Shown piece after piece: positions 1 through 64,000 of a stretch of 64,000 bases of DNA. The stretch is from the NCBI GenBank assembly GCA_017656235.1, contig JACDOF010000002.1, forward strand, positions 124,001 through 188,000, written 5' to 3'. A program made the position numbers and the translations under genes. Within the stretch, counting starts at the first letter, position 1. Each line of letters opens with the position of its first letter. Below the pieces are notes generated by a model. The model saw nothing but the letters and a program-made list of their open reading frames with translations, ran no database searches and was not told where the DNA came from. This DNA is from Brevibacillus sp. (GTDB lineage Bacteria; Bacillota; Bacilli; Brevibacillales; Brevibacillaceae).

Positions 1-1095
1 ATAAAACCCGGCGATGAAGTGAACAAGGAGACGATCGTCGCCAAGCTGTCCAATCCGGACCTGCTAAAGCTCAAGGGTGTGTTTGGCCCAAGCCAGATCA
101 AGCACTTCAAGGAAGGGATGGAAGTCACCGTGTTTCTCAGCGGCTCGCTCACGTACCTTCCGGCCAAAGTGGTGAAAGTGGATCGATCCGGAAGGGCTTC
201 CAGCGGAGGGGGCGTGCGCCATGAAGTAGAAGTGGTGCTGGACAATCCAGGGGCGGTGCATCCTTCCGAGAAAGGTTCGATCCAGTACAAAACACCTGAT
301 GGGCTGCTCGTGAACAGTTGGGAGAGCAGCAACTTTGAGGTCGTCGACGACATTGAGATCAGGGCGGGTACGATTGGGAAGGTAAACACGGTTCTGATCG
401 AAAAAGACGATACCGTAGGCAAAGGTCAGGTCATCGCCAAAATTGATTTGACCGACACTGAACTGCAAATCCAGGAAAAAGAATTGGCGCTCAAAGAATC
501 AGAGCTCATCCTGCAGCAAAAGAAAGCGGATGCGGCCAAGGCTCGCGTGGTGTCCCCGATCAGCGGGCAGATCACGGACCTGGACATCAAAGCGGGAGAG
601 CGCGTGGACAGCGGCAAAACGGTGATGGTTGTGATCGATACCTCCGAGGTCTACATGAAGGCAAGCGTTGACGAGGTGGACATTCCATACATCAAGGAAG
701 GACAAGCCGTGGATGTTTACGTGACGGCTTACGGCACAGAGGTCTTTCCGGGAGAAGTGGTGAAAGTGCCGCAGCAGGGGACAACCAAGGATAATTCCGT
801 CCGGTTTGAAGTGGAGATACTGGTCAAGGACGGAGCGAAAATGAAGCACGGGATGACCGGAGACTGTGACATCATTGTTCACCACAAGGAAAATGTTCCG
901 CGACTTCCTTATAACGTAGTCGAGATTCTCGAAGAGGGTAAAGGAACGGTCATGGTGAAGAATCCGGAGAACGGCGAACCGATGCCCAAAGAAGTGGAAA
1001 TCGGTATCGAGGGCACGGAGTATGTGGAGATCAAGAGCGGATTGTCTCCGGGCGATGAAGTGCTGCTGATGGGCGGCATGGATTTCAGAGGTTAA
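1..1095 (+). CDS. HlyD/MacA-type efflux periplasmic adaptor, 5' end missing
   Basis: The reading frame is open from the first base of the window (I-K-P-G-D-E-V...), so the N-terminus with its membrane anchor lies outside. The visible part has a lipoyl/biotinyl-like stretch (PGDEV), a second one around 'GTIGKVNTVLIEKDDTVGKGQ', a short helical hairpin rich in K/E, the 'SPISGQI' return strand, a beta-barrel segment and a C-terminal 'GLSPGDEVLL'. This order is typical of HlyD/MacA/YknX adaptors, which link an inner-membrane ABC or other exporter to the outside. The partner transporter is not seen downstream, so it is probably upstream. The family call is firm; the substrate is unknown. Confidence 0.8.
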   Translation: MKPGDEVNKETIVAKLSNPDLLKLKGVFGPSQIKHFKEGMEVTVFLSGSLTYLPAKVVKVDRSGRASSGGGVRHEVEVVLDNPGAVHPSEKGSIQYKTPDGLLVNSWESSNFEVVDDIEIRAGTIGKVNTVLIEKDDTVGKGQVIAKIDLTDTELQIQEKELALKESELILQQKKADAAKARVVSPISGQITDLDIKAGERVDSGKTVMVVIDTSEVYMKASVDEVDIPYIKEGQAVDVYVTAYGTEVFPGEVVKVPQQGTTKDNSVRFEVEILVKDGAKMKHGMTGDCDIIVHHKENVPRLPYNVVEILEEGKGTVMVKNPENGEPMPKEVEIGIEGTEYVEIKSGLSPGDEVLLMGGMDFRG

Positions 1096-1265
1096 TGGAG
1101 GGACAGCACGGTTTTGGCCAACCTGCCAGCGAAACGACGGATCCGCAGGGAAATCGCAGCGGCAGCAGGATCACGTCGCTGCGGGACATCGTTTTGCCGC
1201 TGCCCCTGCGGATCGTCGTGGAGCGATCCTGGACTGCTTCCTCGCTGGTTGGCCACCGGAAGTGA
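1095..1265 (+). CDS. Possible 56-aa ORF coupled to the adaptor stop (TAATG); maybe a gene remnant
   Basis: The ATG overlaps the TAA stop of the adaptor gene, which is typical of translational coupling, and the frame runs 56 codons to TGA. The product begins MEGQHGFGQ and has a short hydrophobic patch (DIVLPLPLRIVV). I do not recognise it. It could be the first codons of a permease whose remainder has been lost, because a dispersed repeat and a terminator-like hairpin follow directly. No independent ribosome binding site is obvious. Confidence 0.25.
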   Translation: MEGQHGFGQPASETTDPQGNRSGSRITSLRDIVLPLPLRIVVERSWTASSLVGHRK

Positions 1266-1275
1266 GCGCGAAAAA

Positions 1276-1314
1276 CGCCCCACTCGTATTCACGACACTA
1301 TGTCTGCAGTCTGA
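1276..1314 (+). repeat. Dispersed 39-bp repeat, copy 1 (before a terminator-like hairpin)
   Basis: This 39-base block matches 23876-23914 with only two differences (A/T at 1300, G/A at 1309). Its core, GACACTATGTCTGCAGTCTG (1294-1313), is also found in altered form at 61872-61891. It contains the small dyad GACA-N3-TGTC. A hairpin unrelated in sequence follows directly, as in copy 2. Confidence 0.8.
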
Positions 1315-1316
1315 AG

Positions 1317-1340
1317 GGGTACCTGAAGCGGGTACCCTCT
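1317..1340 (+). terminator. Terminator-like hairpin after repeat copy 1
   Basis: A perfect 7-bp stem, GGGTACC / GGTACCC, with a 7-nt loop (1324-1330), followed by TCTATAGTTTT. The T-tract is weak, so termination efficiency is uncertain. It would end transcription of the adaptor gene. Confidence 0.5.
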
Positions 1341-1403
1341 ATAGTTTTCCGCGCATTCCGCGCTTCCCGTACGAAGCAAGCTGTCCTGCCGCACAACAAA
1401 CGC

Positions 1404-1432
1404 TTCAAATAGGGGCTTCAATATCATATAAT
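1404..1432 (+). promoter_or_regulatory. Candidate sigma-A promoter of modABC
   Basis: TTCAAA (1404-1409), 17-bp spacer, TATAAT (1427-1432). It lies about 60 bp before modA. I see no convincing ModE-type palindrome or Moco riboswitch in the 180 bp upstream of modA. The rest of 1341-1495 shows nothing else. Confidence 0.55.
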
Positions 1433-1495
1433 CAGCTATAACTTTATCGCTCGATAATAGATTACTGGAAACGGTTTGAGGGTGGAGGGAATACC

Positions 1496-2305
1496 TTGAC
1501 TCGTTGGGCCTGCATGGGTTGGTTATTGTTGACGGTGCTGTTTGCGGTCGCCTGTACGTCTGCGCAGCCGCACGCACCGCATGGTGACTCGATTTCTTCG
1601 GGTGCTTCACCGGCAGGGCAGACGGAACTGATGATCTCCGCTGCCGCCAGTTTGACGGACGCCTTGCAGGAAATCAAAAAATCGTTTGAGGAACGATATC
1701 CTGCGATTACCCTTACGTTTACCTTTGGCAGTTCGGGACATCTGGCCAGACAGATTGAACAGGGAGCACCGAGCGATCTCTTTCTGTCGGCCAGCCGGCG
1801 AGAGATGGATACACTGGAGAAGAAACACCTGATCGACAAGGACTCCCGTGTGGATTTCGCGGGAAACCGCCTGGTGCTGATCGCGGCCAAAGAGAGTGCC
1901 TGGGCACTCTCTTCCTTTGAGGAGATCCAGCCGGAACAACTTCAGTATCTGGCGATCGGCGACCCGGAAAGCGTACCGGTCGGCCAATACGCAAAAGAGG
2001 TGCTGCAGTCGCTGATGCTGTGGGATGCTCTGGAAGGCAAGCTGGTGCTTGGTGCTGATGTTCGACAGGTGCTTACCTATGTGGAATCGGGAAATGTCGA
2101 ACTGGGCATTGTGTATTCCAGCGATACGGTTGTCTCCTCAAAAGTAAACGTGCTGGCAGCGGCCAGACCGGAGTGGCACAAGCCAATTCTCTATCCGGCG
2201 GCCATTGTCGCCGAATCACCGCACAAGAGGGAAGCGCGGGTGTTCCTGGACTACCTGACAGGGGAGCAAGGAAAGCGTGTCCTCAAAAAATACGGGTTTC
2301 AATAA
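1496..2305 (+). CDS. modA: Molybdate ABC transporter substrate-binding lipoprotein
   Basis: Extracellular lipoprotein that captures molybdate (or tungstate) for ModB. The TTG start is placed by the GGTGGAGGG box about 6 nt upstream; an ATG seven codons later is the alternative. The signal peptide ends in FAVAC, with Cys20 as the likely lipidated residue. The mature part opens with 'MISAAASLTDALQEI' and 'FTFGSSGHLARQIEQGAPSD', the hallmark ModA strand and anion-binding loops, and continues with 'SRVDFAGNRLVLI'. The length of 269 aa is normal. First gene of modABC, 6 bp before modB. Confidence 0.93.
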   Translation: MTRWACMGWLLLTVLFAVACTSAQPHAPHGDSISSGASPAGQTELMISAAASLTDALQEIKKSFEERYPAITLTFTFGSSGHLARQIEQGAPSDLFLSASRREMDTLEKKHLIDKDSRVDFAGNRLVLIAAKESAWALSSFEEIQPEQLQYLAIGDPESVPVGQYAKEVLQSLMLWDALEGKLVLGADVRQVLTYVESGNVELGIVYSSDTVVSSKVNVLAAARPEWHKPILYPAAIVAESPHKREARVFLDYLTGEQGKRVLKKYGFQ

Positions 2306-2311
2306 GGTGGT

Positions 2312-3001
2312 ATGATGGAGCACACTACGTTTTCGCCGCTGCTCTTGTCGCTGAAGGTGGCCGGAGTCTCCACGGTGATCGTGTTTTTGACGGGCATGTT
2401 GCTTGCGCGGTTATTGGCGCGCCGCTCGTTTCCGGGCAAGGGGGTGCTGGAGGCACTGTTTCTATTGCCGCTGGTCCTGCCCCCCACGGTAGTCGGCTTC
2501 GGCCTTTTGGTTCTGTTTGGCAAAAACGGAATCATCGGCAAGTGGCTGTTAGCCCTCTTTGATCTCCAGGTGGTGTTTACCTGGGTGGGAGCGGTGATTG
2601 CCTCGGTCGTGGTCTCCTTTCCGCTGATGTATCAAAGCGCAGCCGCCGCCTTTGCCAGCATCGACCAAAAACTGGAACAGGCGGCCAAGACGATGGGGGC
2701 TTCCGCCTGGAAAGTGTTCTGGACGATTACATTTCCGTTGGCCTGGCCCGGACTGTTGGCCGGGCTTCTTCTCTCCTTTGCGCGGGCTCTTGGTGAATTC
2801 GGGGCAACGTTGATGCTGGCGGGAAACATCCCGGGCAGGACGGATACGCTTCCAGTCGCCATCTATTCCGCGGTAGTGGCCGGCCGTATGGAGGATGCCG
2901 CCTTTTGGGTAGTCATCATCGTCGCGCTGGGCTTTAGTATGATGATGTGGCTCAACTGGTGGAATGGCCGCCGACTGCGCCGGTTTACCGAGGAGAGATA
3001 A
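2312..3001 (+). CDS. modB: Molybdate ABC transporter permease
   Basis: Integral membrane permease of the ModB/CysTW type, 229 aa, with about five hydrophobic segments. The cytoplasmic EAA loop is seen as 'QAAKTMGASAWKVFWTITFPLAWPG', which contacts ModC, and it is followed by the family's 'RALGEFGATLMLAGNIPGRTDT'. The ATG has AAGGTGG just upstream. It sits between modA and modC with short gaps, so one operon is very likely. Confidence 0.94.
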   Translation: MMEHTTFSPLLLSLKVAGVSTVIVFLTGMLLARLLARRSFPGKGVLEALFLLPLVLPPTVVGFGLLVLFGKNGIIGKWLLALFDLQVVFTWVGAVIASVVVSFPLMYQSAAAAFASIDQKLEQAAKTMGASAWKVFWTITFPLAWPGLLAGLLLSFARALGEFGATLMLAGNIPGRTDTLPVAIYSAVVAGRMEDAAFWVVIIVALGFSMMMWLNWWNGRRLRRFTEER

Positions 3002-3016
3002 GAGGAGGGAAAGCCG

Positions 3017-3667
3017 ATGCTGTCTGTTCGGCTCTATAAACAACTGCCTCACTTCACATTGGACGTGCAATTCGAGATGAACGGCGAAATTCTCGTGTTG
3101 TTTGGCCCATCCGGTTCGGGGAAAACAACCATTCTGAACTGCATCGCCGGTCTGGTTCAGCCGGACAGCGGGTGGATCCGGCTGCACGGGGTGTCGTTTG
3201 TCGAGGATAAAGGAAAACCGCTGCCGCCCCAGCAGCGGCAGGTGGGCTACCTTTTTCAGGAATACGCCTTGTTTCCGCACATGACGGTCGAAAAAAACAT
3301 CGCTTACGGCATGAAACAGAAGGAGCAGTCCTGGCAAAAGCTTGAACCGCTGCTCGCGGTACTGGGCATCACTCACCTGCTGCCCAAGTATCCGCATCAG
3401 ATTTCGGGCGGAGAAAAGCAGCGGGTGGCGCTGGCCAGGGCGTTAGCCACAGAGCCGTCCATCCTGCTCCTGGACGAGCCTTTTTCGGCACTGGATGAGG
3501 AGACGCGCGAGAAGTGTCGGCAAGAACTGCTGCGGATTCACGCCATGTGGAGGATTCCGTTTCTCGTCGTGACCCACGACCGCGACGAAGCGGACAAGCT
3601 GGGGGATACGATTCTGTTTCTGGACAGAGGCAGGGTGAGCAGGGTGCAGAGAAACAGCGACAAGTAA
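3017..3667 (+). CDS. modC: Molybdate ABC transporter ATP-binding protein, short form
   Basis: Drives molybdate import. Walker A is GPSGSGKT (residues 30-37), the Q-loop lies in 'GYLFQEYALFPHMT', the signature is SGGEKQR, Walker B is ILLLDEPFSALD and the switch His is in 'VVTHDRDEA'. The 216-aa protein stops after the nucleotide-binding domain, whereas many ModC proteins (about 350 aa) carry a C-terminal Mop domain that senses molybdate. Strong AGAGGAGGG box before the ATG. No clear terminator follows before the lacI promoter. Confidence 0.9.
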   Translation: MLSVRLYKQLPHFTLDVQFEMNGEILVLFGPSGSGKTTILNCIAGLVQPDSGWIRLHGVSFVEDKGKPLPPQQRQVGYLFQEYALFPHMTVEKNIAYGMKQKEQSWQKLEPLLAVLGITHLLPKYPHQISGGEKQRVALARALATEPSILLLDEPFSALDEETREKCRQELLRIHAMWRIPFLVVTHDRDEADKLGDTILFLDRGRVSRVQRNSDK

Positions 3668-3718
3668 TTTTTTGAAGGAGCAGCGGGCCGTTTCCAGTGA
3701 AAAAAAGAAAGCAGGATC

Positions 3719-3748
3719 TTGACTTGGGACCGGATCTTGTATTACGAT
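3719..3748 (+). promoter_or_regulatory. Promoter of the lacI-type gene
   Basis: TTGACT (3719-3724), 18-bp spacer, TACGAT (3743-3748). The operator at 3753-3768 covers the expected transcription start, which fits autorepression. Confidence 0.65.
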
Positions 3749-3752
3749 CAGG

Positions 3753-3768
3753 CTGTAAACGTTTACAG
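3753..3768. promoter_or_regulatory. LacI-family operator 1 (CTGTAAACGTTTACAG)
   Basis: A perfect 16-bp palindrome with the central CG typical of LacI-family operators. An identical copy lies at 4851-4866, on the other side of the lacI gene. Position and identity point to binding by the adjacent regulator. Confidence 0.85.
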
Positions 3769-3791
3769 TAACAGCAGCAGGACGTGTTGAG

Positions 3792-4826
3792 ATGAAAAAC
3801 CTGACGATAAAAGACGTTGCCAAACGGGCCAATGTGTCGATCGCAACGGTTTCCAGGGTGATTAACAACAAGCCCTGGGCCTCGGAGGAAGCGAAGCAAA
3901 GAGTATGGCGGGCGATTAAAGAGCTTGGCTATGAACCAAATGCTTTGGCCAGGGGGCTGGTCAGCGGCAGATCCAATACGATCGGCGTGTTGATTCCCGA
4001 TGTCTCCAACCTGTTCTTTGCGGAAGTGTTCCGCGGCATGGAAGATGCCGTACATGAGCGCAACAGCAATGTCTTTATCTGCAACACCGATTCCAACCGG
4101 ACACGGATGCTCAAGTACATCAAACTGTTAAAGGAAAAGCAGATCGAAGGAGTCATCTTTACCAGTGAAGAGGTGACGGAAGAATACCTGGCAGCACTTA
4201 AGCAGCTTCATGTGCCCGTTGTGCTGGTGGCGACAGCCTCTGCCGCTTGCAGCCTGCCTACGGTGAAGGTGGATGATTACCAGGCGGTTTATGATGCAGT
4301 CATCTATCTGGTCGAGCGCGGACACCGTGAGATCGGCATGATCAGCGGACCATTGGGCGATGCCATCGCCGGCCGCCCCCGGTTTGACGGTTTTCGGGCC
4401 GCACTGGCCGACTGTGGTCTTCGCTGTACGGAAGAGAATGTGGCCTTTGGTGATTACCGTTTCCACAGCGGACGAAGCGCGCTGCGGGAGCTGTGGCAGC
4501 GCAACCGCCAGCTTACCGCCGTGATTGCCAGCAGCGATGAGATGGCCCTGGGAGCGATGGTGGAGGCGAGCAAGATGGGGATTTCCGTGCCGGAACAGCT
4601 GTCTGTAATGGGTTTTGACAACGTGCGGCTTGCCGAGATGTCCAATCCTGCGCTGACCACAGTTGCCCAGCCGCTGTACGAAATGGGCTACAGGGGAGCA
4701 GAACTGTTGTTTGAGTTGATTCACCAGAAGGAGAGCGAAGGGAAAAGCGGTTGGAGCGGGCCGTTGATTCGGATGCCGCATCGGATTGTCGAAAGAGAAT
4801 CCGTTCAAAGACGAACACAAGAATAG
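3792..4826 (+). CDS. LacI-family transcriptional regulator of the sugar-uptake cluster
   Basis: 344 aa, standard LacI architecture. The N-terminal helix-turn-helix is 'TIKDVAKRANVSIATVSRVINN' and the hinge helix is 'NALARGL' (about residues 52-58). A periplasmic-binding-protein-like sensor domain follows ('TIGVLIPDVSNLFFAEV', 'VMGFDNVRLAEMSNPALTTV'). It is flanked by two identical palindromic operators, so it probably represses itself and the downstream importer until a sugar, perhaps a malto-oligosaccharide, is bound. The inducer is inferred from neighbours only. Confidence 0.9.
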   Translation: MKNLTIKDVAKRANVSIATVSRVINNKPWASEEAKQRVWRAIKELGYEPNALARGLVSGRSNTIGVLIPDVSNLFFAEVFRGMEDAVHERNSNVFICNTDSNRTRMLKYIKLLKEKQIEGVIFTSEEVTEEYLAALKQLHVPVVLVATASAACSLPTVKVDDYQAVYDAVIYLVERGHREIGMISGPLGDAIAGRPRFDGFRAALADCGLRCTEENVAFGDYRFHSGRSALRELWQRNRQLTAVIASSDEMALGAMVEASKMGISVPEQLSVMGFDNVRLAEMSNPALTTVAQPLYEMGYRGAELLFELIHQKESEGKSGWSGPLIRMPHRIVERESVQRRTQE

Positions 4827-4841
4827 GCTCGTCTTCTTTTT
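4808..4841 (+). terminator. Weak hairpin with T-run at the lacI 3' end
   Basis: AAGACGA (4808-4814) pairs with TCGTCTT (4829-4835) around a 14-nt loop that contains the lacI stop, followed by CTTTTTT. It may act as a partial terminator between lacI and the importer genes. Confidence 0.4.
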
Positions 4842-4850
4842 TCACATCGG

Positions 4851-4866
4851 CTGTAAACGTTTACAG
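4851..4866. promoter_or_regulatory. LacI-family operator 2, upstream of the importer operon
   Basis: Identical 16-bp palindrome to 3753-3768, placed 34 bp before the first permease start. I find no consensus promoter next to it, so it may act as a roadblock on read-through from lacI or overlap a weak promoter. Confidence 0.85.
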
Positions 4867-4900
4867 CCAAGTTGACTTGTATGCCAGAGGAGGGGACGAC

Positions 4901-5752
4901 ATGGTTCTGTTCCGCAAGTACCGGCTGGAGATGCTGATGCTGCTCCCCTTGGTTTTGTACATCTTTTTCTTTACGCTGCTGCCCGTACTGCAAACCATTT
5001 TCATCAGTTTTGTCGAACCGCAGTCGCAGCAGTTTACACTTCGGCACTACCAGACGCTGTTCGCCGATCTCAACTTTGACCGTGCCTTGTTTAATACCCT
5101 GTTCATCACAATCGTCGGAATCATCTTGCAGCTTGTTGTCGGGTTGGCCATTGCCCTGATGCTGAAGCAGAAATTTGCCGGCCGGGGATTCTTTCGGTCG
5201 CTGCTGTTGGTGCCGATGGGAGTCCCGACACTGGTCTCCGGCGTCACCCTGCTGTTCATCTTCGGCCAAACCGGTTACTTCAACGAACTGCTCTGGCGTC
5301 TTGGCTTGATCGAAACGCAGCCGTTCTGGCTGGGCGGCGGACTGGAGACGCTGTTTGTGATTATTTTCGCCGACATGTGGAAAGTGCTGCCGCTGACCAT
5401 TCTCATTCTGCTGGCCGGTCTGGAGAGTATTCCGGAAGATGTGTACGAGGCGGCAGCGGTGGACGGGGCTGGCAGCGGCCAGATGTTCTGGCGAATCACA
5501 CTGCCGCTTCTCAAGCCTTCCATCACGATGGCGGTGATCCTGCGTGCGATCGATTCGTTCCGGATTTTTGAACTGCCGCTGGTAATGGCAGGAAAAAACG
5601 CACCCGTTCTTTCCACTTTTGCTTATGAAGCGTTTCGCCGCAACCAATTTGGGTTGTCTGGTGCTGCGGCGACGGTCCTGCTGGTCATTATATTCGTCTT
5701 TATCGTGTTTTATCTGATGGTGCTGGAACGCGGCGACAGGGGGGGAGCGTAG
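4901..5752 (+). CDS. ABC sugar transporter permease, MalF-type
   Basis: 283 aa, about six membrane segments, first of a MalF/MalG-like pair for carbohydrate import. The EAA loop is visible as 'DVYEAAAVDGAGSGQMFWRITLPLLKPSI', the contact site for the shared ATPase. The ATG is preceded by AGAGGAGGGG. The frame is open further upstream into lacI, but that part lacks a ribosome binding site. No ATPase gene is present in the cluster; in Bacillales such importers commonly borrow an MsmX-type ATPase encoded elsewhere. Confidence 0.88.
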   Translation: MVLFRKYRLEMLMLLPLVLYIFFFTLLPVLQTIFISFVEPQSQQFTLRHYQTLFADLNFDRALFNTLFITIVGIILQLVVGLAIALMLKQKFAGRGFFRSLLLVPMGVPTLVSGVTLLFIFGQTGYFNELLWRLGLIETQPFWLGGGLETLFVIIFADMWKVLPLTILILLAGLESIPEDVYEAAAVDGAGSGQMFWRITLPLLKPSITMAVILRAIDSFRIFELPLVMAGKNAPVLSTFAYEAFRRNQFGLSGAAATVLLVIIFVFIVFYLMVLERGDRGGA

Positions 5753-6817
5753 GTGCATCGGAAGAATCACAGACAGCGGGGAGTCAAGCTGGTGCTGTTC
5801 GCCCTGCTGCTGCTCGTCACCTTTTTCATGGTGCTGCCTGTCTACATATTGGTGAAGGTATCCATCAGCGAACCGGAGGAGGTTAATACGGACCACCCAA
5901 CGTTTCTTGTTCACGACGCGACCCTGAAACATTGGAAAAGCATCCTGATGAGCGACGAGAAGACGGAAACCGGCCAGATCGTCTATCGCATCTCCACCGA
6001 TATGTACCGGATTCGGTCTGAGGACGGCGAGCTCATGACAATCACCCCGGACGATCCGTATTCGTTAAACGGCGTGTTTCGCAAGGTGTACTTTCTGGAC
6101 GGGCGGACGGTTACGCTCTCTTTGGAAGAGCTGCAAAAACTTCGTGAGGCGAGCGTGACAAAAAAGACCTTCTTCGGTCAGGAAACGGTGCGCAACCTGT
6201 ATGCGCCGTTATGGAAAAGCTTTCAGGTGGCCACACTGACCACGCTTGCCGCGATTTTGCTGGCGGCACCGGCCGCTTACGTCATCTCCCTGATGCCCAA
6301 ACGGGTAAAGTACACGGTGATATTGTCCCTGTTGTTTACCCGCATGTTTCCTGACGTGGGGATTGCCCTGCCGATTGCCACCCGTTTTTACGAATGGCAG
6401 CTGATCGATACGACCGGCGGTTTGGTCATGGCTCACCTGATCCCCAATCTGCCCTTTCTGGCCTGGATTCTCGTCGGCACGTTTGACGTGATCCCGCGCG
6501 ATCTGGAGAAGGCGGCGATGATTGACGGAGCCAACCGCCTCACCGCCCTGCGCAGGGTGATCCTGCCGCTCGCCGCGCCGGGGATCGGTGTAGGGGCCCT
6601 GTTTGTCTGGCTCAACTCCTGGAACGAATTTATCTTCGCCCGCTATTTGTCCAGCGCGGCGGGAACCCTGCCGATCAAGACCTACGAAGTCATCACGACG
6701 GGCAGCTTTTTTTCCGCTGCTGCCTACGCGACGATTCTGACCATCCCGGTACTGGCCATTACCTTTTACTTGCAGCGTTATTTGCAGTCCGGCATCTTGT
6801 CCGGAGCTGTGAAATAA
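5753..6817 (+). CDS. ABC sugar transporter permease, MalG-type, with a large extracytoplasmic insertion
   Basis: 354 aa against about 275-300 for the family. The GTG start directly follows the TAG of the MalF-type gene. The first membrane segment lies at residues 11-36, and the EAA motif is 'DLEKAAMIDGANRLTALRRVILPLAAPGI'. Between 'LKHWKSIL' (about residue 65) and 'PLWKSFQVATLTT' (about 152) is an extra stretch of some 85 residues, polar and rich in D, T and Y, predicted to lie outside the membrane. It may contact the binding protein or the substrate. The remainder is standard MalG. Confidence 0.87.
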   Translation: MHRKNHRQRGVKLVLFALLLLVTFFMVLPVYILVKVSISEPEEVNTDHPTFLVHDATLKHWKSILMSDEKTETGQIVYRISTDMYRIRSEDGELMTITPDDPYSLNGVFRKVYFLDGRTVTLSLEELQKLREASVTKKTFFGQETVRNLYAPLWKSFQVATLTTLAAILLAAPAAYVISLMPKRVKYTVILSLLFTRMFPDVGIALPIATRFYEWQLIDTTGGLVMAHLIPNLPFLAWILVGTFDVIPRDLEKAAMIDGANRLTALRRVILPLAAPGIGVGALFVWLNSWNEFIFARYLSSAAGTLPIKTYEVITTGSFFSAAAYATILTIPVLAITFYLQRYLQSGILSGAVK

Positions 6818-6847
6818 ACAGTCTAAAGAGAAAAAGGGGCGAGGACA

Positions 6848-8146
6848 ATGCAAAAGAGCAAAGTGTGGAACATCCTCTTCACAGGAATGCTGGCTGCAGC
6901 CCTGGTGCTGACTGGATGCGCCGGCACGACGCAGACAGGGGGAACACAGACAGAACAGGCAGGGACGGAATCGCAGCAGGACAGCGCCCAGCCAGCCGAA
7001 CCGACTGAGGAAAAGGAGAAGGTGCTGCGAGTCGCATTTGGAATGGGCGAGTCGGAATGGAAATTGTTCAACGATGAAATTCTGCCCGCATTCCAGCAGG
7101 AAACCGGAATCAAAGTTGAGGCGATTGAGCTGAAACAGGAGGATCTGGTCAACAACCTGACTGCCCAGGTGCAGTCCGGCAACCTGACGATCGACATGTT
7201 TGCCCAGGACGTGAACAGCCTGTCCAGCCTGGTGACCCGCGATCTGGTTGAGGATTTGTCCGGCTACCGGGACCGCATACCCGATACAGTGATTCCGGGC
7301 ATGATGGAAGCGTCCCAGTTTGACGGAAAACTGCTGTTCCTGCCGTACCGGCCCAACGTGGAAATCGCCTTCTACAATCAAAAGAAGTTTGAGGAATACG
7401 GGTTAGAGGTTCCTAAAAACTGGGACGACTTATTGCAGGTGGCCCAGGCGTTCAAGGAAAAGACCGGGCAGGGTCGGGTCGCGATCAAAGCCAACCTGCA
7501 GATCGACAACATTCTGCACATGTTTGAGTTCATCAAGGCGGCAGGCGGCGATCCGTACCAGCTGAATGACGAGGGAAGCGTGACGGCGTTTGCGTTCATG
7601 CAAAAGCTGTACCCGCTGTTAAATGAGCAGAGTACGACCGCCAACTGGGATACGATGAACCAGTATTTGGAGAAAGACAGCGTTTATCTGGGCCAAAACT
7701 GGCCGTTCTATATCCCGGAGTTCCACAAGAATGGGAAAGACGAAATCCAGGCCTACAGCGGCTGGGCCGGTCCGGTTAAAGAGGTGCACCTGCTCGGCGG
7801 TGAGGTAATCGGCATCCCCAAAGGCTCAACCAAGCTGGACGAAGCGATTCGTTTTGCCGAGTACCTGATGTCAAAGCCGGTTCAGGAGCTTCTGGTCAGT
7901 CAATTGGCCTGGCCGGCGGTGCGCTCCGATGCCTACGGACTGGTACAAGGATATCAGAAACCGTACTTTGAGGCGATCAAGGGAGCATTGGACAAAGCGG
8001 AACCGCGCGGCAACGTGCCGTACTGGGCGGATGCGGAGAAGATCTACCTGGAAGCCTTCCAGAAAGCGGTGATGAACGGCGAGGATGTCAAGACCACGCT
8101 GGATGAAGCGGCAAAACAACTGGAGCAGATCAAGAACAAGCAGTAG
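6848..8146 (+). CDS. ABC sugar-binding lipoprotein (family 1 extracellular solute-binding)
   Basis: 432 aa. The signal peptide ends at the lipobox LTGC (Cys24), followed by a low-complexity T/Q/E linker (residues 26-60) that tethers the protein to the membrane. The body has the family features 'WKLFNDEILPAFQQETGIKVEAIE', 'DMFAQDVNSL' and 'LLFLPYRPNVEIAFYNQKKFEEYGL'. It follows the two permeases by 30 bp in the same operon and would deliver an oligosaccharide to them. Substrate inferred as an alpha-glucan fragment because a GH15 enzyme follows. Confidence 0.9.
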   Translation: MQKSKVWNILFTGMLAAALVLTGCAGTTQTGGTQTEQAGTESQQDSAQPAEPTEEKEKVLRVAFGMGESEWKLFNDEILPAFQQETGIKVEAIELKQEDLVNNLTAQVQSGNLTIDMFAQDVNSLSSLVTRDLVEDLSGYRDRIPDTVIPGMMEASQFDGKLLFLPYRPNVEIAFYNQKKFEEYGLEVPKNWDDLLQVAQAFKEKTGQGRVAIKANLQIDNILHMFEFIKAAGGDPYQLNDEGSVTAFAFMQKLYPLLNEQSTTANWDTMNQYLEKDSVYLGQNWPFYIPEFHKNGKDEIQAYSGWAGPVKEVHLLGGEVIGIPKGSTKLDEAIRFAEYLMSKPVQELLVSQLAWPAVRSDAYGLVQGYQKPYFEAIKGALDKAEPRGNVPYWADAEKIYLEAFQKAVMNGEDVKTTLDEAAKQLEQIKNKQ

Positions 8147-8177
8147 GACGAGATGAGCGCGAAGAGGTGGATGGTGA

Positions 8178-10019
8178 GTGGGGAGAAGAAGCTACTATGG
8201 TATTACCGGTAATGGTCAAACGGCGGCCCTGATTTCTCCGACGCTTTCGGTCGATTGGATGTGCATCCCGCGCTTTGACGGGTTCCCCATCTTTGCAAAA
8301 GCACTCGACCCGCACAGGGGCGGGTGTTTTTCCCTGCGTGTCGACAAGCCGATCCGACCAATCAGCCAGACTTATCTGGGACGGACCAATGTGCTGCGAA
8401 CGGAAGTGAGCGTGGATGCGCTGTCAATCACAGCGGTCGATTACATGCCATGGGGCAGGCCCTTGCTGATTCGGGAACTGTTGGTTTGCAACACGGGGGA
8501 TAAAGCGATTCACTTCCCTGTCCGGTTTGCTGCCGTCCCTACCCGGACCACGGCACGTGCCTACGATAAGGAAGAGGAAGACGGGATCGTCTATGTCAGC
8601 GATGCGGCCAGTGTGCTCGCCTGCCGCACTGAACAGCGGCAGGAGCGGATCGCTCCGGGCGAAACCGTGGAAGTGCGGGTCGTACTGGCTTACGGGAGGA
8701 GCAGGCAGGAGGCCTTGGCGGCACTGGAGTCGGCAGCAGCAGAGACAGCAGATCAGACGGTCAGGACATGGGAAAACTGGATTTCGTCAGCCGCCCCGAT
8801 CCAGCTGGGCAATACCGACTGGGAGGAAGCGTACTACCGCAGTCTTCTGGTGCTCAAACTGCTGTGTAGCGAAGAAACGGGGGCGATTCTGGCCGCCCCG
8901 ACCGCGTCCTTTCCGGCGGTTCCGCACGGTGGGGACAACTGGGATTACCGCTACGTGTGGCTGCGTGACGGTTACTATACGGCCTATACACTGGATGCGT
9001 GCGGGCTGCACGAAGAATCGCGCCGCTTTTATGAATTCGTCTTCACGCTGCAGGAACCAGACGGAAGCTGGAGGCAGCCGCTTTACACGATTGATGGCGG
9101 CAATCCCAGCGAGATGATCATTTCTGATCTCACCGGCCCCAACGGCGAGCGGCCAATACGTTTCGGCAACGAGGCCGCCAACCAGCTGCAGTTGGACAAC
9201 AATGGCAATATCGTACACGGCGTCTGGTTTCACTATCGCCAGACCCGTGACAGGGCATTTTTGCTAAGGTACTGGCCGCAGATCAAGCTGGCTGTCGAGT
9301 GGCTGATAAAGAACTGGAACCAGCCGGAAAACGGCATCTGGGAAATCCGTGAGCGGCTGGATCACTGGCTTCACGGAAAGGCGATGTGCTTCGCCTGCTT
9401 TGAAGCCGGGGCCGATATTGCTCTCACCCTGGGCTACAAGGAACTGTCGGATCGCTGGCGAGAGATGGCGGATCGGGTGAAGCGGCAGATTGAGGAGTGC
9501 GCCTGGAACGAACGGCGACAAGCCTTTTTGCAATCATACAGTGACGATGCTCCTTTGGACATTTCCGTTCTGGCCCTGGTGTTTTACGGCATCGTCGATG
9601 CGGCTGACGAGCGAATGGTCAAAACCGTGCAGAAAATGGAACAGCCGCTGGTGCGTCCGCTTCAGCCGACGGTCGGCTACACCACTGCGGACCCGTATGC
9701 TGGTTTGGAAAAAGGGGGCCTCAACATCGACGGGGGAATTGCCCGCTACGATTACGCGCATGTCCCGTTTTACCTGCCGACAATTTGGCTGGCTCGCTAT
9801 TACCTGTTCGCAGGCAATCGGCAGCGGGCCAAGGAATTGATCGACACCTGCATCGCATGTTCCACCAGTTTGTACCTGATGGCCGAGCACTTTGATCCGC
9901 GGACCAGGCAGCAGTGGGGCAACTTCCCCCAGGCATTCAGCCACGAAGAGTTGGCCCGCATCCTGCTGGAATGGCATCTGCTGCAGGAGGGAAGTTCAGT
10001 CTGGCTGCCAACGTTCTGA
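8178..10019 (+). CDS. GH15 glucoamylase-like glycoside hydrolase, cytoplasmic
   Basis: 613 aa with no signal peptide, so it should act on imported sugars. The N-terminal beta-sandwich region opens with the family's 'GITGNGQTAALISPTLSVDWMCIPRFD'. The (alpha/alpha)6 barrel has 'PHGGDNWDYRYVWLRDGYY' (residues 249-267). The likely catalytic acid is Glu389 in 'GIWEIRE' and the likely base is Glu570 in 'LMAEHFDP', followed by 'NFPQAFSH'. The GTG start has AGAGGTGG at 7 nt. It is 31 bp after the binding protein, last of the operon. It may act as a glucoamylase, glucodextranase or trehalase; these cannot be told apart here. Confidence 0.88.
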   Translation: MGRRSYYGITGNGQTAALISPTLSVDWMCIPRFDGFPIFAKALDPHRGGCFSLRVDKPIRPISQTYLGRTNVLRTEVSVDALSITAVDYMPWGRPLLIRELLVCNTGDKAIHFPVRFAAVPTRTTARAYDKEEEDGIVYVSDAASVLACRTEQRQERIAPGETVEVRVVLAYGRSRQEALAALESAAAETADQTVRTWENWISSAAPIQLGNTDWEEAYYRSLLVLKLLCSEETGAILAAPTASFPAVPHGGDNWDYRYVWLRDGYYTAYTLDACGLHEESRRFYEFVFTLQEPDGSWRQPLYTIDGGNPSEMIISDLTGPNGERPIRFGNEAANQLQLDNNGNIVHGVWFHYRQTRDRAFLLRYWPQIKLAVEWLIKNWNQPENGIWEIRERLDHWLHGKAMCFACFEAGADIALTLGYKELSDRWREMADRVKRQIEECAWNERRQAFLQSYSDDAPLDISVLALVFYGIVDAADERMVKTVQKMEQPLVRPLQPTVGYTTADPYAGLEKGGLNIDGGIARYDYAHVPFYLPTIWLARYYLFAGNRQRAKELIDTCIACSTSLYLMAEHFDPRTRQQWGNFPQAFSHEELARILLEWHLLQEGSSVWLPTF

Positions 10020-10106
10020 CCAACTTCGACCCGTGCTCACGAAAGCCGCATGATACGGCATTTCTCCAATGTCACCAATTCGTATCGAATCCCTTTTGCC
10101 GCTTTA

Positions 10107-10115
10107 TGCTATACT
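10107..10115 (+). promoter_or_regulatory. Extended -10 promoter element of hemQ
   Basis: TGCTATACT: an extended -10 (TG-N-TATACT). The -35 region is poor. It lies about 78 bp before hemQ in a 173-bp gap otherwise without recognisable features. Confidence 0.5.
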
Positions 10116-10192
10116 GAGGGTGGTGTCTGGCCTGTACATCATTGGGAAATGAACTGACGGGCATAAAGACGGAACAAAGGAGTTGGTTAGGC

Positions 10193-10945
10193 ATGGCAGA
10201 AAATGAAGCGCTGCTTACGCTGGAAGGGTGGTTCTCGTACCACGATTTCCGCACGATCAACTGGGAAAAGTGGAAGGCGGCCGCCATCGAACAGAGACAG
10301 GCAGCCCTGAACGAACTGCTCGACTTGATGAAACAGTGGGATGAGAATCAGGCGGCGGGAAAAGGGAGTACAGCCACCTATGCAATGCTTGGTCACAAGG
10401 CGGATCTGGGCTTCATGTTCCTGCGCGAGACGATGCAGGAACTGCAAGAGGTCAAGACGGCGTTTAACAAGACGAGGTTTGCCGACTATACCCACTCTGA
10501 CTACTCCTACATTTCGGTGGTGGAGCTGAGCAACTACGTCAACAATCCGGGTGAGGACCCGCTGGCCAATCCGCACGTGCGGGAGCGGCTGTTCCCCACG
10601 CTGCCCAAATGGCAGCACTTCTGCTTCTACCCGATGAACAAGAAGCGCAGCGGTGAGGACAACTGGTACATGCTGACGATGGAGCAGCGGCGCGAGCTGA
10701 TGAGGGCCCACGGCATGACCGGTCGCAAATACGCCGGCAAGATCAAGCAAATCATCGGGGGATCAATTGGATTCGACGATTGGGAGTGGGGGGTTACCTT
10801 GTTTGCCCATGACCCGCTTGATCTGAAGCGGATTGTTACCGAGATGCGCTTCGACGAAGTGAGCGCCCGATACGGGGAGTTTGGTCCCTTCCTCATCGGC
10901 AATCTGCTTACGGAAGATTCGCTGCAGCAGCTCCTGCAGGTGTAA
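10193..10945 (+). CDS. hemQ: Coproheme decarboxylase (chlorite dismutase-like)
   Basis: Last enzyme of the Gram-positive coproporphyrin-dependent haem pathway; it converts coproheme III to protohaem by two oxidative decarboxylations. The 250-aa protein is colinear with Bacillales HemQ: the catalytic Tyr is Tyr146 in 'FCFYPMNKKR' and the proximal haem His is His173 in 'RAHGMTGR'; a conserved 'WEWGVTLFAHDPLDLK' lies in the second ferredoxin-like half. The ATG has AAAGGAG at 10 nt. It is a single-gene unit with its own promoter and terminator. Confidence 0.95.
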   Translation: MAENEALLTLEGWFSYHDFRTINWEKWKAAAIEQRQAALNELLDLMKQWDENQAAGKGSTATYAMLGHKADLGFMFLRETMQELQEVKTAFNKTRFADYTHSDYSYISVVELSNYVNNPGEDPLANPHVRERLFPTLPKWQHFCFYPMNKKRSGEDNWYMLTMEQRRELMRAHGMTGRKYAGKIKQIIGGSIGFDDWEWGVTLFAHDPLDLKRIVTEMRFDEVSARYGEFGPFLIGNLLTEDSLQQLLQV

Positions 10946-10959
10946 AGAAAGCGTCGACC

Positions 10960-11008
10960 AAAAGCAGCTTTCAGGTGATCCGTGGATCAGGCGAAAGCTG
11001 CTTTTTCT
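10960..11008 (+). terminator. Rho-independent terminator of hemQ
   Basis: AAAAGCAGCTTTC (10960-10972) pairs with GAAAGCTGCTTTT (10993-11005), followed by T-rich sequence. Strong 13-bp stem. Confidence 0.9.
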
Positions 11009-11066
11009 TTGTCAGCTTTGGGGAAGCAAACATTCCTGCCTTTACACCTTCAGTACCGCGTTTCCC

Positions 11067-11288
11067 TTAATCTCTTCGGATAATCAGGTAGACGATCAGC
11101 CCCATGACGGGAAAGATCAAGGTCGCCACCAGGACGATCAGCGCATACTCCTTGCTGTTACCTTTTCGCAGCGCATCGCGGTAGGCCCAGATGCTCGTCA
11201 CAATGTTCAGAACAAACAAGGCCAGAAGAAAGAAGAGCCAAAAGAGAATCAGGCCGAAGCCAAATCCGAAAAACTCCAGTCCATTCAT
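11067..11288 (-). CDS. Small membrane protein with PLDc_N-like two-helix domain
   Basis: 73 aa with two hydrophobic segments (about residues 8-32 and 48-68) separated by 'SIWAYRDALRKGNSKEYALI'. The second segment ends 'PVMGLIVYLIIRRD', which resembles the PLDc_N (phospholipase D N-terminal) family of small membrane proteins, also found as stand-alone products. AGGTG lies about 8 nt before the ATG. Function unknown. Confidence 0.65.
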   Translation of the reverse strand: MNGLEFFGFGFGLILFWLFFLLALFVLNIVTSIWAYRDALRKGNSKEYALIVLVATLIFPVMGLIVYLIIRRD

Positions 11289-11415
11289 CTGTTTTCACCT
11301 GCTTACGTGTTTTTTTTTCTTCTACGGCGGATCACATATCACCTATTATAAAGGAAGCAAGCCAATTTGTTCGACCAAACTTTTCCCCCTTCATTTTCCA
11401 TGAGTGCAGCATACA

Positions 11416-11445
11416 TTGACAATCCAAATCAGAACCCTCTATAAT
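11416..11445 (+). promoter_or_regulatory. Consensus sigma-A promoter of the ilv T-box operon
   Basis: TTGACA (11416-11421), 18-bp spacer, TATAAT (11440-11445): both hexamers match consensus exactly. It starts the T-box leader transcript. Confidence 0.9.
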
Positions 11446-11451
11446 CCGTGA

Positions 11452-11812
11452 TAACAAGGTTGAGTTCTGTCCGGCGCTGTGCGGAAACGGCCGGAGAGCA
11501 AGACGTGAAAAGCGCAGAAGAGGACGAGTAGAAGGGTAGTCTGGCGCAAAGAGAGCCGTCCCACAGGCTGCAAGGACGGCCGCCATTCCCTTTGAAAATC
11601 ACCTCGGAGCTTCGCTGTTGAAACAGCCGCCCATTGGGGTGACTGGAGTAGATGGCGGCGGCTGCATCCCCGTTAACGGATGGGAGTCCGCACAGCGGAC
11701 TCACTGAGCCTGTCTGTCGCGAGACGGCGGGGAAGCCGGGTGGTACCGCAATTCGTTTGCCCTGGCAAGCATGTGCTGCGAGCATCTGCTTGCCAGGGCT
11801 TCGTTTGTTAGG
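11452..11812 (+). promoter_or_regulatory. T-box riboswitch, isoleucine-specific (AUC specifier)
   Basis: Leader RNA that senses uncharged tRNA-Ile. The stem I signature GGACGAGTAG is at 11522-11531; the apical part includes AGAGAGCC and a GCCGTCC/GGACGGC stem. The specifier loop reads GAAAATCACCTC, with ATC at 11598-11600 as the likely specifier codon. The T-box bulge sequence GCCGGGTGGTACCGCA is at 11735-11750. The terminator stem is CCCTGGCAAGCA (11760-11771) with TGCTTGCCAGGG (11787-11798), followed by a T-rich tract. Low isoleucine should favour antitermination and expression of the ACT-protein gene and ilvA. Confidence 0.93.
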
Positions 11813-11866
11813 TTGGCCGGGCCCGATGGGGACGAGACAGATACATTCGTGAAAGGAGTATGGGAG

Positions 11867-12133
11867 ATGAGACAGACACTTCGCATGCTGGTGCACAACC
11901 ATCCCGGCGTGCTGGCCAAAGTGGCTGGTTTGTATGCGGGACGCGGCGTGAACATCGAAGGATTTACCGTTCACCCCGTTAAAGGCTCCGACCTGTCCCG
12001 GATGGTTATCGAGACAAGCTGCGAAAACGAAGTTTTTGCCCAGATCGTTGAGGAATTGAAGCTGCTGAAAGAAGTTGTCCAAGTGGAACGAGAAGAGGAA
12101 AAAGAGGAAGAGTCGAAAGAAGAGAAAGATTGA
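11867..12133 (+). CDS. Stand-alone ACT-domain protein, acetolactate synthase small-subunit-like
   Basis: 88 aa. Residues 1-70 form one ACT domain of the IlvN/IlvH type ('LRMLVHNHPGVLAKVAGLYAGRGVNIEGFTV', 'DLSRMVIET'). The C-terminal 18 residues are almost all E, K and D. The second domain of IlvH is absent, so the protein resembles short IlvN/IlvM subunits. AAAGGAG precedes the ATG by 8 nt. It lies directly after an Ile T-box and 22 bp before ilvA, with no large subunit (ilvB) nearby. It may regulate a distant acetolactate synthase or work with IlvA. Confidence 0.8.
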   Translation: MRQTLRMLVHNHPGVLAKVAGLYAGRGVNIEGFTVHPVKGSDLSRMVIETSCENEVFAQIVEELKLLKEVVQVEREEEKEEESKEEKD

Positions 12134-12155
12134 CCTGGTATGGAGGCAGCAAACG

Positions 12156-13403
12156 ATGAACCCGTTAACCATGGAAGAAATTATGGTCGCCAATTATGTG
12201 GTCAAGGACGTCATCTGCAAAACACCGCTGCAGCGCAATCCGCTGTTGTCGGAGCGTTACAACTGCAATCTGTACCTGAAGCGGGAGGATTTGCAGGTGG
12301 TTCGTTCCTTTAAAATCAGGGGAGCGTACAACTTCATTCGCAGTTTGCCGGAGGATGCGTTGAGCCGGGGGGTGGTCTGCGCAAGCGCAGGCAATCACGC
12401 GCAGGGAGTGGCCTACTCCTGCCGGCTGCTCAAGATCAGAGGAAAAATCTTTATGCCGGCCACCACGCCCCGGCAAAAGGTTTCGCAGGTGAAACTGTTT
12501 GGCGGCGATTTTGTAGAAGTCATTCTCACCGGTGATACGTTTGACGATGCATTTGCGGAAGCAATGCGGTGCGGTACTCGGGAAAACATGACGTTTGTCC
12601 ATCCGTTTGATGATCGGCGCATCATTGCCGGACAAGGGACAGTCGGAACGGAGATCATGAACGAGATGCCCGAAGAACCGGATTACGTCTTTGTCAGCAT
12701 CGGCGGCGGCGGATTGGCATCCGGAATCGGTACGTACATCAAAGGAATCAGTCCGGCAACGCGCATCATTGGGGTGGAACCGGGCGGAGCACCTTCGATG
12801 AAGCAGTCGCTGGAGAGGGGAGAAGTGGTAACCCTTGACAACATTGACAAGTTTGTCGATGGAGCGGCCGTAAAACAGGTTGGTCAGTTAACCTGGCAGA
12901 TCTGCCAGACGGTGCTGGATGAAATCGTCCTCGTGCCGGAAGGGAAAGTGTGCACCACCATTCTGGAGCTGTACAACGAAAACGCGATCGTGGCCGAACC
13001 TGCGGGAGCACTTCCGATAGCCGCGCTTGATTTCTATCGTGACCAGATCGAGGGGAAAAATGTTGTCTGCGTACTCAGCGGCGGCAACAATGACATCGAC
13101 CGGATGCAGGAAATCAAGGAACGGTCACTGATCTACGAAGGACTGAAGCACTACTTCATCATCAACTTTCCACAACGTGCCGGTGCGCTGAGAGAGTTCA
13201 TCGACCGCGTGCTCGGACCGGAAGACGATATTACCCGCTTTGAATACACCAAAAACAACAATAAAGAGAACGGGCCGGCACTGGTTGGCATCGAACTCAA
13301 GCAGAAAGAGGACTACCGGCCGCTGATCGAGCGGATGGAGCGCAATGGCATAGATTATCTGGAAGTGAACAAACATCCGTCATTGTTTAACTTTTTGGTA
13401 TGA
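12156..13403 (+). CDS. ilvA: Threonine dehydratase (deaminase), biosynthetic
   Basis: PLP enzyme converting threonine to 2-oxobutanoate, the first step of isoleucine synthesis. 415 aa: catalytic fold-type II domain with the PLP lysine Lys53 in 'RSFKIRGA', the Asn loop 'SAGNHAQG', the phosphate-binding 'SIGGGGLASG', then a C-terminal ACT-like regulatory region ('HYFIINFPQRAGALREFIDRVLGPEDDITRFEYTK'). It has one such domain, as in Bacillus IlvA, not two as in E. coli. The ATG at 12156 has GGAGGC upstream; earlier in-frame ATGs lie inside the preceding gene. Confidence 0.95.
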   Translation: MNPLTMEEIMVANYVVKDVICKTPLQRNPLLSERYNCNLYLKREDLQVVRSFKIRGAYNFIRSLPEDALSRGVVCASAGNHAQGVAYSCRLLKIRGKIFMPATTPRQKVSQVKLFGGDFVEVILTGDTFDDAFAEAMRCGTRENMTFVHPFDDRRIIAGQGTVGTEIMNEMPEEPDYVFVSIGGGGLASGIGTYIKGISPATRIIGVEPGGAPSMKQSLERGEVVTLDNIDKFVDGAAVKQVGQLTWQICQTVLDEIVLVPEGKVCTTILELYNENAIVAEPAGALPIAALDFYRDQIEGKNVVCVLSGGNNDIDRMQEIKERSLIYEGLKHYFIINFPQRAGALREFIDRVLGPEDDITRFEYTKNNNKENGPALVGIELKQKEDYRPLIERMERNGIDYLEVNKHPSLFNFLV

Positions 13404-13418
13404 CCAAGTGAGATTTTG

Positions 13419-13461
13419 AAAGACAGCAAGGATCACATCTGTGGATCGGCTGTCTTTTTTT
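13419..13461. terminator. Terminator after ilvA, between convergent genes
   Basis: AAAGACAGC (13419-13427) pairs with GCTGTCTTT (13449-13457), followed by a T-run on the plus strand. An inner GATC-based pairing extends the structure. It overlaps the end of the minus-strand gene, so it may serve both directions weakly. Confidence 0.85.
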
Positions 13462-13723
13462 CATCCGGATCGATTGAGCTGCTCACGTTCAGGATTTGTT
13501 GGCAAAACGTGCTGTAGTCGGGAACAGAATCCAGGTCATATGCGTAAACAGCCTGGATGATTTTTTCAGTCAAATGTTGTTCCAAGTCAAGTCGTTCATC
13601 TGCTTTTGCCCGTCGGCATACTTTTTGAATTAGCGGCTGAAACAGATCCACGATTTGCTTCATGGAGCGCTTGTCACCGTTTTTTGCCCTTATCACCAAA
13701 TCATACAGATCAACATTTGACAT
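13433..13723 (-). CDS. rsoA: RsoA-like sigma-factor co-subunit (region 2-like / HTH_16)
   Basis: 96 aa. 'DLYDLVIRAKNGDKRSMKQIVDLFQPLIQKVCRRA' and 'RLDLEQHLTEKIIQAVYAYDL' match the HTH_16/sigma-region-2-like family that includes Bacillus subtilis RsoA (YvrHa). In that organism RsoA and SigO (YvrI) together form one functional sigma factor. This gene overlaps the 3' end of the SigO-like gene by 14 bp, the arrangement expected for a partner made with it. The assignment rests on motif likeness and neighbourhood. Confidence 0.65.
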   Translation of the reverse strand: MSNVDLYDLVIRAKNGDKRSMKQIVDLFQPLIQKVCRRAKADERLDLEQHLTEKIIQAVYAYDLDSVPDYSTFCQQILNVSSSIDPDEKKTADPQM

Positions 13724-14354
13724 CCCTGTTTGCGCACCTCTTCCCGGATGGCGTGAAGGCTTTTCGCATCTTCCGTAATGCTGCGAGACGTGTTTTGGTA
13801 ATGGCTTGTTGGGAAATACCCATTAAACGGGCGATGTCGGTATCCAAGGCGCAAGCGGAATAGGCCAGGGTAACGACCACTTTTTGTTTTTGCGTAAGCT
13901 GGCTAAAGGCAGCATACAATCTCTCGTCCTCGATGGAAGACAGAAACTGCTTTGGGTCATAAAACACCGGCTCGGTTACCGACGGTGCGGAAAGATGATA
14001 CAACAACTCGCCCAAGGAGATATCGCCTTCCTCATTCAGAGGAATGTCAAATACCAACCTGTACCGGTGCTCGTCCCGGCGTCTCTTTCGATGAAAATCG
14101 ATGTTTGCATAGGTAATCAATGATTGGAGGTATTTGGTAAACCGGAAGCGGAAGAAGAATCTTTTGAAAGAACTCTCTAATTCCAGGCGGTTTTCTTCTG
14201 TCGGTTCCATTAGGTATTTGCCTAATGCATCTACATGAGCACGATTCTCAAAGAAACGTTGGACGATGGGATGTTCAAACAGTTTGGAGTGCTGTTCCCG
14301 ATAATGACGGTACCAGGCTTCTTCGCTATTGCGGGAACAATGAGGATGCCTCAT
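13710..14354 (-). CDS. sigO: SigO-like sigma-70 family subunit (region 4 type)
   Basis: 214 aa. The C-terminal 60 residues are a sigma region 4 ('LTQKQKVVVTLAYSACALDTDIARLMGISQQAITKTRLAALRK'). The N-terminal half ('HPIVQRFFENRAHVDALGKYLMEPTEENRLELESSF', 'RFTKYLQSLITYANIDF') lacks a canonical region 2, as in SigO. The ATG at 14354 has GGAGTGAT 7 nt upstream; the longer frame lacks such a site. With the overlapping RsoA-like gene it forms a split sigma factor. No anti-sigma gene is adjacent. Confidence 0.65.
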   Translation of the reverse strand: MRHPHCSRNSEEAWYRHYREQHSKLFEHPIVQRFFENRAHVDALGKYLMEPTEENRLELESSFKRFFFRFRFTKYLQSLITYANIDFHRKRRRDEHRYRLVFDIPLNEEGDISLGELLYHLSAPSVTEPVFYDPKQFLSSIEDERLYAAFSQLTQKQKVVVTLAYSACALDTDIARLMGISQQAITKTRLAALRKMRKAFTPSGKRCANRDVKC

Positions 14355-14496
14355 GGGGAGATCACTCCTTGCACGCGAACTGGCCTCTGGCTGGCATAGT
14401 GAGAGGAATGGTCGTCTGCACAATGCTTCAGGAAACGTATGTTCTCGGAGTGAAACAAATGGAGGCTGTCATCAAATGGAATCATTTACCATTATA

Positions 14497-14508
14497 GAAC
14501 GAGCGTTC
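14497..14508. promoter_or_regulatory. LexA/DinR-like box (GAACGAGCGTTC)
   Basis: Matches the Bacillus LexA consensus GAAC-N4-GTTC exactly. It lies just after a candidate CTGTCA-N18-CATTAT promoter (14466-14495) and before a 21-codon ORF and a lipoprotein gene. Chance occurrence is possible. Confidence 0.35.
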
Positions 14509-14527
14509 CTGTATGGGAGTGAAAATC

Positions 14528-14593
14528 ATGTTACTTTTGCGAAAAAAACCTGTAATGGAACGTTTTGGTGCGTGGGTGCGTCTTATTGATTAG
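14528..14593 (+). CDS. Candidate 21-aa peptide downstream of the LexA-like box
   Basis: ATG with GGGAGTG about 7 nt upstream; the frame of 21 codons encodes MLLLRKKPVMERFGAWVRLI-D, basic and weakly amphipathic. I do not recognise it. It lies in the 279-bp gap between the divergent SigO-like gene and the lipoprotein gene. Confidence 0.2.
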   Translation: MLLLRKKPVMERFGAWVRLID

Positions 14594-14633
14594 GTCAGAT
14601 CACCAGCATAGGAAACGGAGGCTGTTGTCACGG

Positions 14634-15092
14634 ATGAGAGAGATGTTTTTGCGTGTTTTTTTGCTGATTCTGTTGGCCGTTGGTTCAGCTGCCTGTGAAT
14701 CGTCCGACACTACCGCCAGTGAGGCTGTACACCAGGAATGGGAGCAGGTTTCCCGGGACTATCGGGTGAGCGGCGAGGTTGTTCAGGTAATGGCGGAAAA
14801 CGATCAGATCATCGGTTTTTCGATCAAGGTGGATCAGAATCTGAAGACCGAGAACAATCCGGCGGACTTCGATTTTGTGGGTCAGACGCTTGACGTGCGC
14901 CTGGTCTCAGCGCTGACACACACCGATTCACTGAAGGAAAACGTGAAGATGATCACAACCATCGCCCAATTTGCAGATGAAAACGGCAAGGTGTTTTATG
15001 CAGCGCAGCCGGAACGAACTTTCCTTCAAGAAGGCGGCGCTTATGTGGATCTGCTTGGCAGCAAAGCGTCCGACGAAGCAGTCAGTCCTTGA
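14634..15092 (+). CDS. Hypothetical lipoprotein
   Basis: 152 aa. The signal peptide (residues 5-20) ends in SAAC with Cys21 as the likely lipid anchor. The mature part is polar and probably beta-rich ('VSGEVVQVMAENDQIIGFSIKVDQNL', 'GQTLDVRLVSA'). I do not recognise a family; the beta-strand pattern could be a small OB- or PepSY-like fold. The ATG at 14634 has GGAGG 12 nt upstream, somewhat far; a TTG three codons earlier is the alternative. Confidence 0.7.
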   Translation: MREMFLRVFLLILLAVGSAACESSDTTASEAVHQEWEQVSRDYRVSGEVVQVMAENDQIIGFSIKVDQNLKTENNPADFDFVGQTLDVRLVSALTHTDSLKENVKMITTIAQFADENGKVFYAAQPERTFLQEGGAYVDLLGSKASDEAVSP

Positions 15093-15101
15093 GTATGCAA
15101 T

Positions 15102-15130
15102 GAGGCGAAACGGGGCCCCCGCTTCGCCTC
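15102..15130. terminator. Hairpin between convergent genes
   Basis: Perfect 8-bp stem GAGGCGAA (15102-15109) / TTCGCCTC (15123-15130) around a GC-rich loop. No T-run follows on either strand, so it may be a weak terminator or RNA-stabilising hairpin. Confidence 0.45.
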
Positions 15131-15143
15131 TGGTGTGTAGGGG

Positions 15144-15899
15144 TTAGAACAGCTTTTTGTTCGGATCGGTTTCGCGGGACACATTGAGGTCAACGACCAG
15201 ACACTCATTGTTGTATTTCACATGTACGTTACCAGCGTATTGGCGCATGTCCGCTTTCGAATACGAGGTGTCGTCCAGATCCAGATAGTTGATGGAAGCT
15301 GTGGAAGTACACGAAGTCGTGTAACAGCTTGTCCCATACGATTTTCCAGAACTGCACTGGTATTGGGCAACCCACATGTTCGCCCTTTCTCCAACAGCTT
15401 CGTCCAATTGTTTGGCGACGGCGCCCTGGCTGCCGGCGCTGCAGTAGATTCCTGCCCAGTAGGCGGTGGAAGAATTCATTTTGGCCACCCACGCCTTGAC
15501 GTATTCCACCATGGCGTCCGAGTGGAGGTTGCCTCCCTCCACGTCGAGGTAAATAATACTCAAGCTTGGTGCACCTATATCAGAAGCGAACTGGGCTGCT
15601 TCAAGCGCGTCGGATTCACCCAATGTTTTGGCATTGGAAGTCGTCGGCGCATTGCAGTTGGACGGCTGCGTTTGCCGGCCGACATAGATATACGCCAGTT
15701 TGTACCCGATTTGCTTGTACTCGTCGTGCCGCTGCTTGGTAAAGCTGATCGCCTTGCGAGTGCTTGCATCCCTGTCACTGCTCAGGTAGCACGGACCTCC
15801 CAGATAAAAACCGTACCACCAGAATGGAGTACCATTCCACATGTTCTCCGCCGTTGATTTTGAAATCGCCGGAGCCTTGTCGAATCCTTGATAAGACAT
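15144..15899 (-). CDS. DUF1906 glycoside-hydrolase-like protein
   Basis: 251 aa. 'YQGFDKAPAIS', 'WWYGFYLGG', 'KLAYIYVGRQ', 'IIYLDVEGG', 'YWAGIYCSAGSQG' and 'MWVAQYQC' follow the strand order of the DUF1906/Rv2525c-like TIM-barrel family, related to GH25 lysozyme-like folds. Acidic residues in 'YLDVEGG' would be at the active site. No signal peptide is visible. Six Cys residues are present, with four clustered in 'QCSSGKSYGTSCYTTSCTST', perhaps disulfide-linked if exported. AGGGGG precedes the ATG. It follows a 48-aa gene by 2 bp. Confidence 0.75.
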   Translation of the reverse strand: MSYQGFDKAPAISKSTAENMWNGTPFWWYGFYLGGPCYLSSDRDASTRKAISFTKQRHDEYKQIGYKLAYIYVGRQTQPSNCNAPTTSNAKTLGESDALEAAQFASDIGAPSLSIIYLDVEGGNLHSDAMVEYVKAWVAKMNSSTAYWAGIYCSAGSQGAVAKQLDEAVGERANMWVAQYQCSSGKSYGTSCYTTSCTSTASINYLDLDDTSYSKADMRQYAGNVHVKYNNECLVVDLNVSRETDPNKKLF

Positions 15900-15901
15900 G
15901 G

Positions 15902-16048
15902 CTACTTAACCCCCTGTTCCTTTTTCGGATGGCTGCGATCTTTTTCTTCCTGCATCAGGTCTTCGTACTTTTTGGCCTTGTCCTTCCACTCCAGGAAAAC
16001 TTCCAGCGGAACAACGACGTGGTCTTGGGAACGCTGTTCAAAGATCAT
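15902..16048 (-). CDS. Hypothetical 48-aa protein upstream of the DUF1906 gene
   Basis: Starts at an ATG with a strong AGGAGGG 6 nt upstream; product MIFEQRSQDHVVVPLEVFLEW..., ending in a charged K/E/D-rich helix ('KDKAKKYEDLMQEEKDRSHPKK'). It ends 2 bp before the DUF1906 gene, so the two are probably co-translated. Not recognised. Confidence 0.6.
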   Translation of the reverse strand: MIFEQRSQDHVVVPLEVFLEWKDKAKKYEDLMQEEKDRSHPKKEQGVK

Positions 16049-16199
16049 GGCTGGTCCCTCCTGAAACATAGTGATTCTGGGCGAATGGGATACGCGGCTG
16101 GCCGTGAAGATGTATCCCCAATCCTCACTCCGCTTCGCCAGTACCATCCAAAGTGTGGCAGGGGCTGTTTTATACAACCACCTGATTACCTGCCAGGTG

Positions 16200-16208
16200 T
16201 GGTATAAT
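16200..16208 (+). promoter_or_regulatory. Extended -10 promoter of the orphan ABC ATPase gene
   Basis: TGGTATAAT, an extended -10 with a full TATAAT (16203-16208), 39 bp before the start codon. No good -35. Confidence 0.55.
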
Positions 16209-16246
16209 TCTGAAAAAGGTGAACCGAGAAAGGAAGAACATGGTCC

Positions 16247-17017
16247 ATGATCATCGAGATGAAACATGTCTCCTGGGAACGTGAAAACACCATCTTGCGG
16301 AATATTTCCTGGCAGGTGAAATCAGGTGAGCATTGGTGTCTGGTCGGGCTAAACGGTTCAGGCAAGACCACATTGCTCAATATCATCAATGGATACATCT
16401 GGCCGACCAAGGGGGAGGTTGCCGTACTGGGGCAATCTTTTGGACAGTGTGATCTGCGCGAATTGCGCAGGAAGATCGGGTGGGTCAGTGCTTCGCTTCA
16501 GGAGCGGTTGTACGGACAGGAGACGGCGGAGCAGATCGTGCTCAGCGGCAAGTTTGCCTCCATCGGCCTGTACGACCGGATTGAGGACGACGATCGAGCG
16601 CAGGCAGAGGAACTGCTCCGTTCACTGGGATGCGAAGCCCTGCTCAAGCGAACGTATGCCACGCTCTCCCAAGGCGAGCGGCAAAAGGTTCTGATCGCCC
16701 GAGCACTGATGGCCAAGCCAGCCCTTTTGATTCTGGACGAGCCCTGCTCCGGCCTCGACCTGATCGCGCGGGAACACCTGCTGGCCATGATCGCGCAGAT
16801 CGCGTCGGAACCGGCATCTCCCACCTTGATTTACGTGACACACCACATTGAGGAAATCTTGCCCTGTTTCAGTCATACGCTGCTGTTAAAGCAGGGAGAA
16901 GTGTATCAGGCGGGTCCGACGCAAGAGGTGCTGACGGCTGACCTGCTGAGCCGCTTTTTTGAGGTGCCGATTTCAATCCAGGAGCGCGACCGCAGGGTCT
17001 GGGTCACTCTGGCATGA
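16247..17017 (+). CDS. ABC transporter ATP-binding protein, YlmA/ModF-like, orphan
   Basis: 256 aa, single ABC domain. Walker A is GLNGSGKT (about residues 34-41), the Q-loop region is 'IGWVSASLQERLYGQE', the signature is LSQGERQK, Walker B is LLILDEPCSGLD and the switch His lies in 'YVTHHIEEI'. The sequence style matches YlmA/PhrA-type ATPases. No permease gene is adjacent, which is usual for this group. Its role, transport or otherwise, cannot be told from sequence. Confidence 0.82.
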   Translation: MIIEMKHVSWERENTILRNISWQVKSGEHWCLVGLNGSGKTTLLNIINGYIWPTKGEVAVLGQSFGQCDLRELRRKIGWVSASLQERLYGQETAEQIVLSGKFASIGLYDRIEDDDRAQAEELLRSLGCEALLKRTYATLSQGERQKVLIARALMAKPALLILDEPCSGLDLIAREHLLAMIAQIASEPASPTLIYVTHHIEEILPCFSHTLLLKQGEVYQAGPTQEVLTADLLSRFFEVPISIQERDRRVWVTLA

Positions 17018-17066
17018 GCCGGGCGAGGGCGATCTTTGATATCATCCGTTCTTCATTTCCGCACAG

Positions 17067-17101
17067 CGTGTTTCGGATTTTTTCGAAACGCGTTTTTTTT
17101 A
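17067..17101 (+). terminator. Terminator after the orphan ABC ATPase gene
   Basis: CGTGTTTCG (17067-17075) pairs with CGAAACGCG (17084-17092), one G-U pair, followed by eight T. Confidence 0.85.
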
Positions 17102-17130
17102 CTTTTCTTCTCACCCTCCCAATGATTCCG

Positions 17131-17136
17131 TATAAT
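17131..17136 (+). promoter_or_regulatory. Candidate -10 (TATAAT) of the GGDEF-EAL gene
   Basis: TATAAT about 100 bp before the start. No convincing -35 element upstream. Confidence 0.35.
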
Positions 17137-17237
17137 CCAAAGGTTTTTTCAAGTTTATCCAATTTTTATGAAGGGAAATAAATAGTATCTGTGCTTGTGG
17201 TATCTGGCAATACATTTCGGGAATATCGGATTGTTGG

Positions 17238-18755
17238 TTGGTGAAGGTAATGGAGGATCTGCACAGCAGTTACGGGTTGGTATCTATCGCAGCGTTTATT
17301 CTGGTTATGTTTGTTGTCGCCTGTGCCGCTCACCGAATCGCGGCGAAACGCAGTCTATGCAAAGTGACAAAACGGCACGAGTCCTGGCCCGACAAGGCGG
17401 AAGAGTTAATGGATTTTATCGCAAGCTACGATGCGCTGACCGGTCTGCCCAATCGCCATCTGTTTGACCAGATTTTGACGGAGCAGATTGGGGAAGCGAA
17501 GCAAACGGGAAAACCGCTTGCCGTGATGCTGCTTGCTCTTGGACGCTTCAAAATTATCAACGATACGATTGGCCATGAGATGGGCGATCTGCTGCTGCAA
17601 GAGGTGGCCGCACGCTTGAGCGCTTGTCTGTCAGAGGGAGACGTTTTGTCAAGGCAGGGGGGAGACGAGTTTGTTCTTCTGCTTGACGGCAGGAAACGGG
17701 AAGAGGCGAAAAAGATGGCGGAGCAGATTCTCTCGCTGCTGGCAAAACCGTTTCGACTGACTGAATACGAAGCCTACATCAGTGTCAGCATCGGAATCAG
17801 TTTTTATCCGATTGACGGTGAAACGGCGGACGAACTGATCAAAAACGCCGATGCGGCCATGCTTCATGCCAAACGGTTGGGCAGCAACAATTATCAGTTC
17901 TACGTCAGAGAGCAGAACCAGAAGACACAAGGCGTACTGCAAATGGAGGTCGATTTGCACAAAGCACTGGAACGGGGGGAGTTTGTCCTGCATTATCAGC
18001 CGCAGGTCAGCCTGCTCTCCGGGAAGGTGACAGGCGTGGAAGCGCTCATTCGCTGGAACCATCCCCAAAAGGGTTACATCTCACCTTCGGAATTTATTCC
18101 ACTGGCAGAGGAAACAGGATTGATCATTCCGATTGGAGAGTGGGTACTGCGAACGGCCTGCAGACAAAACAAGGCTTGGCAGGATGCGGGGTTTCCGCTG
18201 ATGGTCATGTCGGTCAACATTTCGGCGCGGCAGTTTTTGCAGTCGGATCTGGTTGGTGTTGTCAAGGAAGTCTTGGAAGAAACCGGGCTGGCGCCGCAGT
18301 ATCTGGAGTTGGAGATTACGGAAAGCACAACGATGGATGTGAACCGTGCCATCTCCATCCTGCATGAATTAAAGAAGTTGGGTGTGCGGATCGGCATTGA
18401 CGACTTCGGCACTGGCTACAGTTCACTCAACTATTTGAAGCGCTTTCCCATTGATAAACTCAAAATCGACCAGTCTTTCATTCGGGACAGCATCCGCGAT
18501 TCCAACGACGCCACGATTGTCAAAACGATTATTGACCTGGCCCATCATCTGAAAATGATCGTCAATGCGGAGGGAGTGGAGTCGCAAGATCACCTTTCCT
18601 TTCTGCGCGAGCATCTTTGTGATGAGGTGCAGGGCTTTTTGCTGAGCCAACCCCTGCCGGCTCAGGAATTCGTTCGCAGATTTGCAGAGATTGAGCGGTT
18701 GGTAGAGACGATGTGGCGTACAGAGGAACAAAGTGAGATAATAAGCAGGGAGTAG
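17238..18755 (+). CDS. GGDEF-EAL protein: probable c-di-GMP phosphodiesterase with degenerate cyclase domain
   Basis: Up to 505 aa. One membrane helix (residues 13-34) anchors cytoplasmic GGDEF (about 62-225) and EAL (about 236-485) domains. GGDEF itself is intact (141-145), but the Mg-binding 'DxD' before FK is Ala100-Leu-Gly102, and the inhibitory RxxD site reads SEGD. The EAL domain keeps E268-A-L, the Asn in 'SVNISA', Glu in 'LELEITES', DDFGTG (388-393), Lys in 'KLKIDQ' and Glu445. It is thus likely a phosphodiesterase whose GGDEF part may only bind GTP. The start is uncertain among TTG 17238, GTG 17241 and ATG 17250. Confidence 0.85.
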
Positions 18756-18787
18756 CGGATGCACCCTGAACACAAACTGATCCTGCG

Positions 18788-18829
18788 CTATCATTGTTTG
18801 TGTATGTTGTCAAACATGATAGCCTTTTC
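18788..18829 (+). terminator. Terminator of the GGDEF-EAL gene
   Basis: CTATCATTGTTTG (18788-18800) pairs with CAAACATGATAG (18811-18822) with one bulged T, followed by CCTTTTCATTTT. Confidence 0.75.
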
Positions 18830-18909
18830 ATTTTGGGAAGATCCTATGCCGTAAAGAGAAAAGATCGCATCGTACAACCTGGTGCAGATCAAGAAGAGGT
18901 GACGGAACC

Positions 18910-19788
18910 ATGATGGGGAAAAAACGCAGACAGCGAGAGACGGCTCTTCTTCACACGCCGCTTCACCAACTGTACGAGTATGCGCTGCTGCTGATCGGAT
19001 GCTTGATTCTGGCGGTCAGCTTTAACCTTTTTTTAAATCCGAATCAGATTGCCTCCGGCGGCGTAACCGGACTGTCAACGATCACTCAACATTTGTTTGG
19101 CGTGCCGCCGGCGATTACCCAGTGGGCGCTCAATATCCCGCTGTTTTTGCTGGGATTTTGGCTGTTGGAGCGGCAGTACAGTCTGAAAGCGGCAGTGGGT
19201 TCGGCTGTTCTGCCCTTCTTCGTGGCCTTGACCAGTCATTTGGAGCCATGGACCGACAACGCCCTGCTGGCCAGCCTGTACGGCGGCATCGGTGTTGGTT
19301 TGGGGATTGGCATTGTCTTTCGCGGCAGAGGTTCAACCGGCGGATTCGCCATTGCCTCGCATATTCTGCATAAGTACACGGGGCTTAGTCTGGGGGTGGC
19401 TGTCGCTGTTCTGGACGGCCTGGTCATCCTGCTGGCGGGAATTGTCTTTATGCCGGAAAAGGCGCTTTATGCGCTGATTGGTTTGTTCGTGACCAGCAAG
19501 ACGATCGACTTCGTTCAGATGGGACTGCACACGTCAAAAGTGGCGTACATCATTTCGGAGCAGGCAGAGCAGCTGCGGGAGGCGATTCTCTTTGACCTGG
19601 ACCGGGGTTTTACCTTGCTCAACGGATTTGGCGGGTATACAGGAGATCAGCGGAATGTACTGATGGTCGTCGTCAGCCAGAGTGAAGTGAGCCGCTTGAA
19701 GGTACTGGTGCGATCGACCGATCCGCGTGCCTTCGTCATTCTGACACCGGCGCACGAGGTGCTGGGAGAAGGGTTTAAGCACGGGTAA
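18910..19788 (+). CDS. YitT family membrane protein (DUF161 + DUF2179)
   Basis: 292 aa. The N-terminal 200 residues hold about five or six membrane helices with family motifs ('NLFLNPNQIASGGVTGLSTI', 'GGIGVGLGIGIVFRGRGSTGGFAI'). The soluble C-terminal DUF2179 domain ('SEQAEQLREAILFDLDRGFTLLNGFGGYTG', 'DPRAFVILTPAHEVLGEGFK') resembles small ligand-binding domains. YitT proteins are common in multiple copies in Bacillales; their role is not settled. GAGGTGA lies 7 nt before the ATG. Confidence 0.88.
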   Translation: MMGKKRRQRETALLHTPLHQLYEYALLLIGCLILAVSFNLFLNPNQIASGGVTGLSTITQHLFGVPPAITQWALNIPLFLLGFWLLERQYSLKAAVGSAVLPFFVALTSHLEPWTDNALLASLYGGIGVGLGIGIVFRGRGSTGGFAIASHILHKYTGLSLGVAVAVLDGLVILLAGIVFMPEKALYALIGLFVTSKTIDFVQMGLHTSKVAYIISEQAEQLREAILFDLDRGFTLLNGFGGYTGDQRNVLMVVVSQSEVSRLKVLVRSTDPRAFVILTPAHEVLGEGFKHG

Positions 19789-19810
19789 GAGGCGAAGTCC
19801 TGCTTTGTGG

Positions 19811-19835
19811 CACCCGCTTGCAGGTGCTTTCGTTA
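19811..19835 (+). terminator. Short hairpin after the YitT-family gene
   Basis: GCACC / GGTGC around a short loop, followed by TTTCGTT. Weak. The rest of 19836-20069 shows no gene I can support. Confidence 0.4.
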
Positions 19836-20069
19836 ATGGATAGAATTTATAACCTTTGGGGAAGAAGGCGACTGGCACCCATTACGGTTGCTTCCTTTTT
19901 GGGCAGGTGAGGGCACAGTGCCGCTCTGTCCTGCCGCGGGCTGCTCGCTTTCTTCGCTGCTGTTGACGCTGGCAGCGGCCGGCGTGCAAGATGTGCTAAA
20001 GCCCCCGCGGCAATCGTCGTTCCCGCTCAGAATGGCCGCTAGTATGGTAAAGGAGAAAGGAGGGAAAGG

Positions 20070-20909
20070 ATGAGTCCCATCCGCAAAATTACCTTTGCCG
20101 ATACGCACACTGTGCTGTATGTAGACAGTGCGGAACTGCGGGGGAAGTATCTGACGACCGTCACCGGCATCACCCAGCCGGCAGTGACCACCTTTTGGCG
20201 CAGGGCAGTGAGACAGTGGAAGCCGACGATCGCACTTGACGTTGGAATGAACTACGGAGAGGTGATCTTTTCTACCCTGTACGAAGGGCATACGCGGATT
20301 GTTGGGATTGAAGCGAACCGTCTGCTCAGCCCCTGCATTCGCCAGTCGTTGGCCGATCATCCCAACCAGCGTCAGATGACAATTGTCTATGCGCTGGCTT
20401 CCGACCGGCAGCAGCAGAATGCGACGTTTTACGTGGATCGAAACTGGTCTGGCACCTCGACAGCCCTTCCGCTCTACAACCACAAGCATATGGAGGAACA
20501 GGTGATAGAGGCAATCACGGTGGACAGCTTGTTTTCCATTCAGCCGCTTGTAGGCGAACGACTGCTGTTCAAGATCGACGTGGAGGGCTATGAGCGTCAT
20601 GTCCTGCGGGGGATGAGCCGTTTGCTTGCTTCCTGTAGCGGGGTGCTGGGCCTGATCGAGTGCAACACCACTTTTTTACAGGCAGCCGGCGTCAATCCCG
20701 TTCACTTTTTCGACGAACTGCTGCAGGACTTTACGGTTTATGTGCTGGCCTCCACTGATCGCCTTCTCTTTTTTTCTCCGCTCTCTGTGGACGGTTTGCG
20801 CCGCTTTTACGACAAGGACGCAGTCGAGTGCAATCTTCTGCTGGCGAGTAAAAAGGAAAAGGTCCTTCCAGCCGGTTATGATGTACAGCAGGTTTCACTC
20901 TGCCAATGA
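20070..20909 (+). CDS. FkbM family methyltransferase
   Basis: 279 aa class I SAM-dependent methyltransferase. The SAM-binding loop is 'TIALDVGMNYGEVIFSTLYEG', the acidic strand end is 'IVGIEANRLLSPCI', and the FkbM signature is 'LLFKIDVEGYERHVLRGM'. FkbM enzymes O-methylate sugars or polyketides. The ATG has an excellent AAAGGAGG at 7 nt. It stands alone, convergent with cydB, so the substrate is not suggested by context. Confidence 0.85.
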   Translation: MSPIRKITFADTHTVLYVDSAELRGKYLTTVTGITQPAVTTFWRRAVRQWKPTIALDVGMNYGEVIFSTLYEGHTRIVGIEANRLLSPCIRQSLADHPNQRQMTIVYALASDRQQQNATFYVDRNWSGTSTALPLYNHKHMEEQVIEAITVDSLFSIQPLVGERLLFKIDVEGYERHVLRGMSRLLASCSGVLGLIECNTTFLQAAGVNPVHFFDELLQDFTVYVLASTDRLLFFSPLSVDGLRRFYDKDAVECNLLLASKKEKVLPAGYDVQQVSLCQ

Positions 20910-20957
20910 AAAGACCTGGTGGTGAAGGATTTCTTCCTTGGCCGAGGAGGGCTAAAC

Positions 20958-21983
20958 TCACTGCCGCAAATAGCGGTTGTCTGTCATAAACAGCCGCCAA
21001 AAGTAGAGAAAGCCCGGTGTCAAGATGGCGAAGCCGACAAGGTAACTGGCAAACAGGGCGCGAAACGTATTGGGATGCGTAAAGCCGGACTCAATGGTCA
21101 CATCCGGGTAGACGATGTAGGGCAGATGGGCAGCGCCGTAGGCGTAACTGGCCAACAGGTACTGAACCACAATGCTGATTACGGCGATCCGCGGCAGGTG
21201 CACGAGGAATCGCTTCTGCTGCGGCAGCAACAGCGCAGTGTATCCGATGAAAAAACAGCCTGCAGAAGCAATCAGCCAGGGCAAATAGCGCCACAAGTTG
21301 TCGTACAGCCAAGGAGCAGCATGCTCCATCGTAACGAAGGTAAGGACAGCCATCAGCAGCGTGAGCGGTCCAAGCAGCATCGCGTCGCGGCGGTAGACGG
21401 CGAAAGCCCGCTGCTCGTTGGCGACGAAGGAGTAATCGGCCAACAGCAGCGAAGAGAGAAACAGCGTGCTGCTGACGGCCAGACCGATGTAGGACAAGCC
21501 GTGCGGACTCAGGATAAGGTCACCCAACAGCAGACGCTCGGCACCGTCCGCAGTTTCGATAAATCCCCCTTGCGTAATTGGAAGCACGCTGATCAGCAGG
21601 GCTGGCACGATCAGCCCGGTTACCCCGGAAACGATGTTCAGCGCCTTGTCGTACTTATTGACGAGGTGAGAAAAGATCATGAAGGCGCTGCGGAGCAGGA
21701 TAAGCAGCACCACCAGGCTGCCTGGAAGCAGCAACACCGTTCCCAGTTTATAGGTTGCCCCCGGGAAAAAAGAAACCAGTCCAACCACGATCAACACGAT
21801 AAACACGTTGGTCACTTCCCAGGATGGGGAGAGATAGCGGTTGGCAATCGATGTCGCCTTGGTCTGCTTGTGGTTGAGGTAGACCATGGACCAGAACCCG
21901 GCCCCAAAGTCAAATGAAGCGGCGACCGAGTAAATGATCACGAAGATCCACAGCAGGGTGATGGCAATAACCGTGTCGGTCAT
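20958..21983 (-). CDS. cydB: Cytochrome bd-type ubiquinol/menaquinol oxidase subunit II
   Basis: 341 aa, about eight to nine membrane helices. It begins MTDTVIAITLLWIFVIIYSVAASFDFGAG, with the family's 'FDFGAGFWSM' motif. Subunit II pairs with CydA to form a proton-motive, high-affinity terminal oxidase in the membrane. The ATG at 21983 has AAGGAAGAG upstream; an upstream in-frame extension runs into cydA and is not used. It starts 20 bp after cydA ends. cydCD are not adjacent. Confidence 0.92.
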   Translation of the reverse strand: MTDTVIAITLLWIFVIIYSVAASFDFGAGFWSMVYLNHKQTKATSIANRYLSPSWEVTNVFIVLIVVGLVSFFPGATYKLGTVLLLPGSLVVLLILLRSAFMIFSHLVNKYDKALNIVSGVTGLIVPALLISVLPITQGGFIETADGAERLLLGDLILSPHGLSYIGLAVSSTLFLSSLLLADYSFVANEQRAFAVYRRDAMLLGPLTLLMAVLTFVTMEHAAPWLYDNLWRYLPWLIASAGCFFIGYTALLLPQQKRFLVHLPRIAVISIVVQYLLASYAYGAAHLPYIVYPDVTIESGFTHPNTFRALFASYLVGFAILTPGFLYFWRLFMTDNRYLRQ

Positions 21984-22003
21984 GTAGTCTCTTCCTTTGC
22001 GAG

Positions 22004-23347
22004 TTATGGATTGTTGCTGGCTTCGCCGGTCGGGTTGTCCAACGGCAGTGGATGACGCCGGAAGTAACTGCGGAAAACCAGCACGGTGGCAGCCCCCAGC
22101 AAGACGTAGATACCGGTAAACAGCACGAACAACAAGCCCAGACCCTCTGATTTGGTCGCCGCATCGGCGGTCAGCATGGTGCGGTAGATCACCCACGGCT
22201 GCCGCCCGGTGCAGGCAAAAATCCAGCCAAACTCAATCCCCAGCATGGCCAGCGGCCCACTTGCGGCAAACAGCCACATCGCCCAGCGCGGAAAGCGGTC
22301 CCGCTTGAGCATTTTTTTCCAGGCAAAGCCGACGAATCCGACCAGAATCAGCAGGCAGCCGATACCCACCATGGCGTTAAACAAGGTGTGCACAAAGAGA
22401 GGCGGCCAGAATTCCTGGGGAAAGTCATTCAGCCCCACCACCACCTCGTCAAAGCGGTTGCCGGCTAGAAAGCTGAGTAGCCAGGGGATTTCGAGCCCGT
22501 ACTTCACCTCTCGCGTCTCGGGATCGGTGAATCCGCCGATCACCAGTGGGGCGTACGGCTGCGTCTCGAACAGTCCCTCGGCGGCCGCCAGCTTTTCCGG
22601 CTGATACCGATGCAGGTACTGTGCCGATTCATGGCCATTCAGTGCGGTAAGGAGAGAAAAGGTGCCGCCCACAATCAACCCCATGAGCAGCGCCTTTTGG
22701 TGAAACTGGTACGCGCGTCCGGCCGCTTTTTCCTTGAGCATCTTGTAGGCGGCTACCGACGCAATCGCAAACGCTCCCGTCATGTAGGCAGAGACGGTGA
22801 CATGACCGGCGGTGACGAAGAAGCTGGGATTGAAGAAGGCAGCCCACGGGTCGACGTCGACGATGCGGCCGTTTTCGATGCGGAAGCCGGCAGGCGTCCC
22901 TTCGAAGGCGTGGACATTGGTAATCAGGACGGCAGAGGCGGTAGCGCCGAGCAGCACCAGCAGGACGCTGACGATGCGCATCCGCGGACTGAGCCGGTCA
23001 GCCGCATAGACGTAAATCGACATAAACAGGGCTTCCAGAAAGAAGGCGAAAATTTCGATCTGAAACGGCAGGGAGATCACTTTGCCCACCACCTCCATAA
23101 ACCCCGGCCAAAGCAGTGACAGCTGTACGCCGGCGATGGTGCCGGTGGGGATGCCCACACCCAGGAGGATGGCCTGCCCTTTCGTCCAGCGCTTGGCCAT
23201 CAGCGCATAATCGCGGTCTTTGGTGCGCTGGAACAACAGTTCGGCGATCAGAATCATCAGCGGCAGGCCCACCCCCAACGTGGCGAAAATGATGTGAAAG
23301 GCCATCGTCGTCCCGAACAGGGAACGGGCCAACAGGAGATCGTCCAT
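22004..23347 (-). CDS. cydA: Cytochrome bd-type quinol oxidase subunit I
   Basis: 447 aa. Haem and quinol subunit: an N-terminal His in 'TTMAFHIIFATLGVG' (haem b595 ligand position), 'FFVTAGHVTVSAYMTG' (haem b558 ligand position), 'GTFSLLTALNGHESAQ' and the signature 'GRQPWVIYRTMLT'. The Q-loop between helices 6 and 7 is of the short type. The chosen ATG (23347) has GAGGAAGG at about 8 nt; two nearer upstream ATGs overlap that site. First gene of cydAB. Confidence 0.92.
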   Translation of the reverse strand: MDDLLLARSLFGTTMAFHIIFATLGVGLPLMILIAELLFQRTKDRDYALMAKRWTKGQAILLGVGIPTGTIAGVQLSLLWPGFMEVVGKVISLPFQIEIFAFFLEALFMSIYVYAADRLSPRMRIVSVLLVLLGATASAVLITNVHAFEGTPAGFRIENGRIVDVDPWAAFFNPSFFVTAGHVTVSAYMTGAFAIASVAAYKMLKEKAAGRAYQFHQKALLMGLIVGGTFSLLTALNGHESAQYLHRYQPEKLAAAEGLFETQPYAPLVIGGFTDPETREVKYGLEIPWLLSFLAGNRFDEVVVGLNDFPQEFWPPLFVHTLFNAMVGIGCLLILVGFVGFAWKKMLKRDRFPRWAMWLFAASGPLAMLGIEFGWIFACTGRQPWVIYRTMLTADAATKSEGLGLLFVLFTGIYVLLGAATVLVFRSYFRRHPLPLDNPTGEASNNP

Positions 23348-23453
23348 CGCTGCCATCCTTCCTCTCATCAGGAAAGTAAACCAGATATTACCTGATTAGT
23401 GTGCACAGATTGGGAAGGATTATGTATCCTTGCATGTCAAGGGGCTGATGATA

Positions 23454-23462
23454 TGGTATGAT
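23454..23462 (+). promoter_or_regulatory. Extended -10 promoter of the yisL-like gene
   Basis: TGGTATGAT, 38 bp before the GTG start. The intergenic stretch to cydA (about 150 bp) also carries a TTGACA on the minus strand (revcomp of 23434-23439) without a well-spaced -10. Confidence 0.45.
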
Positions 23463-23500
23463 AGACAAAGTGAGGATCTGGAAACAAGGAGCTGAAGCAC

Positions 23501-23860
23501 GTGAACGTATACAAACCACTGCTGGAATCACATGTTGGATCATGGGAAGCCGCGTTTGTGCTGCTGCTGATCGGCTACGTGCTGTATCGCCTGGGCAAGG
23601 AGCGAGCAGCCAGGATCATGCAAATGGTTCTCCGCTTGCTGTACCTGATCATCGTCGGATCGGGGATTTGGATGCTGGTGCAGTATCACAAGACCGAACC
23701 GCTCTACTACGTCAAGGGCATTCTTGGCATCGTGACTATCTCTTTGGCTGAAATGGCAATGGTGCGGGCCGCCAAACAGCGCCCCAGCCTCGGCTTTCTG
23801 ATCGGAGCGGTTGTGCTGTTTGTCCTGGTGATTCTGATCGGCTACCGCGTGATTCTCTGA
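23501..23860 (+). CDS. yisL: YisL family (DUF1516) membrane protein
   Basis: 119 aa with four predicted membrane helices: 'AAFVLLLIGYVLYRLG', 'MVLRLLYLIIVGSGIWML', 'YVKGILGIVTISLAEMAMV' and 'GFLIGAVVLFVLVILIGYRV'. Length and pattern match the DUF1516/YisL family. The GTG start has AAGGAG at 8 nt. Function unknown; present across Bacillales. Confidence 0.85.
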   Translation: MNVYKPLLESHVGSWEAAFVLLLIGYVLYRLGKERAARIMQMVLRLLYLIIVGSGIWMLVQYHKTEPLYYVKGILGIVTISLAEMAMVRAAKQRPSLGFLIGAVVLFVLVILIGYRVIL

Positions 23861-23875
23861 GTCGCGCGGTTTTTC

Positions 23876-23914
23876 CGCCCCACTCGTATTCACGACACTT
23901 TGTCTGCAATCTGA
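23876..23914 (+). repeat. Dispersed 39-bp repeat, copy 2 (before a terminator)
   Basis: 37 of 39 bases match copy 1 at 1276-1314. It lies 15 bp after the yisL stop and runs directly into a terminator hairpin of unrelated sequence. Confidence 0.85.
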
Positions 23915-23941
23915 GAGGGCTGCCCAAGGACAGCCCTCTTT
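23914..23941. terminator. Terminator after yisL, fused to repeat copy 2
   Basis: AGAGGGCTG (23914-23922) pairs with CAGCCCTCT (23931-23939), 9-bp perfect stem, then TTTA. Convergent with yugP, so it may serve both directions. Confidence 0.75.
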
Positions 23942-23951
23942 ACTAGCATCA

Positions 23952-24635
23952 TCACTCTTCCTCACTGCGGAAAATCATGATAAACTTGATCAGCTCCAAC
24001 AGGGAGATCAAGGCGGCGGCTACGTAGGTGAGAGCGGCTGCGTTCAGCACCTTGTTGACGCCTTCCTCTTCGTGTGCACCGCGGATGAAGCCCATTTCCG
24101 TCATCAGCCGCTTGGCCCTGCTGCTCGCGTTGAATTCGACCGGCAGCGTAATCAACTGAAAGGCAACGGCTACGCTGAAGAAGATAATCCCCAGCAGGGT
24201 CAAGCCGCTCAACCCCAAGAAGATACCGGCCAACAAGAGAAACGGGGCCACCCCGGAGGTCAGGTTGACCACGGGAAAGATGTAGTGGCGAGCCACCAGC
24301 ATCGGGTAGGCCACTTTGTGCTGGATGGCGTGACCCACCTCGTGGCAGGCGACGGATACCGCCGAGATGGAGTTTTCATGGTAGACGCGGTCGGACAGAC
24401 GCACGGCTTTGGCCAGTGGATCGTAGTGATCGGTCAGCGTACCGGGCACGTGCTCCACCGGAATGTGGGAGAGTCCGTTGGCATCCAGCATCCGGCGAGC
24501 CGCTTCCGCTCCGGTCAGGCCGGAGGAGGCGGGGGTATCGGCAAAGCGGGTAAACGTGCCCTTCACCCGAAACTGCGCCCACAGCGACAGCCCGAACGCG
24601 ATGAAGATGAGAAAGTCCATGGGGTGAAACAACAT
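23952..24635 (-). CDS. yugP: YugP-type zinc metallopeptidase (membrane)
   Basis: 227 aa, neutral zinc metallopeptidase family (Zn_peptidase_2). The zinc site HEVGH is at residues 98-102. Membrane helices lie at about 6-20, 117-145 and 148-165, with a C-terminal one at 200-220. It probably acts on membrane or cell-surface proteins. AGGAGTGGTG precedes the ATG. It follows the MerR-type gene by 36 bp in the same direction and likely shares its promoter. Confidence 0.88.
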   Translation of the reverse strand: MLFHPMDFLIFIAFGLSLWAQFRVKGTFTRFADTPASSGLTGAEAARRMLDANGLSHIPVEHVPGTLTDHYDPLAKAVRLSDRVYHENSISAVSVACHEVGHAIQHKVAYPMLVARHYIFPVVNLTSGVAPFLLLAGIFLGLSGLTLLGIIFFSVAVAFQLITLPVEFNASSRAKRLMTEMGFIRGAHEEEGVNKVLNAAALTYVAAALISLLELIKFIMIFRSEEE

Positions 24636-24671
24636 CAGTCACCACTCCTGTTCTGCAATATTTGTATATGG

Positions 24672-25088
24672 TTAGATTCCCAGGATCATCGCCAGCGTTT
24701 GATAGAGCGAAATGCAGGGGACTGAAAGCTGGTTGGCCAGGATGGTCCGCTGCCGTCCGTCCAACCGCCCGAGCAGCTCTTTTAATTCCAGCAGGTTGTC
24801 TTCGAGGTGGCGAATCTGGTTGTGCACCTCGTGAATTTTTGCCGGAACATCAGAGGTATCCTGCCGCTCCAGCAGCGCCAGCCGATCCCGGATTTCCTCA
24901 AGGGTCAGCTTTTCACGTTTAAACAGTTCGATCAGCTTGAGCCGTTCGACGCTCTTGTCAGAGTAGTAGCGGTAATTGGACTCCGAGCGCTCGGCATGGA
25001 GCAGCCCAAGCTGCGTGTAGTAATCAATTGTTCGTTTCGACACGCCTGTCCGTTGTGCCAGCTCTCCAATGCGATACCGCTGTCCCAC
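24672..25088 (-). CDS. MerR-family transcriptional regulator
   Basis: 138 aa. The N-terminal winged HTH is 'YRIGELAQRTGVSKRTIDYYTQLGLL' with the wing 'SNYRYYSDKSVERLKLI'. It is followed by a dimerisation coiled coil ('EEIRDRLALLER', 'VHNQIRHLEDNLLELKELLGRL'). The C-terminus is short without clear metal-binding Cys. The GTG start is fixed by GAGGAGG at 8 nt; the longer frame has no such site. It is first in a two-gene unit with yugP. Confidence 0.85.
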   Translation of the reverse strand: MGQRYRIGELAQRTGVSKRTIDYYTQLGLLHAERSESNYRYYSDKSVERLKLIELFKREKLTLEEIRDRLALLERQDTSDVPAKIHEVHNQIRHLEDNLLELKELLGRLDGRQRTILANQLSVPCISLYQTLAMILGI

Positions 25089-25109
25089 GCTATCTTCCTC
25101 CTCATCCCT

Positions 25110-25139
25110 ATTATACTGGCCATGAAAGTGTACAGTCAA
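25110..25139 (-). promoter_or_regulatory. Promoter of the merR-yugP unit
   Basis: On the minus strand: TTGACT (25139-25134), 18-bp spacer, TATAAT (25115-25110), about 20 bp before the GTG. MerR regulators usually act on promoters with 19-20-bp spacers; 18 bp is borderline. Confidence 0.7.
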
Positions 25140-25337
25140 ACGTTATGGTGTTGGAATTGGCGAATTGGAGGAGTGACTGTAACCCACACCCAAGTCATGG
25201 TTCTTTTGTCTTGGTTGTTGTGGCAAAAAAAGTAGAGATTTTTTCCTATTTATCGAAGGTGACGAAAAAAGTGATTCCATCTGTCGAATCTGTCGGTATA
25301 ATGGGAAAGTGTTACAAATTTTGGGGGAGGAACCATC

Positions 25338-26429
25338 ATGCTGTACAAAAACAGGATTTTGCTTGCTGTGCTCTCCATCCTGACGATTTTGGCCGTTTTG
25401 GTTTCAGGTTGTGGAGAGAAAAAGAGTGCCAGACAAATTCTTCAGGAGGCGTACAAAAATCACCTGACCCTCAACTCGTACAGCTTTGAGGGATCGCTGA
25501 AGTTCCGGGCCAATGTGGAAGGAGAAGGATTCGACAACACTCCGGAAACGGCACAGGTGATGATGGTGCTGGATGCACTGCAAAAATCTGAACTGACCTT
25601 CAAGGGGACATCCCAGGTAGATCCGATGCAGACAGAGCTGATTCTTGATGCCAGGATCGACCTGCAGGGCATGGCGATGAACTTCAACGTGCCGATCATT
25701 ATGAATGAAGAGAAAATGTGGATCAAGATCCCGGCGATCAGCATGGTGCCGGAATTGTCCCAATTGCAGGGCAAATACCTGGAGTTGGATTATCAGGAAC
25801 TGAGCGAGCTGTCGCAGCAGCCGATCAATCCGGCCAAGGATATCAAAGCTCAGCAAGAGTTGGCGAACAAACTGAACGATATTTTCTACAAGCATGTAGG
25901 AGACGACTATTTCGTGGAAGTGAACAAAGACGAGGTGAAGCTGCCGGAAGGAATCGAGGCAGAGCATGTCGTCAAACTGAATGTCACCAACGATAATTAC
26001 GTAACATTCATCAAACTGCTGGTGGCCAACGTGCTGCCGGAAGCGCTGGATGCCATAGCCCAATCCGGGTTGGTAAGCGAGGAAGAAAAAGCAGAGTTGA
26101 CCAATGCAAAAGCGGAACTGCAAAAAGGGCTGGAAGAGTTTGAGCGGAATATGGAAGAGGTAAAAGAAAAGTTCAAGCTGGACAAAGCTGAATATGTTAC
26201 TGCCATCAACCAGGAGAATCATGTCCCGTACACGCTGCTTGATTTCGATGCAACCGTGGACGTGCCGGAAGAAGGTGTAACGGTTTCGTTTGGCGTGACG
26301 CTGGACATGAAACAGTCCAATTTCAACCAGGAGCCAAAGTGGGAACTGGGCATTCCGAAAGCGGAGGAAGTCCTGCCGTTTCGTGAACTGCAAAGCATGT
26401 TGATGATGGTACCGAAAATCAATTTTTGA
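25338..26429 (+). CDS. Hypothetical lipoprotein, possible LolA/LppX-like fold
   Basis: 363 aa. Lipobox VSGC with Cys25. The mature protein starts 'ARQILQEAYKNHLTLNSYSFEGSLKF', which resembles LolA/LppX/DUF6612-type lipoproteins that fold into a half-barrel. A K/E-rich helical stretch at about residues 248-285 ('EEEKAELTNAKAELQKGLEEFERNMEEVKEKF') may form a coiled coil. GGGGGAGG precedes the ATG, and a TATAAT lies at 25297-25302. Single-gene unit. Confidence 0.7.
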   Translation: MLYKNRILLAVLSILTILAVLVSGCGEKKSARQILQEAYKNHLTLNSYSFEGSLKFRANVEGEGFDNTPETAQVMMVLDALQKSELTFKGTSQVDPMQTELILDARIDLQGMAMNFNVPIIMNEEKMWIKIPAISMVPELSQLQGKYLELDYQELSELSQQPINPAKDIKAQQELANKLNDIFYKHVGDDYFVEVNKDEVKLPEGIEAEHVVKLNVTNDNYVTFIKLLVANVLPEALDAIAQSGLVSEEEKAELTNAKAELQKGLEEFERNMEEVKEKFKLDKAEYVTAINQENHVPYTLLDFDATVDVPEEGVTVSFGVTLDMKQSNFNQEPKWELGIPKAEEVLPFRELQSMLMMVPKINF

Positions 26430-26447
26430 CAAGATAAACACGCTTAG

Positions 26448-26482
26448 AGCGGACGATGTGATTCGGCATCGCCGCTTTTTTT
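26448..26482 (+). terminator. Terminator after the lipoprotein gene
   Basis: AGCGG-AC-GATG pairs with CATC-G-CCGCT (stem 26448-26476), followed by seven T. Confidence 0.8.
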
Positions 26483-26568
26483 GACGTATAGGAAGGGTGA
26501 TGTCCCACTGCCGTCGTGATGCTGCTGCCCCGCGATTACCCTGCGGATACGCCGTTTCATCTCCTCTC

Positions 26569-26598
26569 TTGACGAGCAAGGAGCGGTGTGGATACAAT
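26569..26598 (+). promoter_or_regulatory. Promoter of the monooxygenase-tetR operon
   Basis: TTGACG (26569-26574), 18-bp spacer, TACAAT (26593-26598). The palindrome at 26609-26632 follows within the initial transcribed region. Confidence 0.7.
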
Positions 26599-26608
26599 TG
26601 GCATATAA

Positions 26609-26632
26609 ATATAACTAATTAGTTAGTTATAT
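26609..26632. promoter_or_regulatory. TetR-type operator palindrome
   Basis: ATATAACTAA (26609-26618), four bases, TTAGTTATAT (26623-26632): perfect 10-bp arms. It lies about 10 bp after the -10 box of the operon that encodes a TetR regulator as its second gene, so autorepression is likely. Confidence 0.8.
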
Positions 26633-26680
26633 TCCGTTCGAAAAGCAGGACAATTTCCTATCTACAGAGAGGGATTACGT

Positions 26681-27766
26681 ATGACACGTGACATTGACGT
26701 AGTGGTGATCGGTGCGGGACAGGCAGGCTTGGCAGTCGGCTACTATCTGAGACAGCAACCGTTCAGCTACCTGCTGTTGGACAGTGCGGAACGGGCGGGT
26801 GACTCCTGGCGCCGCCGCTATGATTCGCTGGTGCTGTTTACGCCCCGCTGGTACAGCTCACTGCCCGGCTATCCGTTCCCGGGCAGGCCGGAGAGCCTGC
26901 CGACCAAACAGGATGTGGCCGATTATCTGGAAGCGTATGCCAGACATTTTGCATTCCCGATTCGCTGGAATACAACCGTGCAGGCGGTGACGCGGGAGGG
27001 AGAGTTCTTTCTGGTGAAAACCAGGGAGGACTGCTACCGGGCGAGAAGCGTGGTGGTTGCCACTGGCGCTTTTCAGAAGCCGTATATCCCCCCTGCTGCC
27101 GATTGTGCGGCCGCGTCGATTCGACAAATCCATTCCGCTTCTTATCGTTCTGAAGCTGACCTGCTGCCCGGCTCTGTTCTGGTGGTAGGAAGTGGAAATA
27201 CAGGTGTGCAGCTGGCAACGGAATTATCGCGCAATCGCACCGTTTACCTCTCCATGGGCGAAAAGCGCCCGTTTTTGCCGCTTTACTTGCTCAACAAAAG
27301 CATCTTCTGGTGGTTTGACCGGTTGAGTTTGACGGTCGTGCCGGTCGACTCCAGACTGGGCAAGTGGCTGAGCCGGAAAAAAGATCCCATCTTCGGATTG
27401 CGCACTTCGTTTCAAGAAAGTATCCGGCAGGGGCGCCTGATTGAAAAACCGAAGGTAAAGGCAGTGAACGGAACGGACGTTTTGTTTGCGGATGGCAGTA
27501 CCGCATCTGTGCAAAACATCCTCTGGTGCACCGGCTTTACCCGTGACGATCGCTGGATTCAGATCCCGGGTGTGACGGACGCTGAGGGACGGGTCGTGCA
27601 TCACAGGGGGGTCAGCCCCATACCAGGATTGTTTTTCATCGGGCTGCCCTGGCAGTACAACCGAAAGTCTGCGCTGCTTGGCGGTGTGGGGCATGATGCG
27701 GCCTATCTGACTGACCGCGTCAAGGAATGGCTGACATGGCAAGACGATGACAAACGAAAGGAGTGA
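26681..27766 (+). CDS. Flavin-containing monooxygenase / NAD(P)-binding oxidoreductase (CzcO-like)
   Basis: 361 aa. FAD-binding GxGxxG (GAGQAG, residues 11-16), then 'LLLDSAERAGDSWRRRYDSLVLFTPRWYSSLPG', typical of this class. The second Rossmann motif for NADPH is GSGNTG (170-175), followed by 'ILWCTGFTRDD' near the C-terminus. It likely oxygenates a small organic or metalloid compound. The TetR gene follows 4 bp later, so substrate-induced detoxification is the simplest idea. Confidence 0.85.
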   Translation: MTRDIDVVVIGAGQAGLAVGYYLRQQPFSYLLLDSAERAGDSWRRRYDSLVLFTPRWYSSLPGYPFPGRPESLPTKQDVADYLEAYARHFAFPIRWNTTVQAVTREGEFFLVKTREDCYRARSVVVATGAFQKPYIPPAADCAAASIRQIHSASYRSEADLLPGSVLVVGSGNTGVQLATELSRNRTVYLSMGEKRPFLPLYLLNKSIFWWFDRLSLTVVPVDSRLGKWLSRKKDPIFGLRTSFQESIRQGRLIEKPKVKAVNGTDVLFADGSTASVQNILWCTGFTRDDRWIQIPGVTDAEGRVVHHRGVSPIPGLFFIGLPWQYNRKSALLGGVGHDAAYLTDRVKEWLTWQDDDKRKE

Positions 27767-27770
27767 GGAC

Positions 27771-28355
27771 ATGGGCAGACAGACAGGAGCGAGGGGCGAG
27801 GCCAGTCGAGCCAGACTGCTTGCCGCGGCTGCCCGCCACTTCGCTTCTCAAGGCTACCACGGCACCAAAGTCAGTCAGATCGTGGCAGCGGCCGGGCTTA
27901 CGCAAGCCGCTTTTTACCTCTACTTTCCCAGTAAAGAAGCGATCTTTCAGGAACTGATCGCGGGGTTCAGACAAAAGCTGAAAGAACTGGCCGATTCGGG
28001 CCGCGTGCTGGCAGGGCTGAAGCAGGAGGAGGTGCCGCAGGCCGTACGGCAGAGCCTGACGCATCTGTTCGCTTTTTTGGCTGACAATCCGGACGTGACG
28101 CGCGTCGCCTTTTTTGTCGCCCCTGAGGCGGAAGATTTCAAGCGGGAGATCGCTTCCATCATCGTCACCAATATGGGGAACAACCAGGCGGCGGGCCGTG
28201 TCCGTCCGAGTCTGTCGCCGGAAGTGGCGGCCGAATGCCTGATCGGGATGGTGGAGCGGCTGACACTCCGCTTTTTGTTGACGGATAAAAAAAGCCCTGC
28301 CGAGTTGGCTGACAAGATGACCGACCTGTTTTTGTACGGAATTGTACAGCGCTGA
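27771..28355 (+). CDS. TetR/AcrR-family regulator of the monooxygenase operon
   Basis: 194 aa. The N-terminal HTH is 'ARHFASQGYHGTKVSQIVAAAGLTQAAFYLYFPSKEAIFQEL'. The C-terminal ligand domain ends 'MTDLFLYGIVQR'. The ATG at 27771 is set by GAAAGGAGTGAGG; an in-frame ATG 24 bp upstream overlaps the monooxygenase gene. It is co-transcribed with the monooxygenase and probably binds the 24-bp palindrome upstream of the operon. Confidence 0.9.
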   Translation: MGRQTGARGEASRARLLAAAARHFASQGYHGTKVSQIVAAAGLTQAAFYLYFPSKEAIFQELIAGFRQKLKELADSGRVLAGLKQEEVPQAVRQSLTHLFAFLADNPDVTRVAFFVAPEAEDFKREIASIIVTNMGNNQAAGRVRPSLSPEVAAECLIGMVERLTLRFLLTDKKSPAELADKMTDLFLYGIVQR

Positions 28356-28382
28356 GGCGGATCAGGAAAAAGGACAGCCGCT

Positions 28383-28853
28383 TTAGTGCGGCAGGCCATG
28401 ATCGTCACAGATCTTCTTCAACAGTCCGCGGCAGCCTGCTTCAACCAACTGGTAGACATGAACGAAACGACCGGTGTAATAGGGATCCTCTACATTTTGT
28501 TCTCCTGTCTCGGGGGCAAAGTCGAGCAGCCGGCAGACGTTCTGTCCCGACGGAGCGAGCCGCTTCAGACCAGCGAGGTTGTCCTCGTCCATGCAGACGA
28601 TGTAGTCAAAGCGCGAAAAATCGCTTGTTTCGATCTGCCGGGCGACCAGCCAATCATGGCGAATGCCTCGCTCTGCCAGTACCTGGCGGGTTCCCTGATG
28701 CGGGCGTTCCCCGGCATGCCAGCTGCCCAATCCGGCGGAATCGACCTCGATATGCTCCCCCAGGCCGGCCTCTTCGACGAGATGGCGAAAGACCGCTTCT
28801 GCCATCGGCGAGCGGCAGATGTTGCCCAGACAGACGAACAAAACACGTATCAT
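28383..28853 (-). CDS. Low-molecular-weight protein-tyrosine phosphatase
   Basis: 156 aa. The P-loop C-L-G-N-I-C-R-S (residues 8-15) carries the catalytic Cys8 and Arg14; the general acid is Asp123 in 'VEDPYYTG'. This matches YfkJ/Wzb-type phosphatases and not the arsenate reductase subgroup, which needs further Cys residues. Single gene, convergent with the tetR gene. Confidence 0.92.
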   Translation of the reverse strand: MIRVLFVCLGNICRSPMAEAVFRHLVEEAGLGEHIEVDSAGLGSWHAGERPHQGTRQVLAERGIRHDWLVARQIETSDFSRFDYIVCMDEDNLAGLKRLAPSGQNVCRLLDFAPETGEQNVEDPYYTGRFVHVYQLVEAGCRGLLKKICDDHGLPH

Positions 28854-28976
28854 GGCAATCCTTCCTTTTTGAGAGGTTGACGCTGCTTGCGCACAGGTCT
28901 ATTTTATACCTAGTCAGCCAAGCAGGGAAACAGGTATAATGCTTGGGAAAACAGCTTGCGAAAGAAGGAATCGGAC

Positions 28977-29927
28977 ATGCTTACCGCAGCGACGTGGAGA
29001 CAGGGGCTGCGCTCCGGTCTTATGACCACCTGGCAGTTGGGAAAAATCATTTTTCCGATTACGCTGCTTGTTACGGTACTTCAGCACACGCCGGTGATTG
29101 AGTGGATCGTGCGGTTGTTTACGCCGGTGATGAGCCTGTTCGGGCTGCCCGGAGATGCGGCCCTGATTCTGGTGTTGGGCAACCTGCTGAACCTCTATGC
29201 CGCCATTGGCGCGATGCTGACAATGACCTTGTCGGTTAAAGAAGTATTCATCCTGTCCGTCATGCTCAGCTTTAGCCATAATTTGCTGGTGGAATCAGCA
29301 GTGGCGAGCAGGATCGGGGTAAAAACCTGGATCATTGTCACCGTGCGGCTGGGGCTTGCCGTTTTGTCCGGTGTGCTGATCAATCTTCTTTGGCAGGGCG
29401 GCACCGAAACGGCCAAATACGGCATCGTTCCCGATAAGCCAGCGGAGGTAAACGGGTGGCTGGAGATTCTGCTCAGCAGCCTGCAGACGGCTTCGATCGG
29501 AATTGTTCAGCTGGCAGTTATCGTCATCCCGCTGATGATCGGCATTCAGCTGCTTAAGGATATCAAAGCGCTGCCGTATCTGGCCAAGGGACTGACGCCG
29601 CTTACCCGGATACTCGGCGTATCAGACAAAACCGGAGTCACCCTGATGGCGGGACTGATCTTCGGTATCGCTTACGGTGCCGGGGCCATGATCCAGGCGG
29701 CCAAGGAAGACAATCTGTCACAGAAGGATTTGTACCTGACCTCGGTCTTTCTGGTCGCTTGTCACGCTGTGGTGGAGGATACGCTGCTGTTTGTGCCGTT
29801 GGGAGTAAATGGATTGTTCCTTTTGGGCATCCGGTTTGTCGGGGCGGTGGTGCTCACCTTCCTGACGGCCAAGGTCTGGACATACGTTGAGCAGCGCGGA
29901 CAGCGGCTGCGAAGGGAGACGGCGTAG
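28977..29927 (+). CDS. Gate-domain (nucleoside-recognition) membrane protein
   Basis: 316 aa, eight or more hydrophobic segments. Two copies of the Gate / nucleoside-recognition domain pattern occur, one early ('PVIEWIVRLFTPVMSLFGLPGDAALILVLG') and one late ('LTPLTRILGVSDKTGVTLMAGLIFGIAYGAG'), as in SpmA/SpmB-like and FeoB-like proteins. The ATG at 28977 has AAGAAGGAA at 7 nt; a TTG seven codons earlier is weaker. TATAAT lies at 28935-28940. Substrate unknown. Confidence 0.75.
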   Translation: MLTAATWRQGLRSGLMTTWQLGKIIFPITLLVTVLQHTPVIEWIVRLFTPVMSLFGLPGDAALILVLGNLLNLYAAIGAMLTMTLSVKEVFILSVMLSFSHNLLVESAVASRIGVKTWIIVTVRLGLAVLSGVLINLLWQGGTETAKYGIVPDKPAEVNGWLEILLSSLQTASIGIVQLAVIVIPLMIGIQLLKDIKALPYLAKGLTPLTRILGVSDKTGVTLMAGLIFGIAYGAGAMIQAAKEDNLSQKDLYLTSVFLVACHAVVEDTLLFVPLGVNGLFLLGIRFVGAVVLTFLTAKVWTYVEQRGQRLRRETA

Positions 29928-29932
29928 CAAAA

Positions 29933-29995
29933 AAGAGGTGGAGTCGGGGCGGATCGGGGGACGGTCTGCTTCCAGACCGCCTCTTGTTTTTTTGT
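29933..29995 (+). terminator. Terminator after the Gate-domain gene
   Basis: Outer stem AAGAGG / CCTCTT and inner stem CGGTCTG (29962-29968) / CAGACCG (29973-29979), then GTTTTTTT. Confidence 0.75.
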
Positions 29996-30013
29996 CCTGC
30001 TGGTTCCGCAAAC

Positions 30014-30038
30014 TTTTTCATGGAAATTATATGAAAAA
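30014..30038. promoter_or_regulatory. Palindromic operator candidate upstream of namZ
   Basis: TTTTTCAT (30014-30021), nine bases, ATGAAAAA (30031-30038): perfect 8-bp arms. It directly precedes a GATAAT -10-like box (30041-30046). A MurR/RpiR-type repressor is a plausible ligand, given the pathway. Confidence 0.55.
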
Positions 30039-30111
30039 ATGATAATATACATGGTAACATGACCGTTTTTATACAGCCTTATACAGATCCTTTAACAAGG
30101 GGGAGTGTCGT

Positions 30112-31392
30112 GTGAACAGATGGTCTCGTCTGTCGTTGGCCGTTTCGCTCGTTCTGTTGAGTCTGTTTGGGTGGATGACTTCCGTTTCCGGTGTTCCCGT
30201 ACAGGCAAAAGAACAACAGCAGAACCACGGCCGGGATCACGGGGTGAAAAACGGGATTGACGTCCTGCTGGCAAATCCGGAGATGTTGAAGGGGAAAAGA
30301 GTGGGCCTGATCACCAATCCAACCGGCATTACGCGCGATTTGACGCACGATGTGGATGCGCTGCTGGCCAAGGGCGTGCAGTTGGTGGAGGTATACGGCC
30401 CGGAACACGGTGTGCGCGGAACGGAACAGGCCGGCGAGATTCCCGGGTCTTTCACGGATCCCAAAACCGGGCTGCCCTTTTTCAATCTGTACGGAAAAAA
30501 TCCGCAGGAGATAGCTCCGCTGTTTGAAGATGTGGACACCGTCCTGTTTGACATCCAGGACGTGGGTTCCCGCTTTTACACCTACATTTCGACCATGGCT
30601 CACGCGATGGAAGCTGCCGCTCTTGCCGGAAAACCGTTTGTCGTGCTGGATCGGCCCAATCCGATCGGTGGAACCGGTGTGCAGGGGCCGGTGCTTGATC
30701 CGGCGTACCAGTCGTTTGTAGGGATTTTTCCGATACCTGTACGACACGGGATGACAGTCGGTGAGCTGGCCCAACTGTTTAACGATCGTTTTCTGGAAGC
30801 GGAGATCGGCAGGAAAGCCGAGCTGCAGGTGGTTCGGATGGAAGGATGGCGGCGCAGCATGTGGTTTGACGAGACCGGTCTGCCCTGGGTGCTGCCTTCA
30901 CCCAACATGCCAACATTGGACACCGCCACGGTCTACCCCGGCAACTGCCTGTTCGAGGGAACCAATCTGTCGGAAGGGCGCGGTACGACTCGTCCCTTCG
31001 AATTGATTGGGGCGCCGTACATCAAGGGATGGGAGCTGGCTGACCGTCTCAACCGGCGGCAGCTGCCCGGTGTTTCCTTCCGTGAAGCGTATTTTACCCC
31101 CACCTTTTCCAAGTACCAGGGAGAAAGCGTTGGCGGCGTGCAGGTATACGTAACAGACCGGGAGGCGTACGATCCGATCCGCACCGCCCTTGTGATCATC
31201 CGTGAGGTAAAAGAGCTGTATCCCGACCAGTTCGCTTGGCGCAGTGACAACTGGATCGACAAACTGCTGGGCACGAACAGTGTCCGTCTGGCGCTGGATG
31301 CCGGAAAGCCGGTGGAGGAGATCATGGCCGAGTGGGAGCGGGACCTGAAGGAGTTTGAAAAACTTCGCGAGTTGTATCTGCTTTACCACTAG
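30112..31392 (+). CDS. namZ: Exo-beta-N-acetylmuramidase (DUF1343)
   Basis: 426 aa, DUF1343/GH171 family represented by B. subtilis NamZ (YbbC), which removes terminal MurNAc from peptidoglycan fragments. N-terminal signal sequence (residues 7-29), mature start near 'VQAKEQ'. Conserved stretches include 'GKRVGLITNPTGI', 'VYGPEHGVRG', 'LFDIQDVGSRFYTYISTM', 'LDRPNPIGG', 'PSPNMPTLDTATVYPG' and 'EGRGTTRPFE'. The GTG start has AAGGGGGAG upstream. It precedes nagZ by 60 bp; the two enzymes act in sequence on wall glycan ends. Confidence 0.9.
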   Translation: MNRWSRLSLAVSLVLLSLFGWMTSVSGVPVQAKEQQQNHGRDHGVKNGIDVLLANPEMLKGKRVGLITNPTGITRDLTHDVDALLAKGVQLVEVYGPEHGVRGTEQAGEIPGSFTDPKTGLPFFNLYGKNPQEIAPLFEDVDTVLFDIQDVGSRFYTYISTMAHAMEAAALAGKPFVVLDRPNPIGGTGVQGPVLDPAYQSFVGIFPIPVRHGMTVGELAQLFNDRFLEAEIGRKAELQVVRMEGWRRSMWFDETGLPWVLPSPNMPTLDTATVYPGNCLFEGTNLSEGRGTTRPFELIGAPYIKGWELADRLNRRQLPGVSFREAYFTPTFSKYQGESVGGVQVYVTDREAYDPIRTALVIIREVKELYPDQFAWRSDNWIDKLLGTNSVRLALDAGKPVEEIMAEWERDLKEFEKLRELYLLYH

Positions 31393-31452
31393 ACTCTGTC
31401 ACCATGTGGACAATGTTGAATCATAGATAGAGGAAAAAGGAGGACGCGAGCG

Positions 31453-33555
31453 ATGGGAAGCTGGTTCAGATTGGTGATGGCTGTCGTGCTGCTGATACCC
31501 TGTCTGGGGGGGCAGGGCTTTGCCAGCGGTGACGATGACAATCGGCCATCAGCGGGGATTACCGATTTAATCCTTTTTCAAAACGTGCCGGAGACAGAGG
31601 TGGCTGCATCGGGTGAGAGTCTGTCATTGTCTGCGCTGCACATTTACGAGGACGGCCACTTTCGCCGTGTGTCGCAAGGGTTGACCTGGCACTCCTCCAA
31701 CAAGACGGTAGCGTCAGTTGACGACGGTTTGGTCACATTTACCGGCAAGCCGGGACGGACGTTTGTCTCCGTCACGGATGGCCGTTTCAGGGATCGGATC
31801 GCCCTGGATGTGCACATGGAACCCTTGCAGGAAGGGCGGGAGAAGCCGGTGCCGAAGATCTCCGTGGCAAAGGAAGAGGGAGAGCGTTACCGGATCGTTG
31901 ACCGTGCCGTCCGCAAGATGACCCTGGAAGAAAAAGTCGGACAGATGCTGATGCCGGATTTCCGCAAGTACAATGGGCAGGACGTAACCGAGATGCTGCC
32001 GGAAATCGAGGAGCAGATCCAGAAATACCACATTGGAGGCGTAATCCTGTTTCGCGAAAATGTGGTGTCGACCGAGCAAACGGTCCGGCTGGTGGACGCT
32101 TACCGCCAAGCTGCGGAAAAGTACGGTCTGCTGATCAGCATCGACCAGGAAGGGGGCATTGTGACCAGGCTTCAGAGCGGAACCGACATGCCCGGCAGCA
32201 TGGCTTTGGGGGCGAGCCGCTCACCGGAGTTGGCCGGTAAAGTGGGAGATGTGATCGGACGTGAACTGGCTTCACTCGGCTTTAACCTGAACCTGGCCCC
32301 TGTGCTGGATGTGAACAACAATCCGGATAATCCGGTAATCGGCGTTCGCTCGTTCGGGGAGAACCCGCAGTTGGTGGCCGAACTGGGTATTGCCTATACC
32401 AAGGGACTGCAGCAAAACGGCATTGCCGCCACAGCCAAGCACTTCCCGGGACATGGCGATACCGCAGTTGACTCTCACCTTGGCCTGCCAGAAGTGCCGC
32501 ATGACAAAGACCGGTTGGCCAAAGTGGAACTGTATCCGTTTAAACAGGCTATCGATGCCGGAATTGACGCAATCATGACCGCCCATGTGACCTTTCCGCA
32601 AATTGACGATACCAAGGTGGTGTCACAAAAAGACGGAACGGAAATCGCCCTGCCGGCGACGCTGTCACCAAAAGTATTGACAGGCCTGATTCGTGACGAA
32701 CTTCAGTTTGAAGGCGTGCTGATTACGGATGCGATGAACATGAATGCCATCACCGAACACTTCGGTCCCGTCGATTCCGCGATCCGGGCTGTCAAGGCGG
32801 GAGTGGACATCGTCCTGATGCCGGTTGGATTGGAAGAAGTAAGAAATGGTCTGGTTGAGGCTGTGCAGAGCGGCGAGATTCCGCGTGAGCGCGTCGACGA
32901 AGCAGTGCAGCGGATTTTGACGTTAAAGGTAAAGCGGGGAATCATCAAGGAGGAGACGCCGCCCCCGCTGGAACAAAGAGTGAAGACAGCACTTAAGACG
33001 GTAGGGGCTGCTGCCCACAAGGCGGTAGAATCTGAAGCGGCCGCCGCTTCCATTACCCTTGTCAAGAATGAGCAGGTCCTGCCGCTCGAGCTGGACCAGG
33101 CCCAACAAGTCGCCGTGGTGGGAACAAACTTTTTGGAAGACCTGGCTGATGCGGTGAAATCTCACCATGCCAACAGCATACAAGTCAAATTGGCAGACGG
33201 CGGGCTGACGGCGGCCCAATGGCAGCAGTTGGACGAGGCGGACGTGATCATCATCGGCTCATACACCTACAATGTAAGCGGCCGTTCTCCCGATAACGAG
33301 ACGATGAAGGTGTACAACCAGATTATCGACAAATACGAGAAACCGGTGATTGCTGTAGCCATCCGCAATCCGTATGACATCATGGCCTACCCGCAAGTGG
33401 ATGCCTATCTGGCTCAGTACGGTTTCCGCACGGCCAGCTTTGCGGCTGCTGCCAATGTCCTCTTTGGCCAGCAGCGGCCAGCAGGAAAACTACCGGTGAC
33501 CATTCCTGGCGCAGACGGCGGCGTGCTGTATGAATACGGCCACGGCTTGGAATAG
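31453..33555 (+). CDS. nagZ: Beta-N-acetylglucosaminidase, GH3, with N-terminal Ig-like domain
   Basis: 700 aa. Signal sequence (to about residue 24), then a Big_2-like beta domain (about 48-121: 'LTWHSSNKTVASVDDGLVTFTGKPGRTFVSV'), then the GH3 barrel (from about 150) and a C-terminal domain. The NagZ motif KHFPGHGD starts at 329; the Asp340/His342 catalytic dyad and the nucleophile Asp426 in 'LITDAMNM' match B. subtilis NagZ with a constant offset. The extra N-terminal domain makes it longer than the roughly 640-aa Bacillus enzyme and may bind the wall. AAAGGAGG precedes the ATG. Confidence 0.93.
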   Translation: MGSWFRLVMAVVLLIPCLGGQGFASGDDDNRPSAGITDLILFQNVPETEVAASGESLSLSALHIYEDGHFRRVSQGLTWHSSNKTVASVDDGLVTFTGKPGRTFVSVTDGRFRDRIALDVHMEPLQEGREKPVPKISVAKEEGERYRIVDRAVRKMTLEEKVGQMLMPDFRKYNGQDVTEMLPEIEEQIQKYHIGGVILFRENVVSTEQTVRLVDAYRQAAEKYGLLISIDQEGGIVTRLQSGTDMPGSMALGASRSPELAGKVGDVIGRELASLGFNLNLAPVLDVNNNPDNPVIGVRSFGENPQLVAELGIAYTKGLQQNGIAATAKHFPGHGDTAVDSHLGLPEVPHDKDRLAKVELYPFKQAIDAGIDAIMTAHVTFPQIDDTKVVSQKDGTEIALPATLSPKVLTGLIRDELQFEGVLITDAMNMNAITEHFGPVDSAIRAVKAGVDIVLMPVGLEEVRNGLVEAVQSGEIPRERVDEAVQRILTLKVKRGIIKEETPPPLEQRVKTALKTVGAAAHKAVESEAAAASITLVKNEQVLPLELDQAQQVAVVGTNFLEDLADAVKSHHANSIQVKLADGGLTAAQWQQLDEADVIIIGSYTYNVSGRSPDNETMKVYNQIIDKYEKPVIAVAIRNPYDIMAYPQVDAYLAQYGFRTASFAAAANVLFGQQRPAGKLPVTIPGADGGVLYEYGHGLE

Positions 33556-33565
33556 AGGTAAAAAG

Positions 33566-33610
33566 CCAGGAGCCGCTATGGACGTCTGTCCACAGCGTCT
33601 CTTGGTTTCT
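33566..33610 (+). terminator. Terminator of namZ-nagZ
   Basis: CCAGGAG (33566-33572) pairs with CTCTTGG (33599-33605), with inner GCT/AGC and GGAC/GTCC pairs, then TTTCT. Confidence 0.6.
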
Positions 33611-33634
33611 ACTGCAGATTTCCTTCACAACAGA

Positions 33635-33718
33635 TTAGCTGCGGCGGCGGCGACGGCAGCGCACCAATACGCTCTGACCCTCTTTGAGGGTGATTTTTTT
33701 CAGACGACGATTATCCAA
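33635..33718 (-). CDS. Arg-rich 27-aa small protein
   Basis: TTG start with AAGGGAGG 7 nt upstream. The product runs (L)DNRRLKKITLKEGQSVLVR and ends CRRRRRS. The ribosome binding site is strong, and 'LKEGQSVLVRC' looks like a small beta-hairpin followed by a basic tail. The coding DNA also contains an ACCCTC/GAGGGT hairpin. I do not recognise a named family. The composition suggests nucleic-acid or membrane-surface contact. Confidence 0.45.
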   Translation of the reverse strand: MDNRRLKKITLKEGQSVLVRCRRRRRS

Positions 33719-33827
33719 AGACAGCACCTCCCTTGCATGAGGATACGATATGTTATGTGATTTGGAGGAGACAAATGTGGACAAGTGCTGTATGGCATCT
33801 CCACATTTTTGGCGGAAGCAGCGAAAA

Positions 33828-33931
33828 GGGGCTGTCCCAAAAGGCATGAAAAAACATCCCGTTTCACAGGAAAAGTGGGACGGGATGTTTACTTTGCGTG
33901 TCATTTTGATGGTAAAGAGGGGAGACAGTCC
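33828..33931. mobile_element. Possible insertion-element relic or MITE
   Basis: GGGGCTGTCCC (33828-33838) looks like a transposon end. An inexact counterpart in inverted orientation is GGAGACAGTCC (33921-33931). Between them is a perfect 10-bp hairpin AAACATCCCG (33852-33861) / CGGGATGTTT (33881-33890). No transposase frame is present. It may equally be a plain terminator region. Confidence 0.3.
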
Positions 33932-33946
33932 TTCCCAAATCTATGC

Positions 33947-34132
33947 TTAAGATTTTCCGATGAGTCCTTTTCCCCCTTTGTAAATCAAGGCGACGGAAAA
34001 AACGACCATCGCGAGAAGGCCGACTACATCAACCAGCGGTTCCAGGCTGGCCAGGAACGTACCGGCTAGCGGCACCTCTGTCAGCGCATACCCGCCGATC
34101 AATCCGCCCAAAAACGAGACAATCTGACCCAT
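33947..34132 (-). CDS. Small two-helix membrane protein, hypothetical
   Basis: 61 aa: 'IVSFLGGLIGGYAL' and 'PLVDVVGLLAMVVFSVALIYKGGKGLIG' are hydrophobic and Gly-rich, ending in a basic tail. An excellent GAAGGAGGAGG lies before the ATG. The pattern resembles small membrane stress peptides, but no family is recognised. Confidence 0.6.
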   Translation of the reverse strand: MGQIVSFLGGLIGGYALTEVPLAGTFLASLEPLVDVVGLLAMVVFSVALIYKGGKGLIGKS

Positions 34133-34220
34133 GCTTTCCTCCTCCTTCCCTCGTTTGCTACATTATATGGAAGGAAAGAGGCGCCGAACTGGACAAGCGC
34201 GTAAGGCTGCCGCTGATTTA

Positions 34221-35195
34221 TCAGGAAGAGGCATGATTGGCCGGGCGAACCGGATCATGCCGTGAGTTCGTTGTTTGCATGGCGGACGAGAGTGGTTTCA
34301 ACACTTCCAGCCGATCTGCTTCCACTACGATTGTGACAGTTGCAACTTCTTCCGCAAGATCGCCATCGAAATGAACCAACTGGGGGGCGTCCGGGCGGAT
34401 CGTGATGACACGACCGCGGAAAAAGCGGATGGCCGGGTGGGAGAGGTGCTTTCCCTTGTATACCTTCGTCAGAATCGGGAGAAGCTTCAGACGCTTCAAA
34501 CCCGTTACAACCATCACATCGGCCATGCCGTCGTCCGGCACGGCCTGCGGACAAATCATCATGGAGCCGCCGTAGTAAGGAATATTGGTGATCGCAACCC
34601 CCCAACTGTCGGGACAGTATTCATTCCGCCCGTCCACCGTGACCGTCATGCCGCATGGTCGAAAACCAAGCCATACTCTGAGTGTGGACAGGGCGTAGAT
34701 CAGTTTGCCCAGCCCGAGACGGTTCAGCCAAACTTTATAGAGCGACCGGTTGGCGACCTGCACCACTTTTCCGTCAAAGCCGATGCCGATCGAATTGACC
34801 GCGCTCCTTCCACCGGCCATAAGCACGTCGATACGTTTTCCTGTTTGTTCAGCCAGAATGTGCTTAAGTGCTGCGATACTGTCCAGCGGCAGCCCATGGC
34901 CGCGGGCAAAGTCGTTGCCGGACCCAGCCGGGATATGGCCCAACGGACAGCTGCGCCTGACCTGCATCAGACCAGCGGCCACCTCGCTTACCGTTCCATC
35001 TCCGCCGATTGCCACGACCTTCTGACATCGCTCGTCCGCACCCAACGCAGCCGCGAGAGAGGTGGCTTCGCCGGGGTAACGTGAAATCTTCACCGCATAC
35101 GTGATGTTGCGTTCATTTAGTTGTTCCTCAACTTTCTTCCAGACGGTCCATCCCCGTCCGTTACCAGAAACAGGGTTTACCACAAACCCGATCAT
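34221..35195 (-). CDS. Diacylglycerol/lipid kinase (DagK catalytic family)
   Basis: 324 aa. Starts 'MIGFVVNPVSGNGRG', then the catalytic 'VVAIGGDGTVSEVAAGL' and 'HIPAGSGNDFARG', and the second-domain 'VNSIGIGFDGKVV' and 'ITNIPYYGGSMMICPQAVPDDGMADVMVV'. This is the YtlR/BmrU/YegS-type lipid kinase, acting on membrane diacylglycerol or related lipids. The ATG at 35195 fits the GAGGCGG site; the frame runs 60 codons further upstream without one. Single gene. Confidence 0.87.
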   Translation of the reverse strand: MIGFVVNPVSGNGRGWTVWKKVEEQLNERNITYAVKISRYPGEATSLAAALGADERCQKVVAIGGDGTVSEVAAGLMQVRRSCPLGHIPAGSGNDFARGHGLPLDSIAALKHILAEQTGKRIDVLMAGGRSAVNSIGIGFDGKVVQVANRSLYKVWLNRLGLGKLIYALSTLRVWLGFRPCGMTVTVDGRNEYCPDSWGVAITNIPYYGGSMMICPQAVPDDGMADVMVVTGLKRLKLLPILTKVYKGKHLSHPAIRFFRGRVITIRPDAPQLVHFDGDLAEEVATVTIVVEADRLEVLKPLSSAMQTTNSRHDPVRPANHASS

Positions 35196-35376
35196 CACAC
35201 CGCCTCGTTCCGTTCTATTCTGGCAGCAAGCTGGTTTACCTCTCCCGTAAACAGCGCTTACAGGATGATTGTAACATGTTTGCAGCACGGGAAGGGAAAA
35301 AATCAGTCGAACCGCTATGCCCGTCCGTTTCCTGTACCTGTGCGGCCGGGGTGGGCAGCGATTTTCTGACTCCATC

Positions 35377-35406
35377 TTGACAAAACCAGAAGAGGACAGG
35401 TACGAT
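35377..35406 (+). promoter_or_regulatory. Promoter of the tetR-ABC operon
   Basis: TTGACA (35377-35382), 18-bp spacer, TACGAT (35401-35406). Confidence 0.75.
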
Positions 35407-35447
35407 TTTTATGAATGAAAAATAAAACTATTCATATGTTCATAAAA
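35407..35447. promoter_or_regulatory. Operator region with repeated TTCAT half-sites
   Basis: TTTTATGAA (35407-35415) and TTCATAAAA (35439-35447) are perfect 9-bp arms; a nested pair TATGAAT (35410-35416) / ATTCATA (35430-35436) lies inside. It begins right at the -10 box, as expected for TetR autorepression. Confidence 0.65.
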
Positions 35448-35479
35448 GCAAATCTGCCACAGCGGAAGAGGGGGTTCTA

Positions 35480-36097
35480 ATGGCCAGAGGCTTTAGCGAG
35501 CGAGAGAAAAAGATGATTCGCCGGACACTGATCGAGCAGGGGAGAGAGTTCTTTGCCAAGCGGGGACTAAAAAAGACCAGCGTGAGCGATCTGACCAGGG
35601 CGGCGGGCATTGCCCAGGGGTCGTTTTATCTGTTCTTTTCGTCAAAGGAAGAGCTGTTTTTTGAAATCGTGGAAGCGGAAGAGGAACAGATCAAAGAGCG
35701 GCTGTTGGCAGAAATACCGCTTGCGTCTGCGATCAGCAAGAGGTTTTTCAAACGGTTTCTGCTGACGGCGCTGGAAATGGTGGACAACAATCCGATCATA
35801 CGCCAGATTTATCTGGAAAACGAGTACGAGGCCCTGCTGCGAAAACTGCCGCCGGAGCGGATTCAGGCCCATATCAGCCGCGATAACGACCTGCTGCGGC
35901 CGCTGATCGAGAGCTGGCAGCAGCAGGGCGTGATGATTGAGCGGGAGGCGGAGGTGATCGGCGGTGTGATTCGCTCGTTTTTCACCCTTGCGCTGCACAA
36001 GCGGGAAATCGGCGAAGCGGTGTACGAGCAGACCCTTGATTTGCTGGCGGAGCTGATTGCCGCCGGATTGATCAAGGAACGGGAGGAGCAGCCATGA
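35480..36097 (+). CDS. TetR/AcrR-family regulator of the adjacent ABC exporter
   Basis: 205 aa. HTH: 'GREFFAKRGLKKTSVSDLTRAAGIAQGSFYLFFSSKEELFFEI'. The rest is helical, for ligand binding. GAGGGGG precedes the ATG. Its stop overlaps the start of the ABC ATPase by 4 bp (ATGA), and TTCAT-type half-sites lie over the promoter. It probably controls the exporter in response to a compound the exporter removes. Confidence 0.9.
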   Translation: MARGFSEREKKMIRRTLIEQGREFFAKRGLKKTSVSDLTRAAGIAQGSFYLFFSSKEELFFEIVEAEEEQIKERLLAEIPLASAISKRFFKRFLLTALEMVDNNPIIRQIYLENEYEALLRKLPPERIQAHISRDNDLLRPLIESWQQQGVMIEREAEVIGGVIRSFFTLALHKREIGEAVYEQTLDLLAELIAAGLIKEREEQP

Positions 36098-36948
36098 TTG
36101 AAGTGGAAAACCTGCATTACACCTATCCCGGCAAGCGGGAGCAGACGCTCAAGAGTCTTACCTTTTCCATCCCGCCCGGAGAAATCTTCGGCTTTCTCGG
36201 TCCGTCGGGGGCGGGCAAAAGCACGACCCAGAAAATCCTGATCGGCATCCTGAAGAACTATCAGGGACGTGTCACGGTGCTGAACCGGGAGCTTCGTACA
36301 ATCCGTCCCGATTACTACGAAAAAATCGGGGTGGCGTTTGAGTTTCCCAACTTCTACAGCAGGTTTACGGCGCTGGAGAACCTGCGTTTTTTCCGCTCGC
36401 TATACGCTGGCCCGACTGCCGACCCGCGCCGCTTGTTGGCCAGAGTGGGACTGGAGCAGCACGCCGATACCAAAGTGGCTTCGTTTTCCAAAGGGATGAA
36501 GATGCGGCTCAACTTCTGTCGCGCGTTTCTGCATAACCCGGAGCTGATCTTTCTCGATGAACCCACCTCGGGCCTGGACCCGGTCAACGCCCGGATCGTC
36601 AAGGACTTCATCCTGGAGCAGAAGGCACTGGGCAAGACGATTGTGATCACCACGCACAACATGAATGCCGCAGACGAGTTGTGCGACCGGGTGGCTTTCA
36701 TCGTCGATGGGCAAATCAGTCTGATCGACTCGCCCCAGGCGCTGAAGGTGAAGTACGGGCGGAAAGTGGTGCGGCTGGAACACCGGGCGGGGGCGCAGGT
36801 GGAGGTGGACGACTTCCCGCTGGAGGGGTTGGGCGACAATCCCCGCTTTCTTAGGCTCATCAAAGAGCGGGAGATCGTCACCATGCACACGCAGGAAGCG
36901 ACGCTGGAGGACATCTTTATCCAGGTGACCGGGAGGCGGCTGTCATGA
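36094..36948 (+). CDS. ABC exporter ATP-binding protein
   Basis: 284 aa. Walker A GPSGAGKS, Q-loop in 'VAFEFPNFYSRFTALENLRF', signature FSKGMKMR, Walker B LIFLDEPTSGLD, switch His in 'ITTHNMNAADELCD'. The C-terminal 70 residues are a DUF4162-like extension ('EREIVTMHTQEATLEDIFIQVTGRRL'), usual for multidrug or antibiotic exporters. ATGA overlaps with both neighbours show tight coupling. Confidence 0.9.
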   Translation: MIEVENLHYTYPGKREQTLKSLTFSIPPGEIFGFLGPSGAGKSTTQKILIGILKNYQGRVTVLNRELRTIRPDYYEKIGVAFEFPNFYSRFTALENLRFFRSLYAGPTADPRRLLARVGLEQHADTKVASFSKGMKMRLNFCRAFLHNPELIFLDEPTSGLDPVNARIVKDFILEQKALGKTIVITTHNMNAADELCDRVAFIVDGQISLIDSPQALKVKYGRKVVRLEHRAGAQVEVDDFPLEGLGDNPRFLRLIKEREIVTMHTQEATLEDIFIQVTGRRLS

Positions 36949-37652
36949 GAGTGCTTGCGGCGCTGTGGCACGATATCCGCTTTCAATTCCGGCACGGCTT
37001 CTACTTCGCGTACCTGATTGTCAGCGCCGTCTACATCGTGCTGCTGCACAACCTGTCCGGCCAAGCGAAACAGTTGACCGCCTCGTTTTTGTTGTTTTCC
37101 GACCCGGGCATGCTCGGATTTTTCTTCATCGGCGGAATCGTGCTCCTGGAGCGGGGACAGAACATCCTCGATCCGCTGTTTGTCACGCCGTTTCGCATCT
37201 GGGAATACATCGCCGCCAAGTTGGGCTCGCTCGCCCTGCTGGCGCTGGCGTCGAGCGGGGGAATCGTGCTCGGTTCGTTTGGCAGCGCGATTGCGCCGCT
37301 GCCGCTGGTGTGCGGACTGCTGCTCACCTCCAGCCTGTTTACCCTGCTCGGGCTGGCTGTCGCTGTCCGGGTCACATCGCTCAACCAGTATTTGTTTACC
37401 GCCCCTTTGTACATCACGCTCCTCTGCCTGCCGGTCCTGGAGCATGTCCGGCTGATGGAGTCGCCGCTGTTCTGGCTTTTGCCGAGTAAAGCGTCGCTTT
37501 TGCTTATCCACGCCGCGTTTGTGCCGATCAAAAACGCAGAATGGCTGCTCAGCCTATTTTCTCTGTTGGTCTGGAACGGGCTGGCCGCCGTCTGGGCGTA
37601 TCGTTCCTTTTACCGTCATGTCGTGCTGAAGACAGGAGGGGAGCAGGGATGA
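36945..37652 (+). CDS. ABC exporter permease 1
   Basis: 235 aa with about six membrane segments (ABC-2-like). Starts 'MRVLAALWHDIRFQFRHGFYFAYLIVSAVYIVLLHNL'. 'GGIVLLERGQNILDPLFVTPFRIWEYIAAKL' is the usual elbow-helix/first-loop pattern. Overlaps the ATPase and the second permease by 4 bp each. It pairs with permease 2 as a heterodimer. Confidence 0.8.
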   Translation: MRVLAALWHDIRFQFRHGFYFAYLIVSAVYIVLLHNLSGQAKQLTASFLLFSDPGMLGFFFIGGIVLLERGQNILDPLFVTPFRIWEYIAAKLGSLALLALASSGGIVLGSFGSAIAPLPLVCGLLLTSSLFTLLGLAVAVRVTSLNQYLFTAPLYITLLCLPVLEHVRLMESPLFWLLPSKASLLLIHAAFVPIKNAEWLLSLFSLLVWNGLAAVWAYRSFYRHVVLKTGGEQG

Positions 37653-38374
37653 AGCAGTGGATCACGCTGGCAGTTCGCGATCTTGCCCACATCGTTCGAG
37701 ACCCGCTGCTGATGCTGGTGACAGCCGCGCCGCTGCTGCTTGCGCTGTTGATTCGCTTTGCCGTGCCGTGGATCGACAGAACGCTGTTGGCTGGCTTTTC
37801 GTTTTCAGTGGCCGATTACGAGCTGCTCTTGCTTGGTTTTCTATTGCTCACCAGTGCGCTGATGCTGGGGGTGCTGACCGGGTTTCTCATCCTGGATGAG
37901 CGGGACGAGGGGGTGCTGACGCAGTTTGCCGTAACCCCGCTTACCCGGACCGGCTATGTGCTGTACCGGCTGGCGGCCCCTGTCCTGTTCAGCAGCTTGC
38001 TGTCGCTGTTTGTCCTGCCTGTCGCCGGGGGCAGCCAACTGCCGCTGTGGCAGCTCGTCTGGTTCGTCGGGTTGCTGTCACTGGAGTCGCCGCTGATTGC
38101 ACTGGCGATGGCTGCATATGCGGCCAACAAGGTGGAGGGGCTGGCGCTTGCCAAAGTGCTCTCCCTCTTCCTGCTCGCGCCGGCAGTGATCTACTTCGTC
38201 CCGTCTGCCTGGCAGTACGCGGCAGCGCTGCTGCCCTCCTACTGGGTGGCCAAGGCGTTTTTTGCCGCCGCTTGGGCGAGTGGCGGCTACTGGATCTGGC
38301 TGGCGGGCGGCGTGCTGTATCACCTGTTGCTGCTGCGCTGGCTGTTGCGGAAGTTTATGCAAAAAGTGGAATAG
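37649..38374 (+). CDS. ABC exporter permease 2
   Basis: 241 aa, about six membrane segments: 'LLMLVTAAPLLLALLIRFAVPWI', 'LILDERDEGVLTQFAVTPLTRTGYVLYRL' (the loop parallel to permease 1) and a C-terminal 'YHLLLLRWLLRKFMQKVE'. The ATG at 37649 sits in the ATGA overlap with AGGAGGGGAG upstream; the longer frame is not needed. Last gene of tetR-ABC-permease-permease. Confidence 0.8.
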   Translation: MKQWITLAVRDLAHIVRDPLLMLVTAAPLLLALLIRFAVPWIDRTLLAGFSFSVADYELLLLGFLLLTSALMLGVLTGFLILDERDEGVLTQFAVTPLTRTGYVLYRLAAPVLFSSLLSLFVLPVAGGSQLPLWQLVWFVGLLSLESPLIALAMAAYAANKVEGLALAKVLSLFLLAPAVIYFVPSAWQYAAALLPSYWVAKAFFAAAWASGGYWIWLAGGVLYHLLLLRWLLRKFMQKVE

Positions 38375-38473
38375 GGCAGCACGGCTGGCCGATACGGTGC
38401 GGTTGATGGCGCGAGGTTCCTGGTTGGCGATGGCACAAGGAAGAAGAATAAAACACAACAAGCCGATACATAT

Positions 38474-38567
38474 GGTATGATCGACAATGATCATACCTGG
38501 TTGGACTCGGAGCGGGTCCGGTCGTCCAAGAGGGCTGCAGAATGACGGTGCAGCTGGAATTTTTTTT
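38474..38567 (+). promoter_or_regulatory. Tandem hairpins ending in a T8 tract (terminator or leader)
   Basis: Three stems follow one another: GGTATGATC (38474-38482) / GATCATACC (38489-38497); TTGGAC (38501-38506) / GTCCAA (38524-38529); GCTGCA (38534-38539) / TGCAGC (38549-38554), then TGGAA and eight T. The first stem also contains an extended -10-like TGGTATGAT (38473-38481). It may terminate the ABC operon or form a structured leader of the anti-sigma-like gene 35 bp later. Confidence 0.5.
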
Positions 38568-38601
38568 GTAGGCACAACGACGGTAGAGGAGTTGACTTGG
38601 G

Positions 38602-39675
38602 ATGCAGGGACATCATGTCCTGGTAAATGAACTGCTACCTAATTATATGGATGGTGTGGTAAAGGCGGAAGCAAAAGAGATCATTGAACGGCATCTGACC
38701 GAATGTGCTGAGTGCCGACAGCGGCTAAAGGAGATGCTGGACGAACTGGCGGATCCGACTGATGCGGACCAATCCGGGAATACGCGTCACGAAGCGGAGA
38801 ACGAGGACGATCTGCGCTTCGCCAGACGAATGAAGCGAGTTGTCCGCAATACGCTAGCGAGTGTGGTGGCCGGCGTCCTTTTCTTCTCTGCGGTGAGTTG
38901 GACGCTCGGCAAGATATTGACGGAAGAGGAATACCTGGAGGAAGAACTGGAGAAGAAGCAGGAGTTGATCCAGATCGACAACAGTTTGATCTCCCTGTCG
39001 CCGCCGCAGTTGGAAATCCTCAAACGCTCAGGTGTTACCATCGAGTTTATTGAACGAACCTTCAACCAGAATGAAAGCAAGCTGGTCTATCGATACCACT
39101 GGGACGATCCTGACATAGACTATGTACAGGAAGATATTTACTGGCCCAACCATCTGATTGCGATGGACCTGACGAACAACGAACTCATTATGAGAAAAGA
39201 AAATGTCAGCTCTGTTGGTCATCATGAAGACTTGGTCACCTGGAAGTTGGATGGCGTACGGGAAAATACGAAAACAATCGGTCTGGAACTGCCGAACTTT
39301 GCGATCTTTTACAAGCCGCGCGAGTGGGAGGTCGCTTTGAATAACAGCGGGAAGACACAGATTGACCAGATTGTGGAAGTTAATCGGGTGCGGTTTCGCA
39401 TAGAAAAGGCGGAAGTGAAAGATTCGCAGGTTGTTGTCTATTACCAGCAGCTGGATGATGTGCACGATGTAGGGCTTTACGAACTCAGTTTTTCCTTGGT
39501 CGACGAACAGGGAACGGATTGGAACAAGGAACCGAATATCGACTTTCAAATCAAGGAAAGCCGTACGACAAGCTTGCCGATTTACAAAGACATGAAGGGG
39601 CTTGTCGCTCTTCGGCTGGAACATGCTGCACTGATTGTACCAGGCATGCGCTACAAGTTTGACGTACACCCCTAA
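38602..39675 (+). CDS. Zinc-finger anti-sigma-like membrane protein
   Basis: 357 aa. The N-terminal cytoplasmic zinc-binding anti-sigma motif is H-x3-C-x2-C in 'IERHLTECAECRQRL'. One membrane helix (about residues 82-103, 'TLASVVAGVLFFSAVSWTLGKIL') is followed by a coiled stretch (EEEYLEEELEKKQEL) and a 230-residue extracellular domain with two alternating beta-rich halves. That domain is like the large sensor parts of RsiV/RsiX-type anti-sigma factors. The ATG has AGAGGAG at 10 nt. It has its own terminator before the ECF sigma gene. Confidence 0.75.
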   Translation: MQGHHVLVNELLPNYMDGVVKAEAKEIIERHLTECAECRQRLKEMLDELADPTDADQSGNTRHEAENEDDLRFARRMKRVVRNTLASVVAGVLFFSAVSWTLGKILTEEEYLEEELEKKQELIQIDNSLISLSPPQLEILKRSGVTIEFIERTFNQNESKLVYRYHWDDPDIDYVQEDIYWPNHLIAMDLTNNELIMRKENVSSVGHHEDLVTWKLDGVRENTKTIGLELPNFAIFYKPREWEVALNNSGKTQIDQIVEVNRVRFRIEKAEVKDSQVVVYYQQLDDVHDVGLYELSFSLVDEQGTDWNKEPNIDFQIKESRTTSLPIYKDMKGLVALRLEHAALIVPGMRYKFDVHP

Positions 39676-39680
39676 CTGTT

Positions 39681-39718
39681 AGCCTTCCGGGACGAGCCCG
39701 AGGCTTTTATTTTTTTTG
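39681..39718 (+). terminator. Terminator after the anti-sigma-like gene
   Basis: AGCCT (39681-39685) / AGGCT (39701-39705) outside and CGGG / CCCG inside, then TTTATTTTTTTT. Confidence 0.8.
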
Positions 39719-39725
39719 CATCAGG

Positions 39726-39751
39726 TGTAACCTTTGGCATCTTGATGCTAC
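39726..39751 (+). promoter_or_regulatory. Candidate ECF-type promoter (TGTAAC-N16-CTAC)
   Basis: TGTAAC (39726-39731) resembles ECF -35 elements (AAC core), 16-bp spacer, then CTAC (39748-39751). It is 35 bp before the ECF sigma start, fitting autoregulation. Confidence 0.45.
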
Positions 39752-39785
39752 TACATGAGTGAGAGGGGAAAAGGAGGACTATCTC

Positions 39786-40355
39786 TTGAGCCTTTTTGAT
39801 CAAATGAAGCGTCATCATCGGGCTCGCAGTTCCTTGTTTGATGAATTGACGGGGTTCTACAAGAAACACAAGTCGCTGGTGTACGTTTACTTTTTTCAGC
39901 TTACCGGTTCCAGGGAAGAGAGTGAAGAACTGACACAGGAGACGTTTTATCAAGCGGTCAAGTCCATTCATTGCTTTAAGGGACACTCCAGTCTAAAAAC
40001 CTGGCTTTTGCAAATTGCCCGAAATGTGTACCGCAACAAGGTAAGGGCATGGGCCAGAGATCGGTTGGTATACGCTCCGGAGGAGATCGAACTGCACCCC
40101 GATGAGACGAACAACCCGCAAGAAGTGGCCTTGCAGAAGTACTCACAATCCCTGATTCAGCGGATTTTCATGCGCATGCCTGAAGATTACCGCGATGTTT
40201 TGATCTACAAGGAGGTTGAAGGATTGTCGCATGTGGAGATCGGTCAAATCCTGAAAAAAACCCCTCAAACAACCAAGGTTCTCCTCTATCGAGCCAAGAA
40301 ACGGTTTAAACAACTGTACGACCTGGAGGTGATCAGGGATGAGGGAACCGTGTGA
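39786..40355 (+). CDS. ECF-type RNA polymerase sigma factor
   Basis: 189 aa. Region 2: 'HKSLVYVYFFQLTGSREESEELTQETFYQAVKSIHCFKGHSSLKTWLLQIARNVYRNKVR'. Region 4: 'LIQRIFMRMPEDYRDVLIYKEVEGLSHVEIGQILKKTPQTTKVLLYRAKKRFKQL'. The TTG start is placed by AAAAGGAGG at 8 nt; a GTG nine codons earlier lies before that site. Its end overlaps the following anti-sigma gene by 17 bp. Confidence 0.88.
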   Translation: MSLFDQMKRHHRARSSLFDELTGFYKKHKSLVYVYFFQLTGSREESEELTQETFYQAVKSIHCFKGHSSLKTWLLQIARNVYRNKVRAWARDRLVYAPEEIELHPDETNNPQEVALQKYSQSLIQRIFMRMPEDYRDVLIYKEVEGLSHVEIGQILKKTPQTTKVLLYRAKKRFKQLYDLEVIRDEGTV

Positions 40356-40722
40356 CATTGTGCAAGATTTACTTCCCCTTTACTTGGATGGAGCACTTCG
40401 CCAACAAACGAAGCTTTACGTTGATCGCCACTTGGCCGAGTGCGCAAAATGCCGGGCAGACAAAGATGAAATGGAAAATCTTGCGAAATGGCAGGTACAT
40501 CAGTCCTTTCGGCAACAACCTCCGCCACTCTCTCCGGAAGAAGCCCAGTTTATCAGAAAAGTAAAAACATGGAGAAGAAGGAGCGGAATGTTTTTTCTCA
40601 TGCTGATCCTGCTGTGTTCAGCCGCTGCTTGGATGCTCCGGACTTATGTGGACAAACCTGTACCCGCCGTTAATCCCGTTCAGTCAATACGCAAGGAAGT
40701 TTGTGCTGAACCCTTGCTGTAA
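40339..40722 (+). CDS. Anti-sigma factor with zinc-finger domain, cognate of the ECF sigma
   Basis: 127 aa. Zinc motif 'YVDRHLAECAKCRADKDEM' (H-x3-C-x2-C), one membrane helix ('SGMFFLMLILLCSAAAWMLRTYV', about residues 80-102) and a short outer tail of about 25 residues. Gene overlap with the sigma gene marks it as the likely partner. The short outer tail suggests that a second protein does the sensing; the larger anti-sigma-like protein upstream is a candidate. Confidence 0.85.
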   Translation: MREPCDIVQDLLPLYLDGALRQQTKLYVDRHLAECAKCRADKDEMENLAKWQVHQSFRQQPPPLSPEEAQFIRKVKTWRRRSGMFFLMLILLCSAAAWMLRTYVDKPVPAVNPVQSIRKEVCAEPLL

Positions 40723-40755
40723 CAGCAGCGGCGTTGCGCATAGGAGGTAGTGTAC

Positions 40756-41925
40756 GTGGTGGTATTGGAACTAGTCATCATATTGGCTGCGGCAAAACTG
40801 GCGGGAAGCATCAGTGTAAAATTGGGTCAGCCGTCTGTGCTGGGCCAATTGTTGGCAGGAATTGTAATCGGCCCCTCTGTTTTTGGCTGGGTGAACGACA
40901 ATGACATATTGAAGGAAATGAGCAATATCGGTGTTATTTTGCTGATGTTTATCGCAGGCCTGGAAACAAACCTCAGGGAGTTTCAAGCGAGCGCCAAGGC
41001 ATCCACAGCCGTGGGGATCGGGGGGATTGTCCTGCCCCTGGTCGGCGGGTACGCTTCGGGGATGATGCTTGGACTATCTCCGTTTGAATCGATGTTTTTC
41101 GGGTTGGTGCTGACGGCAACCAGTGTGAGCATATCGGTTCAGACTTTACGCGAACTGGGAAAATTAAAGAGTAAGGAAGGAGCGACAATCCTCGGCGCGG
41201 CCGTGCTTGACGACGTTGCGGTCATCGTACTGCTCGCTTTGCTGATGAGCCTGATCGATTCAGGTGTAAGTATCGGCATTGTATTACTGAAAAAATTCTT
41301 GTTTTTTGCCGCTGCCATCCTGATCGCCTGGAAGGTCGTTCCGTGGCTCATGAATCGCTTTGCCCATTCAGGAATCCAGCAGGCCCCGCTGGTTTTGGCC
41401 GTGATTCTGTGTCTCTCTTTTGCTGCTTTTGCTGAGGCAACGGGTGTGGCAGGGGTGATTGGAGCCTATCTGGCAGGGATCTCCATTTCCGCGACAAGGC
41501 TGCAGGAAGCGATGATCGAAAAGGTAGAGGTGCTTAGTTACGGCATTTTTGTCCCGATTTTTTTCGTCGGCATCGGGGTCAGTACGCAATTAAGCGGAGT
41601 GGACGGAATATGGATGGTCATCCCGCTCAGCCTCCTTGCGATCCTGACCAAACTGGTTGGCAGCGGATTAGGGGCAAAATGGGTTGGTTTTTCCTGGCGA
41701 AGCTCTTTTGGGATCGGTGCGGGTATGATTTCCAGGGGCGAGGTTGCACTGATTCTGGCCACTCTTGGGCTGGAACAGGGCATTATTGAGCGTTCCATGT
41801 TCTCTGTGCTGATTATGGTCGTGTTGATTACCACAATTGTGACTCCGCCCATTTTGAAAGTGCTGTTTCAGTCGAAACATGGGGCGGCGGCAGCGAAAAT
41901 AGGCAGGGTGAAGTCCAATACCTGA
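40756..41925 (+). CDS. CPA2-family cation:proton antiporter
   Basis: 389 aa, about 12 membrane helices. Motifs of the KefB/NapA class: 'LAGIVIGPSVFGWV', 'LLMFIAGLETNLREF' and the ion-binding 'GAAVLDDVAVIVLLAL' (paired Asp). A late segment reads 'GAGMISRGEVALILATLGLEQGII'. No C-terminal TrkA-N domain. GTG 40756 is chosen since TAGGAGG lies 8 nt upstream; GTG 40750 is too close. It follows the sigma/anti-sigma genes by 33 bp and may belong to their regulon. Confidence 0.85.
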   Translation: MVVLELVIILAAAKLAGSISVKLGQPSVLGQLLAGIVIGPSVFGWVNDNDILKEMSNIGVILLMFIAGLETNLREFQASAKASTAVGIGGIVLPLVGGYASGMMLGLSPFESMFFGLVLTATSVSISVQTLRELGKLKSKEGATILGAAVLDDVAVIVLLALLMSLIDSGVSIGIVLLKKFLFFAAAILIAWKVVPWLMNRFAHSGIQQAPLVLAVILCLSFAAFAEATGVAGVIGAYLAGISISATRLQEAMIEKVEVLSYGIFVPIFFVGIGVSTQLSGVDGIWMVIPLSLLAILTKLVGSGLGAKWVGFSWRSSFGIGAGMISRGEVALILATLGLEQGIIERSMFSVLIMVVLITTIVTPPILKVLFQSKHGAAAAKIGRVKSNT

Positions 41926-41985
41926 GGTTCTCTGCGCAAGCCGATCCCTGTATCACAGGTTTGAGAATGGATCAGATCATGAAAA

Positions 41986-42014
41986 AAACGCCCGAGGTTG
42001 AACTTCGGGCGTTT
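41986..42014. terminator. Bidirectional terminator between convergent antiporter and yjiH-type genes
   Basis: AAACGCCCGA (41986-41995) pairs with TTCGGGCGTTT (42004-42014), with A-run before and T-run after. Confidence 0.85.
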
Positions 42015-42040
42015 GCTTGGTACGCGGCAAGCGGTGGTTC

Positions 42041-43372
42041 CTACAGCAGCAGATAGGCGATCGGTGCGGTAATGATCAGCGTCAGGATCGTTCGCTCCAG
42101 CCAGATGACCAGCAGTTTCGGGATGCTGATCGGAATCTCGGTGGACAGAATGCAGGGGATCGTCGCCGAGAAAAAGAGAATGGCCGATACGGACAAGACA
42201 CCGATGACAAACTTGGTGATCAGCGGGGCATTGGCCACCAACAGCGCAGGCAGGAACATTTCCGCTATCTCAATGGCCGCTGCCTTGGCTGCCAGCAGCG
42301 GTTCGGGTATCTGAAGCAGCAGGGTAAACGGATAGAAGAGATAGCCGATCAGGTCAAAGACTGGCGTAAACTCGGCCAGCACCAAACCAAGCAGACCAAC
42401 TGACATGATCGAAGGCAGGATACTCATCGTCATCACGAACCCGTCGCGCAGGTTGTCCCAGACATTGCGGAAGAGGCTGGCCGACCTGCCCGCCGCTTCC
42501 ATCGCCTGCCGCCAGGCATGGGACAGGTATTGACCGCGGATTACCTCTTCCGGGCTGCCTTCTTCCGTATAGTAGCGGTCGCTCAGGGTGCTCAGCGGCC
42601 AGATGCGGACGGTGATAGCGGTTACAACAAAGGTTACGACCAGCGTCACCCAGAAATAGAGGTTCCATATTTCCATAAGACCAAGCGTTTTGGCCACCAC
42701 AATCATGAACGTTGCCGATACGGTGGAGAATCCGGTGGCAATGATGGCCGCTTCCTTAACCGTGTACTTTCCCTGCTTAAAGACGCGGTTGGTGATCAAC
42801 AGACCGATCGAGTAGCTGCCGACAAACGAGGCCACCGCATCGACGGCAGAACGGCCCGGCGTCTTCCAGAGCGGCCGCATCACCGGCTGCATCAGTACGC
42901 CGACAAACTCCAACAAGCCGTACCCGACGATCAGGGCAAGAAAGACGGAACCGATCGGTACCAGCAATCCGACCGGGATGACCAGCTTTTCAAACAGGAA
43001 CGGGCCCATATTGTCGGCCATCATCCAGGAAGGCCCGATCTGGAAGTAGATCATCACGGCCACGATTACCCCCAGCACTTTTAACAGCGAAAAGACGACG
43101 CTGACACGGTCCTTGTTCCAGCTCCTGGTGGCGAACGGATAAATGGCTCCCAGCAGGATCACCAGCAGCGCGTAGAGCGGGACAACGGACGGAAAACTCG
43201 TCCTCACCCAGGTGACCAGATGATCGAGTGGGATGGACGAGGTGCCGTTTACGCGAATCGGGATAAAAAACATGAAGATGCCGATCAAACTGAACAGGAC
43301 AAATTTTGCCACATTGGCGGGGGCAGGCGATAGTCCCCTCGTTTCAAGCTGTGTGCCGGATTGCTCTGTCAT
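42041..43372 (-). CDS. YjiH family Gate-domain membrane protein in the hut cluster
   Basis: 443 aa, ten or more membrane helices with two Gate/nucleoside-recognition-like regions ('GRSAVDAVASFVGSYSIGLLITNRVFKQGKYTVKEAAIIATGFSTVS', 'PLLAAKAAAIEIAEMFLPALLVANAPLITKFVIGVLSVSAILFFS'). YjiH-type genes are often found with histidine-utilisation genes and may import histidine or urocanate, or export a product. The ATG at 43372 has AAGGAGG at 8 nt; an upstream extension in the same frame has no such site. It follows hutG by 235 bp. Confidence 0.78.
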   Translation of the reverse strand: MTEQSGTQLETRGLSPAPANVAKFVLFSLIGIFMFFIPIRVNGTSSIPLDHLVTWVRTSFPSVVPLYALLVILLGAIYPFATRSWNKDRVSVVFSLLKVLGVIVAVMIYFQIGPSWMMADNMGPFLFEKLVIPVGLLVPIGSVFLALIVGYGLLEFVGVLMQPVMRPLWKTPGRSAVDAVASFVGSYSIGLLITNRVFKQGKYTVKEAAIIATGFSTVSATFMIVVAKTLGLMEIWNLYFWVTLVVTFVVTAITVRIWPLSTLSDRYYTEEGSPEEVIRGQYLSHAWRQAMEAAGRSASLFRNVWDNLRDGFVMTMSILPSIMSVGLLGLVLAEFTPVFDLIGYLFYPFTLLLQIPEPLLAAKAAAIEIAEMFLPALLVANAPLITKFVIGVLSVSAILFFSATIPCILSTEIPISIPKLLVIWLERTILTLIITAPIAYLLL

Positions 43373-43562
43373 GCAGCATTCCTCCTTTATCAACAGATTG
43401 TATTTGGCATATGGCCAATGGCGACCGCATTCCACGCCAGAAGATGGGCGGATGAGGCCCGCCATTTGGCTCCTATACCTGCAGTTCGCCGACTTGCTCT
43501 TCAACCGTGAAAATCTGGGAATAGAATAACGTATTGAATGCGCTTTCATAAAGTGTGTTTTT

Positions 43563-43590
43563 GGAAATGCGCAAATAAACGCGCATTTCC
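43563..43590. promoter_or_regulatory. Perfect 10-bp inverted repeat between hutG and the yjiH-type gene
   Basis: GGAAATGCGC (43563-43572), eight bases, GCGCATTTCC (43581-43590). On the minus strand no T-run follows, so it is not a standard terminator. It may be an operator, or an mRNA processing or stabilising hairpin inside the hut transcript. The rest of the 235-bp gap shows nothing else certain. Confidence 0.55.
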
Positions 43591-43607
43591 GATTAAAAAG
43601 AAATGTT

Positions 43608-44609
43608 TCACGTTTTCTTCCGTTGGGCGAACCCAGTCAAAAAAGACAACATCACATGCACCGCTGTTTTCACCGTTGCTTCGCTCCTGTCCTTGAACGG
43701 GTCAAGGCAGACGATGTCCGCTGCTTTCACCTTTGGATGCAGGCCGGCCAGGTAGACGGCTTCAAACAGCTCGTCACTGTGCATGCCGCCGGGTGTGGAC
43801 GCGGGTACGCCGGGAGCATAGGCGATGTCCAGCACATCCATGTCCACCGTCAGGTAGATGGAATCCACCTTGCCGCTGAGTGCTTCCAGGGCTGCCTGAA
43901 CCGTTTCTTCGATCCCCCGTTTGCGGGCCTGGCGCAGCGTGATGTAGTTCACGCCTGTCTGGTCGGCATAGGCTTTCAGCGAACGTGCGTTGAAGAAGCC
44001 GTGCAAACCGATGTTGAACACATCTTCGCCATGAACCGTGCCGCTTTCGATCAGATTGCGGATCGGCGTGCCGTTGCTCGGACCGTTGTCGCGCAGATCG
44101 CGCAGATCGAAATGGGTGTCAAACTGCAGGATGCCGACCCGTTCGTCGGAGTGTACGTCCTTGTATCCTTTGACCAACATCGCCGTGATGGAGTGGTCGC
44201 CGCCCAACACCAGCGGCAGAACCTCCGGGTGGTGGGTACGCATGCTGACCATTGCTTCACGAATGTTTTGGTGGCAGGTTTCGATGCTGGTGACGTGCTG
44301 ACGGACATCGCCGAGATCGACGACGGAAAGCTCCGACAAATCCTCGTCGTGATCCAGGTTATAGGTGGTGAAGTACTTCCAGGCCCGGCGCATGGCATCC
44401 GGGTTTTCGCTGGCGGCGGAAGCGGAGATGGACGAACGGGACAGCGGAACGCCGAGAATCGCCGCATCGTAGCGGGACCAGTCAACCTCGCCGCTGCATG
44501 CGGGATCGAGCGTCTCGATCCATTCGTGTACTTTTGGCTCCGCAGCCGCCGCGCTCCTGTCCCAGGCAAAGGAGGGCGGTTTCAGTTGGGGATAGGGATA
44601 CCGCGTCAT
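43608..44609 (-). CDS. hutG: Formimidoylglutamase (arginase family)
   Basis: 333 aa ureohydrolase; last step of histidine breakdown by the formamide route: N-formimino-glutamate to glutamate and formamide. The Mn-binding motifs are 'LVLGGDHSITA', 'QFDTHFDLR' and 'LTVDMDVLDIAYAPG'. GGAAGGAGG lies 8 nt before the ATG. Its start overlaps the hutI stop by 4 bp (ATGA). Agmatinase-like activity cannot be excluded by sequence, but context favours HutG. Confidence 0.88.
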   Translation of the reverse strand: MTRYPYPQLKPPSFAWDRSAAAAEPKVHEWIETLDPACSGEVDWSRYDAAILGVPLSRSSISASAASENPDAMRRAWKYFTTYNLDHDEDLSELSVVDLGDVRQHVTSIETCHQNIREAMVSMRTHHPEVLPLVLGGDHSITAMLVKGYKDVHSDERVGILQFDTHFDLRDLRDNGPSNGTPIRNLIESGTVHGEDVFNIGLHGFFNARSLKAYADQTGVNYITLRQARKRGIEETVQAALEALSGKVDSIYLTVDMDVLDIAYAPGVPASTPGGMHSDELFEAVYLAGLHPKVKAADIVCLDPFKDRSEATVKTAVHVMLSFLTGFAQRKKT

Positions 44610-45883
44610 ATCAATCGGCCTCCTTCCACCACTTTGACTCCGGCCTTGATCACGGTGTGGGTATGGTTGACGCCATAGCGGTACTGGAGCTGCATGTAAT
44701 TGGGTACGTCAAAGATGGTGATGTCCGCTTGTTTGCCCGTCTCGATACTGCCGACCTCATGTCCGCGGCGGATGGCATGCGCGGCGTTGATCGTAGCGGC
44801 GGTTAGCACTTCTGCCGGAGTCATGCCCATTTTCAGGCAGCCCAGATTCATGATCAGCGGCAGGGAGACGGTCGGAGACGAACCGGGATTGCAGTCGGTG
44901 GAAATCGCAACCGGCACACCGGCATCAATCATCTTCCGGCCGTTGGCGGATTCGGCCATCAGGAAGAAGGCCGTACCGGGAAGCAGCACGGCGATCACAC
45001 CGGCTTCAGCCATCATCGCAATGCCTTTGTCCGACGCCCGCAGCAGATGGTCGGCTGATACGGCGCCGACCTCGGCAGCCAGCTCCGCTCCTTCGTACGG
45101 TTCGATTTCGTCGGCGTGGATTTTGGGCAGAAGGCCGTATGCACGCCCGGCTTCCAGAATCCGCCGCGACTGTTCCGGTGTAAACACGCCCCGCTCGCAG
45201 AAGACGTCGTTAAACACCGCCAGTTTGCGGCGGGCCACTTCCGGAATCATTTCCTCAATGACATAGTCGACAAAACGGTCCGGGTCATCACGGTAATCTC
45301 GCGGTACCGCATGTGCCCCCATAAATGTGCTGACGATGTCGATCGGGTGCGTCCGGTCCAGCTCCGCCGCTACTTCCAATTGCTTCAGCTCATGTTCCAG
45401 CGTGAGGCCGTACCCGCTCTTGGCCTCCACTGTGGTGACGCCGTGCAGGAGAAACTGATCCAGCCGTTTTTTGCTTTCGGCGTACAGTGTTTCGGGACTG
45501 GCCTTGCGGGTGGCCTCCGTGGTAGCGTGGATGCCGCCGCCCTGATTCATGATTTCCATGTACGTTGCCCCTTTGAGCCGCATGTCGAACTCGTTTTCGC
45601 GGCTGCCCGCAAACACCAAATGGGTATGCGGGTCAATCAGCCCTGGGGTGACCAGCTTTCCGGCGGCGTCAATCACCTCTGCTTCCTCGAGCCGATCGCG
45701 GTAAGCCGCCCTCGCTTCCTGATCGGTGCCGACGAAGCGGATAATGCCATCTTCCACCCAGACGCTGCCGTCTTCAATGATTGACAGTTCCTCCATTCGC
45801 TTGCCGGTCAGCGGCGCTTGCGAACCGCCGGCCAGTGTAACCAGCTGGCTGGCATGGCGAATCCACAGCGGTCTTGTGCTCAC
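44606..45883 (-). CDS. hutI: Imidazolonepropionase
   Basis: 425 aa amidohydrolase opening the imidazolone ring to formiminoglutamate. The N-terminal beta-sandwich strand holds 'AAGKLVTPGLIDPHTHLVFAG' with metal-binding His residues. 'IHADEIEPYEGAELAAEVGAVSADHL' and 'VAISTDCNPGSSPT' carry the remaining metal and substrate ligands. Third step of the pathway, between HutU and HutG, and coupled to hutG by a 4-bp overlap. Confidence 0.94.
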   Translation of the reverse strand: MSTRPLWIRHASQLVTLAGGSQAPLTGKRMEELSIIEDGSVWVEDGIIRFVGTDQEARAAYRDRLEEAEVIDAAGKLVTPGLIDPHTHLVFAGSRENEFDMRLKGATYMEIMNQGGGIHATTEATRKASPETLYAESKKRLDQFLLHGVTTVEAKSGYGLTLEHELKQLEVAAELDRTHPIDIVSTFMGAHAVPRDYRDDPDRFVDYVIEEMIPEVARRKLAVFNDVFCERGVFTPEQSRRILEAGRAYGLLPKIHADEIEPYEGAELAAEVGAVSADHLLRASDKGIAMMAEAGVIAVLLPGTAFFLMAESANGRKMIDAGVPVAISTDCNPGSSPTVSLPLIMNLGCLKMGMTPAEVLTAATINAAHAIRRGHEVGSIETGKQADITIFDVPNYMQLQYRYGVNHTHTVIKAGVKVVEGGRLI

Positions 45884-45975
45884 TCAAACCACTCCTTCTG
45901 CTGCTCTGTACCTATATAGGATGCCCGGATGGGGCGACCATCCTGGCTTTTTCAAGGCAAAGATAGGTGATTACG

Positions 45976-47649
45976 TTACCCGTTAAGCATCGGGATATGG
46001 ATGCCTTTTTCCTTGGCGGTTTTGATGGCCAGCTCGTAGCCGGCATCAGCATGGCGGACGACACCCATCCCCGGGTCGGTGGTGAGCACGCGTTCCAGCC
46101 GTTTCTCCGCTTCCTTGGTTCCGTCGGCGACGATGACCATCCCTGCGTGCAGCGAATAGCCCATGCCGACACCGCCCCCGTGGTGGACCGACACCCAGCT
46201 CGCACCGCCCACGGCATTGATCAGCGCATTGAGAATCGGCCAATCCGCTACAGCGTCACTGCCATCCTTCATTGCTTCCGTCTCCCGGTTTGGCGACGCG
46301 ACCGAACCGGAATCGAGGTGATCGCGTCCGATCACGATTGGTGCCTTCAACTCGCCTGACGCCACCATGTCGTTGATGATTTTGCCGAAGCGGGCCCGTT
46401 CGCCATAGCCAAGCCAGCAGATGCGCGCCGGCAGTCCCTGAAACTGGATGCGCTCCCTGGCCATCCTGATCCAGTTGCAAAGATGCGTGTTGTCGTGGAA
46501 CTCGCGCAGAATCACCTCGTCGGTTTTGTAGATGTCCTCCGGGTCGCCGGACAGCGCCGCCCAGCGGAAGGGACCCTTGCCTTCACAGAACTGCGGCCGG
46601 ATGTAAGCGGGGACGAACCCGGGGAAGGCAAACGCGTCTTCCACGCCCTCATCCTTGGCTACCTGGCGGATGTTGTTGCCGTAGTCAAAGGTGACTGCGC
46701 CCTGTTTTTGCATCGCCAGCATGGCCCGAACATGCTCGGCAATGCTTGCACGCGACTTGGATTCGTACGCTTTGGGATCGCGTTTGCGCAGCTCGGCTGC
46801 CTCTTCCAGGCTCATTCCCGCCGGAATGTACCCGTTGAGCGGGTCGTGCGCGGAGGTCTGGTCGGTCAGTACATCCGGTATAAAACCGCGCCGCAGCATT
46901 TCAGGCAGGATCTCGGCCGCGTTGCCCAACAGGCCAATCGAGATGCCCTTCTTCTCCTGCTTGGCCTCTTCGGCCATTCGAATCGCTTCGTCCAGATCTT
47001 CCGTCATTACGTCCAGATAGCGCGTATCGAGGCGGCGCTGGATGCGTGTGCGATCTACCTCGATGCAGATGCTGACGCCGCCGTTGAGGGAGACCGCCAA
47101 TGGCTGGGCGCCGCCCATGCCGCCCAAGCCGGCCGTTACCGTGATCGTCCCGGCCAGTGTGCCGTTAAAATGCTGTCGGGCACATTCGGCAAAGGTCTCG
47201 TACGTCCCCTGAACAATCCCCTGGCTGCCGATGTAGATCCAGCTTCCCGCCGTCATCTGCCCGTACATCATCAATCCTTTCTTGTCCAGCTCGTGGAAGT
47301 GGTCCCAGGTAGCCCAGGCCGGCACCAGGTTGGAGTTGGCAATCAGCACGCGCGGTGCGTCCGGATGGGTTTTAAACACAGCCACCGGTTTGCCGGACTG
47401 CACCAGCAGGGTTTCATCGGAGTCCAGATTTTTCAGCGTCTCCACTATCGCCTCAAAGCACTCCCAGTTGCGGGCAGCCTTGCCGATCCCGCCGTAGACG
47501 ACCAGATCTTCAGGCCGTTCGGCCACTTCCGGATTCAGATTGTTGTGCAGCATGCGCAGCGCCGCTTCCTGAATCCATCCTTTGGTGTGCAGTTTGGTCC
47601 CTGTCAGAAGAGGCACCACTCGTTTGTTTGCATGGTCTGTGATCGGCAT
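45976..47649 (-). CDS. hutU: Urocanate hydratase
   Basis: 557 aa NAD-dependent hydratase making imidazolone propionate from urocanate. The NAD-binding Rossmann region has '[25 protein letters not shown]'. The active-site Cys411 lies in '[13 protein letters not shown]', matching the essential Cys of the Pseudomonas enzyme. AGGTGAG precedes the ATG. hutH (histidase) and hutP are not in the window, so regulation differs from the B. subtilis operon or they lie elsewhere. Confidence 0.95.
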
Positions 47650-47687
47650 TTTCTCACCTGCTTTTTTGAATGATTTACTTTACGGTT

Positions 47688-47693
47688 AGTATA
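47688..47693 (-). promoter_or_regulatory. Candidate -10 (TATACT) for hutU
   Basis: TATACT on the minus strand about 40 bp before hutU. The -35 region (GTTTTC-like) is poor, suggesting an activator-dependent promoter; the AraC-type regulator encoded upstream is a candidate. Confidence 0.4.
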
Positions 47694-47761
47694 GATAAAG
47701 TACAGGCGGTGAAAACAGGCAGCAGTCTTTTGAATCGTTTTCTTTTCTTTCGGGGGATGAG

Positions 47762-47798
47762 AAAAAAATAAAGCGCTTACAGTTTGAATAAGCACTTT
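47762..47798 (-). terminator. Terminator of the AraC-type regulator gene
   Basis: On the minus strand AAAGTGCTT (47798-47790) pairs with AAGCGCTTT (47778-47770), one G-U pair, followed by a T-run. Confidence 0.8.
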
Positions 47799-47812
47799 TT
47801 TTAGGATTTCTT

Positions 47813-49300
47813 TCATTTCTTTTGATTTCGAAACGAGCGGGGGGATGTACCTGTTTTTTCTTTAAAAATCCTGCTGAAGTAATTGGCGTTGGTAAAGCCG
47901 CACTTGTCGGCCACCTCCTGGATGGAGAGATTGGTTTCCAACAGCAGCCGCTCAGCTTCTTTCAGCCGTATCGCGGTCAGAAGCTGGCGAAACGACTGAT
48001 TGAGGCGTTTGCTGAGCAGCCAGCTCAGGTAGGCGGGACTTCGCTCGACGTGGCGGGCGACGTCTTCCAGACGCAGCTCGCTATCCGCAAAATGATCCTT
48101 CAGATAGCGGACAGCCTGCTCGATCACGTCGGCCCGGGCATGCTCGCGGCGGATGCGTACCGCCTCCAGCACGTCATAGAGGAACAGCAGAAATTCCTGC
48201 ACGATGCGGTAAAGTATCGGGTTGTACAGGATGGTCTCAAACACCCTGTGGTAATCGTCTTCGAGAGCTCCCTGGTCCAGGTAGTACGATTTCATAAAGC
48301 GGCGGACCTGAGCCAGTATGCTGGTCAGCCGGATGCGCAAAAGGCCCGGTTCAGGGTAAGGCGCCTCTTTGTTTAAGAACTCGCGGTACATCCAGCGCTT
48401 GATTTTTTCCCGATCTCCATCCTGCAGCATGTCAATCCAGGCCCGCTGCTCCGCGGGAGTGAGAAACGGATCGATCATCAGCCAGTCCACCTTGCCTTCT
48501 ACCACGGAGACCTGCCGGTATCCTTTGAAAAAGCGGATTTCCTGAGCCTGCCTGGCATGGCGGTATTTCTGATGAAGCGTGGAAAGCGGATCGTCCGCGT
48601 CGTAGATGACAATGGACAGCGGCTCGGCATGCTTCTCTTCCCACTCCGCCAACAGTCGCTGCCCCAGATGGCGCAATTGCGGCAGCGGCTGTTCCGGCGT
48701 GGCGGAAAAGACACAAACGATGGCGTCACTGAGCGGCAGCAGCACCGGCGGGGCATGAAACGGATAGGTTTGCAAAAAAGAGAGCAGAGGCGGCAGTGCG
48801 GCGGCGCTCTCCGGCTGTATCAGCATCAGCCGGTAGCTGCCGACGGTGCTCTCCTGCGCCAAAAACAGCGAACGATAAGAGACAGCCGGTGAAGCTGTCT
48901 CACCACCTGAATCGGGCACGGGGGCAGTGGGTGAGACCGCTTTCGCACAACGGGTCAGCATCCGCCGGATCGTGTCGGGCGACTGCGGTTTCATCCACAG
49001 ATCCAAGGCGTGCAGTTGGATACCTTGCAGCGCACGCTCAAAGGTCGCTTCCGCCGTCATGACGATTACGGCCGGTTTGTAGTGATGGATCAGTTCCCTG
49101 AAGCTGTCCCACGCATCCCGCGGGATCATGTCCAGTTCGATGCAGACCACATGGGGCACTTCCGCTTCAATCAAACGGACGGCGTCAGCCAATGTGCCGG
49201 CCGTGAGCACCTTCGTGTACGGCAGGGCATAAGAGGAGACCAGCCAGGCTATGCCGGTTCGTTCATTTTGGTCGCGGTCGGCGATCAGCAGTGTAGGCAT
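47813..49300 (-). CDS. AraC-type response regulator with Glu in place of phospho-Asp
   Basis: 495 aa. N-terminal receiver domain (residues 2-115) with the acidic pair Asp8/Asp10, Thr82 and Lys104 in place, but the acceptor Asp position is Glu55 ('VVCIELDM'). A long middle region (about 130-390, YesN-like) is followed by a C-terminal AraC HTH pair ('LRLEDVARHVERSPAYLSWLLSKRLNQSFRQLLTAIRLKEAERLLLETNLSIQEVADKCGFTNANYFSRIFKEKTGTSPRSF'). The ATG at 49300 has AAAGGAG at 8 nt. No sensor kinase is adjacent. It lies between hutU and the acyl-CoA operon and could control either. Confidence 0.87.
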   Translation of the reverse strand: MPTLLIADRDQNERTGIAWLVSSYALPYTKVLTAGTLADAVRLIEAEVPHVVCIELDMIPRDAWDSFRELIHHYKPAVIVMTAEATFERALQGIQLHALDLWMKPQSPDTIRRMLTRCAKAVSPTAPVPDSGGETASPAVSYRSLFLAQESTVGSYRLMLIQPESAAALPPLLSFLQTYPFHAPPVLLPLSDAIVCVFSATPEQPLPQLRHLGQRLLAEWEEKHAEPLSIVIYDADDPLSTLHQKYRHARQAQEIRFFKGYRQVSVVEGKVDWLMIDPFLTPAEQRAWIDMLQDGDREKIKRWMYREFLNKEAPYPEPGLLRIRLTSILAQVRRFMKSYYLDQGALEDDYHRVFETILYNPILYRIVQEFLLFLYDVLEAVRIRREHARADVIEQAVRYLKDHFADSELRLEDVARHVERSPAYLSWLLSKRLNQSFRQLLTAIRLKEAERLLLETNLSIQEVADKCGFTNANYFSRIFKEKTGTSPRSFRNQKK

Positions 49301-49352
49301 GAGCGCACTCCTTTGCGGCACGGTTTTTGTACCATTCAGATCTTTTGCCTTC

Positions 49353-49358
49353 ATTATA
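49353..49358 (-). promoter_or_regulatory. -10 element (TATAAT) of the AraC-type regulator gene
   Basis: Perfect TATAAT on the minus strand, 53 bp before the ATG. The -35 is poorly conserved. The rest of the divergent gap to 49561 holds a weak candidate for the opposite operon (TTGTAA 49454-49459, TATATT 49475-49480, spacer 15). Confidence 0.45.
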
Positions 49359-49561
49359 CCTGCTCGCCTCCACGCTGGTCATTCACCCGGTTGTACAGTC
49401 GGTCGAGCCGGAACAGCAGGGAGAACATCATTGGCAGAGGAAGGGAAAAGTGATTGTAAAACGATAACAGTCAGTATATTCTAAAAATACAGAAATAAGA
49501 TCGTAACCTGCAGTGCCGTTCCTGTTTTTAGGAGATGTTGGAAAAAAGGAGAGGATAGCTG

Positions 49562-51142
49562 ATGCTGCTGACCAAGGGTCTTTTGTACGCTGCGCGCAGC
49601 AACCCGAACAAAACGGCGGTCATTGACGGCGCCCAAAGCTACACGTATGCCGAACTTGCCGCGCGAACTGCCAAGGTTAAAGGGATGCTCAACGTTCTTG
49701 GGATAAAGAAGGGGGATCGGGTGGCCCTGTGCATGCTGAACAGTTTCCGTTATCTGGAGCTGCTGTTCGGAATCACCGCGCACGGAGCCATTGTGGTCCC
49801 GCTCAACACTCGCTTGAGTGCGGGGGAGATATCCTTCATTTTAGAGGATGCTGGCGCGGAGGCGCTGTTTATCCACGAAGAGTTTCTGCCGATGATTCCT
49901 GCTATCAAACGAACCGTCAAGGGGCTGCGGCAGGTGATTCTCGCGGAAGATGCGGAGACAGCAGAGGCGGTCGGGGATGACGCTGTTCTCTCCTATGAAG
50001 AGCTGCTGCGACAGCAGCCCGAAGAGGTGTTGTCCGCGGAAGGCATCCACGAGGATGACATCGCCGGGCTGTATTACACCGGCGGGACGACCGGCCGTTC
50101 CAAGGGGGTCATGCTGACCCACAAGAACCTGGTGAGCAACGCTTATCACGTCGCGCTTGGCTTTGCGTATTCAGAAGACGATGTCTACATGCACGCCGCC
50201 CCCATGTTTCATCTCGCCGACGGAGCGTCCACCTTCGCGATTACGTTGGTCGGCGGCACGCATACCTTTGTCCGTTCCTTTACACCGGTGAAAGCGCTGG
50301 AGGTGATCCAGCAGGCACGGGCGACGTGCTGCCTGCTTGTTCCGACGATGGTCAACATGTTGATACACACCCCGGAGTTTCACCAGTACGATCTCAGTTC
50401 GCTGCGCAAGCTGATGTACGGCGCGTCTCCGATGTCTTCGGGGCTGCTGAAAACATGCATGCAGCTTTTGCCGGATGTGCAGTTTTTCCAAGGGTACGGC
50501 ATGACAGAAGCCTCGCCCGTCTTATCCATTCTAAACGGGAAGCACCATCTTCTCGGCGTAAAGGGGCGCGAGCGGCTGCTGGTCTCCTGCGGTCAGGCTG
50601 TTCAAGGTGTGGAGATGAAAGTGGTCGATGCTGACGGAAAGGAACTGCCCGTCGGCCAGGTTGGCGAGTTTGCCGCCAGAGGACCCAATATCATGAAAGG
50701 ATACTGGAATATGCCGGAGGAGACGGCCAAGGCCATGCGCGGCGGTTGGTACCACACCGGAGATATGGGGTATAAAGACGAGGACAACTTTTTCTATGTG
50801 GTGGACCGGGCTAAGGACATGATCATTACGGGCGGAGAAAACGTCTACTCGACAGAAGTGGAAGACGTGCTGCAGCAGCATCCGGCCGTCTTGGAATGCG
50901 CGGTGATTGGCGTCCCGGACGAAAGATGGGGGGAAGCAGTGAAAGCGGTGGTTGTGCTGAAGGAGCAGACAGCGGTGGATGAGGAGGAGATCCTCGCCTT
51001 TGTTCGCGGCAAACTGGCTAACTACAAGGTGCCCAAATCGATTGACTTCGCGAAAGAGCTGCCCAAGAGCGGAGCGGGCAAAATCCTCAAACGAAGCTTG
51101 CGCGATCAGTACTGGCAGGGCAGGACGAGGAACGTGCAGTAA
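49562..51142 (+). CDS. Acyl-CoA synthetase (class I adenylate-forming), FadD-like
   Basis: 526 aa. The P-loop is YTGGTTGRSKG (residues 172-182), the adenylate-binding region 'FQGYGMTEASPVLS', the hinge region 'YHTGDMGYKDEDNFFYVVDRAKDMIITGGENVYSTEVE', and the C-terminal catalytic Lys507 is in 'SGAGKILKR'. It activates a carboxylic acid with ATP and CoA. AAAGGAGAGG precedes the ATG. First gene of a six-gene unit that would then oxidise the CoA ester. Chain length or ring substrate is not evident. Confidence 0.9.
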   Translation: MLLTKGLLYAARSNPNKTAVIDGAQSYTYAELAARTAKVKGMLNVLGIKKGDRVALCMLNSFRYLELLFGITAHGAIVVPLNTRLSAGEISFILEDAGAEALFIHEEFLPMIPAIKRTVKGLRQVILAEDAETAEAVGDDAVLSYEELLRQQPEEVLSAEGIHEDDIAGLYYTGGTTGRSKGVMLTHKNLVSNAYHVALGFAYSEDDVYMHAAPMFHLADGASTFAITLVGGTHTFVRSFTPVKALEVIQQARATCCLLVPTMVNMLIHTPEFHQYDLSSLRKLMYGASPMSSGLLKTCMQLLPDVQFFQGYGMTEASPVLSILNGKHHLLGVKGRERLLVSCGQAVQGVEMKVVDADGKELPVGQVGEFAARGPNIMKGYWNMPEETAKAMRGGWYHTGDMGYKDEDNFFYVVDRAKDMIITGGENVYSTEVEDVLQQHPAVLECAVIGVPDERWGEAVKAVVVLKEQTAVDEEEILAFVRGKLANYKVPKSIDFAKELPKSGAGKILKRSLRDQYWQGRTRNVQ

Positions 51143-51233
51143 GGAAGGCCGCGCATAAAATAGCCGCGGGATTGTGGGGGTTTACCCAACAGCACAAGGG
51201 AGTGTGTCAGGAAGAATCGGGGGGAGGACAAAC

Positions 51234-52412
51234 ATGAGCAGGAAGCCGCAAGTGATTGGCGTGGGAATGGTCACATTTGCCAAGCCCGGCACCCAGGAAC
51301 CCTATGAAGTGATGGCCGCGAAAGCGGTACAGGCTGCCTTGGAGGATGCCGGCCTGGATTACCGCGAGATTGAACAGGCTTTTGCCAGCTACGTGTATGG
51401 GGACAGTACCTGCGGGCAAACCGCCCTGTACCGGCTGGGCATGACCGGTATCCCGATCGTAAATGTCAACAACAACTGTTCATCCGGCTCCACCGCCTTG
51501 TACCTGGCCCGTCAGGCGGTGGAAGCTGGTGAGGCGGAGTGTGCGCTGGCATTTGGCTTTGAGGAGATGAAACCAGGCGCGGTGGGCGCTGTATGGGGAG
51601 ACCGGACCAGTCCGCTCGACCGGTTTCTGGAGCGGTTGGATCAACTGGTACCCGAGACCCGCGGAGCGCCGCCGGCGATTCGATTGTTTGGCGCCGCTGG
51701 CAGTGAATACCTTGAAAAGTACGGAGCAAGTCCCGATCTGTTTGCCAAGGTGGCGGTCAAGACGCGCCGTCATGCCGTCCACAATCCCTATGCCATTTTT
51801 CGCACGCCGCTCACGGTTGAAGAGGTGCTGCGCGCGCCGCTGATCTATCCCAACATGACCCGGTTGTGCGCCTGTCCGCCCTCTTGCGGTGCCGCAGCCG
51901 TGATCGTGGCCAGCGAGTCGTTTGCCCGCCGACGGGGCGTGACCGAGCGCGTGGAGATTGTCGCCCAGGCACTGAGGACGGATTCGGCTGCAAGCTTTGA
52001 CGATCCGATCAGCCTGGTCGGAGCGGAGATGACCCGCCGGGCTGCCGGACAGGTATACGAGGCAGCCGGTATCGGCCCGGAGGAGATGGATGTGGTGGAA
52101 CTGCATGACTGTTTTACGCCAAACGAAGTGATCACATATGAGGGATTGGGGTTGTGCGGAGAAGGGGAGGCGGAAAAGATGATTCACGACGGCGACAATA
52201 CTTATGGGGGTCGACATGTAATCAACCCCTCAGGCGGCTTGATGTCAAAAGGACATCCGCTGGGAGCGACCGGTCTGGCCCAGTGTGCGGAACTGGTTTG
52301 GCAGCTGCGCGGCCGGGCGGGAGAGCGGCAGGTGGAAGGGGCAAAGCTGGCACTGCAGCACAATCTGGGGCTTGGTGGCGCTTGTGTGGTCACGATGTAC
52401 CGCCAAGCCTGA
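51234..52412 (+). CDS. SCP-X-type thiolase
   Basis: 392 aa. The nucleophilic Cys82 lies in 'NVNNNCSSGSTALY'. 'VVELHDCFTPNE' and 'NPSGGLMSKGHPLGATGLAQC' complete the active site. The SCP-2/lipid-transfer-type thiolases often act on branched or side-chain acyl-CoAs. Typical partners with a zinc-ribbon OB domain (DUF35) are not found here. GGGGGGAGG precedes the ATG at 51234; the longer frame lacks such a site. Confidence 0.87.
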   Translation: MSRKPQVIGVGMVTFAKPGTQEPYEVMAAKAVQAALEDAGLDYREIEQAFASYVYGDSTCGQTALYRLGMTGIPIVNVNNNCSSGSTALYLARQAVEAGEAECALAFGFEEMKPGAVGAVWGDRTSPLDRFLERLDQLVPETRGAPPAIRLFGAAGSEYLEKYGASPDLFAKVAVKTRRHAVHNPYAIFRTPLTVEEVLRAPLIYPNMTRLCACPPSCGAAAVIVASESFARRRGVTERVEIVAQALRTDSAASFDDPISLVGAEMTRRAAGQVYEAAGIGPEEMDVVELHDCFTPNEVITYEGLGLCGEGEAEKMIHDGDNTYGGRHVINPSGGLMSKGHPLGATGLAQCAELVWQLRGRAGERQVEGAKLALQHNLGLGGACVVTMYRQA

Positions 52413-52508
52413 TCGGCAGGATACAGCCGCGCGTGCAAACGGCTGGGAATCCCATCAAACAGACGGACCTGCGGAGTGGCGATTCTTCACATGCGAGGGG
52501 GGGAAAGC

Positions 52509-53654
52509 ATGCCTGGCAGTTATGTTAAAGAAGAACATCAGCTTTTTCGTCGCACACTGCGTAAATTTCTGGAAAATGAAGCGGTGCCACGCTATGATCA
52601 GTGGGAACGAGAGCGGATCATCCCGCGAGATTTTTGGAGGAAAATGGGGGAACAGGGGTATCTCTGCCCCTGGGCAGATCCGCAATACGGAGGGGTTCAG
52701 GCCGATTTTGCCTACTCCGTCATCCTGCATGAAGAATTGGAGCGTGTCGGAACAAGTCTGGTGGGGATCGGGCTGCATAACGATGTTGTCGTACCTTACC
52801 TGGCTTCGTATGGCACGGAGGAACAGAAACAGCGCTGGCTGCCCGGCTGTGTCAGCGGAGAGCTGATTACGGCCATCGCGATGACGGAACCGGGGACCGG
52901 TTCTGATCTGGCCAACATCAAGGCGACAGCGATCCGTGACGGGGACGTTTATCTGCTGAACGGGGAGAAGACGTTTATTACCAACGGGATCCAGGCTGAT
53001 CTGGTTGTGGTCGCGTGCAAGACCGATCCCAAAGCGGTCCCGGCCCACAAGGGAATCAGCCTGATCGTGGTAGAACGGGACACACCAGGCTTTACCCGCG
53101 GCAGGAAGCTGGAAAAAATCGGTCTGCATGCGCAGGATACGGCAGAACTGATCTTTCAGGATGCTCAAGTTCCCGCTGCCAATCTGTTGGGAGAAGAGGG
53201 AAAAGGCTTTTATTATTTGATGGAGAAGCTGCAGCAGGAAAGATTGATGGTGGCCATCGGGGCGCAGACAGCAGCCGAAGAAATGCTGAAGATGACGATC
53301 GACTACGTGAAGACACGCAGCGCATTCGGCCAGCCGATCAGCCGTTTTCAACATACGCAGTTTGCCATTGCGGAAATGGCGACGGAGATTGAGATTGGCC
53401 GAACCTTTCTTGATCGGCTCATCGTCGAACATATGGAAGGGAAAGAGATCGTTACCCAAGTGTCCATGGCCAAATGGTGGCTGACGGAAATGGCCAAGCG
53501 CGTCGCTGCCCAGTGTTTGCAGCTGCACGGCGGATACGGGTATATGGAGGAGTATCAGATTGCCAGGAGGTACCGGGATATACCCGTATCCGCCATCTAT
53601 GCCGGTACCAACCAGATCATGAAAGCCATCATCGCCAAAAACCTGGGACTGTAA
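52509..53654 (+). CDS. Acyl-CoA dehydrogenase, LCAD/IVD type
   Basis: 381 aa flavoenzyme. 'AIAMTEPGTGSDLANIKATA' (FAD/substrate loop), 'NGEKTFITNG' and C-terminal 'QLHGGYGYMEEYQIARRYRD'. The usual MCAD base position reads Ala in 'IYAGTNQIMK', while Glu244 in 'LQQERLMVAI' fits the alternative base of long-chain and isovaleryl-CoA dehydrogenases. That points to long or branched substrates. GAGGGGGGG precedes the ATG. Third in the operon. Confidence 0.9.
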   Translation: MPGSYVKEEHQLFRRTLRKFLENEAVPRYDQWERERIIPRDFWRKMGEQGYLCPWADPQYGGVQADFAYSVILHEELERVGTSLVGIGLHNDVVVPYLASYGTEEQKQRWLPGCVSGELITAIAMTEPGTGSDLANIKATAIRDGDVYLLNGEKTFITNGIQADLVVVACKTDPKAVPAHKGISLIVVERDTPGFTRGRKLEKIGLHAQDTAELIFQDAQVPAANLLGEEGKGFYYLMEKLQQERLMVAIGAQTAAEEMLKMTIDYVKTRSAFGQPISRFQHTQFAIAEMATEIEIGRTFLDRLIVEHMEGKEIVTQVSMAKWWLTEMAKRVAAQCLQLHGGYGYMEEYQIARRYRDIPVSAIYAGTNQIMKAIIAKNLGL

Positions 53655-53681
53655 CAATGGGCAGGGAGGGGGATACAGCAG

Positions 53682-54152
53682 ATGGGGGATATTTCCCGGA
53701 AAATAGGATTTGCCTTTGCGCCTTACACGTTTGTCGTAGAGCGTGGAAAGATTCGCGAGTTCGCCCTGGCAATCGGCGACGACAATCCGATTTATCATGA
53801 TCCGGCCGCCGCTCAACGGGCCGGTTATCGCGATATCCCCGTACCGCCTACGTTTTCCACCGTGATGGATATGTGGGCGGGACCGGATTTCGAACAGCTG
53901 ACGAAGTTGTTGGAATTAAACCCCTTGCAGGTACTGCACGGCGAGCAGATGTACGAATATTCTGGTGACATCTGCGCCGGAGATGTCCTGACCGCTCATT
54001 CACGCGTGATCGCGGCGGAGACAAAAAAAGCGATGAATCTGCTGACACTGGAAACGGTATATGTGAACGGACAGGGGGAACAAGTGTTGACAGCCCAATC
54101 GGTTATCATCGAACGGCATACCCCGCCAAACGAAGCAGGAGGGAGCGTATGA
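53682..54152 (+). CDS. MaoC-like dehydratase subunit, N-terminal type (HadA-like)
   Basis: 156 aa single hot-dog domain of the MaoC_dehydrat_N class. The hydratase motif is degenerate, 'AIGDDNPIYHDPAAAQRAGY', with an extra residue before His. Such proteins form a heterodimer with a catalytic MaoC partner, here the next gene. AGGGAGGGGG lies upstream of the ATG. Confidence 0.82.
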   Translation: MGDISRKIGFAFAPYTFVVERGKIREFALAIGDDNPIYHDPAAAQRAGYRDIPVPPTFSTVMDMWAGPDFEQLTKLLELNPLQVLHGEQMYEYSGDICAGDVLTAHSRVIAAETKKAMNLLTLETVYVNGQGEQVLTAQSVIIERHTPPNEAGGSV

Positions 54153-54153
54153 G

Positions 54154-54552
54154 ATGAACCCTTTGCCTCCATTGCAAAAACAGGCCATCACCCATACCAT
54201 GCTTGTTCGTTATGCGGGCGCGTCCGGTGACTTCAATCCAATCCATACAGTCGTTCCTGCTGCCAATCAGGCAGGTTTGCGGGATGTCATCGCACATGGA
54301 ATGCTGGTGATGGGTTTTGCCGGTCAGGCTCTCGCCCGGTGGTTTCCCCGCCGTCACCTGCGCTGTTTCAAGATGCGTTTTGCACGCATGACGTATCCGG
54401 GGGAAAAGCTGACCGTAGGCGGGCAGCTCACGGAGCTGCTGGATCGAAATGGCGAAGCGCGCTGGGCAGGTGAACTGGTGGTGAAGAATGAAGCCGATGA
54501 AGTCAAAGGAATAGGGTATTTTGAAGTCCTCAAGGCAGACGATGAAGGATAA
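54154..54552 (+). CDS. MaoC-like (R)-specific enoyl-CoA hydratase subunit (HadB-like)
   Basis: 132 aa hot-dog protein with the intact hydratase-2 motif 'YAGASGDFNPIHT' (catalytic Asp and His) and 'VIAHGMLVMGFAGQAL'. It starts 1 bp after the stop of the HadA-like gene, with CAGGAGGGAG upstream. Together the two probably hydrate enoyl-CoA to (R)-3-hydroxyacyl-CoA. Confidence 0.86.
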   Translation: MNPLPPLQKQAITHTMLVRYAGASGDFNPIHTVVPAANQAGLRDVIAHGMLVMGFAGQALARWFPRRHLRCFKMRFARMTYPGEKLTVGGQLTELLDRNGEARWAGELVVKNEADEVKGIGYFEVLKADDEG

Positions 54553-54573
54553 GGACGCAGGGGAGGGTGTGAC

Positions 54574-55386
54574 GTGAGATTGTTGGAAAATCGGGTGGCG
54601 ATCATTACCGGCTCCGGCCGCGGCGTGGGGCGGGCAGCCGCTGAACTGATGGCGGAGCACGGCGCACGGGTGGTTGTGTCCGATATGGACAGGGAGCCGG
54701 CCGAACAAGCGGTCCAATCCATTCGTGACCACGGCGGGGAGGCCATCGCCGTGATCGGTGACGTGACCGATCCGCATTTCCCCAAGACGATCATTACCGA
54801 GACGATTGCCGCATATGGGCAGCTTGACATTTTGGTCAACAACGCCGGATACACCTGGGACAGCCTGATTCACAAGATGAGCGATGAACAGTTTCAAAAA
54901 ATCCTGGATATCCATTTGGTTGCCCCGTTTCGCCTGATTCGCGAAGCGGCGCCCTACCTGCGCGATGCGGGGAAAGCTGACAGTGAAGCGGGACGTATCC
55001 ATTACCGCAAGATCGTCAATGTCTCCTCGGTGGCCGGCCTGATGGGCAACGTAGGTCAGGCCAACTACGCCGCCGCCAAGGCGGGGATCATCGGGCTGAC
55101 CAAAACGGTGGCCAAAGAGTGGGCTGCTTTTCAGGTTAATTGTAATGCCGTTGCATTTGGCTTCATCGATACGCGACTGACCCAGGCCAAAGAAAAAGGA
55201 GAGACCGTTGACGGCGCAGCCATCGGCATCCCCGAAAAGGTGAGGCAGATGTTTGTCCAATCCATCCCGCAGAAACGAGCCGGGTTGGCCAGGGAAGCGG
55301 CGGAAGGCATCTTTTATCTCGCCTCTCCTCTGTCCAACTACATCAACGGCCATGTGCTGAACATCAGCGGCGGGCTGTATACCTGA
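54574..55386 (+). CDS. Short-chain dehydrogenase/reductase (3-hydroxyacyl-CoA dehydrogenase-like)
   Basis: 270 aa SDR. Cofactor loop TGSGRGVG near the N-terminus, 'NNAG', catalytic Ser in 'NVSSVAGLMG', Tyr and Lys in 'QANYAAAKAG'. Asp in 'VVVSDMDRE' suggests NAD preference. It would oxidise the 3-hydroxyacyl-CoA made by the MaoC pair and pass 3-ketoacyl-CoA to the thiolase. An extra 'DAGKADSEAGRIHYRK' stretch precedes the catalytic strand. GTG start with GGGGAGGG. Confidence 0.88.
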   Translation: MRLLENRVAIITGSGRGVGRAAAELMAEHGARVVVSDMDREPAEQAVQSIRDHGGEAIAVIGDVTDPHFPKTIITETIAAYGQLDILVNNAGYTWDSLIHKMSDEQFQKILDIHLVAPFRLIREAAPYLRDAGKADSEAGRIHYRKIVNVSSVAGLMGNVGQANYAAAKAGIIGLTKTVAKEWAAFQVNCNAVAFGFIDTRLTQAKEKGETVDGAAIGIPEKVRQMFVQSIPQKRAGLAREAAEGIFYLASPLSNYINGHVLNISGGLYT

Positions 55387-55486
55387 GCGGAAGATGGAAA
55401 ATATTTCAATCAGGATTTGCGGCCAGCATAAGGGAGAGAACAGGAGCGAGCCAATATAAGGATTTTTTAACAACAAATTAAAAGTG

Positions 55487-55514
55487 TTGATAAAAAATTA
55501 TTTTGATTTAAAAT
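55487..55514 (+). promoter_or_regulatory. Candidate promoter of the SAM-riboswitch operon
   Basis: TTGATA (55487-55492), 16-bp spacer, TAAAAT (55509-55514), in AT-rich DNA just before the aptamer. Confidence 0.55.
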
Positions 55515-55540
55515 TAAGAGGAAAGTTTGATAACGATACC

Positions 55541-55650
55541 CCTTATTACGAGAGGTGGAGGGACTGGCCCGATGAAACCCGGCAACCCTTGGAAGCGTGT
55601 CTTTCAGGAAGGTGCCAATTCCTGCAGGTGCAACCTGGCAGATAAGGGAG
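55541..55650 (+). promoter_or_regulatory. SAM-I (S-box) riboswitch aptamer
   Basis: P1 is CTTAT (55542-55546) / ATAAG (55642-55646). Conserved elements in order: GAGAGGTGGAGGGACTGGCC, the kink-turn and J-region GATGAAACCCGGCAACC, the P3 stem, AGGTGCCAATTCCTGCAGG and GGCAGATAAG. All S-box core blocks are present. High SAM should stabilise the aptamer and allow the downstream terminator to form. Confidence 0.95.
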
Positions 55651-55668
55651 AGACATTGCGGATGCGTG

Positions 55669-55700
55669 CCTCTTCCCTGTCAGCAGGGAAGAGGTTTTCT
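55669..55700 (+). terminator. Expression-platform terminator of the SAM riboswitch
   Basis: CCTCTTCCCTG (55669-55679) pairs with CAGGGAAGAGG (55684-55694), then TTTTCT. It lies 51 bp before the lipoprotein gene. Confidence 0.92.
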
Positions 55701-55750
55701 AGTATCTATACATCTACAAACAAAACTAGCCAACAAGGAGAGAGACCGAC

Positions 55751-56779
55751 GTGAAGAAAGTATTTTTGCTGCTCTGCATCTTTGCACTTGCTCTGGCCGG
55801 CTGTGCCGGCGATCAACCCGCTTCGCAGGGGAATCAGGACAATTCGCAGCAACAGGCTGAATCCAAAAAGCGAATCGCTTTGGTTCTGCCCGAGAAAATC
55901 GGGGTCAACCCGTTCTTTCAGCAGATGGACGAAGGGGTTAAAAAAGCGGCAGAAGAGTTTGGAGTGGAGAGCAAGACGATTGAATCAACCGATCCCAATG
56001 CATTTGAAGAAAACCTGCGCGTTGCTGTGGCCGAACAGTACGACCTGATCATCACCGCCACCTTCCAGGCGGAAGACGCGCTGAAAAAAGTGGCTGCGGA
56101 AAATCCCGACCGCCCATTTGCGATTATCGATACCGTCATCGATATGCCCAACGTGCGCAGTGTCGTCTTCCGCGAGCACGAAGCGGCCTACCTGCTGGGG
56201 GCGGCAGCCGGGCTGTCCACCAAGACCAATACCGTGGGAATGGTGGCGGCGATGGACATCCCGCTCTTGAAAAAGTGGACGGGCGGTTTTTCCGAAGGGC
56301 TGAAGGCGACGAATCCGGAGGCCAAGTTCCTGGTGAACTATGTCGGTAGCTTTACCGACCCGGCCAAAGCGAAAGAACTGGCCCTCCTGCAGCACTCGCA
56401 GGGCGCCGATTTCATCGCGGGTGCCTCCGCTGTAGGTGACCTGGGCGTGTTTGAGGCGGCCAAGGAGAAAGGGTTTTACACCGCCGGTCAGGATGTGGAC
56501 CGTACGGAAGTGGACCCGGAACACGTCGTGCTGTCCCAGCTGAAGGGAACCGATGTGGCCGCCTACGAGACCGTGAAAGATTTCGTCAACGGCTCGTTCC
56601 AGTTCGGGTCGATTGACTACGGTCTGAAGGAAAACGGCGTAGGTCTGACTTTTGTCACTCACGAGAGCAAGTCTCCACTCCATCCGTTTATCGGGGAAGA
56701 AACGATTGCCAAGCTGAAAGAGATCAAGGACGAGATCGTCTCCGGCAAGCGCGAAGTGCCCAATCCGCTTACGAACTAG
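55751..56779 (+). CDS. BMP-family (nucleoside-type) ABC substrate-binding lipoprotein
   Basis: 342 aa. Perfect lipobox LAGC with Cys18. 'FFQQMDEGVKKAAEEFGVESKTIE', 'YDLIITATFQAEDALKKVA', 'EHEAAYLLGAAAGLSTKTNTVGMVA' and 'FTAGQDVDRTEVDPEHVVLSQLK' (as YTAGQDVD...) are typical of PnrA/BmpA/NupN-like binding proteins, which bind purine or pyrimidine nucleosides. GTG start with AAGGAGAG at 9 nt. It is under SAM riboswitch control, which is not the usual regulation for nucleoside uptake. Confidence 0.9.
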   Translation: MKKVFLLLCIFALALAGCAGDQPASQGNQDNSQQQAESKKRIALVLPEKIGVNPFFQQMDEGVKKAAEEFGVESKTIESTDPNAFEENLRVAVAEQYDLIITATFQAEDALKKVAAENPDRPFAIIDTVIDMPNVRSVVFREHEAAYLLGAAAGLSTKTNTVGMVAAMDIPLLKKWTGGFSEGLKATNPEAKFLVNYVGSFTDPAKAKELALLQHSQGADFIAGASAVGDLGVFEAAKEKGFYTAGQDVDRTEVDPEHVVLSQLKGTDVAAYETVKDFVNGSFQFGSIDYGLKENGVGLTFVTHESKSPLHPFIGEETIAKLKEIKDEIVSGKREVPNPLTN

Positions 56780-56786
56780 TCTGGGT

Positions 56787-56820
56787 AAACCGGCTACATG
56801 CGTAGTCGGTTTCCTCTTTT
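56787..56820 (+). terminator. Intercistronic hairpin after the binding-protein gene
   Basis: AAACCGGCTAC (56787-56797) pairs with GTAGTCGGTTT (56802-56812), one G-U pair, then CCTCTTTTCTC. Probably a leaky terminator or mRNA-stabilising hairpin that keeps the binding protein in excess over the ATPase and permeases. Confidence 0.65.
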
Positions 56821-56841
56821 CTCGATGAAAGGGTGAAAAGT

Positions 56842-58350
56842 GTGACGGTTTTACTGGAGATGGAAGGAATCACCAAGTTATACGGAACCTTTGCCGCCAA
56901 CCGGCAGGTCAGCTTTACGCTCCATCGGGGTGAAATCCACGCCATCGTCGGGGAGAACGGAGCCGGAAAAACGACGCTGATGCGCATCCTGTACGGGATG
57001 GAGCAGCCTACCTCCGGCACGATCCGCATCAACGGCGAAGTGAAACAGTTTGCCGATCCGGCGGATGCAATCAAGAGCGGAATCGGCATGGTCCACCAGC
57101 ACTTTATGCTGTTTCCGTCGTTTACGGTGGCGGAAAACATCGTGATCAGCCGGGAACCGACGAGAGGGGTCTGGTTTGACCGGGACGAGGCGGCCGCCCG
57201 GGTACGGGAACTGTCGGAGCGGTATCGGATGGCCGTCGACCCGTACAAGAAGATCTGGGAATGCTCGCTTGGCATGCAGCAGCGGGTGGAGATCCTCAAA
57301 GTACTGTATCACGGGGCCGATATTATCATTCTCGACGAGCCGACGGCAGTGCTGACTCCGCTCGAGGTAAAAGAACTGCTGGAGACCCTGAAAAACCTGG
57401 CTGCACAAGGAAAAAGCGTGATCCTGATCACGCACAAACTGCACGAAGTGATGGAAGTGGCTGATCGGATCACGGTACTTAGGAGCGGACAGGTGACAGG
57501 TACCTTGCGGGCAAAAGAAACGAATGTGGAAGAGTTGTCCCGGCTGATGGTGGGGCGCGAGATTGCCGAGATGCAGCGCCGCGAACAAAAGCAGGGTGAC
57601 GTGGTATTGGCCGTCGATGATCTGTTTATCCGCGGGGACGGGGGGAAGCCGCTGCTCGATGGCATCAGCTTCCGCGTCCATGCCGGAGAGATCGTCGGCA
57701 TTGCCGGGGTGTCAGGCAACGGCCAATCGGAGCTGATTCAGGCCATTACCGGGCTTCGTCCGGTGGACGGGGGAAGCGTTCGTCTGCTTGACCATCCTGT
57801 CACCAATGCACCGGTGCGCACGATACGCCGTCTGGGACTTGCCCACATCCCGGAGGATCGCTACCTGTGGGGAGCGGCCAAGGATGGCAGCATTGTGGAG
57901 AACGCCATCCTGCACCAATACGGGGAGCGATCGTACAGCAGGTTTGGCTTCCTCCTGCAGCGGCGGCTGCGCGAACTGACCGAAAACTGGGTGAAACAGT
58001 TTGCCGTGAAGACCAACTCACTGTTTGAAAAGGCCCAGCACCTGTCTGGCGGCAACCTGCAGAAGCTGATCGTCGCGCGGGAGATCGGGCAAAACACGCC
58101 ATTTTTGCTGGCGGCCGAACCGACCCGCGGGGTGGACATCGGAGCGATGGAGTTTATCCATGCCCAGCTGCTGAAAAAGCGGGAGCGCGGAGACGCGATC
58201 CTGCTTGTCTCGTCGGAACTGTCGGAGGTGATGACGCTCTCCGACCGCATCCTGGTGATGTACGAAGGGAAAATCGTCGGAGAAGTGGACGGGCGGGAAG
58301 CTACGGAAGAAGCGATCAGCCTGTTGATGGCGGGAGGAGGAGCGCGATGA
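56842..58350 (+). CDS. Nucleoside-type ABC importer ATP-binding protein (two ABC domains)
   Basis: 502 aa with two fused nucleotide-binding domains, as in NupO/RbsA-like ATPases. First domain: Walker A GENGAGKT, 'LGMQQRVEILKVLYHGADIIILDEPTAVL'. Second: degenerate Walker A-like 'GVSGNGQSEL', signature 'LSGGNLQKLIVAREI', 'LLAAEPTRGVDIGA'. The GTG at 56842 is chosen because AAAGGG lies 8 nt upstream. It overlaps permease 1 by 4 bp. Confidence 0.9.
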   Translation: MTVLLEMEGITKLYGTFAANRQVSFTLHRGEIHAIVGENGAGKTTLMRILYGMEQPTSGTIRINGEVKQFADPADAIKSGIGMVHQHFMLFPSFTVAENIVISREPTRGVWFDRDEAAARVRELSERYRMAVDPYKKIWECSLGMQQRVEILKVLYHGADIIILDEPTAVLTPLEVKELLETLKNLAAQGKSVILITHKLHEVMEVADRITVLRSGQVTGTLRAKETNVEELSRLMVGREIAEMQRREQKQGDVVLAVDDLFIRGDGGKPLLDGISFRVHAGEIVGIAGVSGNGQSELIQAITGLRPVDGGSVRLLDHPVTNAPVRTIRRLGLAHIPEDRYLWGAAKDGSIVENAILHQYGERSYSRFGFLLQRRLRELTENWVKQFAVKTNSLFEKAQHLSGGNLQKLIVAREIGQNTPFLLAAEPTRGVDIGAMEFIHAQLLKKRERGDAILLVSSELSEVMTLSDRILVMYEGKIVGEVDGREATEEAISLLMAGGGAR

Positions 58351-59411
58351 ACAACAGGGAATGGGCGACGAGTCTGCTCCATCCGCTGGTTGCCGTATTG
58401 GTCGGCCTGCTGGCGGGAGCGTTTGCCATCTGGGTGGTAGGCGCGTCGGTCATCGAGACGTATGCGGAGATGTGGAAAGGAGCGTTCGGCAGCTTTTATT
58501 TTGCGACCAACACATTGACCAGGGCGACCCCGATCATGCTCGCCGGTTTGGGTGTGGCGCTTGCTTTTCGGGCCGGTTTTTTCAATCTGGGCGCGGAAGG
58601 ACAGATGGTATTGGGGGCCGTGGCGGCAGCGCTGACCGCACTCTACCTGCCGGGGCCGGGCTGGCTGAAGCTGGCTGCCGCGCTGTTTGCCGGTTTTCTC
58701 GTGGGCGGACTTTGGTCCGCGGTGGCCGGGTGGTTAGACGCCGCCTTCAAGCTGAATCTGCTCATCACGACACTGCTGATGAACTACATTGCCATTCTGT
58801 TTGCGGGTTACCTGGTGACGGAGCCGTTCAAGGACACCACCGGTTCGGCGGCGATTGCCCAAACCCCCATGATTGACCGGGCGGCTTGGCTGCCCAAGCT
58901 GTTCTCCGGGATGAGTCTGCATGCCGGATTTCTGATTGCGGCGGTGGCCGCATTGCTCTTGTACATCATCATCCGTCACAGTGCTTTTGGGTACGAGGTC
59001 AGGATGTTTGGCTATAATCCTTCCTTTGCCGCATACGGCGGGATCGTAAGGACGCGGGTGATGCTGATCAGCATGCTGGCCAGCGGAGGCCTCGCCGGGC
59101 TGGCCGGCACAGTGGAAGTGCTCGGGATGCAGTATCGCTACATCGACGGTGCGCTGACCGTGCCGGGGTACGCCTGGACCGGCTTGATGGCTTGCCTCCT
59201 GGCCAATTCCCATCCCCTTGGCACGGCGTTGGCCAGCCTCTTGCTGGCTGCCCTGCAAACCGGGGCGATGGGCGTGGAGCGGAATACGGAAGTGCCGCTG
59301 GAGATTGCCAGCGTCATACAGGCCGTGCTGATTTTGTTCGTGTCGGCCAAGTTCAGCTATTCGTTCTGGAAACGGAGAAAAGCGAGGGAATCACATGGAA
59401 CAACTGTTTGA
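58347..59411 (+). CDS. Nucleoside-type ABC importer permease 1 (NupP-like)
   Basis: 354 aa with about nine membrane helices of the BPD_transp_2 family. 'ATPIMLAGLGVALAFRAGFFNLGAEGQMVLGAVAAAL' is the hallmark stretch; 'LITTLLMNYIAILFAGYLV' and 'SHPLGTALASLLLAALQTGA' follow. The ATGA overlap with the ATPase and a 17-bp overlap with permease 2 show tight coupling. Confidence 0.9.
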   Translation: MNNREWATSLLHPLVAVLVGLLAGAFAIWVVGASVIETYAEMWKGAFGSFYFATNTLTRATPIMLAGLGVALAFRAGFFNLGAEGQMVLGAVAAALTALYLPGPGWLKLAAALFAGFLVGGLWSAVAGWLDAAFKLNLLITTLLMNYIAILFAGYLVTEPFKDTTGSAAIAQTPMIDRAAWLPKLFSGMSLHAGFLIAAVAALLLYIIIRHSAFGYEVRMFGYNPSFAAYGGIVRTRVMLISMLASGGLAGLAGTVEVLGMQYRYIDGALTVPGYAWTGLMACLLANSHPLGTALASLLLAALQTGAMGVERNTEVPLEIASVIQAVLILFVSAKFSYSFWKRRKARESHGTTV

Positions 59412-60318
59412 CATCTCCTTGTTGAACTCGACGGTCCGAATGGTAACGCCGATTCTCCTCGCCGCCCTTGGCGGCGCGCTCTGCGCCAGAGTGGGCTTGT
59501 TTAACGTGGGGTTGGAAGGGTTGGTGCTGATCGGCGCGTTCGCCGCCATCGTGGGCAATCACTTTACGGGCAGTCTGCTGCTGGCGATCCTGTTGGCAGT
59601 GCTGTGTGTCGTGCTTTTTTCCCTGTTGTTCGCCTACATGGCGATCAACCTGAAGGCCAACGAGATCGTGGTGGGGATCGCCCTTAACTTTCTGGCCGTC
59701 GGCCTGACCACGTTTGCGCTGCGCACGATCTTTGAGGTAAAGGGGGCTTTTTACGACAAAAACATGGACGGGCTGCCCTCCCTTACACTGCCCCTGATCG
59801 ACCAGATACCGGTTGTAGGCCCCATTGTCTCCGGCCACTCGCCGCTCGTCTACTTCACGTTTTTGCTGGTCGTGCTGATGCACATCTACTTGTTCAAGAC
59901 CGTTTCCGGTTTTCGGCTGCTGGCGACGGGCGAAAATCCGATTGCCGCTCAAAGCATGGGGGTAAAAGTGCGTCGTGTGCAGTACCTCGCCGTCGTGCTG
60001 TGCGGTGTCTTTTGCGGATTGGCCGGAGCGCAGCTTTCGCTGGGACAAGTGACCATGTTTGCGGAGGGCATGACCGCCGGGCGGGGCTTCATTGCTTTGG
60101 TGGCGATGATGCTCGGCCAGTCCAATCCGTCAGGGGTGATGGCAGCCAGCCTCTTGTTCGGATTCATGGACGCACTCAGCATTCGCCTGCAGGGGTTCTC
60201 CATACCGACCCACTTTACGCTGATGCTGCCGTATGTGATGACCATTGTGGCGATGTTTTTGTTCCGCGACAAAAGCTACCTGCAGCTGGCCCAGAGGGGC
60301 GGCGGAAGCGACCGATAG
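59395..60318 (+). CDS. Nucleoside-type ABC importer permease 2 (NupQ-like)
   Basis: 307 aa, about eight to ten membrane helices. 'TPILLAALGGALCARVGLFNVGLEGLVLIGAFAAIVG' parallels permease 1; 'INLKANEIVVGIALNFLAVGLTTFALR' and 'GRGFIALVAMMLGQSNPSGVMAASLLFGFMDALSIRLQG' are family-typical. GAGGG precedes the ATG inside the end of permease 1. It completes the importer. Confidence 0.9.
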   Translation: MEQLFDISLLNSTVRMVTPILLAALGGALCARVGLFNVGLEGLVLIGAFAAIVGNHFTGSLLLAILLAVLCVVLFSLLFAYMAINLKANEIVVGIALNFLAVGLTTFALRTIFEVKGAFYDKNMDGLPSLTLPLIDQIPVVGPIVSGHSPLVYFTFLLVVLMHIYLFKTVSGFRLLATGENPIAAQSMGVKVRRVQYLAVVLCGVFCGLAGAQLSLGQVTMFAEGMTAGRGFIALVAMMLGQSNPSGVMAASLLFGFMDALSIRLQGFSIPTHFTLMLPYVMTIVAMFLFRDKSYLQLAQRGGGSDR

Positions 60319-60375
60319 TCTTGTCAAAACGAAAAAGGTTGGAAGAATGTTCATCCTGATAGGAGGCGGTGACAG

Positions 60376-61038
60376 TTGAACAAGGCGGAGCGAATCAAAC
60401 GGATGAAAGTCCCCGCTGTTGATCCGGCACTTGCCCACCGGCTGCCGCCCGGACAAGTGCTGACCGAGCGCTTTCCCATCCTGCACGAAGGCGAGGAGCC
60501 GGTATATGACCTGAACACCTGGACCCTGCGTGTGTTTGGCGAAGTGGAAGAAGAGAAAATCTTCACCTATGACCAGATCATGGCCCTGCCGCAGACAAAA
60601 ATGGTGTGTGACATTCACTGTGTCACGCGCTGGTCCAAATTTGACACGGAATGGGAGGGCGTCCGCTTTGCGGACCTGCTGCATACACTCAAGGTGAAGC
60701 CGACGGCCCGATACGTGATGATTTACGGCGATTACGACTACGAAGCCAATCTGCCGCTTGCCGACCTCATGCGGGACGATGTGATGCTGGCCCATGCGTA
60801 CGCAGGCAAGCCGCTGACGGAAAAGCACGGTTGGCCGCTGCGGCTGATTGTTCCGCACCGCTATTTCTGGAAGAGTGTCAAATGGGTCCGGGGGATTCAG
60901 TTTATGACGGAAGACCGTCCAGGTTTTTGGGAACGAAACGGGTTTCACAACGAAGCCGACCCGTTCCTGGAGCAGCGATTCTCCGGAGAGGAACTGCCGA
61001 TTCCGGAAGACGAATGGATGAAAAAGGAGTTTGATTGA
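60376..61038 (+). CDS. Molybdopterin-dependent oxidoreductase, sulfite-oxidase-like (YuiH type)
   Basis: 220 aa containing just the Moco domain (Oxidored_molyb). The molybdenum-ligating Cys82 is in 'VCDIHCVTRWS'; other pterin-contact stretches are 'EWEGVRFADLL', 'LAHAYAGKPLTEKHGWPLRLIVP' and 'YFWKSVKWVRGIQF'. No Tat signal and no haem domain, so it is probably cytoplasmic. The TTG start has AGGAGG at 8 nt. It lies between the importer and the phosphorylase and overlaps neither. Substrate unknown. Confidence 0.87.
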   Translation: MNKAERIKRMKVPAVDPALAHRLPPGQVLTERFPILHEGEEPVYDLNTWTLRVFGEVEEEKIFTYDQIMALPQTKMVCDIHCVTRWSKFDTEWEGVRFADLLHTLKVKPTARYVMIYGDYDYEANLPLADLMRDDVMLAHAYAGKPLTEKHGWPLRLIVPHRYFWKSVKWVRGIQFMTEDRPGFWERNGFHNEADPFLEQRFSGEELPIPEDEWMKKEFD

Positions 61039-61039
61039 G

Positions 61040-61762
61040 ATGACATTGCCTATTTTGCGCGTTGATCCGGAGCAAATCCCGGCCCAGGCGATCGTATGCG
61101 GGGACCCGCAGCGGGCGGCGGTGATCGCCGGCTATCTTGATGACAGTCGGGAGCTGGCCTTCAGCCGGGAGTACCGCACCTTTACCGGTACCTATCAGGG
61201 GGTGCCGCTGGCGGTCGTCAGCCACGGGGTCGGATCGCCGGGCGCTGCTGTCTGTTTTGAAGAACTGATCCGTGCCGGCGTCACCACTCTGATCCGCGTG
61301 GGTACCGCTGGTTCCCTGATCAGCGACCTGCCGCCGGGGAGCCTTGCCATCAGTACAGCGGCTGTGCGCGAAGAAGGGCTGACCCGCCAGTACGTACCGC
61401 ACGGCTTTCCCGCAGTGGCAGACAGTACAGTGGTAGAAGCGCTGTACAATAGCGCACGGGAGCAGGAAGGGATCGTCAAGAAAGGCATCACGCTGACCCT
61501 GGACGCCTTTTTCCGCGGCGTCGTCGAACTGCCCCACAAAACCTACCAGCGGGCGGGCGTGATCGCGGTGGAGATGGAGACGGCGGCCCTGTTTGTGATT
61601 GCCTCGCTGCGAGGAGTCCGCGCCGGTTCCATTCTGGCGATTGACGGTTATGCGGACGTCGATCTGGCGCAGGAGTACAACCCGCATACCGATGAAGTGG
61701 CCAAGGCGGTGGAGCGGGAGATACGGATTGCGCTGGAAGCGATGCGCAAGCTGGCGGAATAA
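61040..61762 (+). CDS. Nucleoside phosphorylase (PNP/UDP family, uridine-phosphorylase-like)
   Basis: 240 aa. Phosphate site 'VCGDPQRAAVIAG', 'VSHGVGSPGAAVCFEELI', 'TLIRVGTAGSL' and the ribose-contact 'AVEMETAALFVIASL' identify the PNP_UDP_1 trimer/hexamer group (Udp, DeoD, MtnP-distant). The ATG at 61040 has AAAAGGAG at 10 nt, inside the Moco gene's end. As the last gene of a SAM-riboswitch operon with a nucleoside importer, its substrate may be a SAM-derived nucleoside such as methylthioadenosine or 5'-deoxyadenosine; that is inference. Confidence 0.87.
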   Translation: MTLPILRVDPEQIPAQAIVCGDPQRAAVIAGYLDDSRELAFSREYRTFTGTYQGVPLAVVSHGVGSPGAAVCFEELIRAGVTTLIRVGTAGSLISDLPPGSLAISTAAVREEGLTRQYVPHGFPAVADSTVVEALYNSAREQEGIVKKGITLTLDAFFRGVVELPHKTYQRAGVIAVEMETAALFVIASLRGVRAGSILAIDGYADVDLAQEYNPHTDEVAKAVEREIRIALEAMRKLAE

Positions 61763-61813
61763 CAGTCAATCGCGAACCTGCAAAGGAATATAACAACTGG
61801 TGCTTAGAAAAAC

Positions 61814-61845
61814 AGAGCCTTTCGGCGGACTGCTCCGGAAGGCTC
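61814..61845 (+). terminator. Hairpin after the nucleoside phosphorylase gene
   Basis: GAGCCTTTCGG pairs with CCGGAAGGCTC (11-bp stem with one mismatch), followed by AGCTTCGCC, so no real T-run. Confidence 0.5.
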
Positions 61846-61870
61846 AGCTTCGCCATCTTGGAGCGGCGGG

Positions 61871-61892
61871 CGACACTTTGTCTGTACTCTGA
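61871..61892 (+). repeat. Dispersed repeat, core-only copy 3
   Basis: The 22-base core matches copy 2 at 20 of 22 positions (CGACACTTTGTCTG then TACTCTGA against CAATCTGA). The 5' flank shared by copies 1 and 2 (CGCCCCACTCGTATTCA) is missing. It lies 27 bp from the end of the DinB-like fragment. Confidence 0.6.
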
Positions 61893-61918
61893 TGCTTACG
61901 GTGTTTCGTGTAGTAAGG

Positions 61919-62158
61919 CTATTGGCGAAGTTCCACCCTCATAACAACCTGTTCTGCAACTGCTGTGCTCTGAATGCGACCTCCCCAAACTTCTTCTGTG
62001 TCGCAGAGGTGACCGATGATCTCGGCTGCGGCCCGTGTACCTTTCGCCCGCGTCATTTGCAGCGTTTCCTCCGTTACATGTGATCCCAATCTTTCGATGC
62101 GATCCATTGTTTCAGCCAAAGAAGCCATAATTTGCCTGTCTGACAAGCGAGATAACAT
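61919..62158 (-). CDS. DinB-like protein, truncated
   Basis: 79 aa from an ATG with AGGAAGAG upstream. 'LSDRQIMASLAETMDRIERLGSHVTEETLQM' and 'AAAEIIGHLCDTEEVWGGRIQS' resemble the first half of DinB/DfsB four-helix proteins (usual length about 150), including the His of 'GHL'. The frame stops after 'MRVELRQ', so the second half is lacking. It may be a decayed gene, since it ends close to the repeat element. Confidence 0.5.
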   Translation of the reverse strand: MLSRLSDRQIMASLAETMDRIERLGSHVTEETLQMTRAKGTRAAAEIIGHLCDTEEVWGGRIQSTAVAEQVVMRVELRQ

Positions 62159-62361
62159 GCTGTACTCTTCCTGTTCCCGGTACAAAAAATCGTCATGAAG
62201 TGAATGAAAATACCAACAATGAAAGAGAATTCTTTCTCTTTCTTGCAAGTTCTAAGGGCAACAGCGGAAAAACCTTTACGTAAGCATAAAATTCGTATTC
62301 CTGCTTAATTCCTTCAGATTTGCACTGACTTCCTCGTTATGGTAATTTGTTGACTTGAATG

Positions 62362-62385
62362 ACTGGTCAGATGACCGGTTTTTCC
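62362..62385 (+). promoter_or_regulatory. Hairpin/palindrome upstream of the lipoprotein gene
   Basis: ACTGGT-N6-ACCGGT, extendable to ACTGGTCA/TGACCGGT, followed by five T. A TTGACT lies just before it. It could be an operator or small terminator; no plus-strand gene ends here. The rest of 62159-62422 shows nothing else. Confidence 0.35.
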
Positions 62386-62422
62386 ACAAAGAGCGATGAG
62401 AAGAGAGAAAAAGGTGATGGAG

Positions 62423-62962
62423 ATGAGATACTGGGCAGTATCGCTTTGCTTGGCGCTGGCGATGGGCGTGGCCGGGTGCGCGGATCAACAGGCGGATGGA
62501 CCACAGTCACAAGCCAATGCCGGATCACCCAACAGCGGACAGCCTGTGGCCGAACAACCTGCAGGGGGACAAACAGAGGCGAACCAGCCTGCTGCCGAGC
62601 CAAGCGGCAAACTGGATGTTCAATACGTAAAAGAGCACCTCAAGACGGGACTGACACAAGAGGACGTAAAGAAGTTGTTCGGCAGCAGCTATACGGAAGT
62701 GAAAGCAGCGATGGATGACAGCGACATGTGGCGCTTTGACATTGGCGCGCAGGAGGGATACCAATCTCCTGACGACCAGTACGATACGGTTGACGTGGAA
62801 GGAATCAAGACCGGCAAGTTGGAGATGATCCTGTTCGTCGGCTGGGGAAATGACGGTACCGTCGAGACGTTTTCCCTGTATTACAAGAACAAAGACGACG
62901 GCCGTGTGTATGACTATCGCGTGATGCCGAACGGACAGGAAAAGGAACAAGCGATCACCTGA
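62423..62962 (+). CDS. Hypothetical lipoprotein with SmpA/BLIP-like C-terminal domain
   Basis: 179 aa. Lipobox VAGC with Cys19, then a 45-residue linker rich in Q, A, G and P. The folded part begins 'VQYVKEHLKTGLTQEDVKKLFGSSYTEV', resembling the SmpA/OmlA/BLIP two-helix start ('G-o-t-e-e-V-x-x-l-f-G'), then beta strands ('LEMILFVGWGNDGTVETFSLYYKN'). The ATG at 62423 is 6 nt after GGTG; an ATG two codons earlier is equally close in frame. Confidence 0.65.
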   Translation: MRYWAVSLCLALAMGVAGCADQQADGPQSQANAGSPNSGQPVAEQPAGGQTEANQPAAEPSGKLDVQYVKEHLKTGLTQEDVKKLFGSSYTEVKAAMDDSDMWRFDIGAQEGYQSPDDQYDTVDVEGIKTGKLEMILFVGWGNDGTVETFSLYYKNKDDGRVYDYRVMPNGQEKEQAIT

Positions 62963-63012
62963 GGCAGAGCAGCCAGCCATTTTTTCCATGCCATGCGTTT
63001 GACAGAGCGAAG

Positions 63013-63053
63013 CCTCCGGGGCAGGCGCAGCACGTGCTCCCCGGAGGTTTTTT
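63013..63053. terminator. Terminator between convergent genes
   Basis: CCTCCGGGG (63013-63021) pairs with CCCCGGAGG (63039-63047), then TTTTTT. It serves the lipoprotein gene on the plus strand. Confidence 0.9.
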
Positions 63054-63886
63054 CAGTTCCCGAACGGGTACCAAAAACTTGTAAAAACGTTCAGCTTCAG
63101 CCAGATGGAGAGGGCGAGCAAGGCCAGGCTGGCGGCAAACGTGACGTAATCCACCTTCCCAAACGAAGTGGCATTGTACCAGGTCCGGCTGCGTCGGTTG
63201 CCGAAACCGCGCAGCTCCATTGCGTTGGAGACCGTCTCGACGCGATCAAGACTGGAGACAAACAGCGGCATCAACAGGGCGACCCAGGCCTTCAAGCGCT
63301 TGCCGATGCTCCCGCTCCCCTTTTCCAGCGAAACGCCTCGCACCTGTTGGGCATGCGCAATCTGCATGAATTCCCGCTGTACGTTGGGCAAGTAGCGCAG
63401 CGCGATGTTGAGGGAGTAGGCGATCTTGTAAGGAATGCCGATGCGGTGCAGGCTGCTGGCCAGACGGCTGGGATGAGTCGTCAGGATAAACAGCACCGCC
63501 ATCGGGAAGATGGCCAGGTACTTGACGATCAGCATCACACTGTAAAAGACGGTCTCCTTGGTGATGGTCAACCCGGCCACGGTGAGCAGCGGATGCTGGA
63601 CCGAGACGTATTTGCCGGCATACGATGGCGTCAGGATGTTGGTCAGCAAGGCGGTCAGCGTGACGAAGGCGATCATCATCAGGATCATGCGCCGAATGCG
63701 GGAAAAAGAGATGTGCGACAGCGGAATCAGGGCGAACCCCGCTGTAAGAAAGACCAGCAGGATCCGGATGTCATAAAACAAAAAGATCGAGCCGGTCCAA
63801 CAGGCCAACAGCGCCAGCTTGGTTCGCCCGTCCATGCGGTGCAAAAACGAGCGGCCGGGAATGTATTGAAAGTTAAGGGACTGCAT
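63053..63886 (-). CDS. ecfT: Energy-coupling factor transporter transmembrane subunit T
   Basis: 277 aa. About five or six membrane helices and the two conserved coupling-helix motifs with Ala-Arg-Gly-type cores: 'AHAQQVRGVSLEKG' and 'SNAMELRGFGNRRSRTWY'. EcfT joins the ATPase pair EcfA1/A2 to vitamin- or metal-binding S components. The ATG follows AGGTGAAGGTGG and overlaps the end of the upstream ATPase gene by 14 bp, as in the usual ecfA1-ecfA2-ecfT order. Confidence 0.92.
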   Translation of the reverse strand: MQSLNFQYIPGRSFLHRMDGRTKLALLACWTGSIFLFYDIRILLVFLTAGFALIPLSHISFSRIRRMILMMIAFVTLTALLTNILTPSYAGKYVSVQHPLLTVAGLTITKETVFYSVMLIVKYLAIFPMAVLFILTTHPSRLASSLHRIGIPYKIAYSLNIALRYLPNVQREFMQIAHAQQVRGVSLEKGSGSIGKRLKAWVALLMPLFVSSLDRVETVSNAMELRGFGNRRSRTWYNATSFGKVDYVTFAASLALLALSIWLKLNVFTSFWYPFGN

Positions 63887-64000
63887 CCACCTTCACCTGC
63901 CTGTCCGTATCAATAAAATACTGGATGAATCGCTCTGGTTCCGCCATCTCAAGGTGTTTGGCCAACTCGTACAGACTGGTCGTCCGCAAGCTGGCTGCCT
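63873..64000 (-). CDS. ECF transporter ATPase subunit (EcfA), C-terminal end only
   Basis: The frame enters from the window edge and ends at TAA (63875-63873), giving about 42 residues: '...TSLYELAKHLEMAEPERFIQ...' ending in '...VKVDAVP'. This matches the C-terminal tail of EcfA-type ATPases ('P-T-S-L-x-E-L...'). The 14-bp overlap with ecfT supports it. It is likely the second ATPase (EcfA2), by gene order. Confidence 0.7.
   Translation of the reverse strand, partial: AASLRTTSLYELAKHLEMAEPERFIQYFIDTDRQVKVDAVP

Follow-up and report, generated by a model that had tools for sequence, protein, structure and literature searches.

A SAM-I riboswitch operon of Brevibacillus as a candidate system for methylthioadenosine import and salvage

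Results and discussion

The window, a 64,000-nt stretch of a contig from a soil bacterium (Brevibacillus sp.), contains a six-gene operon behind a SAM-I (S-box) riboswitch that encodes a BMP-type nucleoside importer, a single-domain molybdopterin (Moco) oxidoreductase and a nucleoside phosphorylase. We consider it likely that this operon serves the salvage of methylthioadenosine (MTA), a waste product of SAM, which would be imported and cleaved so that the cell regains the sulfur as well as the purine. The riboswitch and terminator, the gene set and its conservation, the PurR-box sites and the mtnA linkage are read directly from sequence. A purine nucleoside with methionine-derived sulfur, with MTA as the first candidate and 5'-deoxyadenosine as the second, is favored because three independent lines point to it: leaders combining an S-box with PurR sites, the linkage of phosphorylase orthologues to mtnA, and the replacement of the histidine expected at the nucleoside 5'-OH. 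The same lines support the core of an earlier sequence-only reading, which had proposed import and phosphorolysis of a SAM-derived nucleoside. The operon is thereby a concrete and widely conserved candidate MTA importer in Brevibacillus and Paenibacillus; no dedicated methylthioadenosine importer was found described in the open-licence literature, and one may have been described elsewhere.

Operon structure and riboswitch leader

The features of the operon, all on the plus strand, are:

55487..55514, +, sigma-A-like promoter TTGATA-16-TAAAAT (consensus scan, 10/12 matches)
55540..55648, +, SAM-I (S-box) aptamer (Rfam RF00162, 88.3 bits, E 1.2e-19)
55668..55698, +, intrinsic riboswitch terminator (fold and scan)
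55751..56779, +, BMP/PnrA-type substrate-binding lipoprotein, GTG start (PF02608, 1.7e-57)
56787..56812, +, hairpin with T-rich tail between the BMP and ATPase genes, a possible partial attenuator (scan, in which such hits do not exceed the number expected by chance)
56833..58350, +, ABC ATPase with two nucleotide-binding domains (PF00005, two stretches)
58347..59411, +, ABC permease 1 (PF02653, BPD_transp_2)
59395..60318, +, ABC permease 2 (PF02653, BPD_transp_2)
60376..61038, +, single-domain molybdopterin oxidoreductase, probably cytosolic (PF00174, Oxidored_molyb)
61040..61762, +, nucleoside phosphorylase, proposed to act on MTA or 5'-deoxynucleosides (PF01048, PNP_UDP_1)

The six genes are mostly joined by overlaps or short gaps, and the Pfam matches bear out the families that the sequence-only reading had assigned to them (BMP protein, ATPase, two permeases, Moco enzyme and PNP/UDP-family phosphorylase). 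Its gene coordinates also stand, with one correction: ATG 61040 is a more probable start of the phosphorylase than TTG 61031, the orthologues beginning near the former. Its description of the aptamer and terminator as complete is confirmed as well: positions 1-108 of the 108 in the RF00162 model are matched, with a score well above the gathering score of 44.4, and the terminator is a 12-pair hairpin (55668-55695) followed by T's (-24.0 kcal/mol for the folded stretch 55649-55702). Reading the sequence, the 5' arm of the terminator is able to pair alternatively with the end of aptamer helix P1; the complementary segments GAGGAAGAG/CUCUUCCUC were read from relatives, and the window copy carries a one-base bulge. 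In these respects the window leader behaves as expected of a SAM-I riboswitch, and a terminator also lies ~40 nt 3' of the aptamer in all 16 related S-box loci. The operon would thus be transcribed when SAM is low, through S-box read-through. This leader resembles known SAM-I riboswitches in its complete aptamer and terminator and in switching a transport and salvage operon, but differs in its targets, namely a BMP nucleoside importer, a Moco enzyme and a phosphorylase. We found no description of an S-box ahead of this gene combination in the open-licence literature; an earlier description elsewhere is possible.

By score, the S-box of the operon ranks third among the 11 in the genome. The others precede metH, a homocysteine synthase gene, a cystathionine gamma-synthase-type gene, metX, an ECF transporter cassette, mtnK, mtnW, an aminotransferase gene and metK, so that the pathway from MTA to methionine shares a regulon with the BMP operon. 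The genome also encodes an MTA/SAH nucleosidase (MtnN), futalosine hydrolase and two phosphorylases that are PunA-like by sequence; the existing MtnN and MtnK count against the MTA salvage reading.

Conservation and changes of control

A search with the BMP protein, restricted to one genome per species, returned 80 related loci, 74 of which have the six genes in identical order. The Moco gene is missing from five (L040, L054, L057, L069 and L078) and the phosphorylase from one (L096). With a covariance model derived from all 11 S-boxes in the window genome, we located an S-box directly upstream of the BMP gene in 16 loci; by label these are 14 Brevibacillus, an Anoxybacillus sediminis and a Bacillus. 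Given this recurrence, neither the gene order nor the S-box at its head is due to chance. The same model found no S-box ahead of BMP in any of the 61 Paenibacillus operons, which counts against MTA salvage and indicates a switch of control between Paenibacillus and Brevibacillus with the gene set retained. The earlier reading had named homologous operons without the riboswitch as evidence that would refute it; this is the situation in Paenibacillus but not in Brevibacillus. Rfam searches detected no known riboswitch in the non-S-box relatives L019, L026, L061, L034, L040, L054 and L057. In many Paenibacillus loci (within L034-L098) the BMP gene is preceded at ~60-100 nt by a promoter region of strong conservation (TTGACAAGGATCGACAGTATCCGCTAGGAT and variants), with neither S-box nor PurBox; control of this promoter by CymR was considered and set aside.

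In a sample of 20 loci from whole genomes of the window's family, which overlaps the 80-locus set, the S-box is present in 16 loci, or 16 of the 17 that are usable. Those lacking it are a complete operon (L162), a phosphorylase standing alone (L165), a locus whose contig begins 175 nt before BMP (L169) and a distant paralogue (L178). One genome, G014 (L173), carries a natural deletion in which the S-box and terminator run straight into the phosphorylase, the importer and Moco gene being gone, and this direct joining counts in favor of MTA salvage; what appear to be the last codons of the Moco gene remain just before the phosphorylase start.

Many Brevibacillus leaders contain, 3' of the S-box terminator and ahead of the first gene, an inverted pair of PurR boxes followed by a second promoter-like sequence (TTGAAA-17-TACATT in several). 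With a lax pattern the pair is found in 19 of 81 leaders, compared with 2% of shuffled leaders, and in 10 of the 16 S-box loci; under a strict pattern, 16 of the 80 loci have it no more than 350 nt ahead of BMP, and it occurs nowhere else in the 1.64 Mb of those loci. Some loci (L054, L057, L061 and L069) have the PurBox pair only and no S-box. The PurR of B. subtilis recognizes 14-bp PurBoxes with 16-17 bp between them (PMC8789054), and the spacing in the relatives agrees with this geometry. In three genomes searched, the same pattern occurs upstream of purEK, folD, purA or purE, the downstream proteins having been identified by reading. The window leader lacks the pair, and by this feature the window operon does not belong to the PurR regulon; the window genome yielded one match to the pattern. 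Where an S-box and a PurBox with second promoter share a leader, the operon could be activated by a shortage of SAM or, separately, of purine. Such dual control would be expected if the imported compound gives both methionine sulfur and purine, a description that fits MTA.

Linkage of the phosphorylase to mtnA

We searched the phylum Bacillota for distant orthologues, with the phosphorylase orthologue of genome G196 as query, and examined 11 of the matches that fall outside the window's class; their identity is 44-49%. Nine have mtnA, which encodes methylthioribose-1-phosphate isomerase, as a same-strand neighbor separated by 33-1158 nt. Of the remaining two, one stands at the head of a BMP-ABC operon, an arrangement seen in L215, where a methionine gamma-lyase-like gene follows. 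The twelfth orthologue, that of G196, lies in a cluster of phosphorylase, GntR-type regulator, mtnA (465 bits to TIGR00512), NupC nucleoside transporter and class II aldolase, directly downstream of carboxynorspermidine synthase and decarboxylase genes (L189:1961-5232, -). Importer genes recur in L209 (mtnA, dehydrogenase, phosphorylase, BMP, ATPase, two permeases), where the phosphorylase again heads the BMP-ABC genes, and in L212, whose ATPase and permease genes are found a few kb 5' of the phosphorylase. The L210 cluster holds mtnA, an aldolase, a deaminase of the MTA/SAH-deaminase group and a methionine gamma-lyase-like gene. The linkage is a property of the distant orthologues, the window genome itself having none, and the distant mtnA-linked clusters contain no S-boxes.

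The substrate of MtnA, methylthioribose-1-phosphate, is the expected product of MTA phosphorolysis. The linkage therefore favors two members of the sequence-only reading's list of candidates, MTA and 5'-deoxyadenosine, and disfavors a third, S-adenosylhomocysteine (SAH), which we reject as main substrate as its cleavage would yield nothing for MtnA. The DHAP shunt has a known variant in which a phosphorylase does the work of both nucleosidase and kinase (PMC10986504). The proposed system is similar to bacterial methionine salvage and the DHAP shunt (MtnN/MtnK or MtnP, then MtnA) in that methylthioribose-1-phosphate would feed MtnA and the orthologues cluster with mtnA and aldolases; it differs in having its own ABC importer and a phosphorylase like Plasmodium PNP and uridine phosphorylase instead of the trimeric PunA/MTAP type.

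Active site of the phosphorylase

An AlphaFold2 model of the phosphorylase (mean pLDDT 91.7) is closest to Plasmodium falciparum PNP (PfPNP; about 38% identity), followed by Thermus PNP and uridine phosphorylases. The nearest PDB sequences and structures are hexameric-type PNPs and uridine phosphorylases, which places the enzyme apart from the trimeric MTA phosphorylases of the MtnP/PunA type. In related phosphorylases a histidine (PfPNP His7, E. coli PNP His4) contacts the nucleoside 5'-OH, and PfPNP accepts 5'-methylthioinosine. Unlike PfPNP, its top structural match, the window enzyme has Ile at this position, as do the Paenibacillus enzymes; many Brevibacillus have Asn, and most mtnA-linked orthologues have Ile or Leu. 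Two observations count against MTA here: Asn could still bond the 5'-OH, and one mtnA-linked orthologue (L219) keeps the histidine. The histidine is also retained in four distant paralogues; a paralogue of 37% identity with this residue adjoins an ECF transporter cassette (L178:5068-8925, -). The Asp of the AIDG motif is conserved and aligns with PfPNP Asp206, which contacts the purine. Alignment to the S. pyogenes uridine phosphorylase leaves a gap at the insert bearing the uracil-binding Gln and Arg, and we reject a uridine phosphorylase identity on this basis. The best NCBIfam name for the protein is nonetheless uridine phosphorylase, below the cut-off, and this too counts against MTA salvage. 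MTA salvage would give a candidate role to a subfamily annotated at best as uridine phosphorylase.

Binding protein and molybdoenzyme

The binding protein belongs to the BMP/PnrA family by domain (PF02608, 195.2 bits; cut-off 24.1). We compared its residues with the BmpA binding site (PMC13325309) in an 81-sequence alignment of the operon family. The stacking Phe27/Phe176 and the ribose-binding Asp98/Asp225/Lys242 of BmpA correspond to F55, F201, D127, D248 and K265, of which F55, F201, D248 and K265 are invariant or nearly so. It thus shares the fold family, the stacking Phe pair and the ribose-binding Asp/Asp/Lys with the PnrA/BmpD nucleoside importers of Treponema, Borrelia and Streptococcus, but differs on the base side, where BmpA Asp19, Asp24 and Asn28 are replaced across the operon family by P47, V52 (Leu in six) and F56. 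As base-side residues vary within the BMP family too, the changed loop points to another ligand and not to another family, in keeping with a nucleoside-like compound that the protein recognizes in its own way. The distant mtnA-linked BMP proteins (33-40% identity) keep the ordinary loop, which counts against MTA salvage and leads us to think that the importer was probably recruited more than once.

The Moco protein comprises PF00174 only (220 residues, no dimerisation domain, no evident signal peptide), and missing the C-terminal dimerisation domain it is rejected as a classical sulfite oxidase. Its molybdenum-ligand Cys, in the motif HCVTRWS, is invariant and aligned with that of MsrP (YedY). 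MsrP is the closest NCBIfam family by score, at 72.1 bits far short of the cut-off of 207, and a fold search with the protein's model (pLDDT 78) matched SoxC, MsrP and sulfite oxidases about equally. The gene is retained in 75 of the 80 Brevibacillus and Paenibacillus operons and absent from the distant clusters outside the window's class; in one Paenibacillus whose operon lacks it, the gene stands by itself at another site. The handling of an oxidised sulfur group, suggested by the sequence-only reading, is neither favored nor disfavored by these results. Reduction of an oxidised sulfur in the substrate is a possible role for the enzyme, and the operon offers a function test for this orphan branch of cytosolic sulfite-oxidase-like molybdoenzymes.

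Proposed pathway and alternatives

From sequence comparison we infer what is transported and in which direction, the reaction that follows and the mode of control. At low SAM, transcription would pass the terminator of the S-box leader and the operon would be made. The BMP lipoprotein would capture a 5'-modified purine nucleoside, most likely methylthioadenosine and possibly 5'-deoxyadenosine, for import by the ABC transporter. With phosphate, the phosphorylase would convert MTA to adenine, destined for purine salvage, and methylthioribose-1-phosphate, destined for MtnA and the remaining steps of methionine salvage, a pathway also S-box-controlled in this genome; the nucleosidase and ATP-consuming kinase would be bypassed. 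In many Brevibacillus the second promoter with its PurR operator, between riboswitch and genes, should allow low purine to switch the operon on as well. If true, the riboswitch and PurR leader would be a clean natural case in which shortage of either half of a salvaged molecule switches on one operon.

That the main substrate is 5'-deoxyadenosine, or 5'-deoxynucleosides generally, processed by a route like the DHAP shunt, seems to us unlikely: clusters of mtnA with class II aldolase fit that shunt (PMC10986504) and MtnA can be promiscuous (PMC6302742), but the S-box control and methionine gamma-lyase neighbors point to a sulfur compound, as does the sulfur-recovering mtnW pathway within the S-box regulon of the window genome. 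Still less probable is an ordinary purine or uridine nucleoside importer and phosphorylase to which the S-box is a local add-on. Common nucleosides are the usual BMP ligands (PMC13325309), PurR operators fit purine salvage and Paenibacillus lacks the S-box; yet this leaves the phosphorylase-mtnA linkage, the conservation of the S-box across Brevibacillus, the lost 5'-OH histidine and the changed base-side loop to be accounted for, in a genome that already has two PunA-like PNPs and with an enzyme missing the uridine phosphorylase Gln/Arg insert.

An extension of MTA salvage, and not its opposite, holds that the substrate is at least partly MTA sulfoxide, which the Moco enzyme would reduce to MTA before phosphorolysis. 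Retention of the Moco gene in 75/80 operons and its absence from distant clusters outside the class argue for this, as does the sulfoxide reductase MsrP being the closest named family by score; the shortfall of that score (72 vs 207), a fold search that does not separate SoxC, MsrP and sulfite oxidase, the five operons without the gene and the species in which it stands alone elsewhere argue against it, and we regard the extension as doubtful. Comparably speculative is the fullest form of MTA salvage, combining a high-affinity ABC importer devoted to MTA, an MTA phosphorylase of a new, Plasmodium-PNP-like class, a two-input OR gate in Brevibacillus (SAM riboswitch or PurR) and prior reduction of oxidised MTA by a cytosolic Moco enzyme.

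Neighboring genes in the window

Upstream of the operon, genes for a thiolase-like protein, an acyl-CoA dehydrogenase, two HadA/HadB-like dehydratases and a FabG-like reductase stand in a row (51174-55386, +) and are probably a separate acyl-CoA cluster. A T-box leader at 11506-11767 (+) scores 94.3 bits, barely over its gathering score. Downstream, 63053-63886 (-) encodes the CbiQ-type T component of a second S-box-controlled transporter, which continues in L014:4874-7431 (-) and is of the ECF type (likely S component, fused double ATPase and CbiQ). The ECF operon converges on the BMP operon, so that two S-box transport operons lie tail to tail.
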